Part shown: positions 1-55,498 of the stretch, piece by piece
How the letters are laid out: every line of letters begins with the position of its first letter
How positions within the stretch are numbered: the first letter of the stretch is position 1
NCBI GenBank assembly: GCA_031269875.1
Contig: JAISYM010000039.1
Span: 1 to 55,498, forward strand
DNA: 55,498 bases
Direction of reading: 5' to 3'
Source of the DNA: Synergistaceae bacterium
Lineage (GTDB): Bacteria; Synergistota; Synergistia; Synergistales; Synergistaceae
Made by a program: the position numbers and the translations under genes
Notes under the pieces: generated by a model
The model's database searches: none
The model's input: only the letters and a program-made list of their open reading frames with translations
What the model was told of the DNA's origin: nothing

Positions 1-233
1 CAGTAAAAATAATGCATATAGGGATAAATTAAGGAATTTACGGAAGTAGGGTGATGGCTCTGTAAATAAAAATGTACTTTTGCCATATTTCATTTCAAGT
101 GAGCTTTGACATGTTCCAGAGAAAACATAGACAAGTGGAGTTGGAATTAGGAATACTCCACGCATCTTTGAATATGCCGTTACGGTTTCTGCGGCGGGCG
201 AACTGGCCAGCTAAACGCGCTCTGCCAGACGGT

Positions 234-766
234 TCACAGATTTTGCGCATAATTCTTGACAGTACCATCTTTTAAAATCTCCAGGTATGCTTCATACACG
301 AATATTCTGTTTCTCTTTGTACCCGCCGCTTGTGACAATATGCCGGTCTCGCGCAGCCGCTTTACAGCGTCCGATATAGTCTTGAATGTCGTTCCGAGCG
401 TAAGGGCTGTTTTTTGGATGTCAATGATGGGGTTTTCTTCCAGGTAACTCAACAACCGCAAAGCCATTTTTGCGCCCTTCCCAAAAGCGGTGATAACGGC
501 TGTGTTTTTTTCGCGCAGCGCGATCAGTTTGTCTGTGGTCTCGGTCGCGTCTCTCGCCGACTCGTAAACAGCCCGTAAAAAGAACTTTACCCACTGCTCA
601 TAATTGCCCTTGTTTCTAACCTCACTCAAGCGATCATAGTATTCACCATGTCACTGTCCATTTCAAGCGCTGGGGCAGGCGGCAGGGGGGACGGAAAAAA
701 AGATTTATACGCGGCTTCTCCCGTCAAATTTATTCTCCATTTTCCGGCTCTTGCTGCCATAGTCAT
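234..766 (-). pseudogene. Fic family protein, internal deletion removing the catalytic core
   Basis: Two pieces of one Fic-family gene lie next to each other. Reading leftward from ATG at 766 (AAAGGAG just upstream), the first piece encodes about 46 residues typical of a Fic N-terminus (MTMAARAGKWRINLTGEAAY, then a proline-rich FFPSPLPPAPALE) and ends in TGA at 626-628. In another frame, beginning about 643, the reading EYYDRLSEVRNKGNYEQW runs on to the stop at 234. That is the usual post-core Fic segment followed by a C-terminal winged helix (TLGTTFKTISDAVKRLRETG). Everything between, including the HPFxxGNGRxxR AMP-transferase motif, is missing, and the join is out of frame. Fic proteins AMPylate target proteins; this copy cannot. 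A TATAAT-like -10 lies at 808-813 on this strand. The pseudogene call is strong; the exact deletion endpoints are inferred. Confidence 0.85.
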
Positions 767-1111
767 AATTTTCGGCTCCTTTGGGTGAAACTAACATAAC
801 GGGCGCTATTATATCACCCTTATTTTACTTTAGATGGTTAAAATATAATAACGGGGTTGTGAGAGGACAACAACGATTGCGCCGTGATTAGGATACCGCA
901 CGCTAAACTTTTTTAATATACGTTTTTTTCTGTTTAGTAACACTTATATTAATTGTTAGATGCGATAATAGTGTCTATCAGTTAAAAATAGCGCTATTGA
1001 CAGCCATAAAGCTGCTGGCATAATATCTTTAAAAATTATTCTTTTTCAAGAGTTCATAATTTATAGAAAACATATTCGATACTCCAAAAGTGTGAGCTGG
1101 GAGGGAATGTT
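767..1111. other. AT-rich intergenic region between Fic remnant and chemoreceptor
   Basis: No coding sequence is recognisable in these 345 bases. The region is clearly AT-richer than the flanking genes. It holds a minus-strand TATAAT-like box near 808-813 facing the Fic remnant and the plus-strand chemoreceptor promoter at 997-1026. I see no hairpin with a T-run and no RNA gene. Confidence 0.6.
997..1026 (+). promoter_or_regulatory. sigma70-type promoter for the chemoreceptor
   Basis: A perfect TTGACA at 997-1002 is followed after 18 bases by TAATAT at 1021-1026. The expected transcription start is near 1033, about 80 bases before the start codon of the methyl-accepting chemotaxis gene. Confidence 0.6.
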
Positions 1112-3190
1112 ATGAAAATCCGCACAAAATTGTTTTTGCTCGCGTCCGTAATCGTAGTGGTGCTGTTCGCCCTGGTCTCGACGATGTATGTGAGGTCGTC
1201 GGGCGTGCTGGTCGACATATCGAATGTAGAAGGCGCTTCGAAGGTGGAGGACGCGGCTTACGCGATAAACCTCTACTTTAACGGGCTGAAAAATATCTGC
1301 GAGAACGCCGCTCCCGGGGTGTTGGGGCTCTTCAACGAGGATGGGAGCATTCAGATCGAATCGATGAAGGAGTTGATGGCGGACATCTTCGAAAAGAACT
1401 CCGCAAACAACGCGACGGATATTTACGTTGGCGTGGATTTGTCCGGCGAATTTATCTCCGGCAACGGCTGGATACCTGACGAAGGCTATGACCCCAGGGC
1501 CCGCCCCTGGTACATTGACGCGAAGGCCGCGAGGAGTACGATAATCACAGACCCTTATATAGACGCCCAAACCAAAACCCTTATCGTCACGATAGCGACT
1601 CCGCTTTATAGTGACAAATCCGGCAGACTTCTCGGGGTGGTCGCGTCGGACCTCTCCATCTCGACTTTATCCCAAAAAATCGCCGAAGCTCACGTAATAG
1701 GAGCTGGGTTCGGCATCCTTGTCGCAAAAGACGGAACCATACTCGAACATCCGAACAAAGAATATATAACGACGGAAAACATCGCCAGATCGAGCCCTAA
1801 CATTACCCCTGAACTCGCGGAAGTAGGGAAAAAGATGATATCCGCTGCGGGCGGCGGCATGGGCGATTATGTGATGCGCGGCGACAGACAGCGCATGTTC
1901 TTCTACCCCAGCGGCAACGGTTACATCCCGGGGATCGTGATATCGTACAAGCAGATCTCGGACATAGTAGGCAGGATAACATTTCTCCTGACGATAGCTG
2001 GCGGCGGCGCGCTTGTCCTGATCGTCTCTGTAATGCTGTTATTGATACCGACGATAGTCAAATCGATCCGTATGATGGAGAACTCCCTTGGCCGGATCGC
2101 CGGACTCGACCTCACCGTAGACGAAGAGACCGAGAGGCTCGAGGCGCACATCAACTCGAATACGGAAATAGGCTCGATGGTGGCGTCTTTAAAAAACTTG
2201 CGTGACTCCTTTAACAATGTAATTATCAACATGCGGCGGGAAGTCGAGAGGATGACCGTATCGTCCGGCGACCTGGACGACCTCGTAGGCAGGGCGACTT
2301 CGGCGGTAATGAACGCGAAGGCGGCTCTCCATAACGTCGAGAAGCTCTCGGGCAGCGCGCTGGGGGCCGCGGACGCCGCCGCGAAATCGATAGAGGAAGT
2401 GACTCACGCGGCAGCGATGACAGCGGCCTCGGCTACAAGCGGCGCGGAGGCGTCGTTCAACACCTCCAAACTGAGCCGGAATGTCTCAGTCATGGTAAAC
2501 GAGTTCGTGAGGGAACTCGACGAAATCGGCGGCGAAATAGTCAAAAACAGCGAGGGGATAGCCTCGGTCGGCACGTCGGTGGATTCTATTTCCTCGTTCG
2601 TAACTACAATCGCGAACATAGCGAGCCAGACTAACCTCCTGGCGCTTAACGCCGCCATAGAAGCGGCGAGGGCCGGAGACGCGGGGCGCGGCTTCGCGGT
2701 CGTGGCCGAGGAGGTGCGGAAGCTCGCGGAGGAATCCAACGTCGCCTCTGGACAGGTCAAGGATCTGATCGAAAAATTGCAGTCCGGTACGGCGGAAGCC
2801 ATCCGATCGACGCACGATTCCGCGGCTGAGATCTCAAAAATAGTTGTAAAGGCTGAGGAATCTCGCAAGCATCTGGAGGATACTCTTATTGAGATCGGAC
2901 GCGTGAACGATTCCGTGCAGGCGATTGCAGCCGCCGCCGAACAGCAGTCCGCGTCGAGCAATGAAATTTCGGAATCGGCCAATCTCATACATGGCAGCGT
3001 CAGCAACTTGACAAACGAGATATCCGCGGTGGGCAAGGCCGCAGCCGAGACATTGGAAGTAGTCGAGAGCGTCGCCGCGGAGTCCAGGAACCTCTCTGAC
3101 ATAGCGACGGACACCGAAACATTGATCAATAACTTCAAGGTTGACAGAGCGTTCGAGCAAAACTCGCCCAAACGTCTTCCGGCACATTGA
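1112..3190 (+). CDS. methyl-accepting chemotaxis protein with dCache sensor
   Basis: A transmembrane chemoreceptor that senses small molecules outside the inner membrane and signals to CheA/CheW. The 692 residues show a first membrane segment at about 7-28, a double-Cache sensor up to about 285 with the RPWY signature at 131-134, a second membrane segment at about 288-312, a HAMP-like linker, and a long coiled-coil signalling domain. The conserved hairpin tip ([20 protein letters not shown] onward) lies at about 503-540. The C-terminus (NSPKRLPAH) lacks the NWETF-like pentapeptide used to tether CheR. The start ATG follows GGGAGGG at a normal distance. It stands alone with its own TTGACA promoter and no other chemotaxis gene in the window. 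RPWY-containing dCache domains often bind amino acids or related ligands, but the ligand cannot be read from the sequence. Confidence 0.93.
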
Positions 3191-3319
3191 GAAGGCGATT
3201 TATCGTTGCGCCGTGCAGCGCTTCGTACCACCAGACAGCACCAATCGGCGTTTTTAAAATGATTTTTTAAGGCAGTATTTTCTGTGGTTTTTATGCTTGA
3301 CAAAATTTAATTTTTCCAC

Positions 3320-3348
3320 TTGACAAACATAGCCCGGGGTGATAATAA
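3320..3348 (+). promoter_or_regulatory. strong sigma70-type promoter upstream of a hairpin/terminator leader
   Basis: TTGACA at 3320-3325 and TAATAA at 3343-3348 are separated by exactly 17 bases, with a G/C-rich stretch in the spacer. The expected start is near 3355, directly before a small hairpin and 30 bases before an intrinsic terminator, so most transcripts from it would be short. Confidence 0.7.
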
Positions 3349-3354
3349 TTACCC

Positions 3355-3423
3355 AGCTCCTCAGGAGCGAGAAAGTATCTTAAGGCCGGGTGGTGTGCTC
3401 ACACGTCATCCGGCAATTTTTTT
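3355..3423 (+). ncRNA. candidate small RNA or attenuated leader
   Basis: The promoter at 3320-3348 would give a transcript of about 70 nt. It contains a tight hairpin, GCTCC(3356-3360)-TCA-GGAGC(3364-3368), an unpaired purine-rich linker (GAGAAAGTATCTTAAG region) and then the strong terminator stem at 3385-3414. There is no start codon with a ribosome site in this interval, so a coding leader is unlikely. I could not match it to any riboswitch or known RNA family I know. Alternatives are a free-standing sRNA, or a terminator-controlled leader for the NYN gene that starts 55 bases later. Confidence 0.4.
3385..3423 (+). terminator. intrinsic terminator upstream of the NYN gene
   Basis: The arms GCCGGGTGGTGTG and CACACGTCATCCGGC pair around a short GCT loop, with one or two bulged bases, and are followed by a run of seven T (3417-3423). 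It lies inside the 5' region of the downstream gene, not after a coding gene. Confidence 0.75.
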
Positions 3424-3477
3424 GAGGAACTCGTCAGAAATTATTTTGATTGACTTCCGGTAAGGGTGGAATGCACT

Positions 3478-4221
3478 ATGGATAAAGTCGCCATTTTCGT
3501 AGACTGGCAAAATCTGTACGGGTGCCTTTCGGTCACCTTGCGAAAGGACAGATCACTGGCCTTTGACTGCAATAACATGCAACATCTCACTTATTTGTTT
3601 CACTCCTTTCTTCTGCCTCGCGAGCGGCTGTTCAGGATTTTTTTGTACACGGCTCTTCCAATGACGTCCGAGGAAGTTGAATCCTTTTGCACCAACTCCA
3701 GGAGATACTCCGGAACCGCCGAGCTCGGGCTGTTCCAGAAATACTGGTTCACTCCGGAGACGCCGGGCAACATAAACAGCTCCCCGAAAGCAAAGCACGA
3801 GTACACCTACGAGATGGCAAGGGAGTTTCAGGATAACCTGATGAAGAGCGATTTTTTTTCGCTCCGGCTGGGACAGCAGCGCTGCCAGAATATCGAGGTC
3901 AACGGACGGCCTAATCTTGTGCAAAAGCAGGTTGACATGCTTATCGGTCTCGACATCTCGCACGTATCCTTTCATAGACAGGTGGATACCATTCTGGTTT
4001 TCTCGAAGGATACCGATATGGTGCCGGTCTTGAACGTCGCTCGAACTTCCGGGCTTCACACGATAGTGGCTACGGTCAGGGAGTCCGGTTTCCCGGATAT
4101 CAAGCTTCAGCAGTATTCGGATTTCAGGAGAATAATTCCCCTGAAGATTATCGACGCGGAGGGCCAGCGGGATGCTTGGGATCACGAGAAGATAAAGCGC
4201 TTCACGGCCGACTTCCGGTAA
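3478..4221 (+). CDS. NYN-domain (PIN-like) ribonuclease family protein
   Basis: A 247-residue protein of the NYN/LabA (DUF88) group, PIN-fold proteins predicted to cleave RNA with acidic metal-binding residues. Visible motifs are the N-terminal VAIFVDWQNLYG (first Asp about residue 9), KQVDMLIGLD near 150-157 and SKDTDMVPVL near 175-184, which together supply the expected acidic cluster. The ATG at 3478 is preferred over the upstream GTG at 3466 because AAGGGTGG sits 8-9 bases before it. The gene follows a promoter and terminator-bearing leader, so its expression may depend on readthrough. No partner gene is obvious. RNase activity is inferred from the fold family. Confidence 0.8.
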   Translation: MDKVAIFVDWQNLYGCLSVTLRKDRSLAFDCNNMQHLTYLFHSFLLPRERLFRIFLYTALPMTSEEVESFCTNSRRYSGTAELGLFQKYWFTPETPGNINSSPKAKHEYTYEMAREFQDNLMKSDFFSLRLGQQRCQNIEVNGRPNLVQKQVDMLIGLDISHVSFHRQVDTILVFSKDTDMVPVLNVARTSGLHTIVATVRESGFPDIKLQQYSDFRRIIPLKIIDAEGQRDAWDHEKIKRFTADFR

Positions 4222-4324
4222 CCCGGCGTGATTTTACACCAATTTGAAATCAAAGGTCTGAAGGGTGAAGCGTTACGGCCTGCTGCACGTGAATTGGTAT
4301 TAGAAAAAAATGGAGGAATCTTGT

Positions 4325-5485
4325 GTGTCGATGAGATATTTGCCCTACGGGCATCAAAGCATAAACGAGGATGATATTAAGGCTGTCGTGGAGGTGCTGA
4401 AGGGCGAATGGCTCACCACCGGCCCCGCTGTCGAACGTTTTGAGTCCGCGGCCGCCGAGTATACGGGGGCGTCTTACGCCGTCTCCTTCTCCAGCGGCAC
4501 CGCCGCGCTGCATGGGGCCATGTACGCCGCCGGCGTCTCGGAGGGAGATTTCGTCCTTGTTCCTCCGCTGACGTTTGCCGCCACGTCAAATTCCGCGATC
4601 TACTGCGGCGCACGCCCGCTTTTTGCCGATATATCAGAAGAGTCTCTCTGTCTCGATCCCACACTATCCGAGGAGGTCTGCGCGAACGCGGGCGCTCCTG
4701 TCAAGGTTTTAGCGCCCGTAAGCTTCGCGGGTTACCCGGTGGATTTGAAACCGTTCAAGGAGCTTGCGCAGCGGGTAGGCGCCGTCCTGATAGAGGACGC
4801 TGCTCACGCCTTTGGAGGCAGGAGAGGGGAGATGCGGGTCGGGAGGGAGGCCGATATGACCGTCCTGAGCTTTCACCCGGTAAAACACATAACAACCGCG
4901 GAGGGAGGGATGGTCGTAACTGATTCGGAGCGTTTCGCGGAGCGCATGAGACGTTTCCGCAGCCACGGAATAGTAAAATCGCCCCGGCAATTCGTAAGGC
5001 CTTACGACGGGCCGTGGGACAACGATATGATAGATATCGGCTACAACTACAGGCTTTCCGACGTTGCGTCGGCGCTTGGCGCGAGCCAGATCGAGAGAAT
5101 AGAGCGCTTCATATCCAGGCGAAAGGAGATAGCGGCGCTCTACCGCAAGGCTCTTTCACATGCCGCGAAGGACGTCAAGCTGCCGCCGGATCACCCCGGC
5201 CACGCGTACCACCTCTTTCCGATATGGGTCAGCCCCCAAATACGGCGTCCCGTATTCGAAGCGCTCCGCAGCGACGGCATCGGGGTGCAGGTACATTATG
5301 TCCCCGTACACCTGCACACGTACTACAGGGAAAGATTCGGGTTTGCCCCAGGTGATTTTCCAAAGGCGGAGGAATACTCCGCGGGAGAAATATCACTCCC
5401 CATTTACACGGACATGGAGGATGAGGACGTGCTGTTTGTAGCGGATAAGTTATCGAACGCGGTAGAAAAGCATGCGAAAGCCTAA
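4325..5485 (+). CDS. pseC: DegT/DnrJ/EryC1/StrS aminotransferase, PseC-like (UDP-4-amino-4,6-dideoxy-altrosamine forming)
   Basis: A PLP-dependent sugar aminotransferase of about 386 residues. It matches the PseC branch, which aminates a UDP-4-keto sugar on the way to pseudaminic acid, used to glycosylate flagellin or surface polymers. Supporting segments are LPYGHQSINEDDI at the start, GEWLTTGPAVERFE, the SSGTAALH phosphate-binding region, IEDAAHAFGG, and SFHPVKHITTAEGG, which carries the PLP-binding Lys at about residue 186. The GTG at 4325 is chosen because GGAGG at 4312-4316 is 8 bases away; ATG at 4331 is possible, while ATG at 4310 overlaps the ribosome site. No other pse gene lies nearby, so substrate assignment rests on similarity alone. 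Confidence 0.8.
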   Translation: MSMRYLPYGHQSINEDDIKAVVEVLKGEWLTTGPAVERFESAAAEYTGASYAVSFSSGTAALHGAMYAAGVSEGDFVLVPPLTFAATSNSAIYCGARPLFADISEESLCLDPTLSEEVCANAGAPVKVLAPVSFAGYPVDLKPFKELAQRVGAVLIEDAAHAFGGRRGEMRVGREADMTVLSFHPVKHITTAEGGMVVTDSERFAERMRRFRSHGIVKSPRQFVRPYDGPWDNDMIDIGYNYRLSDVASALGASQIERIERFISRRKEIAALYRKALSHAAKDVKLPPDHPGHAYHLFPIWVSPQIRRPVFEALRSDGIGVQVHYVPVHLHTYYRERFGFAPGDFPKAEEYSAGEISLPIYTDMEDEDVLFVADKLSNAVEKHAKA

Positions 5486-5542
5486 AAATTTTGAACCTTT
5501 TGCCTTGACATTTTAAGTTGTAATTTTAATAAGCAATTATAC

Positions 5543-5572
5543 TTGGACACGCGAAAAGAAGGCTAGTAAAAT
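5543..5572 (+). promoter_or_regulatory. promoter for the Skp/OmpH-like gene
   Basis: TTGGAC at 5543-5548, an 18-base spacer and TAAAAT at 5567-5572, with the ribosome site GGGAGG 29 bases further on. A second candidate (TTGACA at 5505-5510 with TAATAA at 5527-5532) lies just upstream, so two start sites are possible. Confidence 0.5.
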
Positions 5573-5614
5573 GCGTTTTGTATGGTGTGCAATAAGTTAA
5601 GGGAGGCTTTTATA

Positions 5615-6061
5615 ATGCGAATTTCAAGGGGACTTTTGCGGGCCGTCACGCTGACGCTGTTCTTGGGGGTCTTTGCGGCCGGAACCGCGATGGCGGCTGA
5701 GGAGAAGGTTGGCGGCATAGACCCGCAGAGGGTCCTTTTTCAGCACCCGAAGTACGAGCAGACTCTGAAACAAATTAAGGAAATAGCGGACAGGAAGCAG
5801 GACGAGGCAAAGACCGCTATCGACAAAGAGACGGATAACAACAAAAAAGCAGAGATCTTTCAGGCGATGCGCAAGGAGATCGCGGAAGAGGAACAGAAGC
5901 TGATGCAGCCGCTGTTTAAGGATATCGATCTCGCGGTTCGGACAGTGGCGACGGCAAAACAGGTAACGGTGGTTGTGGACAAGACCGCGCTCTTTTACGG
6001 CGGCGTGGACATTACGGACGACGTGGTTCAGGAACTCAAAAGAACACAGACTGGTAACTAG
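5615..6061 (+). CDS. periplasmic OmpH/Skp-family chaperone-like protein
   Basis: A small secreted protein of 148 residues. Residues 1-28 form a clear signal peptide (positive MRISRGLLR, hydrophobic core, cleavage after AMA-A). The rest is a charged, helical, coiled-coil-like stretch (KQIKEIADRKQDEAKTAIDK and following) and a C-terminal strand pair (VTVVVDKTALFYGGVDITDD) typical of OmpH/Skp. Skp holds unfolded outer-membrane proteins in the periplasm, so this gene supports a diderm cell plan. ATG 5615 follows GGGAGG at 5601-5606. It has its own promoter and terminator and so appears monocistronic. It is not next to bamA or lpx genes as in Proteobacteria, so orthology with Skp itself is uncertain. 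Confidence 0.78.
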   Translation: MRISRGLLRAVTLTLFLGVFAAGTAMAAEEKVGGIDPQRVLFQHPKYEQTLKQIKEIADRKQDEAKTAIDKETDNNKKAEIFQAMRKEIAEEEQKLMQPLFKDIDLAVRTVATAKQVTVVVDKTALFYGGVDITDDVVQELKRTQTGN

Positions 6062-6093
6062 CGTAAGGTTACACCCGATTTATGACCATTTTA

Positions 6094-6122
6094 CCCCGAC
6101 TAAGGAGCCGGGGTTTTTTTTT
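6094..6122 (+). terminator. intrinsic terminator after the Skp/OmpH-like gene
   Basis: CCCCG (6094-6098) pairs with CGGGG (6109-6113), with a further CT/AG pair inside, followed by nine T. The ribosome site of the next gene begins immediately after the T-run. Confidence 0.85.
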
Positions 6123-6135
6123 GGAGGTGTATGTG

Positions 6136-6630
6136 ATGTCAGAACTGAAGCTTGTGCTTGAAACAGTCGAAATTCCTGAGGACTGCAACGTGATCGTGGG
6201 ACAGAGCCACTTTATCAAGACAGTGGAGGATATCTTCGAGGCGCTCGTTACCTCCTCTCCGTCCCTTCTGTTCGGCGTTGCCTTTTGCGAGGCGTCGATC
6301 GAGAAGCTCGTGAGGCGGGACGGCAACGATCCCGAACTCGTCGAATGCGCCGTGCGAAACGCGCTCCGAATCGGCGCGGGACATTCGTTTGTCGTCGTTT
6401 TGAGGAACGGTTATCCCATTAACGTGCTCTCGCGCATAAAGGCCGTCCAGGAGGTCTGCGGCGTCTTTGCGGCGACGGCTAACCCCTTGCAGGTCATCGT
6501 GGCCGAGAGCGCTCAGGGCAGGGGGATAATCGGCGTGATAGACGGCGGCTCGCCGATAGGCGTAGAGGACGCTTCCGGCGAGGAGTGGAGGAAAAATCTT
6601 CTCCGCAATGTGATAGGATATAAACGGTAA
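6136..6630 (+). CDS. adenosine-specific kinase family protein (PF04008 type)
   Basis: A compact 164-residue protein closely resembling the adenosine-specific kinase family known from archaea and deep-branching bacteria. Diagnostic segments are DCNVIVGQSHFIKTVEDIFE, FGVAFCEAS, RNALRIGAGHSFVV, PINVLSRIKAVQEVCGVFAA, and GRGIIGVIDGGSPIGVE. Members fold as small alpha/beta domains and were named from structural genomics; the physiological reaction is poorly established. ATG 6136 follows GGAGGT at 6123-6128 with normal spacing. The gene sits between a terminator and rnj and lacks an obvious partner. Confidence 0.85.
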   Translation: MSELKLVLETVEIPEDCNVIVGQSHFIKTVEDIFEALVTSSPSLLFGVAFCEASIEKLVRRDGNDPELVECAVRNALRIGAGHSFVVVLRNGYPINVLSRIKAVQEVCGVFAATANPLQVIVAESAQGRGIIGVIDGGSPIGVEDASGEEWRKNLLRNVIGYKR

Positions 6631-6736
6631 GGGCAAAACATTATCCGTCACGCCGGCGTTCGTAAGAGAGGATGTTTTGTGATACTATGGATTTAGAAGT
6701 TTTGCAGATATGAATAATGAGGAGTTGGTCAACTGA

Positions 6737-8542
6737 ATGACAGTAACGAAAAGAAGGCGAGCCGGAAAGCCCGCTTCGGGCGCGCACGGTAAAAAAAACA
6801 CCGGCTTGAAAATAATCCCGTTGGGTGGTCTCGGCGAGATAGGTAAGAATATTACCGCCATCGAATATGGCGATGAAATTGTCATCATAGATTGCGGTAT
6901 GAAGTTTCCGGAGGAGGAGATGCTTGGCATAGACTTCGTGGTTCCGGACGTCCAGTATTTAGTGGAAAACCGCGAGAAGATAAAGGGTATTTTTTTAACG
7001 CACGGCCACGAGGATCATATTGGGGCGGTGCCGCTCGTGCTCCCGCGCTTGGACGTTCCACTGTACGGCGCGCCGCTCACGCTCGGGCTGGTGGAGAACA
7101 AGCTCCTGGACGCGCGTTTGCCCTACAAGCCGGAGTATCATCAGGTGCAGGCGGGAATGATCGTGAAAGCCGGAAGTTTCGAGGTCGGCTTTATACGCGT
7201 CTCTCACTCAATACCGGACGCGCTTGCCGTCTTTGTTCGCACTCCGCTCGGCACTATCCTCCACAGCGGCGACTTTAAACTGGACGCGACGACCATTGGC
7301 GGGCATGGGACGGATCTGGCCGCGCTTGCGGAACTGGGGAAGGAAGGGGTTCTACTTCTTTTAGCGGACTCCACGAACAGCGAACGGCCTGGTTTTACGC
7401 CTTCCGAATCCGTCGTGACAAAGGCGTTCGAGGAGATATTCAGGTCGCACAAGGATAAACGGATCATCATATCAGCCTTCGCGAGCAACCTGTACAGGGC
7501 GCGGCAGGTATTCGCGACCGCGGCGCGCTTCAATCGCAAGGTCGTTTTGGTCGGGCGCAGTATGCTCTCATACATCGATCTCGCCCGCCGTCTCGGCTAT
7601 ATGGATGTGCCTGACGACCTTTTGATAACCTCGGCCGAAGCAGAGAAGCTGTCTGTAAATAGGACTGTGGTGCTGACGACCGGGAGCCAGGGCGAACCGT
7701 TCTCAGGCCTTGTCCTAATGAGCAAGGGGGAACACAGGCAGGTGCGCCTCGGCACAAAGGATCTCGTGGTGATCTCAGCCACGCCGATACCGGGGAACGA
7801 GAAACTCGTGAGCAACACGGTAAACCGGCTTTTCGCCTGCGGGTGCGACGTAATATACGAGAAGTCAGAGGCGATTCACGTCTCTGGACACGCCTCGCGC
7901 GAGGAACAGAAGATATTGCTGAGTCTCGTAAAGCCGAAGTATTTCATGCCGGTTCACGGAGAATACAGACATCTCGTCCGTCACGGTCAGCTTGCTAGGG
8001 ATATGGGCATACCGATGAAGAACGTCTTTATTCTGCAAAACGGGGACACGCTTTTATTCGAAAACGACGGACGCGTCAGGACAGGAGACAGGGTTCAGTC
8101 GGGGGCCATTCTGGTTGACGGTATGATGCTGGGCGAGTTCGAGGGCAGCCTCCTTCGCGATCGCAAGGAGCTCTCGGAGAGCGGGGTTTTAACCATCTCC
8201 ATCGTCACTGACGGCGAGTTGAAACTCGCGGCTCCAATATATATAGAGAGCAAGGGCAGCGTATTCTCGATGGACAGAGAAAATATGACGCCCGATATGG
8301 AACAGGCCGTCATGAAGGCGCTCGACGCGGCGCGGTCGGGAGCGGTGGAACGGCATCTGCTTGCGGGCGAGATTCGAAAGAGGGTACGAGAGGTGTTGTC
8401 TCGGAACTTCAGAGCGTATCCGACGATCATACCGATGATTACCTCCATCGGAGCGGAGAAACCGCCGGAGATATCGGCGCCCAAAACCAGGAGCAGACAC
8501 AGGACAAAGAATTTCAGGAAAAAATCTCAGCCGCAGGCGTAA
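6737..8542 (+). CDS. rnj: ribonuclease J
   Basis: A 601-residue metallo-beta-lactamase/beta-CASP nuclease that degrades and matures RNA as an endonuclease and 5'-3' exonuclease. It starts with a basic tail (MTVTKRRRAGKP) and then the family opening LKIIPLGGLGEIGKN. The zinc motif HGHEDH lies at about 89-94, the SHSIPDALAV and HSGDFK segments follow, and the beta-CASP motifs include GSQGEP and VSGHASREEQ. The C-terminal domain is complete and ends in a basic tail. Length is normal for bacterial RNase J. GAGGAG precedes the ATG by about 13 bases. It begins the long plus-strand run; the next gene follows 18 bases later. Confidence 0.95.
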   Translation: MTVTKRRRAGKPASGAHGKKNTGLKIIPLGGLGEIGKNITAIEYGDEIVIIDCGMKFPEEEMLGIDFVVPDVQYLVENREKIKGIFLTHGHEDHIGAVPLVLPRLDVPLYGAPLTLGLVENKLLDARLPYKPEYHQVQAGMIVKAGSFEVGFIRVSHSIPDALAVFVRTPLGTILHSGDFKLDATTIGGHGTDLAALAELGKEGVLLLLADSTNSERPGFTPSESVVTKAFEEIFRSHKDKRIIISAFASNLYRARQVFATAARFNRKVVLVGRSMLSYIDLARRLGYMDVPDDLLITSAEAEKLSVNRTVVLTTGSQGEPFSGLVLMSKGEHRQVRLGTKDLVVISATPIPGNEKLVSNTVNRLFACGCDVIYEKSEAIHVSGHASREEQKILLSLVKPKYFMPVHGEYRHLVRHGQLARDMGIPMKNVFILQNGDTLLFENDGRVRTGDRVQSGAILVDGMMLGEFEGSLLRDRKELSESGVLTISIVTDGELKLAAPIYIESKGSVFSMDRENMTPDMEQAVMKALDAARSGAVERHLLAGEIRKRVREVLSRNFRAYPTIIPMITSIGAEKPPEISAPKTRSRHRTKNFRKKSQPQA

Positions 8543-8560
8543 TGTGAGGGAGATGTTGAA

Positions 8561-10195
8561 TTGTCCATTCAAGACGTCTTGAATCTTTTGGGCGGTGTGG
8601 CGCTTCTGATATACGGGATAAAGATCATGGGTGACGCCCTTCAGGATCTCGCCGGCGACAACCTCAGGAAACTGATCTCATCCCTTACAGGAACGCCCGT
8701 CAGGGGCGTGGCGGTCGGCGCGCTGGTTACCGTAATCATCCAGAGCAGCAGCGCTACCACCGTGATGGTCGTGAGCTTCGTCCACGTCGGCCTCATGACA
8801 CTGTCCCAAGCATTTGGCGTTATAATGGGCGCAAACATCGGCACAACGATCACCGCCCAGTTTATGGCATTCAGCATCCAGCAGTACGCGATAGTCGCGG
8901 CCGTAATCGGCGCTTTCCTGACAGTAGCTGGCAAGGACAGGCGGCAGAGGCAATTTGGTTCAGGGTTGGTGGGCTTTTCGCTCCTCTTTGTGGGCATGGA
9001 CATGATGCAGAACGCCATGAGTTTTCTGCGAGGCCGCCAGGATTTTTTCAACCTCGTAAACGACAACCCAGTAGTAGGCCTCCTCGTAGGCGCGGGCGTT
9101 ACGATGCTGGTGCAGGCCAGCTCCGCTACGGTCGGGCTGACGATGGTGATGACGACTAACGGCTTATTGAGCCTCCCCGCGGCGATTGCGATCATCCTTG
9201 GGGACAACATTGGAACGACGATCACCGCTGTTCTGGCGTCGCTGGGCGGGAACCGCTCCGCGAAACAGGCCGCCGCCGCTCACGTCATGTTCAACGTAAT
9301 CGGCGCCTGCATTATGATGATCTTTCTCACCCCCTTTTCGGCGATGGTCTCGCGAACCTCGGATGAAGTCGCGCGGCAGGTGGCAAACTCACACAGCATG
9401 TTCAACATCATGAACACGTTGCTGTTCCTGCCCTTTGTAAACCAATACACCGCCTTTATCAGGAGGATTATCCCAGACGACAGAAAAGAAGCCGACGCGG
9501 CGCGAAACACGAGCTATCTCAACCCGAAACTCATCTCAGTCGCGCCCGCGGCCGGCGTCGACGCGGTGCGCAAGGAAATGGTCCGCCTGGGCTGGATAGC
9601 CTACGGCATGTTGAAGGATTGCTATAGAATCATTATAGAGAAGGAAAATAAGATCATCCCGGAAGTCCTGATGGTCGAGAAGACGATCGACGAACTCACG
9701 CACAGCATTATCAGCTATTCGACCGAGGTTGGGCAGACGGAGCTCTCCAGCGATCTTTCGCTCATACTGAACTCCTGCGCGAGCGGAGCCGGCGACATCG
9801 AACGCATCGGGGATCACTCCGAAAATCTTGTGGAAGCGGCGCAGTACATGCAGGAGAAAAAACTGAAGTTCTCAGGCAAGGCGCTCGCCGAACTCAGCGG
9901 GATGTTCAACCTAGCGCTTCAGGCGGTCGAAAAGGCGTTTAAAGCTTTGGAGTCCGAGGACAGCAATCTCTCGGACGAGGTCCTGGAGATAGAGCCTAAA
10001 ATAGATCAGATGGAGCGCGTCCTGCGCGCCCGTCACATAGAACGCCTGAACAGCGGGAAGTGCGAACCGGCTACCGGAGTCGTCTTTATCGACGTGCTGA
10101 GCAACCTCGAGCGCATCGGCGATCACGCCAGGAACCTGGCATTTATCGTGAAGGACGTCGAGCGCGTTCACACGAAACAGAGCGCAAAGCAGTAG
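8561..10195 (+). CDS. Na/Pi cotransporter family protein (NptA-like) with PhoU-like C-terminus
   Basis: A 544-residue inner-membrane transporter for sodium-coupled phosphate uptake or export. The N-terminal two thirds contain the duplicated family repeat, each with the conserved QSSSAT-type motif (IIQSSSATTVMV near residue 60, LVQASSATVGLTM near 186) and the GANIGTTIT / GDNIGTTIT partners. The last 200 residues are soluble and helical with two PhoU-like repeats containing DIERIGDHSENL and LERIGDHARNL. The start is TTG at 8561 behind GAGGGAGA. It is likely co-transcribed with rnj. The direction of phosphate transport cannot be read from sequence. Confidence 0.92.
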   Translation: MSIQDVLNLLGGVALLIYGIKIMGDALQDLAGDNLRKLISSLTGTPVRGVAVGALVTVIIQSSSATTVMVVSFVHVGLMTLSQAFGVIMGANIGTTITAQFMAFSIQQYAIVAAVIGAFLTVAGKDRRQRQFGSGLVGFSLLFVGMDMMQNAMSFLRGRQDFFNLVNDNPVVGLLVGAGVTMLVQASSATVGLTMVMTTNGLLSLPAAIAIILGDNIGTTITAVLASLGGNRSAKQAAAAHVMFNVIGACIMMIFLTPFSAMVSRTSDEVARQVANSHSMFNIMNTLLFLPFVNQYTAFIRRIIPDDRKEADAARNTSYLNPKLISVAPAAGVDAVRKEMVRLGWIAYGMLKDCYRIIIEKENKIIPEVLMVEKTIDELTHSIISYSTEVGQTELSSDLSLILNSCASGAGDIERIGDHSENLVEAAQYMQEKKLKFSGKALAELSGMFNLALQAVEKAFKALESEDSNLSDEVLEIEPKIDQMERVLRARHIERLNSGKCEPATGVVFIDVLSNLERIGDHARNLAFIVKDVERVHTKQSAKQ

Positions 10196-10257
10196 TCGCC
10201 TGGGTGATTTTATAAAATTTATATCGTTAATTATGATGCTGGGAGTGTTGTGACGAG

Positions 10258-11064
10258 ATGAGTGGGGAAACTATGTTCCTTGGCCTGTTGCAGGGCTTGA
10301 CGGAATTTTTGCCGGTGAGCAGCTCGGGCCATCTTGGAATAGCCAAGGCAGCTCTCGGGATCGACGACCCTTCGTTTGCGTTAGACCTCGTCCTTCATCT
10401 GGCTACCCTTCTGGCCGTCCTCATTTACTTCGCGGGGGACATTATATCCCTTCTGGCGGAGTGGCTGTGCGGCTTCTTTAACAGGCATGCCCGCGCCTGG
10501 GCCGGATGGCGTTTCGGCTGGGCGGTCATTTTAGGGGTCTTCGTGACAGCGCCTATAGGAATACTGATAGAGCCTCTCGCCGCCTATGCCGCGTCAAACC
10601 TGCTCTGGCTGGGCGGAAACCTGTGGATAACAGCGCTTCTGCTCCTTTCGTCGAAGTTCTTTGCCGGTGGAAACCGCGCGGTACGCACGAAAGACGGTTT
10701 GTTCGTGGGTTTCTTCCAGGGCATTGCCGTAATTCCGGGCATCTCACGCTCCGGTGCGACGATGTGGGCCGGACTGCTCTCAGGCCTCTCGCGTGACGAG
10801 GCGTTCAGATTTTCGTTTTTGCTGTCCGTGCCGACCATAATAGGGGCCGCGCTGTACGAGGCCGTTAAATTGGGAGGCGGCGGAAACTTCGCTCAGGCGC
10901 TGCCCGAAGGCTGGTTACCGGCCGCTGCGGCCGCTTTCGCAACAGGGCTCGTCTCGCTCTCGCTTCTCAGAAGAATCGTGACCGGCGACGCGTGGTGGTC
11001 GTTCTCCATATACAACATGATCGCCGGCGGGACAGCTTGTATTCTGTATTTTATGGGGGTGTGA
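10258..11064 (+). CDS. uppP: undecaprenyl-diphosphatase UppP/BacA
   Basis: An integral membrane phosphatase of 268 residues that recycles undecaprenyl pyrophosphate to the monophosphate carrier for cell-wall and surface polymer synthesis. Both family signatures are present: LLQGLTEFLPVSSSGHL near the N-terminus and FFQGIAVIPGISRSGAT near residues 152-168. Several hydrophobic segments follow as expected. GGGAG lies about 12 bases upstream of the ATG. The next gene starts four bases after its stop, so it belongs to the envelope-biogenesis run. Confidence 0.95.
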   Translation: MSGETMFLGLLQGLTEFLPVSSSGHLGIAKAALGIDDPSFALDLVLHLATLLAVLIYFAGDIISLLAEWLCGFFNRHARAWAGWRFGWAVILGVFVTAPIGILIEPLAAYAASNLLWLGGNLWITALLLLSSKFFAGGNRAVRTKDGLFVGFFQGIAVIPGISRSGATMWAGLLSGLSRDEAFRFSFLLSVPTIIGAALYEAVKLGGGGNFAQALPEGWLPAAAAAFATGLVSLSLLRRIVTGDAWWSFSIYNMIAGGTACILYFMGV

Positions 11065-11067
11065 CGC

Positions 11068-11319
11068 ATGCCTGCGATAATCAGAGGCTATTCGACTCGT
11101 TGGTTGATATTTTTGGCCTGTGTCATCCTGGGGACGTTCATCGGAATATTTTTTCAGCATTTTTCGACAACGGCGCCTCTCTTCAGGGACATAGTCAACT
11201 TTAACCTAGGCGTGAACGAGGTGGATCTGTTGGCGGTCAATTTCGGATTCCACTTTGGGCTCAGGATGAACCTGGGGACATTTTTAGGCGGCATCATAGG
11301 GCTTCTGGTTACGAGATGA
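11068..11319 (+). CDS. DUF4321 small membrane protein
   Basis: An 83-residue protein with a membrane segment at about 12-31 (WLIFLACVILGTFIGIFF) and a second hydrophobic stretch at the C-terminus (LGTFLGGIIGLLVT). It resembles the DUF4321 family, small proteins often encoded next to maf and division genes in Firmicutes-like and related bacteria. It lies between uppP and maf, overlapping maf by four bases (ATGA), so translation is coupled. Function unknown; the context points to the cell envelope or division. Confidence 0.75.
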   Translation: MPAIIRGYSTRWLIFLACVILGTFIGIFFQHFSTTAPLFRDIVNFNLGVNEVDLLAVNFGFHFGLRMNLGTFLGGIIGLLVTR

Positions 11320-11906
11320 CGATACGGATTCCGAACTTGGTGCTCGCTTCGGGAAGCCCTCGCAGGAGGGAGATTCTCTCTTCGCTTGGTCTTCCCTTCA
11401 GTGTTTTTACGAGTGAGGTTGACGAGACGCCCCTGCCGGGCGAGACACCCCGGGAGCTTGCCGTTCGTCTGGCGCGCCTCAAAGCGCTGTACGCGTCATC
11501 CAAGACGTCGGGCGTTTGCCTCGGCGCCGATACCGTAGTCGATGTGGACGGCGCCGCCTTCGGCAAACCACGCGATCGCGCCGAAGCCCTCTTTATGCTT
11601 CGGACTCTCTCAGGAAGGAAGCACGCCGTCCACACCGGCATTGCGCTTACCTCCGGTGCGATCGTCCAAAGCGGGTTCGAGACGACGACGGTCTTTTTTG
11701 GCCGTCTCTCGGAAGCAGAGATACGCGATTTTCTCGAGAGCGGAGAAGGGGACGACAAGGCTGGGGCCTACGCGATACAGGGCCGCGGCGCGCTTTTGGT
11801 CGAGAGAATAGAGGGCTGTTACTTTAACGTTGTGGGGCTTCCGGTCTTCAGGCTCAACGCCATGTTAAAAGAGTTTATAAATAGATTGCGTCGAGAGGAG
11901 ATGTGA
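11316..11906 (+). CDS. maf: Maf family nucleoside-triphosphate pyrophosphatase
   Basis: A house-cleaning enzyme of 196 residues that hydrolyses non-canonical or excess nucleoside triphosphates to monophosphates. It has the Maf signature LASGSPRRREIL near residues 10-21, the SEVDET segment, LGADTVVDVDG with the catalytic Asp region, and GKPRDRAEA. The family is linked to septum formation in Bacillus. It overlaps the DUF4321 gene at the start and precedes the DUF5693 gene by three bases, so it is part of the same operon. Confidence 0.93.
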   Translation: MTIRIPNLVLASGSPRRREILSSLGLPFSVFTSEVDETPLPGETPRELAVRLARLKALYASSKTSGVCLGADTVVDVDGAAFGKPRDRAEALFMLRTLSGRKHAVHTGIALTSGAIVQSGFETTTVFFGRLSEAEIRDFLESGEGDDKAGAYAIQGRGALLVERIEGCYFNVVGLPVFRLNAMLKEFINRLRREEM

Positions 11907-11909
11907 CGG

Positions 11910-13922
11910 ATGGCTGGAAGATGGGATGACGGCGAGTCCGCCGGCAATGAGATACAAACCGCAGGCGAGACCCTTACGATCGGAGACCGGCTGGAGGAGA
12001 TGAAGCGTCCGTTTATCTCCGCTGGCAGCCTCTTTGCGGTACTGATGCTTACCGCGCTGCTGCTCTCGTCGCGGGACATCTACAGGAGGCTTGCAGTAGA
12101 GTGGAGCCACAGGACGGTGGCTGTCGCGGCGGAGTATAAAGACGTACGCTCGCTGTCCGGGCAGGCGGGCAATACGCCGCACGCCGTTTTCGCCGAACTG
12201 GCGAAAAGAGGGGTGCGCGGGCTGACCGTTCAAGAGTTTACTGGAAGGGATCTCGCGAACGGTGCGATGCCCCTTTCTTACGGGCCGTTAGAGTCGTTTC
12301 CGGCGCGGATTCGCGAAGGTGTGAACAGGCCCGGCAGTCTCGCTTCTATCTTGGCCGACAAGTCAGTGGCCATTGCCCCGGCCACGCTTGAATACTTGAG
12401 CGTGAAGATACCGGCAAGCGTAAGATACGATAAGGGAAGCCAAGTTTTGATCGTCCTGCCTGGGACGATCGAAGAATTCGGCGACGCGGGGCTCATCCCT
12501 GATTTTGAGGCGCTGCGCTTTGCCGAGGACGAGCAAACTGCGGCCATATTCCGACCGTCGCCCGTTCCAGGCGTGGCGAGCGAGAGAGTCGCCGCCTCCA
12601 TAGCGTGGCTGAAGGGACGCTTCCCGTCAGTATTATGCGTGCTGCCGTCCGGGCAGATTGTAGCGGGATATCCGAACTTCGCGCCTGTCGCCGCCGTTTT
12701 GAAGGAAAACGGGATTGCGGCCGCTCAGGCGGAGTTTGTCCGGCAGGTAGGCGCACAGGCGCTTTATGCCGCGATAAAACCAGATATACTGCCGCTGCAC
12801 AGCATAACGAGGGATGAACTTATATCGCGCCTCCTGACACGCGATCAGGTGGTGGAGAGAATGGTGAGGGCGGTTCACGAGCGGTCGATCAGGCTCCTCT
12901 TGATGCGGCCGTATGAGCTGTACGCCTCGGGACGCCTCACTTATTTTTTGGAGGACCTGGATAAGATACAAAATTCGCTCACATCGAGGGGATATAGTTT
13001 CGCCTGGCCCGCGACGATTCCGCTTTTTACCGCCTCTTTTCTCTCCGCTCTCGCCACGGCGTTCGTATTTACGGCCTGCCTCTGGTTCCACGCGCGCAGA
13101 TACGTCACTCGCGAAGCGAGGAGGGCTACGCGCCTCGAAGCGTCGGCGCTCGTGATCTTCGCGATAATTTTAGGTTTGCTGACGCACAGGATTACGATTA
13201 TTTCCAGAATGTTGGGCGGCGTTACCGCCGCCCTAGCCGCGACCGAGGCCACTATCTGGGCGCTCGACAAGTACAGAAAACCGTTTGCGGGGCTCATCGC
13301 CGGACTTTTGATCGTATTGGCAGGCGGGCTCACCATCGCCGCGCATTACGGAACGGCTCTCGCCATGCTTCGCCTGACGCCGTTTTCCGGGGTCAAACTG
13401 ACGCTCCTGCTCCCGCCTCTTCTCATACTGGCCAACGACCTCAAACAGAGGGTTCATCCGGAGTCCCTTTCGCAGATATTGAGACGCCCGTCGGAGTGGG
13501 GGGAGCTCCTCCTGGTCGCCCTGCTCCTCGCAGCCGCCTTTATCCTCACGGTTCGCAGCGACAACGTCTCTTCCGTGCCCGGCTGGGAAATCAGCTTCAG
13601 GGATATGCTGGAGCGCGCGCTCGGCGTCCGCCCCCGCACAAAGGAGTTTCTGGTAGGGTACCCCTGCCTCGTCATCTATCACGCACTCGTCAGGAGGGGA
13701 TGGGCCGCGCGTTACAGGGAAGTATTCAGGGTTGGCGCGAGCCTCGCCTTCGCCTCCGCGATAAACGCCTTCTGCCACTTCCACACACTCCTGCCGCTCA
13801 CTCTGATAAGAGTTGTAAACGGTTGGTGGCTGGGCCTGGTCGTGGGCTTCGTGGCTATTGTCCTCATGGATTACATAGGAGGCCCGATATGGCGGAAGGG
13901 CGGCAGGGAGATATTCGAGTGA
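11910..13922 (+). CDS. DUF5693 multi-spanning membrane protein
   Basis: A 670-residue protein with a soluble N-terminal half flanked by one membrane segment (about 37-54, SLFAVLMLTALLLSS) and a C-terminal half of about eight or more hydrophobic segments from about residue 365 on. It fits the DUF5693 family, commonly encoded directly before csaB in Synergistota and Firmicutes. Its C-terminal WWLGLVVGFVAIVLMDYIGG is typical. The stop overlaps the csaB start in GTGA, giving strict translational coupling. A role in making or exporting the pyruvylated cell-wall polymer used by CsaB is inferred from this linkage only. Confidence 0.75.
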   Translation: MAGRWDDGESAGNEIQTAGETLTIGDRLEEMKRPFISAGSLFAVLMLTALLLSSRDIYRRLAVEWSHRTVAVAAEYKDVRSLSGQAGNTPHAVFAELAKRGVRGLTVQEFTGRDLANGAMPLSYGPLESFPARIREGVNRPGSLASILADKSVAIAPATLEYLSVKIPASVRYDKGSQVLIVLPGTIEEFGDAGLIPDFEALRFAEDEQTAAIFRPSPVPGVASERVAASIAWLKGRFPSVLCVLPSGQIVAGYPNFAPVAAVLKENGIAAAQAEFVRQVGAQALYAAIKPDILPLHSITRDELISRLLTRDQVVERMVRAVHERSIRLLLMRPYELYASGRLTYFLEDLDKIQNSLTSRGYSFAWPATIPLFTASFLSALATAFVFTACLWFHARRYVTREARRATRLEASALVIFAIILGLLTHRITIISRMLGGVTAALAATEATIWALDKYRKPFAGLIAGLLIVLAGGLTIAAHYGTALAMLRLTPFSGVKLTLLLPPLLILANDLKQRVHPESLSQILRRPSEWGELLLVALLLAAAFILTVRSDNVSSVPGWEISFRDMLERALGVRPRTKEFLVGYPCLVIYHALVRRGWAARYREVFRVGASLAFASAINAFCHFHTLLPLTLIRVVNGWWLGLVVGFVAIVLMDYIGGPIWRKGGREIFE

Positions 13923-15037
13923 ACCCCGTATCGCAACAATTTGAGTTGAAAGGCCCGAAGGATGAAGCGCCGGAATCGAGCGGCAAATCTTTCGACGTCC
14001 TGCTGGCCGGTTACTACGGTTTTGGAAATCTGGGCGACGAGCTTCTGGCCTCCGGAACGATCGATTTTCTCACGCGCGCCGGGATAAAGAGGGAACGGAT
14101 CGCTATCCTGTCCAAGCGTCCGCGCGAATCCTCCCGCGTGCTGGGGATAGAGGCGTTTGACAGGGGATTGGTCACAAGGTCATTAAATAAGGCCCTGTCC
14201 GCATCCATATCTCTGCTTATAGCTGGGGGCGGTATCTTTCAAGATTCTACGAGCGTAAGGTCCTGTTTCTATTACTGGGCGCTTGTGCGCAAGGCACGCA
14301 GAGCCTCGTGCCGTGTGGCCGCGATCAGTCAGTCCGTCGGGCCCCTTTCAAGTTTTCTGGGTAAAATGATGACACACGACGCCCTTTTAAAGTGCGCGTA
14401 CCTCTCCGTAAGGGATATCACCTCTCTCGAGCTCACGCGGACTTTGGGGCTGGAGGCCGATCTCTGCCCGGATATAGTGATGGCCCTCGATATTCCGAGG
14501 CTCCTACCCGCCGAAGATGGCGACATCTTGGTCAACGTCAGGCCGATAAAAGACGCGCGTGCGGCGCGAAATCTCCTGAAAGCGGCCTCTGCCTGCGCGG
14601 AGAGCGGAATGCGTTTAAAGGGGATCGCCCTTTCCGAGGAAGACAAGTCCGAATTTGAAAGATATTTTGCGAGCGGGGTTCTGCCCCCATGCGAGGTATG
14701 CCTCGTGAAGAGCTCCAAGGATTTTATAGAAGCCTCCGAGGGCGCTTTCGCGGCGATAGGTATGAGGCTCCACTTCGGAGTGCTCTCTTTGCTCCGAGGG
14801 CTCAAACTCGCAATGGCGCCATACGATCCCAAAGTCACGGACTTCGCCCGAAAGTGGGACGCGCTCTGCCCTGAATTCCGCGATGACGATGTTAACTCTG
14901 ATATAATGAGGCTATTGACAAAATCTTTGTTTAAGGATAAAAAACAGCCGGATCACGATAAGGCGGCGCGCGCTCTGGACGACGCTTTTAAGAAGGCGCT
15001 CAGCCTCGCTTTGGGGGATGTGTGGATGAATGAATGA
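13919..15037 (+). CDS. csaB: polysaccharide pyruvyl transferase CsaB
   Basis: CsaB adds ketal-linked pyruvate to a cell-wall polysaccharide, creating the ligand for SLH-domain proteins. The 372 residues show FDVLLAGYYGFGNLGDELL near the N-terminus, LLIAGGGIFQDSTS, the AISQSVGPL segment, and AAIGMRLHFGVLSLL near the C-terminus, as in the family. The start GTG 13919 overlaps the DUF5693 stop and is preceded by GGCAGGGAG; an in-frame ATG at 13889 is possible but lies inside the upstream gene. It overlaps the downstream transketolase-like gene by eight bases. In a diderm, CsaB implies that SLH proteins tie the outer membrane or S-layer to peptidoglycan-linked polymer, as in Synergistota and Negativicutes. 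Confidence 0.9.
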   Translation: MNPVSQQFELKGPKDEAPESSGKSFDVLLAGYYGFGNLGDELLASGTIDFLTRAGIKRERIAILSKRPRESSRVLGIEAFDRGLVTRSLNKALSASISLLIAGGGIFQDSTSVRSCFYYWALVRKARRASCRVAAISQSVGPLSSFLGKMMTHDALLKCAYLSVRDITSLELTRTLGLEADLCPDIVMALDIPRLLPAEDGDILVNVRPIKDARAARNLLKAASACAESGMRLKGIALSEEDKSEFERYFASGVLPPCEVCLVKSSKDFIEASEGAFAAIGMRLHFGVLSLLRGLKLAMAPYDPKVTDFARKWDALCPEFRDDDVNSDIMRLLTKSLFKDKKQPDHDKAARALDDAFKKALSLALGDVWMNE

Positions 15038-15857
15038 CGAGAGGAGAGACGAACTCGAAAAAATCGCTCTCGACGTTCGAAAGGATGTCGTGCGAATGGC
15101 CGGCGTCTCCAAGTCTTACGGCCTTTCCTCCGCGCTCTCGCTGGTGGAGCTCCTCGTTTATCTCTACTGGGAGCGCATGAAAATATTTCCCGGCGAGAGG
15201 AACAACCCGCGGAGGGACAGGCTGGTCTTAAGCAGCGGTTTCGCCGCGCCTGCCCTTTACGCCTGCCTCTCGAAACTGGGTTTTTTCGACAGGGAAGAGT
15301 TGTGGAGCTATCGGAGGTTAGGCGGTATGCTTCAGGGGCATCCTGATGTTCGTACGCCAGGTGTCGACGCCCCTGGCGGAACGAGCGGCTTGGGGATAGC
15401 CCTCGGCCTCGCGCTCGCTCTGCGTATGGCCGGATACGATGAGAAGGTATATTGCATAGTAGCCGCGGAAGATCTGCAAAACGGGGCGCTGTGGGAATCG
15501 ATCGACGCCGCCGCCGTCCACGCTCCAGGCAATCTAGTAATGATCGCGGAATCCAGGACACTTTCGGAGGGCGGCCCGGCAGAAACCAAAACACCGCTCA
15601 TAAAGCGCCTGGGCTCTTTCGGATGGTCGGCGAGTACGGCTGACGGGCACAATTTCGCCTCAATCGAGCGGGCGTTCCAGCCTCTTGAGGCGGCGGGCCG
15701 CGAACCGGCGGCGATTATCGCCATGACGGGCGGCCGGCGCGAATATTACGATGCCTTCGAATCGCGGACGCAAGATAAACCGCCTTCCATGGACGACATC
15801 GAAGAGACGCTGTTCCGGCTCGATAAAGAGGCGAATAAACGCGGAGGACAAAGGTGA
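15030..15857 (+). CDS. transketolase N-terminal-half homologue with degenerate ThDP motif
   Basis: A 275-residue protein with the fold of the N-terminal half of a split transketolase (DVRKDVVRMAG, SSALSLVELLVYLYWERM, RRDRLVLSSGFAAPALYACL, GGMLQGHPD). The canonical ThDP/Mg motif is altered. Where transketolases have LLGDGELQEG this has IVAAEDLQNG, and where they have DRNGLQIDG this has AESRTLSEG. The metal-binding Asp and Asn are therefore replaced by Ala and Arg. Length is normal and the reading frame intact, so it is a retained protein, not a decayed one. It overlaps csaB (8 bases) and the C-terminal partner (4 bases). Enzyme activity by the usual mechanism is doubtful; the role is unknown. 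Confidence 0.8.
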   Translation: MNDERRDELEKIALDVRKDVVRMAGVSKSYGLSSALSLVELLVYLYWERMKIFPGERNNPRRDRLVLSSGFAAPALYACLSKLGFFDREELWSYRRLGGMLQGHPDVRTPGVDAPGGTSGLGIALGLALALRMAGYDEKVYCIVAAEDLQNGALWESIDAAAVHAPGNLVMIAESRTLSEGGPAETKTPLIKRLGSFGWSASTADGHNFASIERAFQPLEAAGREPAAIIAMTGGRREYYDAFESRTQDKPPSMDDIEETLFRLDKEANKRGGQR

Positions 15858-16792
15858 ACAATTCGACAGGACGCAGTTACGATGGGGCGCTCGACGCTTT
15901 GCGCTTGATAAAATCGTCGAAAGACGACGCGGTCATCCTCGAATTAGGAAGGGTCTCGCGAGACCCGGACGAATCGGAGCTTGGCGGAATACAGGCGGGA
16001 TCGTCGGAGCAAAACGCGGCGCTTTTGGCGTCAGGACTGGCGTTTGGGGGCAACAGGGTCTTTATCTGGGCGCCAGGCTCTCCATCCTTTGTCGGGTGTT
16101 CATATGAGCAGATTCGAGCGTCTGTGGCTATTCCTAATTTAAAAGTAGTGATATTATCTTCCCATGATTGGACAACTCTTGACCATGACGGAGCGGTGGG
16201 GCTGATGTGGGAGGATATAGCTCTCATGAGAGTCATGCCGAATATGGCCGTCTTAGTTCCGTCCGATAGGAACAGCGCTTACGCCCTCACGCGGACTCTG
16301 GCGGATCACGACGGGCCCGCTTATGTGCGTTTGAGCGCGGCCGTAACGCACGAAATATACGAGTACGGCGACAGTGACTTTGCGGTCGGCGGCGCAAGGC
16401 TTCTCACAGAGGGCGACGGCGTGACGATAGTATCTTGCGGGGTCATGGTAAAAGAGGCGCTGGAATCTGCTAAAATATTACGGCAACAGGGGATTGAGGC
16501 TGAAGTTATCGACTGCTACAGCATAAAGCCCTTTCCTGAGAGAATGTTGGTCGCTTCGGTTCGGAGAACCGGGTGCTGCGTGGTGGCCGAAAAACATATA
16601 AACGCGGCCGGTTTGTACGGAGCGGTTACCGAGTGTCTAGCGAGAAATTATACTGTCCCGGTGCGGAGCGTGGCGATTGCCGGCAATTTCGCGCAAAGCG
16701 GCGCGCCCGAGGAGATACAGGAGTATTACGGCCTTACGCACAGGGAGATAGTTCACAACGTCGTCCAGGTCTGGGCGATGCGCAGGAGGTAA
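15854..16792 (+). CDS. transketolase C-terminal-half homologue
   Basis: A 312-residue partner of the preceding protein, matching the pyrimidine-binding and C-terminal domains of transketolase or DXS-type enzymes. It keeps the GSSEQNAALLASGLA segment with the catalytic-type Glu, EDIALMRVMPNMAVLVPSDR, the YVRLS segment, and the C-terminal GVMVKEALESAKIL and CCVVAEKH segments. The usual GATHQ-type His region reads GAVGLMWED, so an otherwise conserved His is absent. Start and stop are coupled to neighbours: it overlaps the N-terminal half by ATGA-type spacing and ends two bases before ftsE. Location between csaB and ftsEX suggests envelope work rather than the pentose phosphate pathway; this is inference. 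Confidence 0.8.
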   Translation: MNNSTGRSYDGALDALRLIKSSKDDAVILELGRVSRDPDESELGGIQAGSSEQNAALLASGLAFGGNRVFIWAPGSPSFVGCSYEQIRASVAIPNLKVVILSSHDWTTLDHDGAVGLMWEDIALMRVMPNMAVLVPSDRNSAYALTRTLADHDGPAYVRLSAAVTHEIYEYGDSDFAVGGARLLTEGDGVTIVSCGVMVKEALESAKILRQQGIEAEVIDCYSIKPFPERMLVASVRRTGCCVVAEKHINAAGLYGAVTECLARNYTVPVRSVAIAGNFAQSGAPEEIQEYYGLTHREIVHNVVQVWAMRRR

Positions 16793-16794
16793 TT

Positions 16795-17490
16795 ATGGAT
16801 ATCCGTTTCTCAGGGGTGAGTAAGATATTTTACCCCGATATAACAGCTCTTGAGGATGTATATTTAGAGATACCAAAGGGCGAGTTCGTCTATCTGGTGG
16901 GGCCGACAGGTTCAGGAAAGACGACGCTTCTGCGGTGTATAACGAGAGAAGTCGCGCCGACAAGGGGGCAGATCACGGTCGGCTCTTTTTCGCTGCGCAA
17001 GATCAGCAGGGTGGACCTTTCTATTTTCAGAAGGGACATAGGCATTATTTTTCAGGATTTTTGCCTCCTGCCGCACCTCAACGTATTTGAAAACGTCGCG
17101 TTCGTCCTCGAGGTCTTGGGCGCTCCGCCAAGGGAGGTCAAGGAACGTACCGGAGAGATACTGGATCAGGTGAACCTCTGGAGGAGGCGTTTCCTCTATC
17201 CGCCTCAGCTGTCGGGCGGCGAACAGCAGCGCGTAGCCGTCGCCCGCGCCATAGTGAACGCGCCGTCCGTCCTGCTGGCGGACGAGCCTACCGGCAACCT
17301 GGACCTCCATACCGCGGAGGAGATCATGCAGCTCATAATTTCCATAAACGCGCTTGGCACGACCGTCATAATGGCGACGCACAATCAGTATCTCGTGGAC
17401 GCTTACCGGCAGCGGGTTATCGGCATCAGATCCGGCCGGATTGTGAGGGATGAAAAGAGAGGGAGGTACAATCTGGATGGGGAGCTTTAA
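16795..17490 (+). CDS. ftsE: cell-division ABC ATPase FtsE
   Basis: The ATPase of the FtsEX complex, which converts ATP hydrolysis at the septum into activation of peptidoglycan hydrolases. The 231 residues show Walker A GPTGSGKTT, the Q-loop IIFQDFCLLPHLNVFENV, the signature LSGGEQQRVAVARAI, and Walker [13 protein letters not shown]. The PHLNVFENVAF wording is typical of FtsE. ATG 16795 is preceded by a near-consensus AGGAGGT at 16784-16790; an earlier in-frame start would lie inside the upstream gene. Its end overlaps the ftsX start by 14 bases. Confidence 0.95.
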   Translation: MDIRFSGVSKIFYPDITALEDVYLEIPKGEFVYLVGPTGSGKTTLLRCITREVAPTRGQITVGSFSLRKISRVDLSIFRRDIGIIFQDFCLLPHLNVFENVAFVLEVLGAPPREVKERTGEILDQVNLWRRRFLYPPQLSGGEQQRVAVARAIVNAPSVLLADEPTGNLDLHTAEEIMQLIISINALGTTVIMATHNQYLVDAYRQRVIGIRSGRIVRDEKRGRYNLDGEL

Positions 17491-18367
17491 ATATACATTC
17501 AGGGACGCCGCGCGCCTGGTGATAAGGCATTGGGGTCTCTCGCTCCTCACGGTGCTCACTTCGATGTCGGTTTTCTACCTGATCGGGGCAAGCGTCCTCC
17601 TGGTACTCAACACGCGGCATATCGTGAATATTATGGAAGGTGAGCTCACCATACAGGCGTTTCTGGCGCCGGAAACCTCCGCGGACGTAGTGGCCAAGAA
17701 GGCGGCAGCGCTGCCGCACGTTACGAAGATCGCGATCATCACGCCTGAGATAGCTCTCGGCAGGCTTCAAGTCCGCGTCGAGCCCAGGATGCCGAACGTG
17801 CTCGGTTTTTTGGCGGACGATAACCCGCTTCCGTGGAGCATCGAAGTTTCCGTTGACAGAGCCGACGGTGTGAAGGGGGTTGCTGAGGCGCTTTCCGTGA
17901 TCGAGGGGGTGGCGGACGTCGTTTACGCGGTCGAACTCGCCCAGAAGCTGGCGAATTTTTCGCGCTTCGCCGGACAGTTTTCCGTCGTTATGCTGTTAGT
18001 CGCCATAACCGCGAGCGCGGTCGTGCTGTTCAACACGATAAGAATATCGGTCTACTCAAAAGAGGAGGAAATCGGTATAATGCTCATGGTCGGCGCGACG
18101 CCGACGTTTGTCGCTATGCCTTTTGTAATTCAGGGTATCATTCTGGGGGGGATGGGTTCGCTCGGGGCGAGCGTTCTTCTCAGTTTGAGCTATAATGGGA
18201 TTATGGCCAGGCTAAAGGATCTGTTGCCGTTTCTCCCATTTCTGGAGAGGGGTATGCTCGTCGCGAAGCTCGGCGTGATACTCGTCGGTTCCGGGGCAAC
18301 CTTGAGCCTTATCGCGAGCCTGCTTGCGGTGGAGGCGTTTACGAGAAGAGCTATGAAGCCGCTTTGA
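17477..18367 (+). CDS. ftsX: cell-division membrane protein FtsX
   Basis: The four-helix membrane partner of FtsE. Of 296 residues, a first membrane segment lies at about 24-46 (LTVLTSMSVFYLIGASVLLVL), an extracytoplasmic domain at about 48-165 (with the ITPEIALGRLQ and LPWSIEVSVDRADG segments), and three more membrane segments near 170-190, 215-240 and 263-285. ATG 17477 is chosen because GGGAGG lies 10 bases upstream; the ATG at 17450 would precede the ribosome site. It is followed 40 bases later by a secreted coiled-coil M23 protein, the expected binding partner of the FtsX loop. Confidence 0.93.
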   Translation: MGSFKYTFRDAARLVIRHWGLSLLTVLTSMSVFYLIGASVLLVLNTRHIVNIMEGELTIQAFLAPETSADVVAKKAAALPHVTKIAIITPEIALGRLQVRVEPRMPNVLGFLADDNPLPWSIEVSVDRADGVKGVAEALSVIEGVADVVYAVELAQKLANFSRFAGQFSVVMLLVAITASAVVLFNTIRISVYSKEEEIGIMLMVGATPTFVAMPFVIQGIILGGMGSLGASVLLSLSYNGIMARLKDLLPFLPFLERGMLVAKLGVILVGSGATLSLIASLLAVEAFTRRAMKPL

Positions 18368-18407
18368 CTCATCGGGCGTGCCGCTTTCTGAAAGGAGACA
18401 TGATAGG

Positions 18408-19625
18408 ATGACAGTGAGAAGAAATTTTAACGTTTGGACTCTTGTCCTTTTATTATCAGCGTTTTCAGTGGTCTTCCTTCCGCCGGCTTCTCCGGCGCTT
18501 GCCGCCGCCCCGCAGAACATGGGGGATCTGGAGAGTCAAATCAAGGCGCAGGAACAGCGCTACAAGAAAATGCAGGATCAGATAAAGGAAAGCAATCAGA
18601 AACTCAAGGCGGCAAATAAAAAAGAAGAGAAGGTAATGAAGGATATCAGCAATCTGAGCGCTGAGATAAGCAAGACGGAACAGCTTCGGACGATCGCGGT
18701 TCTTAAAAGGAATAAAATAGCCAATAAGATAGCCGAAATACTATCTCAGATCGAAAATACATCGAGCAGCATCGACGACGCAAAACAGCTACTCCGAAGC
18801 AGGGTCGTCGCGATGTACAAATATGGCGGCATCACTGAATTCAATCTCCTTCTGTCGGCAAACGGGGTACAGGACGCGCTTTCGACCTCGTATCTGTTGA
18901 GCAAGATCGCGGAGCAGGACAAGGCGCTGATCGACGATCTTTTCATCAAAAAATCGACGCTCGACAAAGCCCGGGCGGAGCTCGTGAAGCAGCAGGCCGA
19001 ACTCGACGCCCGCGACAAGGAGCTTCAGAAGAGGAAGACGACCATAGAGAAGACGACAAAGGAGCGAAACAAACTCCTGCAGCAGGTTCGCAAGGACAAG
19101 GCGCTCTTCCTTGCGGAGCAGGAGGTGCTTCTGAAGGCTTCGAAGGAACTGCAGAGCAAGGTCAATCAGTTATTGGCCGCGAAGAAAAAGATGCAGCAAC
19201 AAAACAAGGGGACGGCAACGCCGCTTTACTATAAGGGCGGGAGGCTCGCGTGGCCGCTCAGGGGCAAGATAACCAGCCCTTACGGTTCGAGGATACACCC
19301 CGTATTCAAGACCCGGACGACCCACACCGGGCTCGACATAGACGGTAACAGGGGCGATCCGGTGCGCGCCGCAGCCGACGGCGAGATCCTCTACACGGGT
19401 TGGCTGAGGGGGTACGGGCAAGTCGTCATAATCGATCACGGCGGTAACCTGACCACAGTTTACGCGCACTTGTCGGGCATCGACACCACTGAAAACGCGA
19501 AGGTCAAGGCGGGCGACGTGGTGGGCAGGGTCGGCTCTACGGGAGTAGCGACAGGCAATCATCTCCATTTCGAGGTGCGGGTAAACGGTAACACTACTGA
19601 CCCGCTAACGTACCTGAACAAATAA
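18408..19625 (+). CDS. EnvC-like murein hydrolase activator, coiled coil plus M23/LytM domain
   Basis: A secreted protein of 405 residues with a signal peptide (cleavage near SPALAAA), two long coiled-coil stretches at about 40-120 and 170-265, and a C-terminal LytM/M23 domain at about 285-400. The M23 zinc residues appear intact: HTGLDI supplies H and D, and HLHFEV supplies the HxH pair. E. coli EnvC lacks these residues and only activates amidases, so this protein may be a real endopeptidase. ATG 18408 follows AAAGGAG at 18391-18397. Its position after ftsEX supports regulation by that complex during division, as for EnvC in Proteobacteria and PcsB/CwlO in Gram-positives. Confidence 0.9.
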   Translation: MTVRRNFNVWTLVLLLSAFSVVFLPPASPALAAAPQNMGDLESQIKAQEQRYKKMQDQIKESNQKLKAANKKEEKVMKDISNLSAEISKTEQLRTIAVLKRNKIANKIAEILSQIENTSSSIDDAKQLLRSRVVAMYKYGGITEFNLLLSANGVQDALSTSYLLSKIAEQDKALIDDLFIKKSTLDKARAELVKQQAELDARDKELQKRKTTIEKTTKERNKLLQQVRKDKALFLAEQEVLLKASKELQSKVNQLLAAKKKMQQQNKGTATPLYYKGGRLAWPLRGKITSPYGSRIHPVFKTRTTHTGLDIDGNRGDPVRAAADGEILYTGWLRGYGQVVIIDHGGNLTTVYAHLSGIDTTENAKVKAGDVVGRVGSTGVATGNHLHFEVRVNGNTTDPLTYLNK

Positions 19626-19668
19626 AATTTAAGAAAATTTGGTCCAGAAAGAAGAGGCGCTTCATAAG

Positions 19669-20880
19669 TTGAAAAGATTTAAAGACATAACAATAGGAAT
19701 TATATTAGGCGCGTTTGTCACGACAGGGATCATACTATCCGGCACAGCGGACGGGGCCAGCGAGTGGTCCAGGCTGGCGCAGCTCCTTCCGTTCTCTCAG
19801 CAGAACTTGCTGGTGATGAGACAGGCGCGCTCCATCCTCGAAATGTACTTTATAGACGGTGAGAGCGGGCCTGATGAAAAGAAATTTTTCTTCGGCTCTA
19901 TGAGGGGACTCGTCTCCGCCGCTGACGATCCGTATACCAGGTTCGTCGAGCCCGAGCAGCTCTCAGAGGAGAATATGGAGATGGAGGGCGAGTACGGCGG
20001 ACTTGGGATGTATATCGGCTCCCGCGACGGCAAGCTGCTCATCATCAGCCCGATCGAGGGCACTCCGGCCGACAGAGCGGGCATCAAACCACTCGACGAG
20101 ATAGTCAAGATTGACGAAAAAATCATAATCGGCATGGATCAGAACGAGGTCGTCAAGATACTACGCGGCCCGGCCAACACCTCCGTGAAGGTTTGGGTTC
20201 GCAGAACCGGCGAGCCCGATCTCCTGTCGTTCGACTTGAAGCGCGAGGTAATCAACATCAAGACCGTGCGCGTCGAGATGATAGACAAGATCGCCTATGT
20301 GAGGCTGAACAACTTCCACCACAAGACCTCGTCCGAACTCGAGGCGGCGCTCGCGGAAGCCAAGGCGAAACACGCGGAGGGCATAATACTGGATATGCGC
20401 AACAATCCGGGCGGACTCCTGAACGTGGCTGTCGACGTGGCGTCGCAGTTCCTCGACGGCGGCCTCGTCGTAAGCATGAAGGGCAGGATCAGCCGCTTTG
20501 ACGACGCGTTGTACGCTAACGAGGGAAAAGCCACTAATTTGCCTCTGGTCGTGCTGGTGAACGAGGGAAGCGCGAGCGCGTCCGAGATCGTGGCCGGGGC
20601 GATTCAAGATCGCGGGCGGGGTCTGCTTGTCGGCATGAAGACTTACGGCAAGGGTTCCGTGCAATCGCTCTTCAATCTTCCTGACAACGCCGGCATGTAC
20701 GTGACTATCGCGCGCTACAAAACCCCTTCGGACAAGGTTATCGACCACAAGGGGCTCATGCCGGATTACAAGGTGGAGGGCGGCCCTGTCACGGACAAAT
20801 CGAAGGACGCCCAGCTTCAGAAGGCCCTTGGCGTGATGAAAAATGTTATGCTCGCGCCCAAAGCCAAAAAGACAAGTTGA
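19669..20880 (+). CDS. S41 family C-terminal processing peptidase (CtpA-like)
   Basis: A membrane-anchored or secreted serine protease of about 403 residues that trims envelope proteins. It has an N-terminal hydrophobic segment (ITIGIILGAFVTTGIILSG), a PDZ domain at about 85-165 (GEYGGLGMYIG through the ILRGP segment), and the S41 core with NEGSASASEIVAGA bearing the catalytic Ser and KTYGKGSVQ bearing the catalytic Lys. The start is uncertain: TTG 19669 (MKRFKDIT) has GAAGAGG about 12 bases upstream, while TTG 19639 has only a weak site. It follows the EnvC-like gene by 43 bases and may process division or lipoprotein partners, as Ctp proteins do elsewhere. Confidence 0.9.
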   Translation: MKRFKDITIGIILGAFVTTGIILSGTADGASEWSRLAQLLPFSQQNLLVMRQARSILEMYFIDGESGPDEKKFFFGSMRGLVSAADDPYTRFVEPEQLSEENMEMEGEYGGLGMYIGSRDGKLLIISPIEGTPADRAGIKPLDEIVKIDEKIIIGMDQNEVVKILRGPANTSVKVWVRRTGEPDLLSFDLKREVINIKTVRVEMIDKIAYVRLNNFHHKTSSELEAALAEAKAKHAEGIILDMRNNPGGLLNVAVDVASQFLDGGLVVSMKGRISRFDDALYANEGKATNLPLVVLVNEGSASASEIVAGAIQDRGRGLLVGMKTYGKGSVQSLFNLPDNAGMYVTIARYKTPSDKVIDHKGLMPDYKVEGGPVTDKSKDAQLQKALGVMKNVMLAPKAKKTS

Positions 20881-20898
20881 AAATAAGGTTCGCGCGCG

Positions 20899-21837
20899 GT
20901 GCGTTCGCGTAGGTTGCTTGTTGTTCTTTTGACCGGACTGTGCGCTCTGGCGGTCATATACGCGTTTAACGCCGGCGTAAGTGAAAGGCCGGGGCTGGAC
21001 GGCGAGTTTGGGGAACGGGATTTACAGGAAGAGGGCGTTTCGCTTTCGCGGGATATAGGGCAGCCGGCGGACCAGGCGGACGAAGCAAAAACGCCGCTGT
21101 CGCCGGACGTAACTTTGGCTGAATCAGCGGATTTAGCTCAGGTCTTAGCCATAGTGATGGATGACTGCGGTGGAAACATGGAGCTCGCCAAGCGGGTTCT
21201 GTCCCTGGATCTGCCGATTACATGGGCGATAATACCAAATCTGAGATTCAGCTCCGAAACGGCTTCACTCTTGAGCGAGTCCGGCGTTCCTTTTTTGATA
21301 CACGTACCGATGCAGGCCATTTCGGATCCCGACGGCAAGGCGGGGGATCCCAGGCAGTACTATATAGGGACCGGAATGAACGATGTCGCTGTACGGAATG
21401 CTCTCTCTCCACTGTTGGACTCCCTGCCCGGCGCCTACGGCGTCAACAACCACAGGGGCTCTAAAGCGACGGAGGACAGAGAGCTGATGGATTCGGTGAT
21501 GAGCGTCCTTTTGGAACGTGGGCTTTTCTTTATGGACAGCAACACATCCAAGCGGACGGTCGCGTATGAGGCGGCCCTGGACATGGGCCTCGCGGCCGCC
21601 AAAAACAGTCGTTTTCTTGACAACGAATCCGACCGGGCAAAGATATCCGAACAGATCGACAAAGCCGTATCGTCTGTCAAAAAGGGCAAAAAAAGCCGCC
21701 GTGTAGCAATCTGCCATCTCAGGCCGGAAACAGTCGCGGCGCTGGAGACGCTTTCCTTGGACGATATCGCAAAAAAGGGGGTTCAGCTGGTTACCTTGCC
21801 GCAATTGATGGAACTGGAGGAATTGAGCGATGAATGA
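20899..21837 (+). CDS. divergent polysaccharide deacetylase (YibQ family)
   Basis: A 312-residue secreted or membrane-anchored protein of the YibQ/DUF610 group. A signal anchor spans about 5-25, an acidic linker follows to about 75, and the divergent deacetylase domain covers 80-310 with VLAIVMDDCGGNMELAKRVL, PITWAIIPNL, LIHVPMQ and the GVNNHRGSKATED segment. These genes often sit with envC and ctpA, as here. Enzyme activity is not established for most members. The start is GTG 20899 with a weak AAGG; the end overlaps purA by eight bases (ATGAATGA), so purA translation is coupled to it. Confidence 0.85.
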   Translation: MRSRRLLVVLLTGLCALAVIYAFNAGVSERPGLDGEFGERDLQEEGVSLSRDIGQPADQADEAKTPLSPDVTLAESADLAQVLAIVMDDCGGNMELAKRVLSLDLPITWAIIPNLRFSSETASLLSESGVPFLIHVPMQAISDPDGKAGDPRQYYIGTGMNDVAVRNALSPLLDSLPGAYGVNNHRGSKATEDRELMDSVMSVLLERGLFFMDSNTSKRTVAYEAALDMGLAAAKNSRFLDNESDRAKISEQIDKAVSSVKKGKKSRRVAICHLRPETVAALETLSLDDIAKKGVQLVTLPQLMELEELSDE

Positions 21838-23125
21838 CCGAGTGAGGGTGCTTATAGGAGCACAATGGGGAGATGAGGGCAAGGGAAGGGTAGTCGACGT
21901 CTTAGCGAAGGACGTCGACGTAGTCGTAAGATTTCAGGGCGGGGCGAACGCCGGACACACAGTCGTCGTAGAGGGCAGGAAGCACGTCTTCCACATCCTG
22001 CCGTCGGGAATGCTTTATCCTGACAGGACGTGCGTCATAGGGAACGGACTCGTGATAGATCCCGAAGAGCTCAAAAAAGAGATCGGTGAACTCGACCCAA
22101 AGCCGGAGGCGATCGGCGTGAAGCTATTGATAAGCTATGCGGCGCATATCGTCATGCCTTATCATAAAAAACTCGACGCGCTCGCGGAAGAGGCCAGAAG
22201 CGCGAACGGTTCCGGTCCGATCGGAACGACCGGCAGGGGAATAGGGCCCTGTTACGTGGACAAGTATAACCGTATTGGCGTGAGGGCTGAGGACCTCGTG
22301 TCGCCGGAAATTTTGAGGAAGAAACTTCTCGCCGCCTTACAGGAAAAAAATCCCATATTCGAAAAAATATACGGCGTTCCCGGGTTTGACCTTGACGAAC
22401 TCTACGAACTCGCGCTGGGGTGGGGCAAATTCATAGAGCCGTATCTGGGAGATTCCACCCTTGAAATAGACGCCGCGATCGCTTCCGGCAAGAACATCCT
22501 CTTTGAGGGCGCGCAAGGGACGCTGCTCGACATAGACCACGGGACGTACCCGTTCGTGACGAGTTCGAGCTGCGTATCGGGGGGCGCGTCTATCGGGGGC
22601 GCTCTCGGCCCAGGGCGCTTTAACCAGGTCATCGGCGTGGTCAAGGCATACTGCACCCGCGTCGGCGAGGGGCCTTTCCCCACTGAGGAGCGGGGTGAGG
22701 TAGGGGACAAGCTCAGGAAGAACGGAGTGGAGTTCGGCGCCACGACAGGACGCCCGAGAAGATGCGGGTGGCTTGACTTAGTCGCGCTGAACTACGCCGT
22801 AAAGGTGAACGGGATAGACTCGATAGCGCTCACAAAGCTTGACGTCCTCTCCGGGATAGATGGGCTCAAGGTATGCGACGCCTATGAGATAGACGGCGTA
22901 AAATATTCCGCCTTCCCGAACTCGGCCACGATAATACAGAACGCGAAGCCCATATACAGGGAGATGCCCTCCTGGAGCGATGATATTTCGCGCTGCCGCG
23001 CGTTTGGCGACCTCCCGAAGGAAGCTCGCGACTACGTTCGCTTAATAGAGGATTCGACCTCAGTCAAGGTCAGTCTGATCGGCGTCGGCCCGGGCAGAGA
23101 GGATACGATCCAGACAGGTTTTTAA
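21830..23125 (+). CDS. purA: adenylosuccinate synthase
   Basis: PurA joins IMP and aspartate using GTP, the first committed step to AMP. The 431 residues contain the P-loop-like GAQWGDEGKGR (10-20), RFQGGANAGHTVV, the GTTGRGIGPCYVDK loop, FEGAQGTLLDIDHGTYPFVT and GATTGRPRRCGW. Length matches the family. It overlaps the YibQ gene and is followed seven bases later by rimI. It is a housekeeping gene with no irregularities. Confidence 0.97.
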   Translation: MNDRVRVLIGAQWGDEGKGRVVDVLAKDVDVVVRFQGGANAGHTVVVEGRKHVFHILPSGMLYPDRTCVIGNGLVIDPEELKKEIGELDPKPEAIGVKLLISYAAHIVMPYHKKLDALAEEARSANGSGPIGTTGRGIGPCYVDKYNRIGVRAEDLVSPEILRKKLLAALQEKNPIFEKIYGVPGFDLDELYELALGWGKFIEPYLGDSTLEIDAAIASGKNILFEGAQGTLLDIDHGTYPFVTSSSCVSGGASIGGALGPGRFNQVIGVVKAYCTRVGEGPFPTEERGEVGDKLRKNGVEFGATTGRPRRCGWLDLVALNYAVKVNGIDSIALTKLDVLSGIDGLKVCDAYEIDGVKYSAFPNSATIIQNAKPIYREMPSWSDDISRCRAFGDLPKEARDYVRLIEDSTSVKVSLIGVGPGREDTIQTGF

Positions 23126-23131
23126 AGAGCT

Positions 23132-23590
23132 TTGCGGATAGCGGATATAGACTTCTGCACTCCCAGCGATATAGACGAGCTCGCCCTGATCGAGTCACTC
23201 TGCTTCGAACAGCCGTGGGACAGACGTGTCTTAGAACATGATCTCGCCAATCTGGGAGAGGTAATATATTTAAAGGCCTTGGTCGCAGGGCGCGTCGCTG
23301 GTTACGGCGTGCTAGCACGGAACGGCGCCGCCGCCCACCTGTTGAACATAGCGGTGCGCCCTGACTGCAGGTCTCAAGGCATCGGACTTCAGCTGATGTT
23401 TTCGCTCGGAGAAATAGCGTCCGAATGGGGCTGTGGCAGGATGCGCCTTGAGGTTCGCTCCGCGAACGCGGCGGCTCGCGATTTTTACTCGAAGCTCGGC
23501 TTCGCTCATATAAAGAGGGTTCGCGGTTATTACGCCAACGGAGACGACGCGCTCGTGATGGTCGCGCGCCTGCCTATGTCGCTAAAGTGA
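23132..23590 (+). CDS. rimI: ribosomal-protein-alanine N-acetyltransferase RimI
   Basis: A GNAT-fold acetyltransferase of 152 residues, RimI type, which acetylates the N-terminus of ribosomal protein S18 and possibly others. It has the RimI pattern FEQPWDRRVLEHDL, LLNIAVRPDCRSQGIG as acetyl-CoA loop (Q/R-x-x-G-x-G/A), LEVRSANAAARDFYSKLGF and RVRGYYANGDDALVM. The start is TTG at 23132, six bases after the purA stop, with only a weak ribosome site (AAAGAG), consistent with coupling to purA. Confidence 0.88.
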   Translation: MRIADIDFCTPSDIDELALIESLCFEQPWDRRVLEHDLANLGEVIYLKALVAGRVAGYGVLARNGAAAHLLNIAVRPDCRSQGIGLQLMFSLGEIASEWGCGRMRLEVRSANAAARDFYSKLGFAHIKRVRGYYANGDDALVMVARLPMSLK

Positions 23591-23594
23591 AGGG

Positions 23595-24144
23595 GTGAAA
23601 CACGATCGAAAACCGCATCGTTATCAAGGAAGGCGATATTACAAAGGAACGCGCCGACGCCATCGTAAACGCGGCAAACGAGAGTTTGCTGGGCGGCGGG
23701 GGAGTGGACGGCGCGATACACAGGGCGGCGGGGCCCGCCCTGCTGGACGAGTGCAGAAAGCTCAGGGGATGCGGGACGGGCGACGCGAAGACGACCCGCG
23801 GATACATGCTGCCTGCAAAATGGGTGATACATACCGTAGGGCCTGTCTGGTACGGTAACAAGGACGGCGAAGAGGAACGCCTTCTCGCGTCCGCCTACAG
23901 GCGTTCTCTGGAGGAGGCGGTTCGCGTCGGTGCACGTACGGTCGCTTTTCCGGCAATCTCGACAGGCGTCTACGGTTATCCGAAGGACGAGGCCGCGAAG
24001 ACGGCCATTGAAGCGATAATGGCCTTTCTCGATGGGGATCGTGGCGGCGCGATCGACGAGGTAAGGCTGGTCTGTTTCTCCAAAGAATCTGCCGACTGTC
24101 ACATCGCGGCGCTTGCGGCATGGTCGGCATATCGAGCCTCTTAA
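23595..24144 (+). CDS. macro-domain ADP-ribose hydrolase-like protein, start out of frame
   Basis: A macro domain (O-acetyl-ADP-ribose deacetylase type) with [20 protein letters not shown], the conserved ADP-ribose loops, [17 protein letters not shown] and [13 protein letters not shown]. The domain begins properly at [13 protein letters not shown], coded from 23605, but that frame has TGA at 23596-23598 and no ATG/GTG/TTG before TTG 23686, which is inside the domain. GTG 23595, preceded by AGTGAAGGG, lies in another frame; removing one base near 23604 would read [16 protein letters not shown]. So either one extra base is present (mutation or sequencing error) or translation begins at ATC 23605, a very rare start. 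The 3' end overlaps the radical SAM gene by 25 bases. Confidence 0.8.
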
Positions 24145-25091
24145 ACCCATACGGAGATGAACGGGACGGGACGCGGTACGGACACAAGAGGCCGTCCGCG
24201 CCGGTTGTCGTGTGGCATATCACCGACCGCTGCAACCTCCGGTGCCGGCACTGTTACGCGGCGCTTCCCGCCTCCGGCCCGCCTATGGATCGTGAAGAGG
24301 CTTTGGACTTTATCGGTCTTTTGAGCGATTTAAGCCCTCCCGCGCTTTTAATGTCGGGCGGCGAGCCGCTTATGCACCCGGATTTTTTCTTATACCTCAA
24401 AGCGGCCGCCGCCGCCGGGCTCAGAATCACCGTCTCGACGAACGGCGTCCTCATTGACGACAGCGCGGCGGCCGAGATTGCCAGCTTCGGCGTTCCCTAC
24501 GTCGGGGTCAGCGTAGACGGCGTCGGTGACGTGAACGACAGTTTCAGAGGCATGGCCGGCGCTTTCCAAAGAGCGCTCGACGGCATAGAGGCGCTCGCTT
24601 CGGCCGGCTGCCGCGTCGGCCTCAGGATAACGCTCAGCCGCCCCCTTCTTCCGCATCTCGAATCGATCTTAGCCCTGGCGCTCGATCTGCCGGTCTCGCG
24701 GCTGTGCTTTTATCACTTCGTTCCTGTCGGCAGAGGCGCTCTCGATTCCGGTTTGTCCCCAGACAGAGGAGATGAAATACGAGCCGTAAACCGTATAATC
24801 CGCTGGGCTGACAGCGATGCCCGATCCGGCGGCAAGCGTCCCGCCGAGGTTTTGACAGTGGGCGACGCGTCGGATGGCGCCTTGGTTTACGACTATCTGC
24901 AGGGACAAGACCCCGTTCGGGCCGCATCCGCCCGCGAACTGCTGCTTCGTTCGGCCTCGCGCGGCGCGGGAGGGATACGCTCCGTCAGATGGGACGGCGT
25001 CCTTTTCCCGAATCAATTTTCGTGGGACAGACCGTTAGGGGAGTGGCGCGATCTTGCCTGCCTGAAATCGCGGGGAACCACCGTTGAGTAG
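24120..25091 (+). CDS. radical SAM protein, AhbC/NirJ-like
   Basis: A 323-residue radical SAM enzyme. The 4Fe-4S/SAM motif is [10 protein letters not shown] with Cys at about 38, 42 and 45, followed by [14 protein letters not shown] and [10 protein letters not shown]. It resembles the enzymes that remove or oxidise side chains on siroheme-derived tetrapyrroles (AhbC, AhbD, NirJ), which begin SLLNPY and read [14 protein letters not shown]. The C-terminus ends soon after the [14 protein letters not shown] segment and lacks the second cysteine-rich cluster of many SPASM-type relatives. It overlaps the next gene, a fused siroheme decarboxylase homologue, by eight bases, which supports a tetrapyrrole role. 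The exact reaction is uncertain. Confidence 0.75.
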
Positions 25092-26097
25092 CAGGGGCGG
25101 TCTCGCGCGAAGCGCGCAAAAACTGGCCGCCGCGCTCGAGGAGGGGCTGCCCATTTCACCCGAACCTTTCCGCAACGCGGCGAACTCGCTCGGCGTAGAT
25201 CAGGATTCCGTCGTCTCGCTCACGGAGGAACTCCTCAAAACCGGTTATTTGAGGAGTTTCGGCGTTTTCTGGAATATTCCGCCACAGTACAGGGCTTACC
25301 TCTTTGGGGCGGCCGTTGTACCGGAAAAACTCGAACGGACCGTCCTTTGGATTAACGGCATTGAAGCGGTTACGCACAACTATCAGAGGGATCACGACAT
25401 TAACCTCTGGTTCACGGCAATCTTCCGTGACGAAGCGTCCGCGCTTCGCCTCTGTGAGAAGCTCAGTAAAGAGGGGACGCCGTGCGTAGCGCTTGGAACT
25501 GTGCGGCAGATCAGGCTTCGCCCGTCGTTTGCGGGCGTCTTGACGCGGGAGAGCGCCGTACCTATAGCCGCAGCGCCGCTTCAAAATATTCAAAAGGAAA
25601 TCATAGCGATCCTCGAACGCGGCCTGAAACCAAGAAGACACCTCTTTGCCGATATCGCGCCTCTTATTGGGCTTGGGGAGCATGAGCTTTTGGATAATCT
25701 GGCGGAGTTAAAGAGACTCGGGTACTTGAGGCGCGTCGGCGCGTCGGTAAATCATTACGCCGCCGGATATCTCTCGAACAGCCTCGTAGCGTGCGACTTT
25801 ACCGGCGCGTCGCCGGATGAGGCCATCCATCGCGCCGAAATGGCCATTAGAGAGCGCCCCTGGGCGAGTCACTGCTACTTGAGGCGTGTTGTCCGCTCGA
25901 GCCTTGCCGAACCTTGGAGATTCAACCTGTTCACCATGATCCACGCTCGTAACTCCTATGAGCTGCATGAGCGTGAGAAGCTTATCGCCGAATCGCTTGC
26001 ACCCGGATCTCCGGGAAGAATAATTTCGATGCGCACCTTGATGGAGTACAAAAAAACGAGGGGGGTTTACTATGGAAAGGGCAATGAGGAGAAGTGA
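25084..26097 (+). CDS. fused siroheme decarboxylase-like protein (AhbA-AhbB, Lrp/AsnC fold)
   Basis: A 337-residue protein with two successive Lrp/AsnC-like units, each a helix-turn-helix plus ferredoxin-like domain. The first (1-170) has the siroheme-decarboxylase hallmark VTHNYQRDHDINLWFT at about 96-111. The second (175-330) has GYLRRVGASVNHYAAGYLSN and SHCYLRR with FNLFTMIHA. In Desulfovibrio and methanogens AhbA and AhbB are separate subunits that decarboxylate siroheme to didecarboxysiroheme, the first step of the alternative heme pathway; NirDL-type fusions exist. Here both halves are in one chain next to a radical SAM gene. TTG 25084 overlaps the upstream stop, with GGGGA upstream. 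It overlaps the following PPOX gene by 26 bases. Confidence 0.8.
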   Translation: MSSRGGLARSAQKLAAALEEGLPISPEPFRNAANSLGVDQDSVVSLTEELLKTGYLRSFGVFWNIPPQYRAYLFGAAVVPEKLERTVLWINGIEAVTHNYQRDHDINLWFTAIFRDEASALRLCEKLSKEGTPCVALGTVRQIRLRPSFAGVLTRESAVPIAAAPLQNIQKEIIAILERGLKPRRHLFADIAPLIGLGEHELLDNLAELKRLGYLRRVGASVNHYAAGYLSNSLVACDFTGASPDEAIHRAEMAIRERPWASHCYLRRVVRSSLAEPWRFNLFTMIHARNSYELHEREKLIAESLAPGSPGRIISMRTLMEYKKTRGVYYGKGNEEK

Positions 26098-26563
26098 CAA
26101 GCAAGTTCAGGATAAGAGCTGGATTGAGGATGTTCTAAAACGAGGGGAATATCTCGTTCTGGGACTCGCGGCGCCGGACGGTGAACCGTATCTCCTTCCG
26201 ATCGGCTATTCTTACGAGGCTCACGGCAACGGCGTCATCCTCCTGCACGGCGCGGCTGCCGGGCTCAAGAACGACCTGATCGCCGCGAACCCGAAGGTCT
26301 CCTTTAACGTGACGCTGGACGCGGAGCTTGTACGAAACGAGATGGGGTCGGAATTTACATTTAAATACCGGAGCGTCACGGGTTTTGGCGAGGCTAGCGT
26401 AATTACGGACATCGCTGAAAAAAACGCCGCTTTGGCTGCCATGATGAAGCGCTACGGCGGCCCGCACACTGACATTACTCCCGAGAAAGGGAGAGCAGTC
26501 TGGGTCGCAAAGATACTAATCAGCCAAATTACCGGCAAATGCAGCGGCTACCCTAAACCATAA
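26072..26563 (+). CDS. pyridoxamine-5'-phosphate-oxidase-like FMN-binding split-barrel protein
   Basis: A 163-residue split beta-barrel protein of the PPOX/NimA type. Segments LKRGEYLVLGLAAPDGEPYLLP, NGVILLHGAAAGLKNDLIAANP and VSFNVTLDAELV match flavin-binding members that reduce or oxidise small substrates; some relatives bind heme. The ATG lies in the 3' end of the decarboxylase-like gene behind GAGGGGGG. Coupling to the tetrapyrrole pair may mean a redox or heme-handling role, but this family is broad and the substrate unknown. Confidence 0.75.
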   Translation: MERAMRRSDKQVQDKSWIEDVLKRGEYLVLGLAAPDGEPYLLPIGYSYEAHGNGVILLHGAAAGLKNDLIAANPKVSFNVTLDAELVRNEMGSEFTFKYRSVTGFGEASVITDIAEKNAALAAMMKRYGGPHTDITPEKGRAVWVAKILISQITGKCSGYPKP

Positions 26564-26609
26564 CGCGCCATGCCGGCGGCGCTGACGCGCTCACCGCTTA
26601 TTTTTCACT

Positions 26610-26924
26610 TTATCCATCTTTTTCGTCTTTTTTCAGCGCCGTCTCCGGCAGGGTGATGATTTCTCCGTCCTGGTTGTCCTGATACCAGCTTTTGTCCGTC
26701 CATCCGGCGCTCCGGTTCGTTCCCTCGGGCGCGCGTCCGTTTTTGTTTGAGTCTTTTGTCGTAAACCTGTACGTCTTGAACACAAATCCTGGCAGAAGGC
26801 CTATTCTCGCCAGCAGCATGAAAATTCCTACAGCGAAAAAAATAAAGAGGACCAAGCTGACCACGAACGGCAGCATGAACACCAACATAAGGAATATCAT
26901 TATCAATATAGCCAGACCGCGCAA
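26610..26924 (-). CDS. small hypothetical membrane protein
   Basis: About 104 residues: a hydrophobic first half with two membrane segments (residues about 2-48, LAILIMIFLMLVFMLPFVV and VLFIFFAVGIFMLLARIG) and a polar C-terminal tail rich in Asn, Asp and Lys that ends KKDEKDG. I do not recognise the family. TTG at 26924 is favoured because the ribosome site GGAGGG directly abuts the ATG at 26930, leaving no spacing for it. It is convergent with the PPOX gene. An overlapping plus-strand frame (26692-26976) looks like a shadow. Confidence 0.6.
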   Translation of the reverse strand: MRGLAILIMIFLMLVFMLPFVVSLVLFIFFAVGIFMLLARIGLLPGFVFKTYRFTTKDSNKNGRAPEGTNRSAGWTDKSWYQDNQDGEIITLPETALKKDEKDG

Positions 26925-27134
26925 AAACATCCCTCCGCTTTTGAGCGCGAATTGGCGTCAATCCACGCTTCACTAATTTTACCAGAGAAACAGGGATAAC
27001 GGTATGAAAATTACAGGAGCATGATAATACGTGCAGGGGACGCCGCCCACGGCATCCCCCCGCATTGCGCGTCCGCTGCGGTTAATCCAGCGGAATGTAA
27101 TAAGACGCCGCGCCATAGAATAAGTACTTCCTAT

Positions 27135-27989
27135 CTATACATTCCCGGTAATCAGCTCAAGAAAGATCGCGGACGAAAGAATATCCGCGCTGCCTCCAGG
27201 ACTTAAATTATTTTCGACAAAAATCTTTTCCGCCAGACGGATTGTTTCCCGTCCCTTCGCAGTCAAGATTCCCCCGTCCATAAGGACCTTTTCGGCCAGA
27301 TTCCGCGCGGTCTCCACCCCTTCACTGCCGCCGCGCGACCAGAGGGCGGTGTCGCCGTTGCGCTCGACGATGTAAAAAAGCGTATCCGCGAGGGCTTCGT
27401 CAAACGTCATGGAGGCCGCGCGCCCACGCAGGAAAGAGAGTGCCGAGAGCGTGAGAGGATACCCGCCCTCCGCCTCGCCGCGCGCCCCAGTGAATCCCTG
27501 AGCGAGGTAGGCGCGCTCCCCAGCGGTGAGCGCCGCTTGGGGTCGGGTGGCCTGCAAGGGCAGTAGTTCTCGCTCCACGACACCCTGGACGAAGGCTCCA
27601 GCCGTTCGCGCCAGCCCCTGGGGCGACGTATCGCCCGGATTGCTTTGGAGGCGTCCCAGGGCGGCGCAGAGAAAGCCCAGAAGATAAATCGCCCCTTTGT
27701 GAGTGTTGACCCCTCCCGTGACACGGTACATGTCTGCCTCTCCGGCGAGGCCGGCTTCCCGCAGGGCGTCCAGGCAGTCGAGCGGAGGGAGTTGGGACGA
27801 GCTTCGCCCGACCGCGGCGCATTCCATAAAACAGCGCGACAGCGCAAACGCGCTTTTTTTCAGCATTGTGTAGTCCATGTCCTTATGAGAACCGTTGTCG
27901 TAAGGCGTCACCAGCCCCGGCTTCGGAGCGAGAGACGCCTCCAGAATCAGCGCGCGGACGGCAAAATCGGCAATTTCCCGGTCCGTCAT
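27135..27989 (-). CDS. citG: triphosphoribosyl-dephospho-CoA synthase (CitG/MdcB family)
   Basis: CitG makes the 2'-(5''-triphosphoribosyl)-3'-dephospho-CoA precursor of the citrate-lyase or malonate-decarboxylase prosthetic group. The 284 residues contain the family motifs EASLAPKPGLVTPYDNGSHK, GGVNTHKGAIYLLGFLC and SPGGSADILSSAIFL. No citrate lyase, citX or mdc gene lies in the window, so this is an orphan copy. The start overlaps the stop of a 22-codon ORF (GCATGA), implying translational coupling. Alternatively it could serve another phosphoribosyl-CoA-like reaction; lone CitG homologues are common. Confidence 0.88.
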   Translation of the reverse strand: MTDREIADFAVRALILEASLAPKPGLVTPYDNGSHKDMDYTMLKKSAFALSRCFMECAAVGRSSSQLPPLDCLDALREAGLAGEADMYRVTGGVNTHKGAIYLLGFLCAALGRLQSNPGDTSPQGLARTAGAFVQGVVERELLPLQATRPQAALTAGERAYLAQGFTGARGEAEGGYPLTLSALSFLRGRAASMTFDEALADTLFYIVERNGDTALWSRGGSEGVETARNLAEKVLMDGGILTAKGRETIRLAEKIFVENNLSPGGSADILSSAIFLELITGNV

Positions 27990-28054
27990 GCTGAATCCGT
28001 AACTTCTTCCGGGAGGCGCTCGGCCACCCGCACAGCCTTGCCGGCAATAATCAC
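27986..28054 (-). CDS. 22-residue ORF translationally coupled to citG
   Basis: From GTG 28054, preceded by a strong GGAAGGAG ribosome site, the frame reads VIIAGKAVRVAERLPEEVTD and ends in a TGA that overlaps the citG ATG. citG has no ribosome site of its own other than this region. It may be a leader peptide that carries ribosomes to citG, or the last trace of an upstream gene such as another CoA-group maturation protein. No similarity recognised. Confidence 0.45.
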   Translation of the reverse strand: MIIAGKAVRVAERLPEEVTDSA

Positions 28055-28454
28055 GCTTTCAGCTCCTTCCTTTACGAATTATTTTTGAGAAATTTTTGCG
28101 GCAAATAGACCAAAAACGACGGCCTCCTTATATGGACTTATGTATCACAACAGAGCGGATAAGTACAATAGGTATATACTATAAATTATACATAAATAAA
28201 ATTGATGGAAGAAGGGGGCAATTGTTCATGCCGCGGACGGCGGCTGCGTACCGAATGCGGAATATCGGGCGCGATGCTGACTCAAAACGCTGACTTATTG
28301 CCCTGTCCCTGCGACCTTTGCTCTTGATATGCTCCGCTAAGGTCGTATAATTTAGCATCTCTCCGAAGGTCGGGCGGCTCCGCGCGGCAGGGGGAGTATT
28401 TTGCCGGCTTAGGATATTCTCCGCCGCCGGAAAGAATATCGGAGGTATATATAT
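28055..28454. other. 400-base divergent intergenic region with repeated AAGGTCG sites
   Basis: This separates citG (minus) from the yitT-like gene (plus). The left half is AT-rich. The right half holds the yitT promoter at 28324-28351. The 7-mer AAGGTCG occurs at 28339-28345 and 28366-28372, and inverted (CGACCTT) at 28312-28318. The successive copies are 27 bases apart, and the inverted pair brackets the -35 element. No convincing gene is present. Confidence 0.5.
28324..28351 (+). promoter_or_regulatory. promoter of the YitT-family gene
   Basis: TTGATA at 28324-28329, a 16-base spacer, and a perfect TATAAT at 28346-28351. The spacer contains one AAGGTCG site adjoining the -10, so a repressor bound there would block RNA polymerase. 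Confidence 0.65.
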
Positions 28455-29387
28455 TTGCGCGCGCTTCTTCCCGAACAGGTAAACAGAGTAAACAAAACAC
28501 ACAAAGCAAAAAAAGAAATCAGGAAATTCTTCAAAAAACTGCCAATCGTGGCTAAAGCGGAGTGGAGGACTCTCATCACTGTGTCCGTCGGAGCCGTTAT
28601 TTACACTTTTGGGGTAATGTCGTTCACAGTCCCATTTCAATTCCCTGACTCCGGCGTGACCGGCATTTCGGTTCTCTTGAATTATAAGTTCGGAATACCC
28701 CTTCCGCTGATGGTCTCCATAGCGAACATCGTTCTTTTGGCTTGGGCCTGGAGGGAACTTTCGACACGGGTCATTATATGGACGATTTATGGGGTGTTTC
28801 TCGTTTCGATGCTGATGCACCTGATGGATGGCGTTCCATTCCCGCATACCGACCAAAAACTCCTCATAGCCTTGATCGGCGGCGCCATAAAGGGCTACGG
28901 CTGCGGCATCGTATTTCGTTCCGGCGGATCACTTGGGGGGCTGGACATCGTCATTCTTTATCTGCAAAAAAAGTTCGGCGTCGAGATCGGCAAGTACAGC
29001 TTTTACTTTAACATGTTCATCCTCGGCGCGAGTGTGTTCGTGGTAGGGGTCGAAAATGCCATGTTCGGTTTATTGGCGGTATACGCGTCGAGTCTGGCGA
29101 TAGACAACACCATCTCGTCGTTTGATAAACGCCGGCTGATATTCGTCATCACAAAGGATACGCAGTCTGTGATAGACTATATAACAATGACGCTGCGGCG
29201 CGGCGCTACGGTTATTTCCGCGCACGGGGGCTATTCCGGCGACGACAGGCCGATGGTGATGTGCGTTTTGACGAAACGCCAGTCCGTCGACCTTAAGCGT
29301 CATCTTGCCGACACCCAGCCGCGGGCGTTTATGGTGCTGGCCGACGCGAGCGAGGTAGTGGGGCGGGGCTTTAAGTCGTGGAGATGA
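28455..29387 (+). CDS. YitT family membrane protein (DUF161/DUF2179)
   Basis: A 310-residue inner-membrane protein with about five membrane segments (about 40-235) containing the family patterns DSGVTGISVLLNY and FRSGGSLGGLDIV, and a cytoplasmic C-terminal DUF2179 domain of about 75 residues (LRRGATVISAHGGYSGDDRP and VLTKRQSVDLKRHLA). The family's substrate is unknown. The TTG start at 28455 follows GGAGGT by eight bases. It has its own promoter with possible operators and is followed by murJ after 58 bases. Confidence 0.9.
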   Translation: MRALLPEQVNRVNKTHKAKKEIRKFFKKLPIVAKAEWRTLITVSVGAVIYTFGVMSFTVPFQFPDSGVTGISVLLNYKFGIPLPLMVSIANIVLLAWAWRELSTRVIIWTIYGVFLVSMLMHLMDGVPFPHTDQKLLIALIGGAIKGYGCGIVFRSGGSLGGLDIVILYLQKKFGVEIGKYSFYFNMFILGASVFVVGVENAMFGLLAVYASSLAIDNTISSFDKRRLIFVITKDTQSVIDYITMTLRRGATVISAHGGYSGDDRPMVMCVLTKRQSVDLKRHLADTQPRAFMVLADASEVVGRGFKSWR

Positions 29388-29445
29388 CCAGTATAACTTG
29401 ACGGATTTTGCGTATCCCGCATGGATTCCCTTACGGAGGTTTTAA

Positions 29446-31038
29446 ATGAGCTGCGCTCCCTCTTTCGGCATCTTTCGTAATTTGCTATCCCGCTTGCTGG
29501 GAGTCAAGAGTTCGCGCGGAGTGTACTTCACCACGTCGTTTCTCTCTATGCTCAGCAAGCCGCTCGGATACCTGCGCAACCTGATAATAGCCTGGGCGTT
29601 CGGAACATCGGGCGCGATGGACGCGTATCACGCGGCTTCCGGCGTGATATCCCTATTTGCGGGCAGCATTGGGATAGCCGTCGAGAGTTCCGTATTGCCT
29701 GAGATGGAGCGCGTCAGAAAGGAATCCGGCGGGGATCCGCGCCGAATCCGTTCGCTCTTCGCCGTGATTGCCTGGATTACGCTCTTGATCACCGGTTTAT
29801 TGTGCGCCGCGTTCGTGATCGCGCCGGGGGTGCTGGTCAAATTTCTCGCGAGCGGTTTCGACGAGGAGCGCGTCCGAATGGGGGCGCTCATGCTCTGGTG
29901 GCTTTCCCCATTCGCGATGGTGACTATATTTCGCCCGCTGGCCGATGTGTGGGCACTCTTCACCGAAAGGTTCACCGTAGCTGCCGTCTGCGGCCTCTCG
30001 TTTAACTTCATAGCGATACCGGCGCTCCTGCTGCTCAGGCCGGTCATTGGTCCTTACGCTGTCGCGGCTTGCATGAGCGTAGGACAGGTTGCCATATTCG
30101 TCATCTTTATGCTAGCCCTTGGGGGCATTCCGATGAGGGTGGCTCCGTCGCTCGTCTCAAGGGAGAGCTTGTCCAGGATTTCCGTGAACGCGCTCTACTC
30201 CGTACTCATTTCGTCTTCCGGCACCCTGTATACCATCGTCGACAAATACTTCGCTTCCAGCCTCCCCGTCGGCTCAGTAGCCGCGATCAGCTATGGCGGC
30301 GTCCTGCTCGGGATGATCAACACCGTAGCGCTTGCCCCGATCTCTTTTTTCCTAGCGAAAATAAGCAGGCTCGTTACGGCGGAGCCAGAGATGGGGGAGG
30401 AGATGACAAAACAGTGCGCCGCGATCTCGTTCGCGTACATACTTCCTATCGGATTCTTCAGCGCGGTGATCGCGGAGCCCATTGTCTCGCTCGTATTCGG
30501 CTGGGGTAACTTTGACGAGCGCTCTATAGCCATGACCGCCACCTGCCTTGCCGGTTACAATCTGGGGCTGGTATTCGCGATCCCGGCTACAATCGTATAT
30601 CGTTACGCTCAGGCCTGCCAGAGGCTTGGCAGGATGACGCCGCTCATATACGCGATGGTGGGGCTGAATGGCCTGCTCGACTGGCTGATGGTCGGACGGT
30701 GGGGGTTATGGGGACTCGCTCTCGCTACTAGCATTACCCAGACGGTCAGCTTCGTCATGTATTACAAATTTATAATGACGGGTTCGCTTTTCAAGTTTTT
30801 GCGGGAGTCGAAATTTTACTGGCAGTTCGCGGCCGTTTCCGCCTGCTGCGCGCTCTTATGGGCAGCAGGCGGTTTTGGTACAGCCGCGGAGCTCTTAATC
30901 GCAACGGCGATTTTCCTTGCCTATCTCTTCGCGTCTGAAATGGCCGGTATTATGCCGCTTGTGCCGAAACATTGGAGACCGAGCGGTTTACTGGCTTTCT
31001 TCGCGCAGACGGCAAGGTCTTTTATCAGTATGAGGTGA
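29446..31038 (+). CDS. murJ: lipid II flippase MurJ-like protein
   Basis: A 530-residue MOP-superfamily transporter with about 13-14 membrane segments. The N-terminal LSKPLGYLRNLIIAWAFGTSGAMDAYHAAS, containing the R-x-x-x-x-A-x-x-F-G pattern and D-A-Y-x-A, is typical of MurJ/MviN, which flips lipid II across the inner membrane. ATG 29446 follows CGGAGG at eight bases. Its stop overlaps the next start (ATGA-type overlap at 31036-31040). Other lipid-linked-oligosaccharide flippases of the same superfamily cannot be fully excluded, and the window has no second copy to compare. Confidence 0.85.
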   Translation: MSCAPSFGIFRNLLSRLLGVKSSRGVYFTTSFLSMLSKPLGYLRNLIIAWAFGTSGAMDAYHAASGVISLFAGSIGIAVESSVLPEMERVRKESGGDPRRIRSLFAVIAWITLLITGLLCAAFVIAPGVLVKFLASGFDEERVRMGALMLWWLSPFAMVTIFRPLADVWALFTERFTVAAVCGLSFNFIAIPALLLLRPVIGPYAVAACMSVGQVAIFVIFMLALGGIPMRVAPSLVSRESLSRISVNALYSVLISSSGTLYTIVDKYFASSLPVGSVAAISYGGVLLGMINTVALAPISFFLAKISRLVTAEPEMGEEMTKQCAAISFAYILPIGFFSAVIAEPIVSLVFGWGNFDERSIAMTATCLAGYNLGLVFAIPATIVYRYAQACQRLGRMTPLIYAMVGLNGLLDWLMVGRWGLWGLALATSITQTVSFVMYYKFIMTGSLFKFLRESKFYWQFAAVSACCALLWAAGGFGTAAELLIATAIFLAYLFASEMAGIMPLVPKHWRPSGLLAFFAQTARSFISMR

Positions 31039-31838
31039 TGAGCGTGAATGACACCGTGATATCTAATCTTATCTCTCTTATAGAAATTTCCGGATCCCTG
31101 GACAATTCCAGGGGGCTTGCCGATCGCCGGGGACTCTGGGCATGCGATGTGAACACCGAATCCGCGTATGAAAATTACTCGCTTTTAACGGCGCGCGGTA
31201 CGGACGATATAGACGGCCTCGTCGCGTCTGGGCTCGATTTTTTTAAAAGTTCCGGCAACCCGCACATATGGCCGATTTTTCCCGAGACGCCGCCGCGCGT
31301 AAAATTTCTGCTCGAGGCGGGAGGCGCGCGTTACGACGACACGTTTTTCGGGATGACCGCGAGCCTGCCCTATAAGGCCCCGGCCGTCGGAGATGACCGG
31401 CTGCGTGAGATTTGGCTGTCTTGCGGGGACGATACCAAACCGTGGGCCGACGCGGTCTGGTACGGATTTGACTCTGGAGAACCGGCCCCGGAGAACTTCG
31501 CGCGTTTTGTCTCCGAAATAGCGCTTCGCGGAGAAATTTTCATCTTCGGCCTCACTGATCCAGTGAGCGGTGTCATCGCCGCGACGGGTCTCCTTAATCT
31601 CTCAGGAACTGCCAAAGAGACGGCTGGAATATATTACGTCTCTACCCGTCCGGAGTTCCGGAGAAAAGAATGGGGCGCCCGCGTGATGCGGGGACTGATG
31701 GAGAAAGCCCTCGCGCTCGGCTGCCGAGCCGCGTGCCTCATCGCGAGTCCGGCCGGAAGACCGCTTTATTTGAAATGCGGATTCGAGGAGACGGCCCGCG
31801 TAGAGATAATGATTTATGACTATCCAATTGTCTCATAA
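31038..31838 (+). CDS. GNAT family N-acetyltransferase ending inside a repeat element
   Basis: A 266-residue protein whose C-terminal half (about 145-260) is a GNAT domain: GVIAATGLLNLSGTAKETAGI, YYVSTRPEFRRKEWGARVMRGL as acetyl-CoA loop and RPLYLKCGFEE. The N-terminal half (1-140) has no family I recognise. The start overlaps the murJ stop; GTG 31044 is an alternative with better ribosome-site spacing (GAGGTG). The final seven codons (DYPIVS region) and the stop lie inside the left arm of the inverted repeat at 31815-32002, so the element may have replaced the original C-terminus. Substrate unknown. Confidence 0.75.
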   Translation: MSVNDTVISNLISLIEISGSLDNSRGLADRRGLWACDVNTESAYENYSLLTARGTDDIDGLVASGLDFFKSSGNPHIWPIFPETPPRVKFLLEAGGARYDDTFFGMTASLPYKAPAVGDDRLREIWLSCGDDTKPWADAVWYGFDSGEPAPENFARFVSEIALRGEIFIFGLTDPVSGVIAATGLLNLSGTAKETAGIYYVSTRPEFRRKEWGARVMRGLMEKALALGCRAACLIASPAGRPLYLKCGFEETARVEIMIYDYPIVS

Positions 31839-32002
31839 TGATGAACCCGAGATGACGGGCCGGCGACTCACTCCGCGAATCGGATCGCTCATACACCTCT
31901 GTCCTGAGCTGATTCGCTCGGCCGACATCCATGCCGGCCGCCGGTTCGCTGCGTTCGTTCGCCGGTCCGTCATCTCTTTCCTGAGACAATTGGATAGTCA
32001 TA
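31815..32002. repeat. 188-bp inverted-repeat element (MITE- or REP-like)
   Basis: The ends are a perfect 21-base inverted repeat: TATGACTATCCAATTGTCTCA at 31815-31835 and its complement at 31982-32002. Inside, AGATGACGGGCCGGCG (31850-31865) faces CGCCGGTCCGTCATCT (31960-31975) with one mismatch. The centre has a further imperfect stem (CGAATC near 31876 against GATTCG near 31911). No ORF of note lies within. Such size and symmetry fit a miniature transposable element or a large REP/BIME structure. No second copy was seen in this window. Confidence 0.75.
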
Positions 32003-32091
32003 TAATGATTCATAACGGCCGCGCTTCAGACCGGGACGATACGCTCCGATAATGATTACAGCAAGCTAGGGCGTGCGGGGAGGTGAGCGCG

Positions 32092-32481
32092 ATGGACAGG
32101 CATGGGGACGCTGCGTCTGGTTTTTTTATTAATCCGGTTTCGCCCGTTAGACGAGTCGAGAAAAAAGGCCGAAAATGGCGAGCCATTCAGGATTCAAGCT
32201 GGGAAGATACGCTCAGGGAAAACCTCGAAAAGGTTGGTGTAACCGCTCCCGAGACGCTCAAAAAAACGGAGGAGTTTCGTGGTGAAACGCAGGAGAGTCC
32301 CGAGCCTAGCGTCCAGCGCGATCACGAAACGGAACTCTCGATAAACAGCGCAGAAGATTTCGAGAAGGTCATAGGCGAGATAAAGAAAATGGCCGACGAC
32401 CCGGAAAAGCTCATCGAATCGCACATCAAAGTTTTTATCGAGCCCGTCTCCAACGGAAGATGGGTCGACTCGCAAGGGTGA
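32092..32481 (+). CDS. hypothetical acidic protein
   Basis: A 129-residue soluble protein, rich in Glu and Lys, that I do not recognise. The N-terminus (FFINPVSPVRRVEKKGRKW) is basic, the middle is a low-complexity Glu/Pro/Thr linker (about 55-80), and the C-terminal part (EDFEKVIGEIKKMADDPEKL) looks helical. ATG 32092 follows GGGGAGG with normal spacing; GTG 32083 is within the ribosome site. It stands alone between the inverted-repeat element and the convergent tatD gene. Confidence 0.6.
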   Translation: MDRHGDAASGFFINPVSPVRRVEKKGRKWRAIQDSSWEDTLRENLEKVGVTAPETLKKTEEFRGETQESPEPSVQRDHETELSINSAEDFEKVIGEIKKMADDPEKLIESHIKVFIEPVSNGRWVDSQG

Positions 32482-32520
32482 AGCGCAAAAAAACCGTGGT
32501 CTCCGCTCACATCAGGAAAA

Positions 32521-33354
32521 TTACGCGCCGCCCTTAAACAATCTCTCTCCGTTCTCCCAAACAGCCGCCGCGAATTCTTCGAGCGGCAGTTTTTTTGTTT
32601 CGGCGACCTTCTCATAGATTTCCCTGACGAAGGAGGGTTCGTTCCTCCTGCCCCTAATGCTTTGCGGGGCTAAGTACGGCGAGTCCGTCTCGCACAGGGC
32701 CCTGTCGAGCGGTATGTACGCGGCTGCCTCTCTCAGCTCATCCGCCTTCGGATACGTCACTGGGCCGGCGAACGATATATAAAAACCCATATCTAGCGCA
32801 GCCCTGGCATCGCGTTTCTCCCCGGAAAAACAGTGAATCACGCCGCCGCAGGAGTCTGCGCCGGCGTTTTTCATTATGGCGGCAGCCTCGCGATACGCGT
32901 CGCCGCCGCCGCGGTCAGCGGCGTTCCTCAAGTGGACGATAATCGGCTTCCCCGCGGCTTTTGCCATTACGATCTGCCGCTCGAAGACCTCCGCCTGAGC
33001 GATCCTGGGCGAGTTGTCGTAGTAAAAATCAAGCCCCGTCTCGCCGATTGCGACAACAGACGCGCCCAGAGGCAGATCGAGCAGTCCCAAGAGCCGCTCG
33101 AAAACGCCGCCGTCCTTTAGGGCTTCCTCGGCCTCGTGAGGGTGAACCCCTATAGAAGTCCATATTTCCGGCGCTGTTTCCCGTTTTTCCCCCGCGAGCT
33201 TCAGAACCTCCCGGCTCGACGCCTCGTCACAGGCGGCAAGGAGGAGCCGGCTTACGCCGGCCCCGATCGCTCTCGATAAGGTCTCGTCCACCTCTCCGGC
33301 AAACTCCTCCATATCCAGATGGCAGTGCGAATCGAACAGCCGCACGTTAGTCAA
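32521..33354 (-). CDS. tatD: TatD family metal-dependent hydrolase/DNase
   Basis: A 277-residue TIM-barrel hydrolase; TatD proteins act as 3'-5' exonucleases on DNA or RNA. Metal-binding motifs are all present: FDSHCHLDM at the N-terminus, IGETGLDFYYD, IVHLRNA, IHCFSGE and CETDSPYLAPQ. It is the last gene of the trmN6-rsmI-metG-tatD operon and overlaps the metG stop by eight bases. metG-tatD linkage is common in many bacteria. Confidence 0.94.
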   Translation of the reverse strand: MTNVRLFDSHCHLDMEEFAGEVDETLSRAIGAGVSRLLLAACDEASSREVLKLAGEKRETAPEIWTSIGVHPHEAEEALKDGGVFERLLGLLDLPLGASVVAIGETGLDFYYDNSPRIAQAEVFERQIVMAKAAGKPIIVHLRNAADRGGGDAYREAAAIMKNAGADSCGGVIHCFSGEKRDARAALDMGFYISFAGPVTYPKADELREAAAYIPLDRALCETDSPYLAPQSIRGRRNEPSFVREIYEKVAETKKLPLEEFAAAVWENGERLFKGGA

Positions 33355-34999
33355 GTGCCTTTGCGCCGGCTCTTTTAGCGGCGTCGCGCAGCGCTTTCTC
33401 CTCTTTCCACTTGGGAATATCTATCCTTGGAAAGAGGACTTCGCCCTTTTTGACATCTACTGCGGACGGACAATGCCCCCACTTCCAGTCCCGCAAACAT
33501 ACCGCGCTCGAACCGGTTTCAAAAGCGCCGGGGTTCAGGCCCAGCTGCGTCCATATTCGGACTGCCGTCTTTGGCATAAACGGGCTGAGGAGGATTGCCG
33601 ACAGGCGCAGTATCTCCCACAAAGTACGAAGGACTGCGTCGAGCCTTCCATCCGGTTCGTCGGGATTGTCCTTTCCAATCTTGCCGAGCTTCCACGGCTC
33701 TGTCTCGTCTATATACTTGTTCCCGGCGGATATCAGAGTCCACAGCGTCTTCAAGGCGGAATCGACCGCGAATTCCTCCATCTCGCCGTCCATCTGTACG
33801 ATAACCCGTTCGGCCATAAGGGCAACCGACCGATCTATCTCTTTTATCCGCTCTAGACAATCGTCGCCGGGCAGCCGCCCGCCCCTGTATTTTTCGATCA
33901 TCTGAAGCGTCCTGTTCAGCAGGTTGCCAAGGTCATTCGCGAGATCCGAGTTTATCCTGTGTACCATGCCCAATTCCGAAAAATCGCCGTCATTGCCAAA
34001 CGGAACCTCGCGAAGCAAAAAGTAGCGAAAAGCGTCCGCGCCATAGAGCTCGGTCATCTCGAACGGATCGACGACGTTGCCCTTCGATTTCGACATCTTG
34101 TCGCCCTCCACAGTCCACCACCCGTGAGCGAACACCCGCACGGGCGGATTTAAATCCATCGCCATCAGTATCGCGGGCCAGATTACGGCGTGAAAGCGTA
34201 TGATATCCTTTCCAACCATGTGACGCGCATCGGGCCAGTACTCCTCCCAAAGATCGCCGGGTTTCGGGTAGCCCAAAGCCGATATGTAATTGATTAGCGC
34301 GTCGAGCCAGACGTAGACGACGTGCTTGTCGTCGCCCGGAACGGGTATGCCCCACTTGAGAGTGGTTCTGGAGACTGAAAGATCCTGCAAGCCGCCTCTT
34401 ATGAAGCTCATTACCTCGTTGTATCTGGCCTTGGGCATGATCGCGTCCGGGTGCTTCTCGTAATGCGCTGTTAGTTTCTCCTCGTAATTCGAGAGCCGGA
34501 AAAAATAGCTCTCCTCGGACATTTTCGTAAGTGCCCGCCCGCAGTCTGGACACATCTTATCGTCACCCACCTGGGCGTCGGGGAAATAAGTTTCGCAGGG
34601 GAGGCAGTACCAGCCCTCGTAGTTTCCCTTGTAAATATCCCCCTTATCCAGAAGCGTCTTGAAAAAATACTGAACGACCTTCGTGTGCCTTTCTTCGGTA
34701 GTGCGGATGAAGTCATCGTTCGACACCTCCAGCAGCGGCCAGAGTTTCTGGATGTTGACGACCACCTCGTCACAGAGTTCGATTGGGGTCATTCCGCGTT
34801 TTTGCGCCGCCTGTTCTATCTTTTGACCGTGTTCGTCTGTACCGGTCAAAAAACGGGTCCTGCCGCCCATCGTCCTGTGCCACCGCGAAAGCGCGTCGCA
34901 GGCGATCGTCGTGTAGGCGTGTCCGATATGGGGGACGTCGTTCACGTAGTATATCGGGGTCGTTATGTAAAACCCGCCTCGGTCTTTTTTCTCAGTCAT
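33347..34999 (-). CDS. metG: methionyl-tRNA synthetase
   Basis: MetRS charges initiator and elongator tRNA with methionine. The 550-residue chain has the HIGH motif as PHIGHAY near residue 25, a zinc knuckle with two CxxC pairs (CLPC and CPDC, about 128-147), and KMSKS as DKMSKSKGN near 303-311. It ends after the anticodon-binding helical domain and lacks the C-terminal tRNA-binding dimerisation module found in E. coli and Bacillus. That shorter form is a known variant. It overlaps rsmI and tatD by eight bases each. Confidence 0.97.
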   Translation of the reverse strand: MTEKKDRGGFYITTPIYYVNDVPHIGHAYTTIACDALSRWHRTMGGRTRFLTGTDEHGQKIEQAAQKRGMTPIELCDEVVVNIQKLWPLLEVSNDDFIRTTEERHTKVVQYFFKTLLDKGDIYKGNYEGWYCLPCETYFPDAQVGDDKMCPDCGRALTKMSEESYFFRLSNYEEKLTAHYEKHPDAIMPKARYNEVMSFIRGGLQDLSVSRTTLKWGIPVPGDDKHVVYVWLDALINYISALGYPKPGDLWEEYWPDARHMVGKDIIRFHAVIWPAILMAMDLNPPVRVFAHGWWTVEGDKMSKSKGNVVDPFEMTELYGADAFRYFLLREVPFGNDGDFSELGMVHRINSDLANDLGNLLNRTLQMIEKYRGGRLPGDDCLERIKEIDRSVALMAERVIVQMDGEMEEFAVDSALKTLWTLISAGNKYIDETEPWKLGKIGKDNPDEPDGRLDAVLRTLWEILRLSAILLSPFMPKTAVRIWTQLGLNPGAFETGSSAVCLRDWKWGHCPSAVDVKKGEVLFPRIDIPKWKEEKALRDAAKRAGAKALD

Positions 35000-35825
35000 C
35001 GTTCGTTACCTCCGAAGTTTCGATTAAAAAGGCTTTCACCTCATTACGCGGTATACCATAACTCTCAAAGAGCACATTTGCAATCTCTTTATTGAAAATA
35101 CCTCCGGCTTTTAAGCGCCGGGCCTCCGCGCGCCAATCGGGCGTTTCGGTCGCTGTCTCGCCGCGTCCCGCTACTACCAGGACAATCTCTCCCTTTATCT
35201 CCCTTGAAGCGGCAATATCCGCCAACGCTTCAAGGCTTCCACGGATAACCTCCTGATGAATTTTTGAAATTTCGCGAACTATGGCGGCGTCCCTGTCCCC
35301 GAGAGCGGCGGAAAGACGGCCGAGATCCCGCGTGAGGTCATGCGGGGCCGAGAAGAACACGAGCGTCGCGTCCGATTCCGCCAGACCCGCCAGCTTTTTC
35401 GCGCCCTTTGATCCGCTCGTCTCGGGGAAACCAACGAACATAAACGGCTGCGGCCTGAGCCCTGACAAAAGGAGGGCCGGAAGTATCGCGCTTGGGCCGG
35501 GCAGGGCGTCTATCGGAATACCGCTCGCGCCGGCGGCGCTTATCAAAGCGTACCCTGGGTCCGATATGCCCGGCATACCGGCGTCGGAGACAAGAGCGAC
35601 GGTCTGGCCTCGCTCCATTCGGGCGGTCAGCTCGGCTGTCCTGGCCTTTTCGTTGTGCCGGTGGTACGAGATGAGCGGTTTTTTTATTCCATAGCGGTTT
35701 AACAGCTTCAATGTGCGCCGCGTATCCTCGCACGCGATCACGTCGGCGCTCCGAAGCTCCCTGAGCGCGCGCAGCGTGATGTCCTCCATGTTTCCGACGG
35801 GCGTCGGTACGATCACGAGCGGCAT
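34992..35825 (-). CDS. rsmI: 16S rRNA (cytidine1402-2'-O)-methyltransferase
   Basis: RsmI methylates the ribose of C1402 in the decoding centre of 16S rRNA. The 277 residues show the tetrapyrrole-methylase fold with VIVPTPVGNMEDITLRAL at the N-terminus, CEDTRRTLKLLNRYGI, LVSDAGMPGISDPGY and LPGPSAILPALLLSG. Length is typical. It overlaps trmN6 by 13 bases upstream and metG by eight downstream. Confidence 0.96.
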   Translation of the reverse strand: MPLVIVPTPVGNMEDITLRALRELRSADVIACEDTRRTLKLLNRYGIKKPLISYHRHNEKARTAELTARMERGQTVALVSDAGMPGISDPGYALISAAGASGIPIDALPGPSAILPALLLSGLRPQPFMFVGFPETSGSKGAKKLAGLAESDATLVFFSAPHDLTRDLGRLSAALGDRDAAIVREISKIHQEVIRGSLEALADIAASREIKGEIVLVVAGRGETATETPDWRAEARRLKAGGIFNKEIANVLFESYGIPRNEVKAFLIETSEVTNDD

Positions 35826-36667
35826 CTTATTTCACCTGACGGAGAATATTTTTCGTCCAGCTTGTATGCTTCAAGCAGTTCCTCCGTATACTTTCCATCA
35901 TGGCCCAGGATAAAGAGCGGGGGCTCGATAACCAGCCCGTCCGCTGAAGCGCGAATCGCCTCGACGAGGATGACGGACGCGGCTCTGCCCGGTCTTGGAT
36001 GCACGGCGCGGAGGCGCTTCGGCCTGACGTTGTTTCGGTCAAGCAGGGAAAATAGCTCCGTCGTGCGTTTCGCGCGCATCACGAGAAAAAGTTTCCCCCT
36101 GTTATCCAGGAGGTACTTCGCCGCGGCCGCTACGTCCGCGAGACTGCACTGCGCGCCGTGCAGCGCGGAGGCCATCGCGTCGCTTGCGCTGGGCCTGCTC
36201 TTGTGAGCTTCGTCGTACGGGGGGTTCATCACGACGGCGTCATACGATCCCGCCTCGAAATTTTTACGGCAGTTCCTGAGATCCGCCGTAAAAAAATTCA
36301 CATAGCCGGACAGACCGTTTATCTCCGCGTTCTTCCTGGCAAGCTCGATCAACGACGGATTTATGTCAAAGGCGTCGATTTGTCTTGCCGCGCAAACAGC
36401 CGTGCCGTCTCCGGGCTTTAGGGCGCTGTCGAACCACGCCTTCCGCTTGCGCCGCCTTTGGGCTATTATGAGCGACACGGCACCGTGAGCGCAGCCAAGT
36501 TCGATTGCCTTAGCCCTGTCCGGAAACCGCGCGAAATGGGCGAGCAGAATAGTATCCACATTCACTCTCGGCCCGGCGTCCAAGCCGGGCTGAAACAACT
36601 TGAGCTCGCCATAGAGAATATCGTCTGGCCCGCTTATTTCAGTACCGATAATTTCACCCCTTCTCAT
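35813..36667 (-). CDS. trmN6: tRNA1(Val) (adenine37-N6)-methyltransferase-like protein
   Basis: An N6-adenine methyltransferase of the TrmN6/YfiC group, 284 residues. SAM-binding residues are in IELGCAHGAVSLIIAQ, the acidic loop DAFDINPSL follows, and the catalytic NPPY sits in VVMNPPYDEAHKS. A lysine/arginine-rich insertion (RRRKRKAWFDSALKPGDG) lies between the first two motifs, longer than in E. coli. It is the first gene of the RNA-modification operon, 86 bases after the Crp/Fnr gene on the same strand. Confidence 0.88.
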   Translation of the reverse strand: MRRGEIIGTEISGPDDILYGELKLFQPGLDAGPRVNVDTILLAHFARFPDRAKAIELGCAHGAVSLIIAQRRRKRKAWFDSALKPGDGTAVCAARQIDAFDINPSLIELARKNAEINGLSGYVNFFTADLRNCRKNFEAGSYDAVVMNPPYDEAHKSRPSASDAMASALHGAQCSLADVAAAAKYLLDNRGKLFLVMRAKRTTELFSLLDRNNVRPKRLRAVHPRPGRAASVILVEAIRASADGLVIEPPLFILGHDGKYTEELLEAYKLDEKYSPSGEIRCRS

Positions 36668-36752
36668 CGTTATAGGATATCATTTTTTCCCAACAAAGTA
36701 ACCGCTCTCATGCGAGCATTTCATCGGCAGTTTCATCCGCCCGGCGCCGAAC

Positions 36753-37454
36753 TTATCCAGGCGCTTCCCTGTCTCCAGCGATGTCGGGCATGGAACTCAA
36801 CAGTTCGAAATGGTTTTTGCGGTAGCTGATAACGCCCTCCGATTTCAGCCTCGACATCTCAGCGGACAGCGCGCACCGCTCCACTGAGAGGTAATCGGCG
36901 AGCCCCTGCCTGTCGAACGGAATTTCAAAACCGCCGCCGCCGCGGAGCCTCGACTGTTCAGACAAATACGACAACAGTTTTTCCCTGGTGGTGCGCTTCG
37001 TAATATGCTCCATCTTCCCGGCGAGCATTATGTTCTTCCGGGCTAATGCCGCTATCATGTTGCGAATCAGCGTCGTATGGAATACGCAAGCGGACGGGCA
37101 GGTTGTCACAACGCGCTCGAAGTCAAAGAACATGACTTTCGAATCCACCGCCGCGACGACGCTCACCGGCAGGATGCCAACCCCGCCGCATACGAGCGCC
37201 TCGGCGAACGTCCCGCCATCGGATATGGCCTCTATGACGTTGTTGTTGCCCGATGTATCGCACTTGACTACATGTACGCTGCCAGCGGCGACAACTCCGA
37301 TTTCGCTCACGCTGTCGCCGGCAAGATATATGGCCTCACCTTTCCGGTACGACTTGAACGAGCAGCCTAAGCACCTGACGAGCGAAGCGATTTCCCCTTC
37401 CGGGACGCCATGGAAGAGATCGGATTTTTTCAGAGCGGCAAAGATATTTTCCAT
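36753..37454 (-). CDS. Crp/Fnr family transcriptional regulator
   Basis: A 233-residue regulator with an N-terminal cyclic-nucleotide-binding-like barrel (about 5-120, LFHGVPEGEIASLVRCLG and YLAGDSVSEIGVVAAGSV) and a C-terminal winged helix (about 150-225, REKLLSYLSEQ and RQGLADYLSVERCALSAEMSRL). No CxxxC cluster of classic FNR is seen at the N-terminus. ATG 37454 is chosen because GGAAGGGAGG precedes it; the ATG at 37493 has no ribosome site. It is divergent from a ferredoxin-type gene, an arrangement also seen for regulators of hybrid-cluster and nitrosative-stress genes, so that gene is a probable target. Confidence 0.88.
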   Translation of the reverse strand: MENIFAALKKSDLFHGVPEGEIASLVRCLGCSFKSYRKGEAIYLAGDSVSEIGVVAAGSVHVVKCDTSGNNNVIEAISDGGTFAEALVCGGVGILPVSVVAAVDSKVMFFDFERVVTTCPSACVFHTTLIRNMIAALARKNIMLAGKMEHITKRTTREKLLSYLSEQSRLRGGGGFEIPFDRQGLADYLSVERCALSAEMSRLKSEGVISYRKNHFELLSSMPDIAGDREAPG

Positions 37455-37540
37455 TTCCTCCCTTCCGTTGTTTATCCAACTGACTTTGCGCATTAATTTT
37501 AGTATTATCCGGTTGCGATATCAACGGGGGGGCGGATGAC

Positions 37541-38206
37541 ATGAAGCGAAAGATAATCGAAATAGACGCCGAAAGGTGTAACGGCTGCGGCCTTTGCGCG
37601 GAGGCTTGTCTGGAGGGCGCGATTGGAATGGTCCGCGGCAAGGCCGTGCTGTTGCGGGACGATTACTGCGACGGGCTGGGAAATTGTCTGCCTGTCTGCC
37701 CGACAGGGGCAATCGGTTTTGTGGAGCGCGAAGCGGAAGAATTTGGCGGCGGTTGTCCCGGCGCGGGCGCGCGCAGTATCGGGCACACTCCGGAAGGTGT
37801 TCCCGCAAGCCCTGGCGCGATGGCAAGCGAGCTTCGGCAATGGCCTGTGCAGATCAAGCTCGCGCCTGTGAATGCCCCGTACTTCGACGGCGCGGACCTG
37901 CTCATAGCCGCTGACTGCGCGGCGTACGCGAGGGCTGGCTTCCACGCGGAGTATATGCGCGGGAGGATCACGCTCATCGGCTGCCCGAAACTCGACGGCG
38001 TTGATTACAGCGAAAAACTGAGTGAGATCATCGCGAACAACGACATAAAATCGCTGACCGTCGCGCGAATGGAAGTCCCTTGCTGCGGAGGCATTGAGCG
38101 AGCATCTGTCACCGCGCTCAAAAACTCGGGAAAATTCATCCCGTGGAGAGTAGTCACCATCGGAATCGATTTGCCGAGAACGAAGCCCCCGACCCGGAGA
38201 AACTGA
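37541..38206 (+). CDS. two-cluster 4Fe-4S ferredoxin-type protein
   Basis: A 221-residue iron-sulfur protein. The N-terminal 65 residues bear the first cluster motif CNGCGLCAEACLEGAI (Cys 13, 16, 19, 23) and a second, CDGLGNCLPVCPTGAI, of the kind found in ferredoxins beside hybrid-cluster proteins. The C-terminal 130 residues contain further Cys (ADCAAYA, IGCPKLD, VPCCGGIE) that might bind another cofactor or redox pair. It probably passes electrons in the cytoplasm. It follows GGGGGGCGG before the ATG, is divergent from the Crp/Fnr gene and ends before a strong terminator, so it forms a one-gene unit. Confidence 0.85.
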   Translation: MKRKIIEIDAERCNGCGLCAEACLEGAIGMVRGKAVLLRDDYCDGLGNCLPVCPTGAIGFVEREAEEFGGGCPGAGARSIGHTPEGVPASPGAMASELRQWPVQIKLAPVNAPYFDGADLLIAADCAAYARAGFHAEYMRGRITLIGCPKLDGVDYSEKLSEIIANNDIKSLTVARMEVPCCGGIERASVTALKNSGKFIPWRVVTIGIDLPRTKPPTRRN

Positions 38207-38221
38207 AATGGTGGAAGCCGG

Positions 38222-38245
38222 CCCCCGCATCTTGCGGGGGTTTTT
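38222..38245 (+). terminator. intrinsic terminator after the ferredoxin gene
   Basis: CCCCCGCA (38222-38229) and TGCGGGGG (38233-38240) form a perfect eight-pair stem with a TCT loop, followed by TTTTT. Confidence 0.93.
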
Positions 38246-38402
38246 GTATATTTGTACAGTGTCAAAAATGAAGAAAAGAACGATGAAGTTGAGTGGCGCT
38301 GCTTGTACAATTAATTGAAACAGGAGGTGACTCTTTCGCTGATATGAACTATCATTGTGCGTATAGCGCCACCAATCGGCGCTAGGATTCGGAGGTTTTT
38401 TT

Positions 38403-39731
38403 ATGATACGTTGCCATAAATATTTTCGCGTTTTTCGATGCTTGCGGTTCAGCCTTCTCACCGTCATCTCCCTTTTGTTTTTCCAGTCGGGCGCTTTTTC
38501 AGCCGTATCCGCCGATCATGCCGGCGCTGCGCCGATTTTGCCGGACGGGGCTGTCACGCTCGGCGACTGCCTGCGGATTGCGCTCGAATTGAACCCTGGC
38601 CTCGCGGAAACCAGGAGCGGAATTGTTTCACAGAGGGCGCGAGTGGGGGAGGCGGCCGCTTCTTCCAGGCCGCAGATAGCCTTTTCGTCATCCTACAGCT
38701 ACTCGCGCTCAGACATCGCGAGGCAGGGATCTATCGGCAGCGGCATTACATTGAGACAGTCGATTTTAGATTGGGGCAGGGCGGATCTCTCCATAAGGGA
38801 AGCGTCTCAGGAGTTGGAGGCGAAGGCTCTTGACGAGGTGAACACCGTTCAGGGCGTTATAGCCGGCGTGACGAACGCTTATTATGAGGTCAACAGGAGC
38901 GCCCGCAACCTTCGGATAGCGTCGGAAAGGGTCGGCAATTACGAAAAAAGGCTGAAGTGGGCGAAAGATTTTTACGCCGCGGGCGCAAAAGCCAAGATAG
39001 AAGTGACCAAGGCTGAAACTGATCTCGCAAACGCGAAGCTCGACCTGGTACAGGCAAACGGCGCGTCACAAAAGGCCGTGTCGGGCCTGTCTCACTCCAT
39101 GGGCGCGGCCGAGTGGACGCCGTCTCAAGTGGAAGATCTTCTGGAGTACACCAGCAGCGACATCACAGCCGAAGAAGCTGTGAGGACGGCGCTCAGTGAG
39201 CGCTCCGACCTCAAGGCTCAGGAGGTCAGAGTCCAAGAGTCGCGCACAAACCTCTCCATCGCTTCAAAGGGCCTGTCACCGACCTTCTCCGGCAGCGCCG
39301 GCTATTCCTTCTCCGGCGAGAGCGACCCGTTTGACCAGAAGGAGTGGCGCCTGTCGGTCGGGCTTGATATACCAGTGTCGGACGGCGGCTTGACGAGGGA
39401 GAGGATAAAGGGCGCGGAGGCGGGCTTATCCGGAGCGGAGTCTCGTCTGGCGTCGATGAAACAGGATGTCATCCTGGCCGCGCGCAACGCCCACTCCTCA
39501 CTCGCGGAGGCGAGGGAAGCGGTTTCCGCCGCCGGCGAGGCCGAACGTCAGGCGCTCGAGACGCTCGATCTGGCGTTTGGCCGCTACAGCGCCGGAGTGG
39601 GCGAGTCCCTGGAGATATCCGACGCGGTCGACGGGTACGCGCAGGCCAGAATACGAGTCGTATCGGCACTCTATGCTTTGAAGTCCGCGGAGATCGATTT
39701 AAAACAGACGATGGGAGTTATTTCGCAATGA
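38403..39731 (+). CDS. TolC family outer-membrane efflux protein
   Basis: A 442-residue TolC-type channel forming the outer-membrane exit duct for the MacAB pump encoded next. A signal peptide covers about 1-37 (FSLLTVISLLFFQSGAFSAVSA). The mature part has the duplicated helix-rich repeat, including VTLGDCLRIALELNPGL and the YYEVNRSARNL coiled-coil region, and a second half with AVRTALSERSDLKAQEV. ATG 38403 follows GGAGG. It overlaps macA by four bases (ATGA). It is direct evidence of an outer membrane. Confidence 0.92.
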   Translation: MIRCHKYFRVFRCLRFSLLTVISLLFFQSGAFSAVSADHAGAAPILPDGAVTLGDCLRIALELNPGLAETRSGIVSQRARVGEAAASSRPQIAFSSSYSYSRSDIARQGSIGSGITLRQSILDWGRADLSIREASQELEAKALDEVNTVQGVIAGVTNAYYEVNRSARNLRIASERVGNYEKRLKWAKDFYAAGAKAKIEVTKAETDLANAKLDLVQANGASQKAVSGLSHSMGAAEWTPSQVEDLLEYTSSDITAEEAVRTALSERSDLKAQEVRVQESRTNLSIASKGLSPTFSGSAGYSFSGESDPFDQKEWRLSVGLDIPVSDGGLTRERIKGAEAGLSGAESRLASMKQDVILAARNAHSSLAEAREAVSAAGEAERQALETLDLAFGRYSAGVGESLEISDAVDGYAQARIRVVSALYALKSAEIDLKQTMGVISQ

Positions 39732-40975
39732 ACCAAGTCCAGGTAAAAACAACAAAGAAAATCGTCAAGCGCCTGAAGGGGATTCTGATTCTGATTTTTA
39801 TCCTCTCGGCCATAGGTTTTGGGATTAAGTACTATTTCGATGGTACGAAAGAACTGCCGGTTAAATACCTTACAGCCGGCGCCACTCGCGGTGATCTGCG
39901 CTCCGTCATCATAGCAACGGGGAAGGTGCAGCCGGTGTCGCTCGTGAGCGTTGGCACGCAGGTATCCGGTACGCTCAAGGAGCTTTACGTGGACTACAAC
40001 AGCAAGGTGAAAAAAGGCCAGCTCATCGCTCTGATCGACCCGCAGCAGCAGGAGGCGGACTTGGCGCAGGCATCGGCCGCGCTTGCGGCAAGCGAGGCTG
40101 ATGTAAGGGAGGCCCGCGCAAACTTGCTCCACGCGGAACAGAGCCTCAAGCGCTCGCGGGAGCTTTTTTCAAATGACCTTATCGCAAGGGCGTCTATAGA
40201 GACGGACGAGACGAACCTGAATACGGCGAAGGCAAGGCTCGATTCCGCCCTTGCCAGGGTAAAGCAGCAGCGGGCGAACACAGAGAGGTCAAAGCTGCAG
40301 TTGAATTACACCAAGATTCATTCTCCGGTCGACGGCGTTGTCGTCACCAGGAACGTCTCAGTCGGTCAGACCGTAGCGGCCAGCTTCAACACGCCGACGA
40401 TCGCCGAGATAGCGGAGGATCTCTCACGGATGCAGGTCGAAGTAAACATCGACGAGGCCGATATCGGGAACGTCCATGAAAAGCAAAAGGTGGAGTTCAA
40501 CGTCGACGCCTTCCCTGACCGGGCTTTTGAAGGTTCCGTCACTCAGATACGTCTCTCCCCGGCATCCGAGAACAACGTGATCTCTTACAAAGCGATAGTC
40601 TCGTTTATAAACGAGCAGGTAGAGGGGCGGAACCTGATACCGGGCATGACCGCGAACGTGACGCTCATCGTTGACGAGAAGAGCGACGTGCTGATGGTGC
40701 CGAACGCGGCGCTGCGATTCCGGCCGCCGGACACGGACAGCTCCGGGAGTGCTGCAGGGGGCGGGATGATGGGGCCGGGACGGCCGTCTCGCGGCGGCAC
40801 TGCGGTCTCGGACGATATGAAGCGCGGACCGGCAGTCTACACGCTCTCTATGGATAAACCGATCAAGGCCGAGGTCACAAGCGGCATAACGGACGGCGTT
40901 AACACGGAGATCGTCTCAGGTATCGACGCCGGGACGGAAGTCATTGTCGGAATCGATATTCCGAAGGATGCCTAG
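39728..40975 (+). CDS. macA: MacA-like periplasmic adaptor (HlyD/RND MFP family)
   Basis: A 415-residue membrane fusion protein linking the MacB pump to TolC. A single N-terminal membrane segment (about 17-34) is followed by a lipoyl-type strand pair (VKYLTAGATRGDLRSVIIAT and YTKIHSPVDGVVVTRNVSVG), a coiled-coil hairpin (about 105-180) rich in Ala, Glu and Lys, and a beta-barrel. An insertion rich in Gly, Ser, Pro and Met lies near residues 335-365 between the last two domains (SSGSAAGGGMMGPGRPSRGG). It overlaps tolC at the start and precedes the ATPase by ten bases. Confidence 0.92.
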   Translation: MNQVQVKTTKKIVKRLKGILILIFILSAIGFGIKYYFDGTKELPVKYLTAGATRGDLRSVIIATGKVQPVSLVSVGTQVSGTLKELYVDYNSKVKKGQLIALIDPQQQEADLAQASAALAASEADVREARANLLHAEQSLKRSRELFSNDLIARASIETDETNLNTAKARLDSALARVKQQRANTERSKLQLNYTKIHSPVDGVVVTRNVSVGQTVAASFNTPTIAEIAEDLSRMQVEVNIDEADIGNVHEKQKVEFNVDAFPDRAFEGSVTQIRLSPASENNVISYKAIVSFINEQVEGRNLIPGMTANVTLIVDEKSDVLMVPNAALRFRPPDTDSSGSAAGGGMMGPGRPSRGGTAVSDDMKRGPAVYTLSMDKPIKAEVTSGITDGVNTEIVSGIDAGTEVIVGIDIPKDA

Positions 40976-40984
40976 GTATCCGTC

Positions 40985-41704
40985 ATGTCCTTGATTGAAC
41001 TGACAGGCATACGCAAGAGTTTTCGAATGGGAGACGGGGAGCTGGAGGTGCTTCACGGAATAGATATGAGAGTGGAATCGGGGGAGTTCATAGCGATGAT
41101 GGGGCCGTCGGGTTCCGGTAAGTCGACGACTATGAACATACTAGGCTGTCTCGATACTCCGACCTCAGGGCGCTACATTCTTGACGGTCAGGATGTAGGC
41201 GACCTTGACGGCGACGAGCTTGCCATGATAAGGAACAAAATGATAGGATTTGTCTTCCAGGGCTTCAACCTCCTTCAACGGACGTCCGCCCTGGCAAACG
41301 TGGAGATGCCTATGCTCTACTCCGGGACACGGGCCAAGGAGCGCCGGGCGCGCGCCAAGGAAGTGCTGGAGAGGATGGGGCTGGGCGACAGGATGTCCCA
41401 CGATCCCAGCCAGCTTTCGGGCGGGCAGCAGCAGCGGGTGGCCATCGCGCGCGGGATCGTGAACCGCGCTCCTATTCTCATGGCCGACGAGCCTACCGGA
41501 AACCTGGACTCGAAGACGAGCGACGAGATAATGAAACTTTTTCAGGAGTTGAACGAAAAGGAGGGCATTACGATAGCGCTTGTCACGCACGAGCCGGACG
41601 TAGCCTCCTACTCCGGCAGGATAATGCATTTCAAGGACGGCCTCATAACAAGCGACGAGCCGAACGGGCGAAAGGGGGCGCAGCAGCGTGATCTCATTCT
41701 CTGA
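40985..41704 (+). CDS. macB: MacB-type ABC transporter ATP-binding protein
   Basis: A 239-residue ATPase of the LolD/MacB class. It shows Walker [10 protein letters not shown], the Q-loop [20 protein letters not shown], the signature [15 protein letters not shown] and Walker [13 protein letters not shown]. In E. coli MacB the ATPase and permease are one chain; here they are separate with a 17-base overlap. It energises mechanotransmission that drives export of substrates from periplasm through TolC. Confidence 0.94.
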
Positions 41705-42905
41705 GGTTCTCAAGGTATCCGTCAAAGCGCTCATGATAAACAAAATGCGCTCATGTCTCACCACGCTCGGCATTATAATAGGCGTGGCCGCAGTAATCGC
41801 CGCTTTCGCGGTGGGGCGCGGCGCAAACAAGGTAATAGACGACCAGATCGCCATGTTCGGCAGCAACTTCATGTTTATATTCACGGAACGCAGCGCGGTC
41901 GGATCTTCGACGCCGCCGCGATATCTTACCGTGTCCGACGCGGAAGCGATCGAGCGCGAGTGCTCAGGTGTCGAGGCGGTGGCGCCGGTCGTCGAGACGA
42001 ACCTTCAGGCCGTATACGGCTCCGCTAACTGGACGGCGGAGGTAGTGGGCAGCACACCTGGATACGCGGCGGTGAGAGACTACAAGATCGAACAGGGGCG
42101 GGGCCTGCTTGCGAGCGACGTCCGCGCGGCCGCTAAGGTATGCGTGCTTGGCCGTACGGTGGCAAATAAGCTGTTTGAGGGGGAGGACCCTGTCGGGAAG
42201 ATCATCAGGCTGCGTACCGTCCCCTTCCTCGTGATCGGCGTCTTCGAGACGAAGGGGCAGGCTATGGGCGGGTGGGACCAGGACGACTTCGCTCTCGTCC
42301 CTCTGACCACGGCGCAGCGCCGCCTTACGCGGAACGTCAACACGGGCCGGGTCGGCAACATCATGGTTAAAGGCGTCTCGATGAAAGCGCTGGATTACCT
42401 CGATATCCAGATTGGCGATTTGCTGCGCGAACGCCACCGAATACGCCCCGGGCAGCCGGACGACTTCGCGATCCGCAATATCAGTCAGATTCTGGACGCG
42501 CGTCGTAAGGCTACCCAGACGATGTCCATCCTACTAGGCTCTATTGCGGTGATCTCCCTCATCGTAGGGGGGATAGGCATAATGAACATAATGCTCGTGT
42601 CGGTCGCCGAGCGGACGAGGGAGATCGGGATCAGGATGGCCGTCGGGGCGAAATCTGCGGATATCCGCCTCCAGTTTTTGATCGAGGCGGTAACCCTGTC
42701 ACTCTTAGGCGGCTTGATCGGAGTAATGCTCGGGATGGCGTCAGCTCACGGGCTGGCAAAGGTGATGGAGAGCCCTCCCATTTTCGGCGCCGGGGTGATT
42801 GCGCTCTCGTTCGTGTTTTCCGCTATGGTAGGCATAGGTTTTGGCTTCTACCCCGCCTGGCGCGCCTCGCTCTTAAACCCCATAGACGCGTTAAAATACG
42901 AGTAA
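41688..42905 (+). CDS. macB: MacB-type ABC transporter permease (FtsX-like)
   Basis: A 405-residue four-helix permease: helix 1 near 22-42 (LTTLGIIIGVAAVIAAFAVG), a large periplasmic MacB_PCD domain (about 45-270), then three helices (about 285-310, 330-355, 370-392) in the FtsX-type module containing ERTREIGIRMAVGAKSADI. It completes a tolC-macA-macB-macB operon. Substrates of MacAB include macrolides, peptides and lipid-like molecules; which one is exported here cannot be told. Confidence 0.93.
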   Translation: MISFSEVLKVSVKALMINKMRSCLTTLGIIIGVAAVIAAFAVGRGANKVIDDQIAMFGSNFMFIFTERSAVGSSTPPRYLTVSDAEAIERECSGVEAVAPVVETNLQAVYGSANWTAEVVGSTPGYAAVRDYKIEQGRGLLASDVRAAAKVCVLGRTVANKLFEGEDPVGKIIRLRTVPFLVIGVFETKGQAMGGWDQDDFALVPLTTAQRRLTRNVNTGRVGNIMVKGVSMKALDYLDIQIGDLLRERHRIRPGQPDDFAIRNISQILDARRKATQTMSILLGSIAVISLIVGGIGIMNIMLVSVAERTREIGIRMAVGAKSADIRLQFLIEAVTLSLLGGLIGVMLGMASAHGLAKVMESPPIFGAGVIALSFVFSAMVGIGFGFYPAWRASLLNPIDALKYE

Positions 42906-42944
42906 GGTTTTTACATGATAACGCGAATACACGGAGATCCCATT

Positions 42945-43448
42945 CTAATAGTCTGATTTAAGCCCTGGGAAGCGTTTCAGCAAAAACCTTGTGAATGGGT
43001 ATGCCGTTACTATGCCCAGGAGGCCCTGTACCGAGTCGCCTAAAATTTCCAGGTACACGGCTGCCGCGCCGTACATGAAATAGACCGCGACGGCGTAGCC
43101 TGTTATCATGAAAGCGACGCCTAAGGCCATGCCGGCGACATCGCGAATGCCGCCGGCTCCGTTTGCGATGTTTCCGGCCAAAAAGCCCTCGACGCCGTGT
43201 ATCACAAAGCTGAACGGCATCCACACAGGAAATCCAAGCAGCATGTCCGCAAGCGCCGACGAAACTCCGCCCACGAACGCGCCTCCCCATCTCCCCAAAA
43301 GTACGGATGAGGTCAATATAATTGTCTCTCCCAAGTGAAAATATATTTTCCCATCGAACAGAGTCACCCTTGGCACTATCCAAATCGCGACTACACCCAG
43401 CGCCGAGAGCAGCCCGACCCTTGCGATACCTTGCGAATCAAACTTCAT
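42945..43448 (-). CDS. ECF transporter S component
   Basis: A 167-residue vitamin-transporter substrate-binding subunit. About six hydrophobic segments are visible, including RVGLLSALGVVAIWIVPRV, GETIILTSSVLLGRWGGAFV, SSALADMLLGFP and GLLGIVTAYPF. Patterns match the ThiW/HmpT-like group (thiamine precursors and similar), but the substrate is not certain. The ATG follows GGGAGG within GGGAGGAATTATTTTAATG. It has its own promoter at 43515-43543 and is divergent from the aldolase. The shared energising module EcfAAT is not in this window. Confidence 0.78.
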   Translation of the reverse strand: MKFDSQGIARVGLLSALGVVAIWIVPRVTLFDGKIYFHLGETIILTSSVLLGRWGGAFVGGVSSALADMLLGFPVWMPFSFVIHGVEGFLAGNIANGAGGIRDVAGMALGVAFMITGYAVAVYFMYGAAAVYLEILGDSVQGLLGIVTAYPFTRFLLKRFPGLKSDY

Positions 43449-43514
43449 TAAAATAATTCCTCCCGTTTATGATAAAAAAATTAAAAAAATATATCAAAGA
43501 TGCCAGTGGTGACG

Positions 43515-43543
43515 ATTATAACCTCTCACCCCAGCCAGATCAA
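43515..43543 (-). promoter_or_regulatory. promoter of the ECF S-component gene
   Basis: On the minus strand TTGATC (43543-43538) and a perfect TATAAT (43520-43515) are spaced by 17 bases. The predicted start leaves a 5' leader of about 60 bases that is AT-rich and shows no thiamine-riboswitch core. Confidence 0.7.
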
Positions 43544-43550
43544 ATTGCTG

Positions 43551-43579
43551 TTGCGAAACCGCGAATCATTACTTAAGAT
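43551..43579 (+). promoter_or_regulatory. promoter of the class I aldolase gene
   Basis: TTGCGA at 43551-43556, a 17-base spacer and TAAGAT at 43574-43579. Its -35 element is only seven bases from the -35 of the divergent ECF promoter, so both polymerases would compete or share a regulator. Confidence 0.55.
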
Positions 43580-43613
43580 TATGCTAGATTTTCGATCATA
43601 AGGGGGAAAGAAA

Positions 43614-44663
43614 ATGTCAAAAATCACTGAGTTACTGGGAAATCGCGCGGAAGAGCTCTTCAATCACAAGTGCGCGGTGGGCCGTGAGACGCTTCACCTG
43701 CCGGGGCCAGACTTTATCGACAGGGTGTGGACCGGCAGTGACAGATCGACACGGGTCTTGGGCTCGCTTGCGGCGCTCTACGGTACGGGAAATCTTGGAG
43801 GTACCGGGTACATCTCTATCCTGCCCGTAGATCAGGGAATAGAGCATTCGGCCGCCGCCAGCTTCGCGCCCAATCCGATGTATTTCGACCCCGAGAATAT
43901 CGTCAAACTCGCGGTAGAAGCGGGGTGCAGCGCGGTGACAAGCACGCTCGGAGTGTTGGGGCTCACCGCGCGCAAGTACGCTCACAAGATTCCCTTTGTC
44001 CTCAAGATCAACCATAACGAGCTTCTGACTTATCCCAACAAGGCCGATCAGATACTCTTCGCGTCGGTTGAACAAGCGTGGGAGATGGGAGCGGTCGCGG
44101 TCGGCGCTACGGTCTATTTCGGAAGCGACGAGTCCGGTCGTCAGATACAGGAGGTCGCCCGCGCCTTCGAGCGCGCGCATGAGCTTGGCATGGCGACGAT
44201 TCTCTGGTGCTACCTGCGCAACAACGCGTTCAAAACGCCGGAGAAGGACTACCACGTTTCGGCGGACCTCACCGGCCAGGCGAATCACCTCGGCGTGACG
44301 ATTCAAGCCGACATAATCAAGCAGAAGTTGCCGGAAAACAACGGGGGATATACGGCCGTCAAGTTCGGAAAGACCGCCCCGCAAGTTTACGACGGAACGC
44401 TCTGCTCCGATCACCCAATAGACTTGACTCGCTATCAGCTTTTGAACTGCTACGCCGGCAGAGTCGGGCTCATAAACTCCGGCGGCGCGTCCGGTAAAAA
44501 CGACCTTGCCGACGCCGTTTACACCGCCGTCGTCAACAAACGCGCGGGCGGAAGCGGCCTCATACTCGGCCGCAAGGCGTTCCAGAAACCGTTCGGGGAC
44601 GGCGTCGAACTCATAAAAGCCGTCCAGTCTGTTTACCTGGACAAGGAGATAACGATAGCGTAG
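43614..44663 (+). CDS. fbaB: class I fructose-bisphosphate aldolase (FbaB/DhnA type)
   Basis: A 349-residue Schiff-base aldolase of the archaeal/DhnA family that cleaves fructose-1,6-bisphosphate or runs it backwards in gluconeogenesis. Segments matching E. coli FbaB include [45 protein letters not shown] and [10 protein letters not shown] with the candidate catalytic Lys. Length equals that of FbaB (about 350). Good ribosome site (AAGGGGGAAAG). A long opposite-strand frame over the gene is a codon-use shadow. It ends before a strong terminator. Confidence 0.94.
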
Positions 44664-44670
44664 AAGCAAC

Positions 44671-44715
44671 GCGCCGGCCGCTCAGTCCTCTCACCCGCGG
44701 CCGGCGCGGCTTTTA
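44671..44715 (+). terminator. intrinsic terminator after the aldolase gene
   Basis: GCGCCGGCCGC (44671-44681) and GCGGCCGGCGC (44697-44707) form a perfect 11-pair stem with a 15-base loop; GGCTTTTAG follows, a short T-run. Confidence 0.75.
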
Positions 44716-44744
44716 GCCGCTCCCAGCCGTACGGAGGTATTATT

Positions 44745-45065
44745 ATGATGCGCAAAACATACAAAAGCGATTTAATGGCTGCCATTCACGAAAACGCTCA
44801 AGCGTTATTTGAAATAGGCGCTATTGATAAAAAGACCATGAGGGATTTCGACGTAGCTTGCCTTACGCCTGTCAAAGCATTCACAGCAGAACAGATAAAA
44901 GCGTTGAGGGAAAGGGAGTGTGTATCCCAGCCAGTTTTTGCATCATATTTGAACGTAACGAAAGGGATGGTTTCGGCATGGGAGCGAGGGATAAAAAGTC
45001 CAAGCGGTCCAGCGCTTCGCTTGTTATCGCTAGTCGATAAAAACGGGCTCGAAACTATTGCCTGA
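44745..45065 (+). CDS. XRE-type HTH protein resembling HigA/NadS antitoxins, no toxin partner
   Basis: A 106-residue DNA-binding protein with an N-terminal dimerisation-like segment (AAIHENAQALFEIGAIDKKTM) and a C-terminal helix-turn-helix (LRERECVSQPVFASYLNVTKGMV and SAWERGIKSPSGPALRLL), the usual layout of NadS/HigA-like antitoxins. These are normally encoded just after a RelE/HigB-type toxin, but here the upstream gene is the aldolase with a terminator, and downstream is a 497-base gene-poor stretch. ATG 44745 or 44748 follows GGAGGT. It may be an orphan antitoxin or an independent regulator. Confidence 0.75.
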   Translation: MMRKTYKSDLMAAIHENAQALFEIGAIDKKTMRDFDVACLTPVKAFTAEQIKALRERECVSQPVFASYLNVTKGMVSAWERGIKSPSGPALRLLSLVDKNGLETIA

Positions 45066-45562
45066 CACAAATGCGTGTCCATTATCGCTGTATGCCTGCT
45101 AATCCCTGAATTCCTGCAGAACCAGGAAGCTTGATTTTGAACAACTCAATGTTTCTGAAAAAAAGACGATAAACAGATTAAGAGGAAGAAGGCCCGCTTT
45201 TTCATTGTATCAGCATGGGCCGGTTCAGTAGTGTCTAGTAAAAAAGCCGAGATAAGTATTCTCAAGCCTTTACACAATTTTTTCGCGGAAATCGGTACAC
45301 CCCTCCTCGCACTGTATATTTGCGTTTTTTAATCCAGGTATGCTCGTTTGAAATCGAAATTGATATGGTGTCATAGCGGAGCGCACCGGTCGCTCATGTT
45401 GAGTTGCGAGTGCATTAAAATGTCAGGTATAAACATTTTTATTTGATATTTTATTAATATATTGTCAATCAAAGACATTGTTTTCTATATCTTTACTAAC
45501 TAAGATTAAGCAACTCTGCAGGGTGATCGGAAAATTTATTCATAAACTGGAGTGATTTTTTA
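45066..45562. other. 497-base AT-rich gene-free stretch at the left edge of the AT-rich module
   Basis: No intact gene found. GC content drops sharply here compared with the genes to the left. Stretches around 45230-45340 (TTTACACAATTTTTT and nearby) have the look of an insertion-sequence end, but no transposase or matching second end was found, so I do not call one. The 130 bases before 45563 are very AT-rich and hold several possible -10 boxes for the following gene. Confidence 0.55.
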
Positions 45563-46693
45563 ATGAGTAAAAACAAGGTGTTGTTGTTGGGTATTGGGGA
45601 TATAGGCAAGCAAGTTTTGAACTTTCTCGTTAGAGATCCCAAATGCCCAGAATTGCTTGTGGGTGATTCAAATGAGGAGTTTGGAAGAAAACGTGTCAAT
45701 GCAGCGATATCGAACGCTACTGTCGCAGGGCTTTACCCAAAGGTGACCTTCGAGAAGTTTGATCTCTCTAATGTTGACAGGACCAGCGAACAGGTCGCGA
45801 GATTTAAACCCGATGTCGTAATCAACGGAACAGTCATGCAGACTTGGCATGTGATCCGCGCTCTCCCTCAAGAAGTTTATCAGCAATTAAGCCGTGCTAC
45901 CCTTGGCGCGTGGACACCCTGCCAAGTTGCCCTTGCGTATAAAATGATGCAGGCAATCAAGGAATCAGGGGTTCCCGCTCGTGTTGTCAACACGGCGTTC
46001 TCTTGTGAAACGAATCCGATGCTTGCCTCGGTCGGTCTTCCGGCCGATATCGGCATCGGAAACGTGGAACTGCTTCAGCCGGGATGTCGGATGCTCGCAG
46101 CAGAGAAACTGGGTGTACCGATCAGCATGGTTCAGGTCTACCTTGTCGTTCATCATCTATGGTGGGTCTACCGCAGGGAGTTTGGCTATAGGGAAGGACC
46201 GTATTGGATGAAGGTCATGCTCAACGACAAAGACGTGACTGGACAGTTTGACACAAAACGACTCCTTAGTGACTCTGATGAGTTGTATAACCCAGGGGCC
46301 GATTTCACGGTATTTTCGGCAGCGTCCACTATAAAGAATATGTACGCGTTGATGGATCCTGTGGGAATTTTCACTCACTCTCCCGGACCAGAGGGACTGC
46401 CTGGCGGGTACCCGGTGTTCATTAGCCAAGAGGGTGCGAAAGTTTGCTTACCTGAAGGCATAACTCTTAAGGAAGCGATTGAGATCAATGAGAGGTCGCA
46501 ATATCTCGACGGCATAGCTAAAATCGAAAAGGGCGGCACAGTACACTATTCTGACTTCACGGCTGAAATTCTGAAGAACATGTTGAACTTTGACCGTCCG
46601 ACCTGGAAAGTTCAAGAGAGCTACGAAGTGGCAAAAGAGCTTATGAGCAAATATCGCGAATTTGCGACAAAACACGGCGTTAAATTTGACTAA
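45563..46693 (+). CDS. saccharopine-dehydrogenase-like NAD(P)-binding oxidoreductase
   Basis: A 376-residue oxidoreductase. Its N-terminus is a Rossmann fold (VLLLGIGDIGKQVLNFLV, with G-x-G-x-x-G at about 10-15, an acidic VGDSNEE, and RFKPDVVINGT), as in saccharopine dehydrogenase and homospermidine synthase-type enzymes. The C-terminal half is the alpha/beta substrate domain (LLQPGCRMLAAEKLGV, GIFTHSPGPEGLPGGYPVFI). It probably oxidises or reduces an amino acid or imine adduct; the substrate is unknown. ACTGGAG precedes ATG by nine bases. AT-rich codon use and the adjacent amino-acid-type symporter and PucR regulator suggest one transferred catabolic unit. Confidence 0.75.
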   Translation: MSKNKVLLLGIGDIGKQVLNFLVRDPKCPELLVGDSNEEFGRKRVNAAISNATVAGLYPKVTFEKFDLSNVDRTSEQVARFKPDVVINGTVMQTWHVIRALPQEVYQQLSRATLGAWTPCQVALAYKMMQAIKESGVPARVVNTAFSCETNPMLASVGLPADIGIGNVELLQPGCRMLAAEKLGVPISMVQVYLVVHHLWWVYRREFGYREGPYWMKVMLNDKDVTGQFDTKRLLSDSDELYNPGADFTVFSAASTIKNMYALMDPVGIFTHSPGPEGLPGGYPVFISQEGAKVCLPEGITLKEAIEINERSQYLDGIAKIEKGGTVHYSDFTAEILKNMLNFDRPTWKVQESYEVAKELMSKYREFATKHGVKFD

Positions 46694-46819
46694 CGGAACA
46701 AGCTGGGAAGGTAAGTTTGTTATCACCTGCCCAGCTTGTTTTCAAAAATACCCAACGCGCCTATTCAGATAAGTATGGGTTATATACCGTAAAATTAAGC
46801 ATTTGTGGGAGGGATGATT

Positions 46820-48082
46820 GTGAAATATGCAGGTTTGACGACGCGTATTTTTGTAGGCATGCTGATTGGTATCGTGTTCGGTTTGATTATGAATAATATA
46901 CCTTCGGGCTATGTGAAGGACACTCTGTTTCTTGATGGTCTATTAGCGGTTGTCGGAAGCGGTTTTATACGGCTTTTGATGATGTTAATAGTTCCAGTGG
47001 TTTTCTTCTCATTGGCTTGTGGAACGGCGTCACTTGAAGATGTAAGGACACTGGGCAGGATCGGGTCTAAAACGGTTGGTTTCTACCTGACTACGACAGC
47101 CATTGCCGTTACGATAGCTCTGATATTGGCGAACGTCATATCGCCTGGCGCTGGCGTTGATACATCGAAAATCCTTGTCAGCGAACCAAAGATATCAGAA
47201 CAGGTGCCGTTAGTAGAAGTATTCTTGAATATCTTGCCGCAAAACGTTTTTAATGCTCTTAGCACAGGCAACATGTTACAAATTATTGTATTTGCGATTT
47301 TTATTGGTCTCGCGGTCAGTGTCGCCGGGGATAAATGCGGGATGATAGGCAAATCCTTCAGTCAATTTAACGAGCTATTTCTGACGCTCACGTCTATGAT
47401 AATGAACCTTGCCCCTTACGGAGTTTTTGCGCTGGTTACGCGAACTTTCGCAAAAATGGGTTATAGCGCAATGATGCCTTTAGCTAAATATATTTTCTCG
47501 GTTCTTCTTGGGCTGATAATTCACGCCTTTTTTGTTTACGGAGGCATGTTGAAAGTTTTCACTCGCCTAAGCATTCTGACGTTTATAAAAAAAGTGACCC
47601 CCATAATTACGGTTATCTTTTCTACTGCAAGTTCTCTTGCCACTCTTCCAGTGACTTTGGACGTAGTGGAAAAACGCTTGGGCGTTTCTAATCGTATTTG
47701 TTCGTTTACCATTCCGCTTGGAGCTACTGTTAACATGGATGGAACAGCTATAATGCAAGGCGTGGCATCTGTCTTCGTTGCGCAGCTCTACGGAATTACG
47801 CTTACGACTGGCGCGTACTTGACTATCATTGTTACCGCAACTCTCGCTTCTATAGGCACTGTAGGTATTCCAGGATCAGGGCTGATAATGCTTTCAATGG
47901 TTCTTACATCAGTCGGCCTTCCCATAGAAGGAATCGCTATGATCATGGGGATTGATCGCTTTCTCGATATGTGCCGTTCCGTGATTAATATAATGGGAGA
48001 TGTAGTCTGCACACTAATCATTGCAAAAAGCGAAAACGAATTCGACCAAAAAGTTTTTGACGACGTCACAATCTCTAACTAA
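46820..48082 (+). CDS. dicarboxylate/amino acid:cation symporter (DAACS family)
   Basis: A 420-residue secondary transporter of the GltP/DctA/SstT family. It shows the serine-rich hairpin FSTASSLATLPVT, the cation-binding NMDGTAIMQG, GIPGSGLIMLSMVL and RFLDMCRSVINIMGD, with eight membrane segments and two re-entrant loops expected. Substrates of the family are glutamate, aspartate, serine or C4-dicarboxylates. GTG 46820 is preferred: the GGGAGGG ribosome site abuts ATG 46814 and is six bases from the GTG. It follows the oxidoreductase by 126 bases and has AT-rich codon use like its neighbours. Confidence 0.92.
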   Translation: MKYAGLTTRIFVGMLIGIVFGLIMNNIPSGYVKDTLFLDGLLAVVGSGFIRLLMMLIVPVVFFSLACGTASLEDVRTLGRIGSKTVGFYLTTTAIAVTIALILANVISPGAGVDTSKILVSEPKISEQVPLVEVFLNILPQNVFNALSTGNMLQIIVFAIFIGLAVSVAGDKCGMIGKSFSQFNELFLTLTSMIMNLAPYGVFALVTRTFAKMGYSAMMPLAKYIFSVLLGLIIHAFFVYGGMLKVFTRLSILTFIKKVTPIITVIFSTASSLATLPVTLDVVEKRLGVSNRICSFTIPLGATVNMDGTAIMQGVASVFVAQLYGITLTTGAYLTIIVTATLASIGTVGIPGSGLIMLSMVLTSVGLPIEGIAMIMGIDRFLDMCRSVINIMGDVVCTLIIAKSENEFDQKVFDDVTISN

Positions 48083-48104
48083 TCACATAAACTGCATTAT
48101 TTAG

Positions 48105-48134
48105 TTGACAACGGCTATTTTTTTCAAATAAAAC
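48105..48134 (+). promoter_or_regulatory. possible promoter of the PucR-family gene
   Basis: TTGACA at 48105-48110, an 18-base spacer and TAAAAC at 48129-48134, just before an inverted repeat. Other AT-rich -10-like boxes closer to the gene (TAGTAT near 48216) are alternatives. Confidence 0.4.
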
Positions 48135-48136
48135 AT

Positions 48137-48177
48137 GCAAGCTTTCGTGATATTCGCTCATATCCACGAAAGCTTGC
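48137..48177. repeat. inverted repeat between symporter and pucR
   Basis: GCAAGCTTTCGTG (48137-48149) faces CACGAAAGCTTGC (48165-48177) perfectly, extended by ATAT/ATAT with one bulged base. No T-run directly follows, so it may be a terminator of weak type for the symporter gene or an operator/leader structure for the pucR-like gene. Confidence 0.6.
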
Positions 48178-48275
48178 TAGGTAGAATAACTATAGTTTTT
48201 TTAGGTTAATATATAGTATCATGTTTACTGTTGATTTATACAGTAAATAAATTTTCCCCTTGTGAGGGCTAGATC

Positions 48276-49875
48276 ATGATCGTTAGAGATCTTTTATTAC
48301 CTCATCTTTTCCCGGATTTCAAGCTAGTTGGCGGTGCCAATGCACTCGACAACGACATCAGAAACGTTGCCGTGCTGGATACTCCTGATATGAGTTATTG
48401 GGTTCAAGGCGGTGAATTTTTAATCGGTAATGGATTTATATTTAAGGATACTATCGAGGAATTCCCAATTTTTTTACGAAAACTTTGCGTTAAAGAATAT
48501 AGCCGCCGTTGGAATAAAATTTGATCGATTCACGGCGTTCATCGATATGTCAGAGATAGCTTGTATCTCTGACAGGCTGGAACTTCCGATATTTCGCATC
48601 CCTTTTCAATATCGCTGGACCGATATTATCGTTAAAGTACTCAACGAGATGGATCGATTAAGTGAAATAGAAAACACTCTGATGAGAGATAAGTCATTCC
48701 TTGCGGAAATAGATAACATGGGTGCTCTTTTGCAGGTATTGTCATCACGAGTGGACAGACCGATTTATTTTTCTACTTATTCTACAAATACAGGGACTAT
48801 GCTCTGGCCCAGTTGCAAAGTGTCTTTAAAACCTGGTCAAACTGCTGAGGATTATAAAAACTCAAAAATTGAAACAACGCGTTTTTTGTGCGGATCATCT
48901 GATTTTGTAGGTATCCGTGAAGAAAAGAGATTTTTTAACGGAATAACTTATTCGAGGATTTATTCCACCCACCCTCCTAATGCGGTCGAATTACATGTAA
49001 TATCCGCATATGCGGATCAAAAACTTACATCGTCTGAAGAAAAATTTATTATGCGTGGTTTATTAGCACTAAAGGTTCTGATGGCCGAACAAGCGCGTCT
49101 CTCAAATCAACAGCACTCAGAAATTTCACAAACGCTTGAAAGGTTACTGCTCGGTTCATACAGCGATCCCAAAATAATCACACAAACGCTGAGAAAGTGG
49201 GATTTGACCGAAATTATCCCATGCAGGATAGGGGTAATACCTGTGCAAAACGCTAACTCTAAATTGATAGGTTACACTGATGTTCCTTATAGATTCAGTT
49301 GTAAAATCGGGAACTTGCATGTTCTGTTGATTCCGTGGGAAACCAGAATCGATTTTGAAGAAAGTAACACTACGATGGAACTCATCAAAAAATACAACGT
49401 GCCAGTAGCATTGGGCTCGATAGCAGAAACGCTCGAAGATATCCATGCGTCTTTTAATGATGCACAGAGAGTTATGGCATATATGCAAAAGATAGGGTTC
49501 GGAAATAAGGTGATCATATATGAAGAAATCGTTTTAAATATTTTGTTATGCGAAATTGTGGAATCTGATGACGCGTCGCGAATATGGCAAAAATACTGGC
49601 GACCTCTAAAAACAGTGAAGCCATCGCTCCGCGTCAAACTCGAAGAATTTCTCTCTTGTCTGGTGGAATGTGGCTTCAACATAGCAGAATGTTCCGAAAG
49701 GCTAGGAATTCATTACAACACTGCCAGAAATTACGCCGAATCCATAGAAAGGATTCTAAACTTGTCACTGCGAGATTTCAATTCACAGGTATGCATTTTA
49801 ATTGCTAAGAACATTGACTTTCCGCTAAGACAATCATCGTTGTCGGAGTTGTGCGTTTCCTCAAAACGGTTATAG
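48276..49875 (+). pseudogene. PucR family transcriptional regulator, frameshifted
   Basis: PucR-type activators respond to metabolites such as purines or amino acids. The first frame (48276 on) encodes the N-terminal PucR sensor (LVGGANALDNDIRNVAVLDT, GGEFLIGNGFIF) as far as FLRKL at 48485. The sequence then continues in another frame as ALKNIAAVGIKFDRFTAFID onward to 49875. Dropping one T at 48484-48486 gives FLRKLALKNIAAVGIK, exactly the family pattern. The rest has a GGDEF-like middle region and the C-terminal PucR helix-turn-helix (CGFNIAECSERLGIHYNTARNY). The gene is thus complete apart from one extra base: a recent mutation or a sequencing error. It likely controls the oxidoreductase and symporter upstream. 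Confidence 0.85.
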
Positions 49876-50014
49876 GACTGGAGCGCTAAGGAATTGTAGG
49901 AAATATGCTGTTATTGGTGAGATCGTATAACTCCAATCTCCATGAAAAGTATCTCTTGTTATGTTGATACTGTAGAAGTTCAGGCAAAATATCCTAAAAG
50001 AAAAAAGAGAAGCG

Positions 50015-50230
50015 ATGGCAAATGAGATAGCACATGGGATTGATACTCAAGAACACTTAAGAACCGGATATATTGAGGTGGAAGTCCTGTTCCTAGGGCG
50101 ACCACGGAAACTTGACCCAGAAATAGGGAAAAACGCCATGTTCCGGCATTACAGAATGATTACCGTCGTAAGCCGGTCGCGGACAGCGGAAGAATTCCTG
50201 GAGCACATCTCCCGCCCCCGGCGCGGCTAG
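50015..50230 (+). CDS. short hypothetical ORF at the right edge of the AT-rich module
   Basis: A 71-residue frame with a weak GAGAAG ribosome site. No family recognised (ILFLGRPRKLDPEIG-like middle, charged C-terminus). It spans the point where base composition returns to GC-rich and its stop overlaps that of the convergent gene, so it could be a real small gene, a remnant joined at the module boundary, or a chance frame. Confidence 0.25.
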   Translation: MANEIAHGIDTQEHLRTGYIEVEVLFLGRPRKLDPEIGKNAMFRHYRMITVVSRSRTAEEFLEHISRPRRG

Positions 50231-51174
50231 TTCATGAAGTGAAAGAGTATGCCGATGATTATGATCAGCAGCGCCGCGCCTACGGCGCCGAGCAGTATGT
50301 AGCGCGGGAGTTTGCTGTTTGCGGTTTCTTGACGCGGCGCGTTGTCGGGGCCTGTTTTTATCCAGATATTTCCCTGTACCTTCATCACTCCGGAAATGCC
50401 CTCCGCGAGCGACATGCTTATAACGGAATTTCCGAACTCGTTCGTCTTGACTCCGGTCACGCCGCCGCTTACGACGCCGTTAAAATTCGGCAGGTTCGAC
50501 TTGCAAATTTTGTAGAATGGAGAATCCTCGGGCAGACGGCAGCAGATCTCCTGGCCTATGGAGAGCTTCGACGCCGGCAGGCCGGCTACAGGGTCTATCA
50601 CTGCGTTGCATTCGACGAATATTTCGTTAGTCTCGTCCGCGTTTTTGCCATCGGCCGCCTGATCCGCTTCGCGGTTCCCCTCCTCGGGGCTGTCCCATTT
50701 TGCCCCGTCTGACGGTTTCCATTTAAGCTTTGAGAGCAGGGCGGAGACATCTTCCTCCGAGGCGCTTATTACCTCGGCGAATGTTATGGCGCTGATTTCG
50801 AGGTCGAAGGAGCAGAAGTGCGTAATCGCTCTCTCTATTGCCTTCGCGTCGAGCGCTCTCTTCTCGGTCACGAATACGCGCTCTGCACTGATAAAGTCAT
50901 GCAGGCGTTTCTCATACCGCGGCAGACTATCGTTGTTTTCTTCGCTGTCCTCCGAGTCCTCCCGCTGTGTCCCTGGCGCGTTCAAGAGAGCCGGCAGGTC
51001 GCTCAGCGGAATGTTCATATCTATCGGATCTGTTGTGAAACGCGTCTTCAGAAAACGCAGATTCATACCTTCCGACACTCCGAGGAAAAGGGCGTTGACC
51101 GGCATGGAATTTTTTTCGTGTCCGTTTATAAAGCCCTTTATCAAAAAAAACTTGAGGTTTCGGTCCGCATCCAT
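50227..51174 (-). CDS. tail-anchored hypothetical protein, paralogue of the next gene
   Basis: A 315-residue protein I do not recognise. Its N-terminal domain (about 1-150) reads KFFLIKGFINGHEKNSMPVN and DLEISAITFAEVISASEEDV. A charged, low-complexity linker spans about 155-180. A C-terminal domain (about 185-275) contains FVECNAVIDPVAGLPASKLS, CCRLPEDSPFYKI and the ISMSLAEGISGVMKVQG segment. A single membrane helix lies at the very end (about 293-313, YILLGAVGAALLIIIIGILF), so the protein is anchored by its tail with the rest in the cytoplasm. ATG follows AGAGGC. It is 19 bases downstream of its paralogue; both are transcribed away from a TIR gene. Confidence 0.7.
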   Translation of the reverse strand: MDADRNLKFFLIKGFINGHEKNSMPVNALFLGVSEGMNLRFLKTRFTTDPIDMNIPLSDLPALLNAPGTQREDSEDSEENNDSLPRYEKRLHDFISAERVFVTEKRALDAKAIERAITHFCSFDLEISAITFAEVISASEEDVSALLSKLKWKPSDGAKWDSPEEGNREADQAADGKNADETNEIFVECNAVIDPVAGLPASKLSIGQEICCRLPEDSPFYKICKSNLPNFNGVVSGGVTGVKTNEFGNSVISMSLAEGISGVMKVQGNIWIKTGPDNAPRQETANSKLPRYILLGAVGAALLIIIIGILFHFMN

Positions 51175-51193
51175 TTTAAAGCCTCTTTAATCT

Positions 51194-52180
51194 CTATTGA
51201 AAAATATAGTATAAAACGGACACAGCGGCGATTGCAACGACTATACCGGCGGCTATAAAAATTAACTCCGGAGGAATTACCAAGGGCGACATTCGGCTGC
51301 GGAATACGCTCCCGGCTCCTTTGTACGACCCGTCAGCTTCTTTTTCTCTCACCACCATCACGCGAACCTTTCCGGAGAGCTTCATGACTCCCGCGACCCC
51401 GTCGGACAGGGCAAGGCTCACGGTCGCGGTTCCTATATCGCTTATCATTATACCGGTGACTTTGCCGGTAATGAGACCGTCAAAGCTCGGGTTGTTTTTT
51501 GCCAATAACTTGTAAATCACGGAATCCGCGGAGAGTCTGCAGTAGACGTTGTATCCGGCGGCAAGTTCGTTCATCGCTATTCCGCCCACCGGGTCTAGTA
51601 CGGGTTCGCAGCGGACGAACAGATCCTTGCTCTCCGTCTCGTGGCCGCCATCCTGCGGTTCACTCTCGGTGTTTTCCTGTTTATCCTTCTTTTCCTGCGA
51701 CGACGGGAAGCTTGCCTCAGCGTTCGGCGAAGTTTGGGCGCTTGTCTGCTCCTTCTTTTGGAAGAAGGTCATGTCATCCTCGCTTGCGTTTGTAAAACTC
51801 ACGAAACAGACGGCTTTCAGCTTGAGTTCATCGAGGCAGAATCTGCTAATAGCCTGTTCGGCTTGCTTTGCGTTTAAATTTTTTGCTACGTGGGTAAGTA
51901 TCAAGCTCGTCTGCAGAAACTTGTAAAGCCCCTCCTCATGGTGGATAAGGAGAGGATCCCTGTTTTCGTTTTTTTGCGCTTCTTCGTGAAGTGGGAGCAG
52001 ATCCTTCCAGCTCGTGGACTTGTCCATTTCAAGCTGGTCGAAATTTACGCTTGTAAACCTGACATCCCGCCTCGTCACGAGGGATATAAAAGTTCCGTTG
52101 ACGCTGTGCCCTCTGTCATCCTTCGCGTCTATATAACCTTGGACGATGTAGTAGCTCTGAGGGGCAAATTCGTTGTCCAC
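51194..52180 (-). CDS. tail-anchored hypothetical protein, tandem paralogue
   Basis: A 328-residue protein with the same plan as its downstream neighbour: N-terminal domain (SYYIVQGYIDAKDDRGHSVN, LKLKAVCFVSFTNASEDDM), a polar linker rich in Gln, Glu and Ser (about 150-190), C-terminal domain (FVRCEPVLDPVGGIAMNELA, YCRLSADSVIYKL, VSLALSDGVAGVMKLSG) and a terminal membrane helix (LIFIAAGIVVAIAAVSVLYY). The shared FV.C....DPV.G and A.S-like SL.GV.GVMK patterns show duplication. GTG 52180 is favoured because GGAGG is six bases away; GTG 52189 abuts that site. It is divergent from the TIR gene with a 129-base shared intergenic region, suggesting joint control. Confidence 0.7.
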   Translation of the reverse strand: MDNEFAPQSYYIVQGYIDAKDDRGHSVNGTFISLVTRRDVRFTSVNFDQLEMDKSTSWKDLLPLHEEAQKNENRDPLLIHHEEGLYKFLQTSLILTHVAKNLNAKQAEQAISRFCLDELKLKAVCFVSFTNASEDDMTFFQKKEQTSAQTSPNAEASFPSSQEKKDKQENTESEPQDGGHETESKDLFVRCEPVLDPVGGIAMNELAAGYNVYCRLSADSVIYKLLAKNNPSFDGLITGKVTGIMISDIGTATVSLALSDGVAGVMKLSGKVRVMVVREKEADGSYKGAGSVFRSRMSPLVIPPELIFIAAGIVVAIAAVSVLYYIFQ

Positions 52181-52309
52181 ACACAACACCTCCGGAATGT
52201 TGATGCAGAAACTATACTACAAAATCGTGAAATTGAATTATAATGTGTTAGCGAATAATCACGTATGGTGTGCGATAATCGGTCGAGGGGCAAGCGGGGA
52301 GGTAAGCCA

Positions 52310-53830
52310 ATGTCTGAACAGGAGACAGTCTGTAACGTCGTTCCGTGCCGCTTGGATGAAGAATCTTTTATTTTTGTCAGCTACGCCCATCATGATTCCG
52401 ATGCGGTGTTCCCGATAATAGAGGATGTCGGCTCAAAGGGCTACGCAATATGGTACGACAAGGGCATCAGTATCAGCTCTACCTGGACCGATGAAATCGC
52501 TACGGCGATACTGAACTGCGCTATCTTTGTCATGTTCATAACGAAAGAGTCGGCGGAGTCGATGTATGTCAGGTCTGAGATAGAGTTCGCCCTGAACAAT
52601 AGGGTGAAGGTCATGCCTGTCTACCTCGATGGGATGGATGTCCTGCCGCCCGGGCTTGCCCTCGGGTTGAGCGCGACGCAGGGAATAACGGACGCGAGAG
52701 ATCCGGAGTCCGCGGCGCGTCAGATATGCGCGGCTCTCGAATCGAATGGCGTGGCGAGGAAGGACGCCGGAAAGTCCGCTAATATCAAGTACAAGAGGCG
52801 TATGAAAAACTCGCGGGCCGAATTGGGGAAACTTTTGCGATTGGCGGCGGCTGTAATCGCTTTGATCGCAGTCGCTTTTGTACTCTCCGGCTTTATCTCG
52901 CGTTCCGATGCAAAAAGGGACAATTACAGCTTCAAGATCGAAAAAAGAGTATTTGCCCCCGCGGAACCGATTCAGGTCGAGCTGCGGGCGGTCACTCAAA
53001 AAATGATCGAGCGGGGCGCGATCATCGGTGTCGCGCGCGCCTCTGACAAGCAAGGGGACTATATTTCTTACGAGTTTATAGACGAGGACGTTCCTGGGAT
53101 CAAACTGCGCGCTCCCTTGGAAGATGGTGATTATGTCGTGCGCGGCTACGGCAGCGGCAGCGAATTCTCGGAGTCGACGCTTGTCGGCGCCGTACCGTTC
53201 ACCGTGAGCGGGGACTCGTCCGGGACGTTCGGACTCGCGATAGACAGGCGGGAATACGCGCCGTCCGAGAATATCTTGGTGAGCGTGACGGGCGTGCCAA
53301 AGTACATGCTGGATGACGGGGCGGAGGTCATCCTCTCCAAAGCCGGTGAAAAGCCCGGAGAATACATAGTCTATATGGTCATAAGCACGAGGGACGAACA
53401 GTTTACGTTCAGCGCCCCGCTTGACCCGGGCGAGTATGAAATGAGAGCTTACAGCAACAATGACGTTTACGCCGAATCGACTGTCGCGGCGCGTGAGAAG
53501 TTCAGCGTCTTAGGAAAAGAGGCGTATCCATTCGTCATCGAGCCGGATAAATCGAGCTACGCGCCGGGGGCACAAATCGCGGCTCGTGTCTTGGGAGTGG
53601 CGCACAACATCGGGGGGGGCGCGATTCTGGCGTTATCGGCCGCGGGCTCCGGGCCGGGGGAGTATATATCTTCGGAGCGCATATATGAGAAGAACGCTTC
53701 CATTACGCTCAAAGCGCCTTCGGAACCGGGAGAGTACGAATTGAGAGGGTATTGGGACAGGAACGTTTTGACGGAGTCCGGATTGGCCGCTTGCATCCCG
53801 TTCAAGGTAGAGGATTTGGGGCAAGAGTAG
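52310..53830 (+). CDS. TIR-domain membrane protein with three tandem external beta-rich repeats
   Basis: A 506-residue protein. Residues about 18-140 form a TIR domain (FIFVSYAHHDSDAVFPIIED, YAIWYDKGISISSTWTDEI, AIFVMFITKESAESMYVRSE, RVKVMPVYLDG). Glu 90 sits where bacterial TIR NADases have their catalytic Glu. A basic stretch (KYKRRMKNSR) and one membrane helix at about 178-196 follow. Beyond it are three repeats of about 100 residues (near 206-305, 306-405, 406-506), each with a YAP-type opening, GEYI and a GEYE.RAY-like strand, then ES. The positive-inside rule puts TIR in the cytoplasm and the repeats outside. ATG 52310 follows GGGAGG; a TATAAT lies at 52239-52244. Bacterial TIRs often act in antiphage NAD depletion; here that is inference. 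Confidence 0.85.
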   Translation: MSEQETVCNVVPCRLDEESFIFVSYAHHDSDAVFPIIEDVGSKGYAIWYDKGISISSTWTDEIATAILNCAIFVMFITKESAESMYVRSEIEFALNNRVKVMPVYLDGMDVLPPGLALGLSATQGITDARDPESAARQICAALESNGVARKDAGKSANIKYKRRMKNSRAELGKLLRLAAAVIALIAVAFVLSGFISRSDAKRDNYSFKIEKRVFAPAEPIQVELRAVTQKMIERGAIIGVARASDKQGDYISYEFIDEDVPGIKLRAPLEDGDYVVRGYGSGSEFSESTLVGAVPFTVSGDSSGTFGLAIDRREYAPSENILVSVTGVPKYMLDDGAEVILSKAGEKPGEYIVYMVISTRDEQFTFSAPLDPGEYEMRAYSNNDVYAESTVAAREKFSVLGKEAYPFVIEPDKSSYAPGAQIAARVLGVAHNIGGGAILALSAAGSGPGEYISSERIYEKNASITLKAPSEPGEYELRGYWDRNVLTESGLAACIPFKVEDLGQE

Positions 53831-53838
53831 GGCGTATT

Positions 53839-53946
53839 ATGACGTACCTGACACCGACGCCGCGTTGCGGCCTTTCGATCACGGTCGACTGTCAATACGG
53901 CGCCGGCAATGCGCGAAGATTCGAAGTTGAAATGGGGGAATTTTGA
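53839..53946 (+). CDS. possible 35-residue ORF between TIR gene and aminotransferase gene
   Basis: ATG 53839 begins a 35-codon frame (MTYLTPTPRCGLSITVDCQY and on) ending in TGA at 53944-53946 where the aminotransferase begins. The ribosome site is poor. It could be a coupling peptide or a chance frame; no family known. Confidence 0.22.
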   Translation: MTYLTPTPRCGLSITVDCQYGAGNARRFEVEMGEF

Positions 53947-53948
53947 AA

Positions 53949-54797
53949 ATGTCTATCTGCTATATGGACGGCGCGTTCCGCCCCGTCGGGGAAGGATCTC
54001 TGCCTATCTCGGATCTGGCGGTACAGCGAGGAGTCGGTGTATTCGAGAGCATGAAAATCATCAACAAGAAGGTCCTCGCGATAACATCTCACATGAAACG
54101 GCTCGAAGACAGCGCGGTGAGCGTTGGAATGAAGATCGAGGGCTCGGGTATTATCGAGGAAATTACGAAAATCGCTAGAGATGGCGCCTGCCGTGACGAC
54201 TGCCCAGGCGGAGGAAAGGACGCCGTGGTCAAGGCGTATATAACTGGCGGCGACGTGATTCTGCACGGATTTTTCACCAACCCAAGATATTTCCTGATAT
54301 TCGATGACGGATTTTTGGTGTCCCCGGAAGAATACTGCAGGGGAGTGTCGCTTCAGCCCACTGCGGAACGGCGTCCATATCCTACGGTGAAAAGCATAAA
54401 TTATCTCTTTGGTCTGATGCAGGCGGTTGGGCGCGACGACGTTCTGGAGTGTCTCTACTGCCCTGACGGGTACGCCGCGGAGACGCTCCGATCGTCCTTT
54501 TTTATCTTCCGCGAAGGCACGATAATAACAGCTCCGAAGGGAACAGTCCTCAATGGGGTCACGAGGAACATCGTTATAGAGCTGGCGCTGGCTGACGGCT
54601 TCACGGTGGAGGAGAGGCAAGCGAAGGTATCGGAGTTCGCATTGGCCGACGAAGCGTTCATCACAAACTCATTACACGGCGTCATGCCCGTTGTCCGAAT
54701 CGGAGACACCGTAGTGGGCGGCGGCAAGCCGGGACCTGTGTCGAGACGCCTGCGCGAATTATACGACGCGAATATTGAAAGATGGCTTGATAATTGA
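53949..54797 (+). CDS. class IV PLP-dependent aminotransferase
   Basis: A 282-residue fold-type IV aminotransferase, the family of branched-chain aminotransferase, D-amino-acid aminotransferase and aminodeoxychorismate lyase. It shows YMDGAFRPVGEGSLPISDLA and RGVGVFESMKI at the N-terminus, the PLP Lys in PTVKSINYLFGLMQA, and the phosphate-binding ITAPKGTVLNGVTRNIVIE and ADEAFITNSLHGVMPVV. The subfamily cannot be fixed by eye. ATG 53949 follows GGGGGA by nine bases; TTG 53943 is possible. Its relation to the TIR gene upstream is unclear. Confidence 0.88.
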   Translation: MSICYMDGAFRPVGEGSLPISDLAVQRGVGVFESMKIINKKVLAITSHMKRLEDSAVSVGMKIEGSGIIEEITKIARDGACRDDCPGGGKDAVVKAYITGGDVILHGFFTNPRYFLIFDDGFLVSPEEYCRGVSLQPTAERRPYPTVKSINYLFGLMQAVGRDDVLECLYCPDGYAAETLRSSFFIFREGTIITAPKGTVLNGVTRNIVIELALADGFTVEERQAKVSEFALADEAFITNSLHGVMPVVRIGDTVVGGGKPGPVSRRLRELYDANIERWLDN

Positions 54798-54835
54798 CAT
54801 ACTCCCACAGCTAAAGCCGTTGGCTAAGAGTCGCT
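54798..54835 (+). mobile_element. sequence resembling an IS200/IS605-family element end
   Basis: Immediately after the aminotransferase stop, TTGACATACTCCCACAGC TAAAGCCGTTGGC reads like the hairpin-forming end (TnpB guide-RNA/right-end region) of IS200/IS605-type elements, whose ends commonly carry CATACTCCC followed by a GCTAAAGCC hairpin. No tnpA or tnpB is present, so at most a solo end or excision footprint remains. The mismatched hairpin suggests decay. Confidence 0.4.
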
Positions 54836-54863
54836 TTGTCGTAAGCGCAAACAATATATTTAT

Positions 54864-54907
54864 AGTTAAGATACCCCAACGGCTGGAACTGTTGGGGTAT
54901 CTTAACT
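54864..54907. terminator. large perfect hairpin, bidirectional terminator
   Basis: AGTTAAGATACCCCAAC (54864-54880) and its exact complement (54891-54907) form a 17-pair stem with a 10-base loop. It lies between the aminotransferase (plus) and the binding-protein fragment (minus) whose stop is at 54914. On the minus strand the stem is followed by AT-rich ATAAATATATTG. It could also belong to the insertion-sequence remnant beside it. Confidence 0.65.
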
Positions 54908-54913
54908 GACTGA

Positions 54914-55402
54914 TTACTGAGTTATTTCTATATTTTTCACGTAGATATTCCAGAACCATATTCCTGTCAAATCCGACACACCGCTTTTGATACGGTTGCT
55001 CACGGTGAAAAGATAATTCTGGTGCGTCCAGATATAATACGGCACTTCGGCGTTTATTATGTCAAGAGCCTGTAGTATTAGATTCGTGCGCTCTTTAGTG
55101 TCGATGGAAGCTGCTTGTGCCAGCATAAGTTCATCGACACGAGCGTTTGCGTAACCGCTCGCGTTAGATCCGCCGTTCCCGCCTCCCGTACTGAGATAAA
55201 GAGGCGTCAATACACCGGAAGGATCAGGAAAATCGGAGGCCCATTCGGCGATAATTATATCGTACGGACGCACTCCCGTATCGTCAATATTAGAGCCGAA
55301 CTGGAGGGAGATGAGCTCGTCGTTGGAGAGTTTGTCGATTGTCGCGGTAATGCCTATTTCGTCGTCCCTGAAAAACATGATAGGAGCAGTAATGGACTGG
55401 AT
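54914..55402 (-). pseudogene. 5'-truncated peptide/nickel ABC transporter substrate-binding protein (SBP_bac_5)
   Basis: The C-terminal third of an OppA/DppA-type binding protein: GITATIDKLSNDELISL, YDIIIAEWASDFPDP, GYANARVDELMLAQAA and VPYYIWTHQNYLFTVSNRI. Intact members have about 500-550 residues; this frame opens only at 55402 (after TAA at 55403-55405) and its first ATG at 55378 lies well inside the protein. The signal peptide and first two thirds are missing. The C-terminus is natural and followed by a hairpin terminator. A recombination or insertion joint must lie near 55379-55402. Confidence 0.8.
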
Positions 55403-55487
55403 TTATGAGGAGAGAAAGGGTAAAATAATCGCAAGAAAACTCGAAAAACAAGGAGAAATCTTGCGAAATGCTACCGAAAAAATCTGA
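55377..55487 (+). CDS. short ORF, probably the tail of another gene at the rearrangement joint
   Basis: From ATG 55377 or 55392 (GGAGCAG before the latter) a plus-strand frame encodes MDWIYEERKGKIIARKLEKQ and a further 11 residues, ending in TGA 55485-55487. The charged helical ending looks like a protein C-terminus, not a whole protein. Together with the truncated binding-protein gene on the other strand it marks a joint between two unrelated pieces. Family unknown. Confidence 0.3.
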   Translation: MIGAVMDWIYEERKGKIIARKLEKQGEILRNATEKI

Positions 55488-55498
55488 GGATAAACAGA

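Follow-up and report, generated by a model that had tools for sequence, protein, structure and literature searches.

Bacterial TIR enzymes have mostly been studied as infection sensors inside the cell. The gene at 52310-53830 of the window, which is the whole 55,498-nucleotide stretch of Synergistaceae DNA analyzed here, raises the question of whether a TIR domain may be controlled from outside the membrane; if true, bacteria would have a parallel to Toll signalling that arrived at the same plan with the order reversed. A preliminary description had likened the gene product to an inverted Toll receptor, with external repeats, one membrane pass and an internal TIR domain. The features of the locus are as follows (genomes, contigs and loci are given below by our own handles, G, C and L).

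52310-53830 (stop included), + strand: receptor-like protein of 506 amino acids with a TIR domain, a membrane helix and three repeats of the Ig/FN3/MG class (open reading frame, Pfam, AlphaFold2, hydropathy)
52364-52753, + strand: TIR domain, residues 19-148, predicted cytoplasmic (Pfam TIR_2; family profile matches Cat1, AbTIR and SARM1 structures)
52577-52579, + strand: Glu90, aligned with the catalytic Glu of TIR NADases (invariant in 13 TIRs; codon checked)
52832-52897, + strand: predicted transmembrane helix, residues 175-196, N-in/C-out (hydropathy, charge bias, 15 relatives)
52922-53215, + strand: repeat 1, predicted extracytoplasmic, residues 205-302 (AlphaFold2, repeat alignment, structure comparison)
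53222-53518, + strand: repeat 2, predicted extracytoplasmic, residues 305-403 (same three kinds of evidence)
53522-53815, + strand: repeat 3, predicted extracytoplasmic, residues 405-502 (same three kinds of evidence)
53856-53926, + strand: remnant of a DHH phosphoesterase gene, inside the 35-codon open reading frame 53839-53946 (86% nucleotide identity to the DHH gene of G145)

Domain layout of the TIR-repeat protein

The open reading frame was considered a real gene because GGAGG precedes its ATG and the protein has near full-length relatives (80, 71 and 63% identity). Pfam TIR_2 matched residues 21-136 (E 7.5e-18, 65.6 bits against a cut-off of 28), and a basic linker connects the TIR domain to the membrane helix. 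We aligned 13 TIRs, drawn from 31 TIR-matching open reading frames plus a TIR-TPR protein, and the resulting profile matched the structures of Cat1, AbTIR, TIR-STING, plant TIRs, Toll-like receptors and SARM1. Glu90 was invariant in all 13, including the 28%-identical TIR-TPR protein, and in the profile comparison it aligned with the E of AbTIR that we take to be the catalytic NADase residue, in agreement with the earlier proposal of Glu in the NADase position.

Pairwise dN/dS was estimated with an in-house script. Against G145 and G154, respectively, it was 0.16 and 0.14 for the TIR domain, 0.36 and 0.28 for the linker and transmembrane part, 0.33 and 0.31 for repeat 1, 0.13 and 0.24 for repeat 2, and 0.16 and 0.19 for repeat 3, all at sizeable synonymous divergence; synonymous sites were near saturation against G147. 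Such pairwise values are blind to whether constraint continued after the loss of the DHH gene from the window described below.

Hydropathy analysis found a sole hydrophobic segment, with the best 19-residue window at residues 178-196 (Kyte-Doolittle 2.77); the next-best peak away from the helix reached 1.52 and lies inside the TIR domain. The 30 residues before the helix window contain 11 K/R and 2 D/E, and the 30 after it contain 7 K/R and 5 D/E. Fifteen relatives have a comparable helix; in 14 of them the net charge is more positive on the N-terminal side, and L044 shows no bias. The window's repeats recur in TIR-less proteins with N-termini resembling signal peptides by eye, namely L049 (945 amino acids) and the FecR-domain protein L053. 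Because of the charge bias, the helix in the 15 relatives and the repeats in these signal-peptide-like proteins, the repeats are predicted to be external, and a single-pass, N-in/C-out layout is supported by prediction. The extracytoplasmic placement given in the preliminary description thus agrees with hydropathy and the positive-inside bias as predictors; one strong helix was found, and neither predictor pointed to cytoplasmic repeats or to a helix that does not cross. As a separate observation, the receptor-like TIR protein may have partners or ligands in the exported-looking products of L049 (8841-11675) and L053 (1061-2818).

The three repeats, each of 98-99 residues and together spanning residues 205-502, showed pairwise identities of 32, 39 and 39%. 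The repeat pairs scored 14.5-16 standard deviations above the shuffle mean, and 0 of 1000 shuffles per pair reached the observed score, which bears out the earlier remark that the repeats align with each other. AlphaFold2 was run on 13 sequences, consisting of the 11-row alignment A2 minus L051, which has a degenerate TIR, plus L050, L052 and L056. Each repeat was modelled with seven strands, at pLDDT mostly 75-95; the full model had a pTM of 0.46, with pLDDT of about 40-75 in the TIR part and mostly about 26-33 over residues 151-200.

Foldseek gave an FN3 chain as its first match and mixed FN3, S-layer, A2M/complement and Ig chains in its ranking. In the VIA comparison, the top match was the S-layer chain 7ptp (Z 9.9, rmsd 12.9), followed by many complement/A2M chains. 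Tight single-domain A2M/complement matches included 4rtd, at Z 9.6 with an rmsd of 2.7 over 89 residues, and 2p9r, at Z 9.2 with an rmsd of 2.5 over 84; close behind stood the Ig chain 5gni (Z 9.3), the FN3 chain 5n47 (Z 9.0) and the polysaccharide-lyase chain 5nok (Z 8.8, rmsd 2.4 over 78). The S-layer, Ig and FN3 alignments (7ptp, 5gni, 5n47) were longer and looser than the A2M single-domain ones. The models firmly place the repeats in the Ig/FN3/macroglobulin class of sandwiches, the class alone being firm; within the Ig-like class, macroglobulin is favored but not proved, because Ig, FN3, S-layer and polysaccharide-lyase domains lie within about 1 Z. Pfam A2M_BRD scored 15.5 bits in the 506-residue protein, below the cut-off of 22.7, and 23.9 bits, above the cut-off, in L049, where Arrestin_C, Y_Y_Y and Reeler scored higher and no single stretch passes alone. 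GCGEQ, the thioester motif of alpha-2-macroglobulin and complement, is absent from the 506-residue protein. Big and cadherin-type repeats were considered, and Pfam gave no match to either within the repeats. The preliminary designation as Ig-like therefore stands at the level of a seven-stranded sandwich of the Ig-like class and is refined to the Ig/FN3/macroglobulin class, with A2M domains among the best matches; of the three folds named for comparison, Ig found class-level matches, and Big and cadherin found none in Pfam.

With the TIR_2 match, one hydrophobic segment and significant repeats, the order of TIR domain, membrane helix and three repeats is as first described. TIR and repeats occur in one protein in 9 of 185 Synergistota genomes, with two more cut by contig ends, which fits the earlier view that a receptor-like TIR is uncommon, as far as Synergistota are concerned. 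Two genes, L050 7435-8634 and L052 947-2122, encode the linker, helix and repeats, and the stretch retrieved around each gave no match to TIR. An alignment of all relatives (A1, 23 rows) was too mixed for use. Another TIR-TM protein, L041 1155-2702, has an external part that looks, by eye, like that of a protein whose gene lies close to a CsgG-type gene in L085. The TIR protein had no match in 72,556 plasmid records, and neither the TIR nor the DHH alignment had a match in IMG/VR. A contig scan gave one relative, apparently the same contig as G147:C125, and it was counted once.

Pairing with a DHH gene in relatives and its loss from the window

In several relatives, the next gene downstream of the TIR-repeat gene encodes a DHH-type phosphoesterase; this gene and its remnant in the window are additions to the preliminary picture. 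DHH matches at E <= 1e-15 numbered 22, in 16 of 185 Synergistota genomes. Two of these, truncated by the start of a contig, leave no upstream neighbor to read. Among the 20 readable genes, a full TIR gene stands immediately upstream of 10 and a TIR fragment upstream of 1 (G097:C94), and 9 have no adjoining TIR, indicating that the DHH family has other uses. The divergent TIR-TPR protein (L089) escaped our own TIR profile and was picked up by Pfam, which was therefore run on the other upstream neighbors of DHH genes; in L090, an open reading frame overlapping the DHH gene was treated as spurious and the next gene was scanned.

The paired TIR genes span three architectures. DHH genes follow TIR-TM-repeat genes in five loci (G145, G154, G147, G158 and G148:C161, the last with one in-frame stop in the DHH gene), TIR genes with a multi-helix membrane part in four (G097:C179, G092:C320, G094:C70 and G098:C181), and the TIR-TPR gene in G148:C132, with overlapping codons (ATGA). 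The gap is 5 nt in G145, 11 nt in G154, 8 nt in G092:C320 and 12 nt in G094; the genes overlap in G147, and longer gaps occur in G158 (102 nt) and G097:C179 (roughly 130 nt). Nine TIR-TM-repeat genes have a readable downstream side, three more being cut by contig ends: four are followed by an intact DHH gene, one by an interrupted gene, one (the window's) by a remnant, and three (G097:C2; G159:C62, which is degenerate; and G146:C225, with only the last repeat on the contig) lack one. In G097:C2, a weak DHH-like match (E 4e-5) is separated from the TIR gene by about 4 kb and is not adjacent. Four of the five multi-helix TIR genes are paired, the exception being G096:C111. No DHH match was found near the other TIR genes L041 and L044, and the TIR genes of L042 and L043 end near a contig end.

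Seven genomes, picked for carrying the gene or the pair, contain 14 TIR_2 matches (2 below the cut-off), of which 7 stand beside a DHH gene and the window's beside the remnant. A match to the 506-residue protein was found in 14 of the 16 DHH genomes, compared with 11 of the 169 others (Fisher p 1.2e-12, with shared ancestry ignored; for G104, G146 and G149 the match is confined to the repeats). Except between the window and G154, comparison of the six pair loci and G097:C2 found no specific shared flanks (E <= 1e-8), only ABC ATPases.

The DHH protein matched Pfam DHH (E 8.1e-12), and its structure model (mean pLDDT 87) was closest to GdpP (E 1.8e-17), a RecJ-like protein, TM1595, Rv2837c and mycobacterial NrnA. 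The catalytic His/Asp motifs were invariant or at least 90% conserved over 17 sequences. The GGGH motif is intact in the long form of the protein and has its His replaced by Asn or Gly in six short forms, so the substrate of the short form, which is mostly the TIR-paired one, is uncertain. DHHA1 was below the Pfam cut-off or not listed, and the C-terminal part is PGDYG-like, clearly so in the long form and at 16.8 against a cut-off of 27 in the short form. The long form matched 18 plasmid records; the 15 listed were 26-28% identical over 43-45% of the query, and 14 of these are annotated NrnA. The PGDYG-like part of one DHH protein (L045 4617-6548) also matched the uncharacterized phage family phrog_419 (E 4e-11).

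The window has lost the adjacent DHH gene, apart from about 70 nt at 53856-53926 that correspond to DHH codons about 74-97, with 86% identity over 71 nt to G145 (L032 13665-13735) and a protein match to DHH at E 4e-9. A 40%-identical DHH gene is present elsewhere in the same genome (G000:C58) and may stand in for the lost one.

The immediate neighbors of the window's TIR gene are two proteins with no Pfam match (E <= 1) and one aminotransferase, and Pfam recognized no effector reading a TIR signal among them. The divergent tandem genes upstream (50227-51174 and 51194-52189) were considered as partners and rejected: matches at E <= 0.001, many of them weak and partial, occur in 85 of 185 Synergistota genomes, including genomes with no match to the TIR protein (G152, G153), and the tandem pair is present in many of the closer genomes. 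These two paralogues (50227-52189, - strand), widespread and uncharacterized, had no match in Pfam, and inspection by eye places a hydrophobic helix at the C-terminus of each. Between an aldolase gene and this pair, 44745-49872 holds a small gene that by eye is HTH-like, together with the genes of a saccharopine-dehydrogenase-like protein, a dicarboxylate symporter and a PucR-type regulator. The aldolase gene adjoins the pair in G154 (L033), and the difference is either an insertion in the window or a loss in G154. The window's TIR-repeat gene is 80% identical to that of G145, from another genus (L032), compared with 71% to the same-locus gene of its own genus in G154 (L033). This closer match to the other genus hints at horizontal transfer; the G145 assembly is given with 7% contamination.

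A proposed circuit and its rivals

We propose, tentatively and as slightly less likely than not, that the protein is a receptor-like TIR enzyme with type II membrane topology, and that a DHH phosphodiesterase acts on the NAD-derived signal it makes. The C-terminal repeats, outside the cytoplasmic membrane, would bind an external cue, such as a change in the envelope, a molecule from a phage or a host, or a secreted protein built from the same repeats. Binding would cluster the protein so that the cytoplasmic TIR domains oligomerize, and Glu90-dependent cleavage of NAD+ would yield an ADP-ribose-type nucleotide. In the relatives, the downstream DHH phosphodiesterase would then act on this signal, most likely by degrading it and so setting a threshold or a reset. 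A broader version is possible but doubtful: a TIR circuit with a dedicated nucleotide-signal phosphodiesterase, in which the DHH-PGDYG partner quenches the TIR-made signal and the TIR inputs (external repeats, multi-helix membrane part, TPRs) are swappable. If the quenching reading is true, cells would encode, in the DHH protein, their own off switch for TIR signals. Counting against the proposed account are the nine readable DHH genes with no adjoining TIR, the three of nine TIR-repeat genes that lack a DHH gene, the remnant in the window, the stop in the DHH gene of G148:C161, the altered GGGH motif of the short form, and the fact that Pfam recognized no effector for a TIR signal among the window's neighbors.

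The DHH protein could also be the effector, with a TIR-made nucleotide or direct contact acting on its PGDYG-like part and hydrolysis of c-di-AMP, nanoRNA or pAp halting growth. We consider this rather unlikely. Its solved relatives are named as c-di-AMP/pApA phosphodiesterases and nanoRNases, the extra C-terminal PGDYG-like domains could be sensory, and Thoeris, in the passages available, follows a plan of paired sensor and effector. However, the window keeps an intact TIR gene with its DHH gene gone, and an effector would be expected to be the last to go, an objection that weakens if the second DHH gene at G000:C58 serves. G097:C94, which keeps its DHH gene behind a broken TIR gene, fits either role. 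Overall, the DHH protein is more likely an off switch than an effector. Against degradation of the signal by a phosphodiesterase, the sole enzyme found described as destroying 2'cADPR/3'cADPR, in the text available, is a phage glycosidase. Ring nucleases, in the available part of PMC13148439, provide further precedent for signal-degrading enzymes.

It is improbable that the TIR domain is the scaffold of an envelope-signalling receptor that cleaves no NAD+, with the DHH enzyme acting on second messengers independently. The TIRs of animal Toll-like receptors are thought, according to the excerpts available, to be mainly scaffolds, and the degenerate TIR of L051 and the helix and repeats with no TIR match in the fetched stretches of L050 and L052 are in line with such a role, but the invariance of Glu90 in 13 TIRs and the profile match to NADase TIR structures argue against it. 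Co-inherited or mobile neighbors of unrelated function would account for the nine readable DHH genes with no TIR, for the pairs in which either gene is broken or missing, and for a genome co-occurrence inflated by shared ancestry. Set against this are the three TIR architectures and the short spacing or overlap in several loci among otherwise unshared flanks, which make mere neighborhood very improbable. The recurring phosphodiesterase partner opens to testing the question of whether TIR signals are ended by enzymes that bacteria themselves encode.

Comparison with known systems

The known bacterial TIR NADases (Thoeris ThsB, AbTIR, Cat1 and TIR-STING) are generally described as soluble and switched on from within the cell. 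The window protein has the TIR fold in common with them, and its Glu aligns with that of AbTIR, but here a membrane helix links the TIR domain to repeats predicted to be external. Membership in Thoeris found no clear support: NCBIfam ThcB4 scored 20 bits against 220, PADLOC ThsB gave a partial match of 20.4 bits, and the window has no adjacent ThsA-type effector gene. Pfam ThsB_TIR scored 22, just over its cut-off of 21.2 and far behind TIR_2.

A membrane-linked bacterial TIR alone falls within known variety, since the available text of a survey states that bacterial groups typically hold diverse TIR architectures (PMC7075850) and that of a review includes prokaryotes among the sources of short TIR proteins with transmembrane regions (PMC9153377). 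Neither a TIR-DHH pair nor a TIR joined to such external repeats was found in the openly licensed literature searched, in which we also found no paper on PGDYG, and the available passages of papers containing both "TIR domain" and "DHHA1" described no TIR-DHH pair.

Macroglobulin domains of alpha-2-macroglobulin and complement give tight single-domain fold matches to the repeats, with S-layer, Ig and FN3 chains scoring alike, and the window protein differs from those of alpha-2-macroglobulin and complement in having no thioester motif. GdpP, NrnA, TM1595 and Rv2837c have the fold and catalytic motifs in common with the DHH partner, which differs from them in its extra PGDYG-like C-terminal part and in the full TIR gene upstream in 10 of 20 loci. 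Animal Toll-like and IL-1 receptors likewise combine an external repeat or Ig-class array, one membrane pass and an internal TIR domain. Their ectodomain is N-terminal and their TIR domain C-terminal, whereas the window protein, with its topology as predicted, has the TIR domain first, then the helix and the repeats, and no LRR. The "inverted Toll receptor" of the preliminary description is an apt name for this layout, and shared descent with the Toll/IL-1 receptor architecture is not implied. Together, the layout and the neighboring enzyme of a nucleotide-signal-degrading kind suggest a sensing circuit with a paired, possible off switch, comparable to the ring nucleases and the DHH-DHHA1 nuclease of type III CRISPR.
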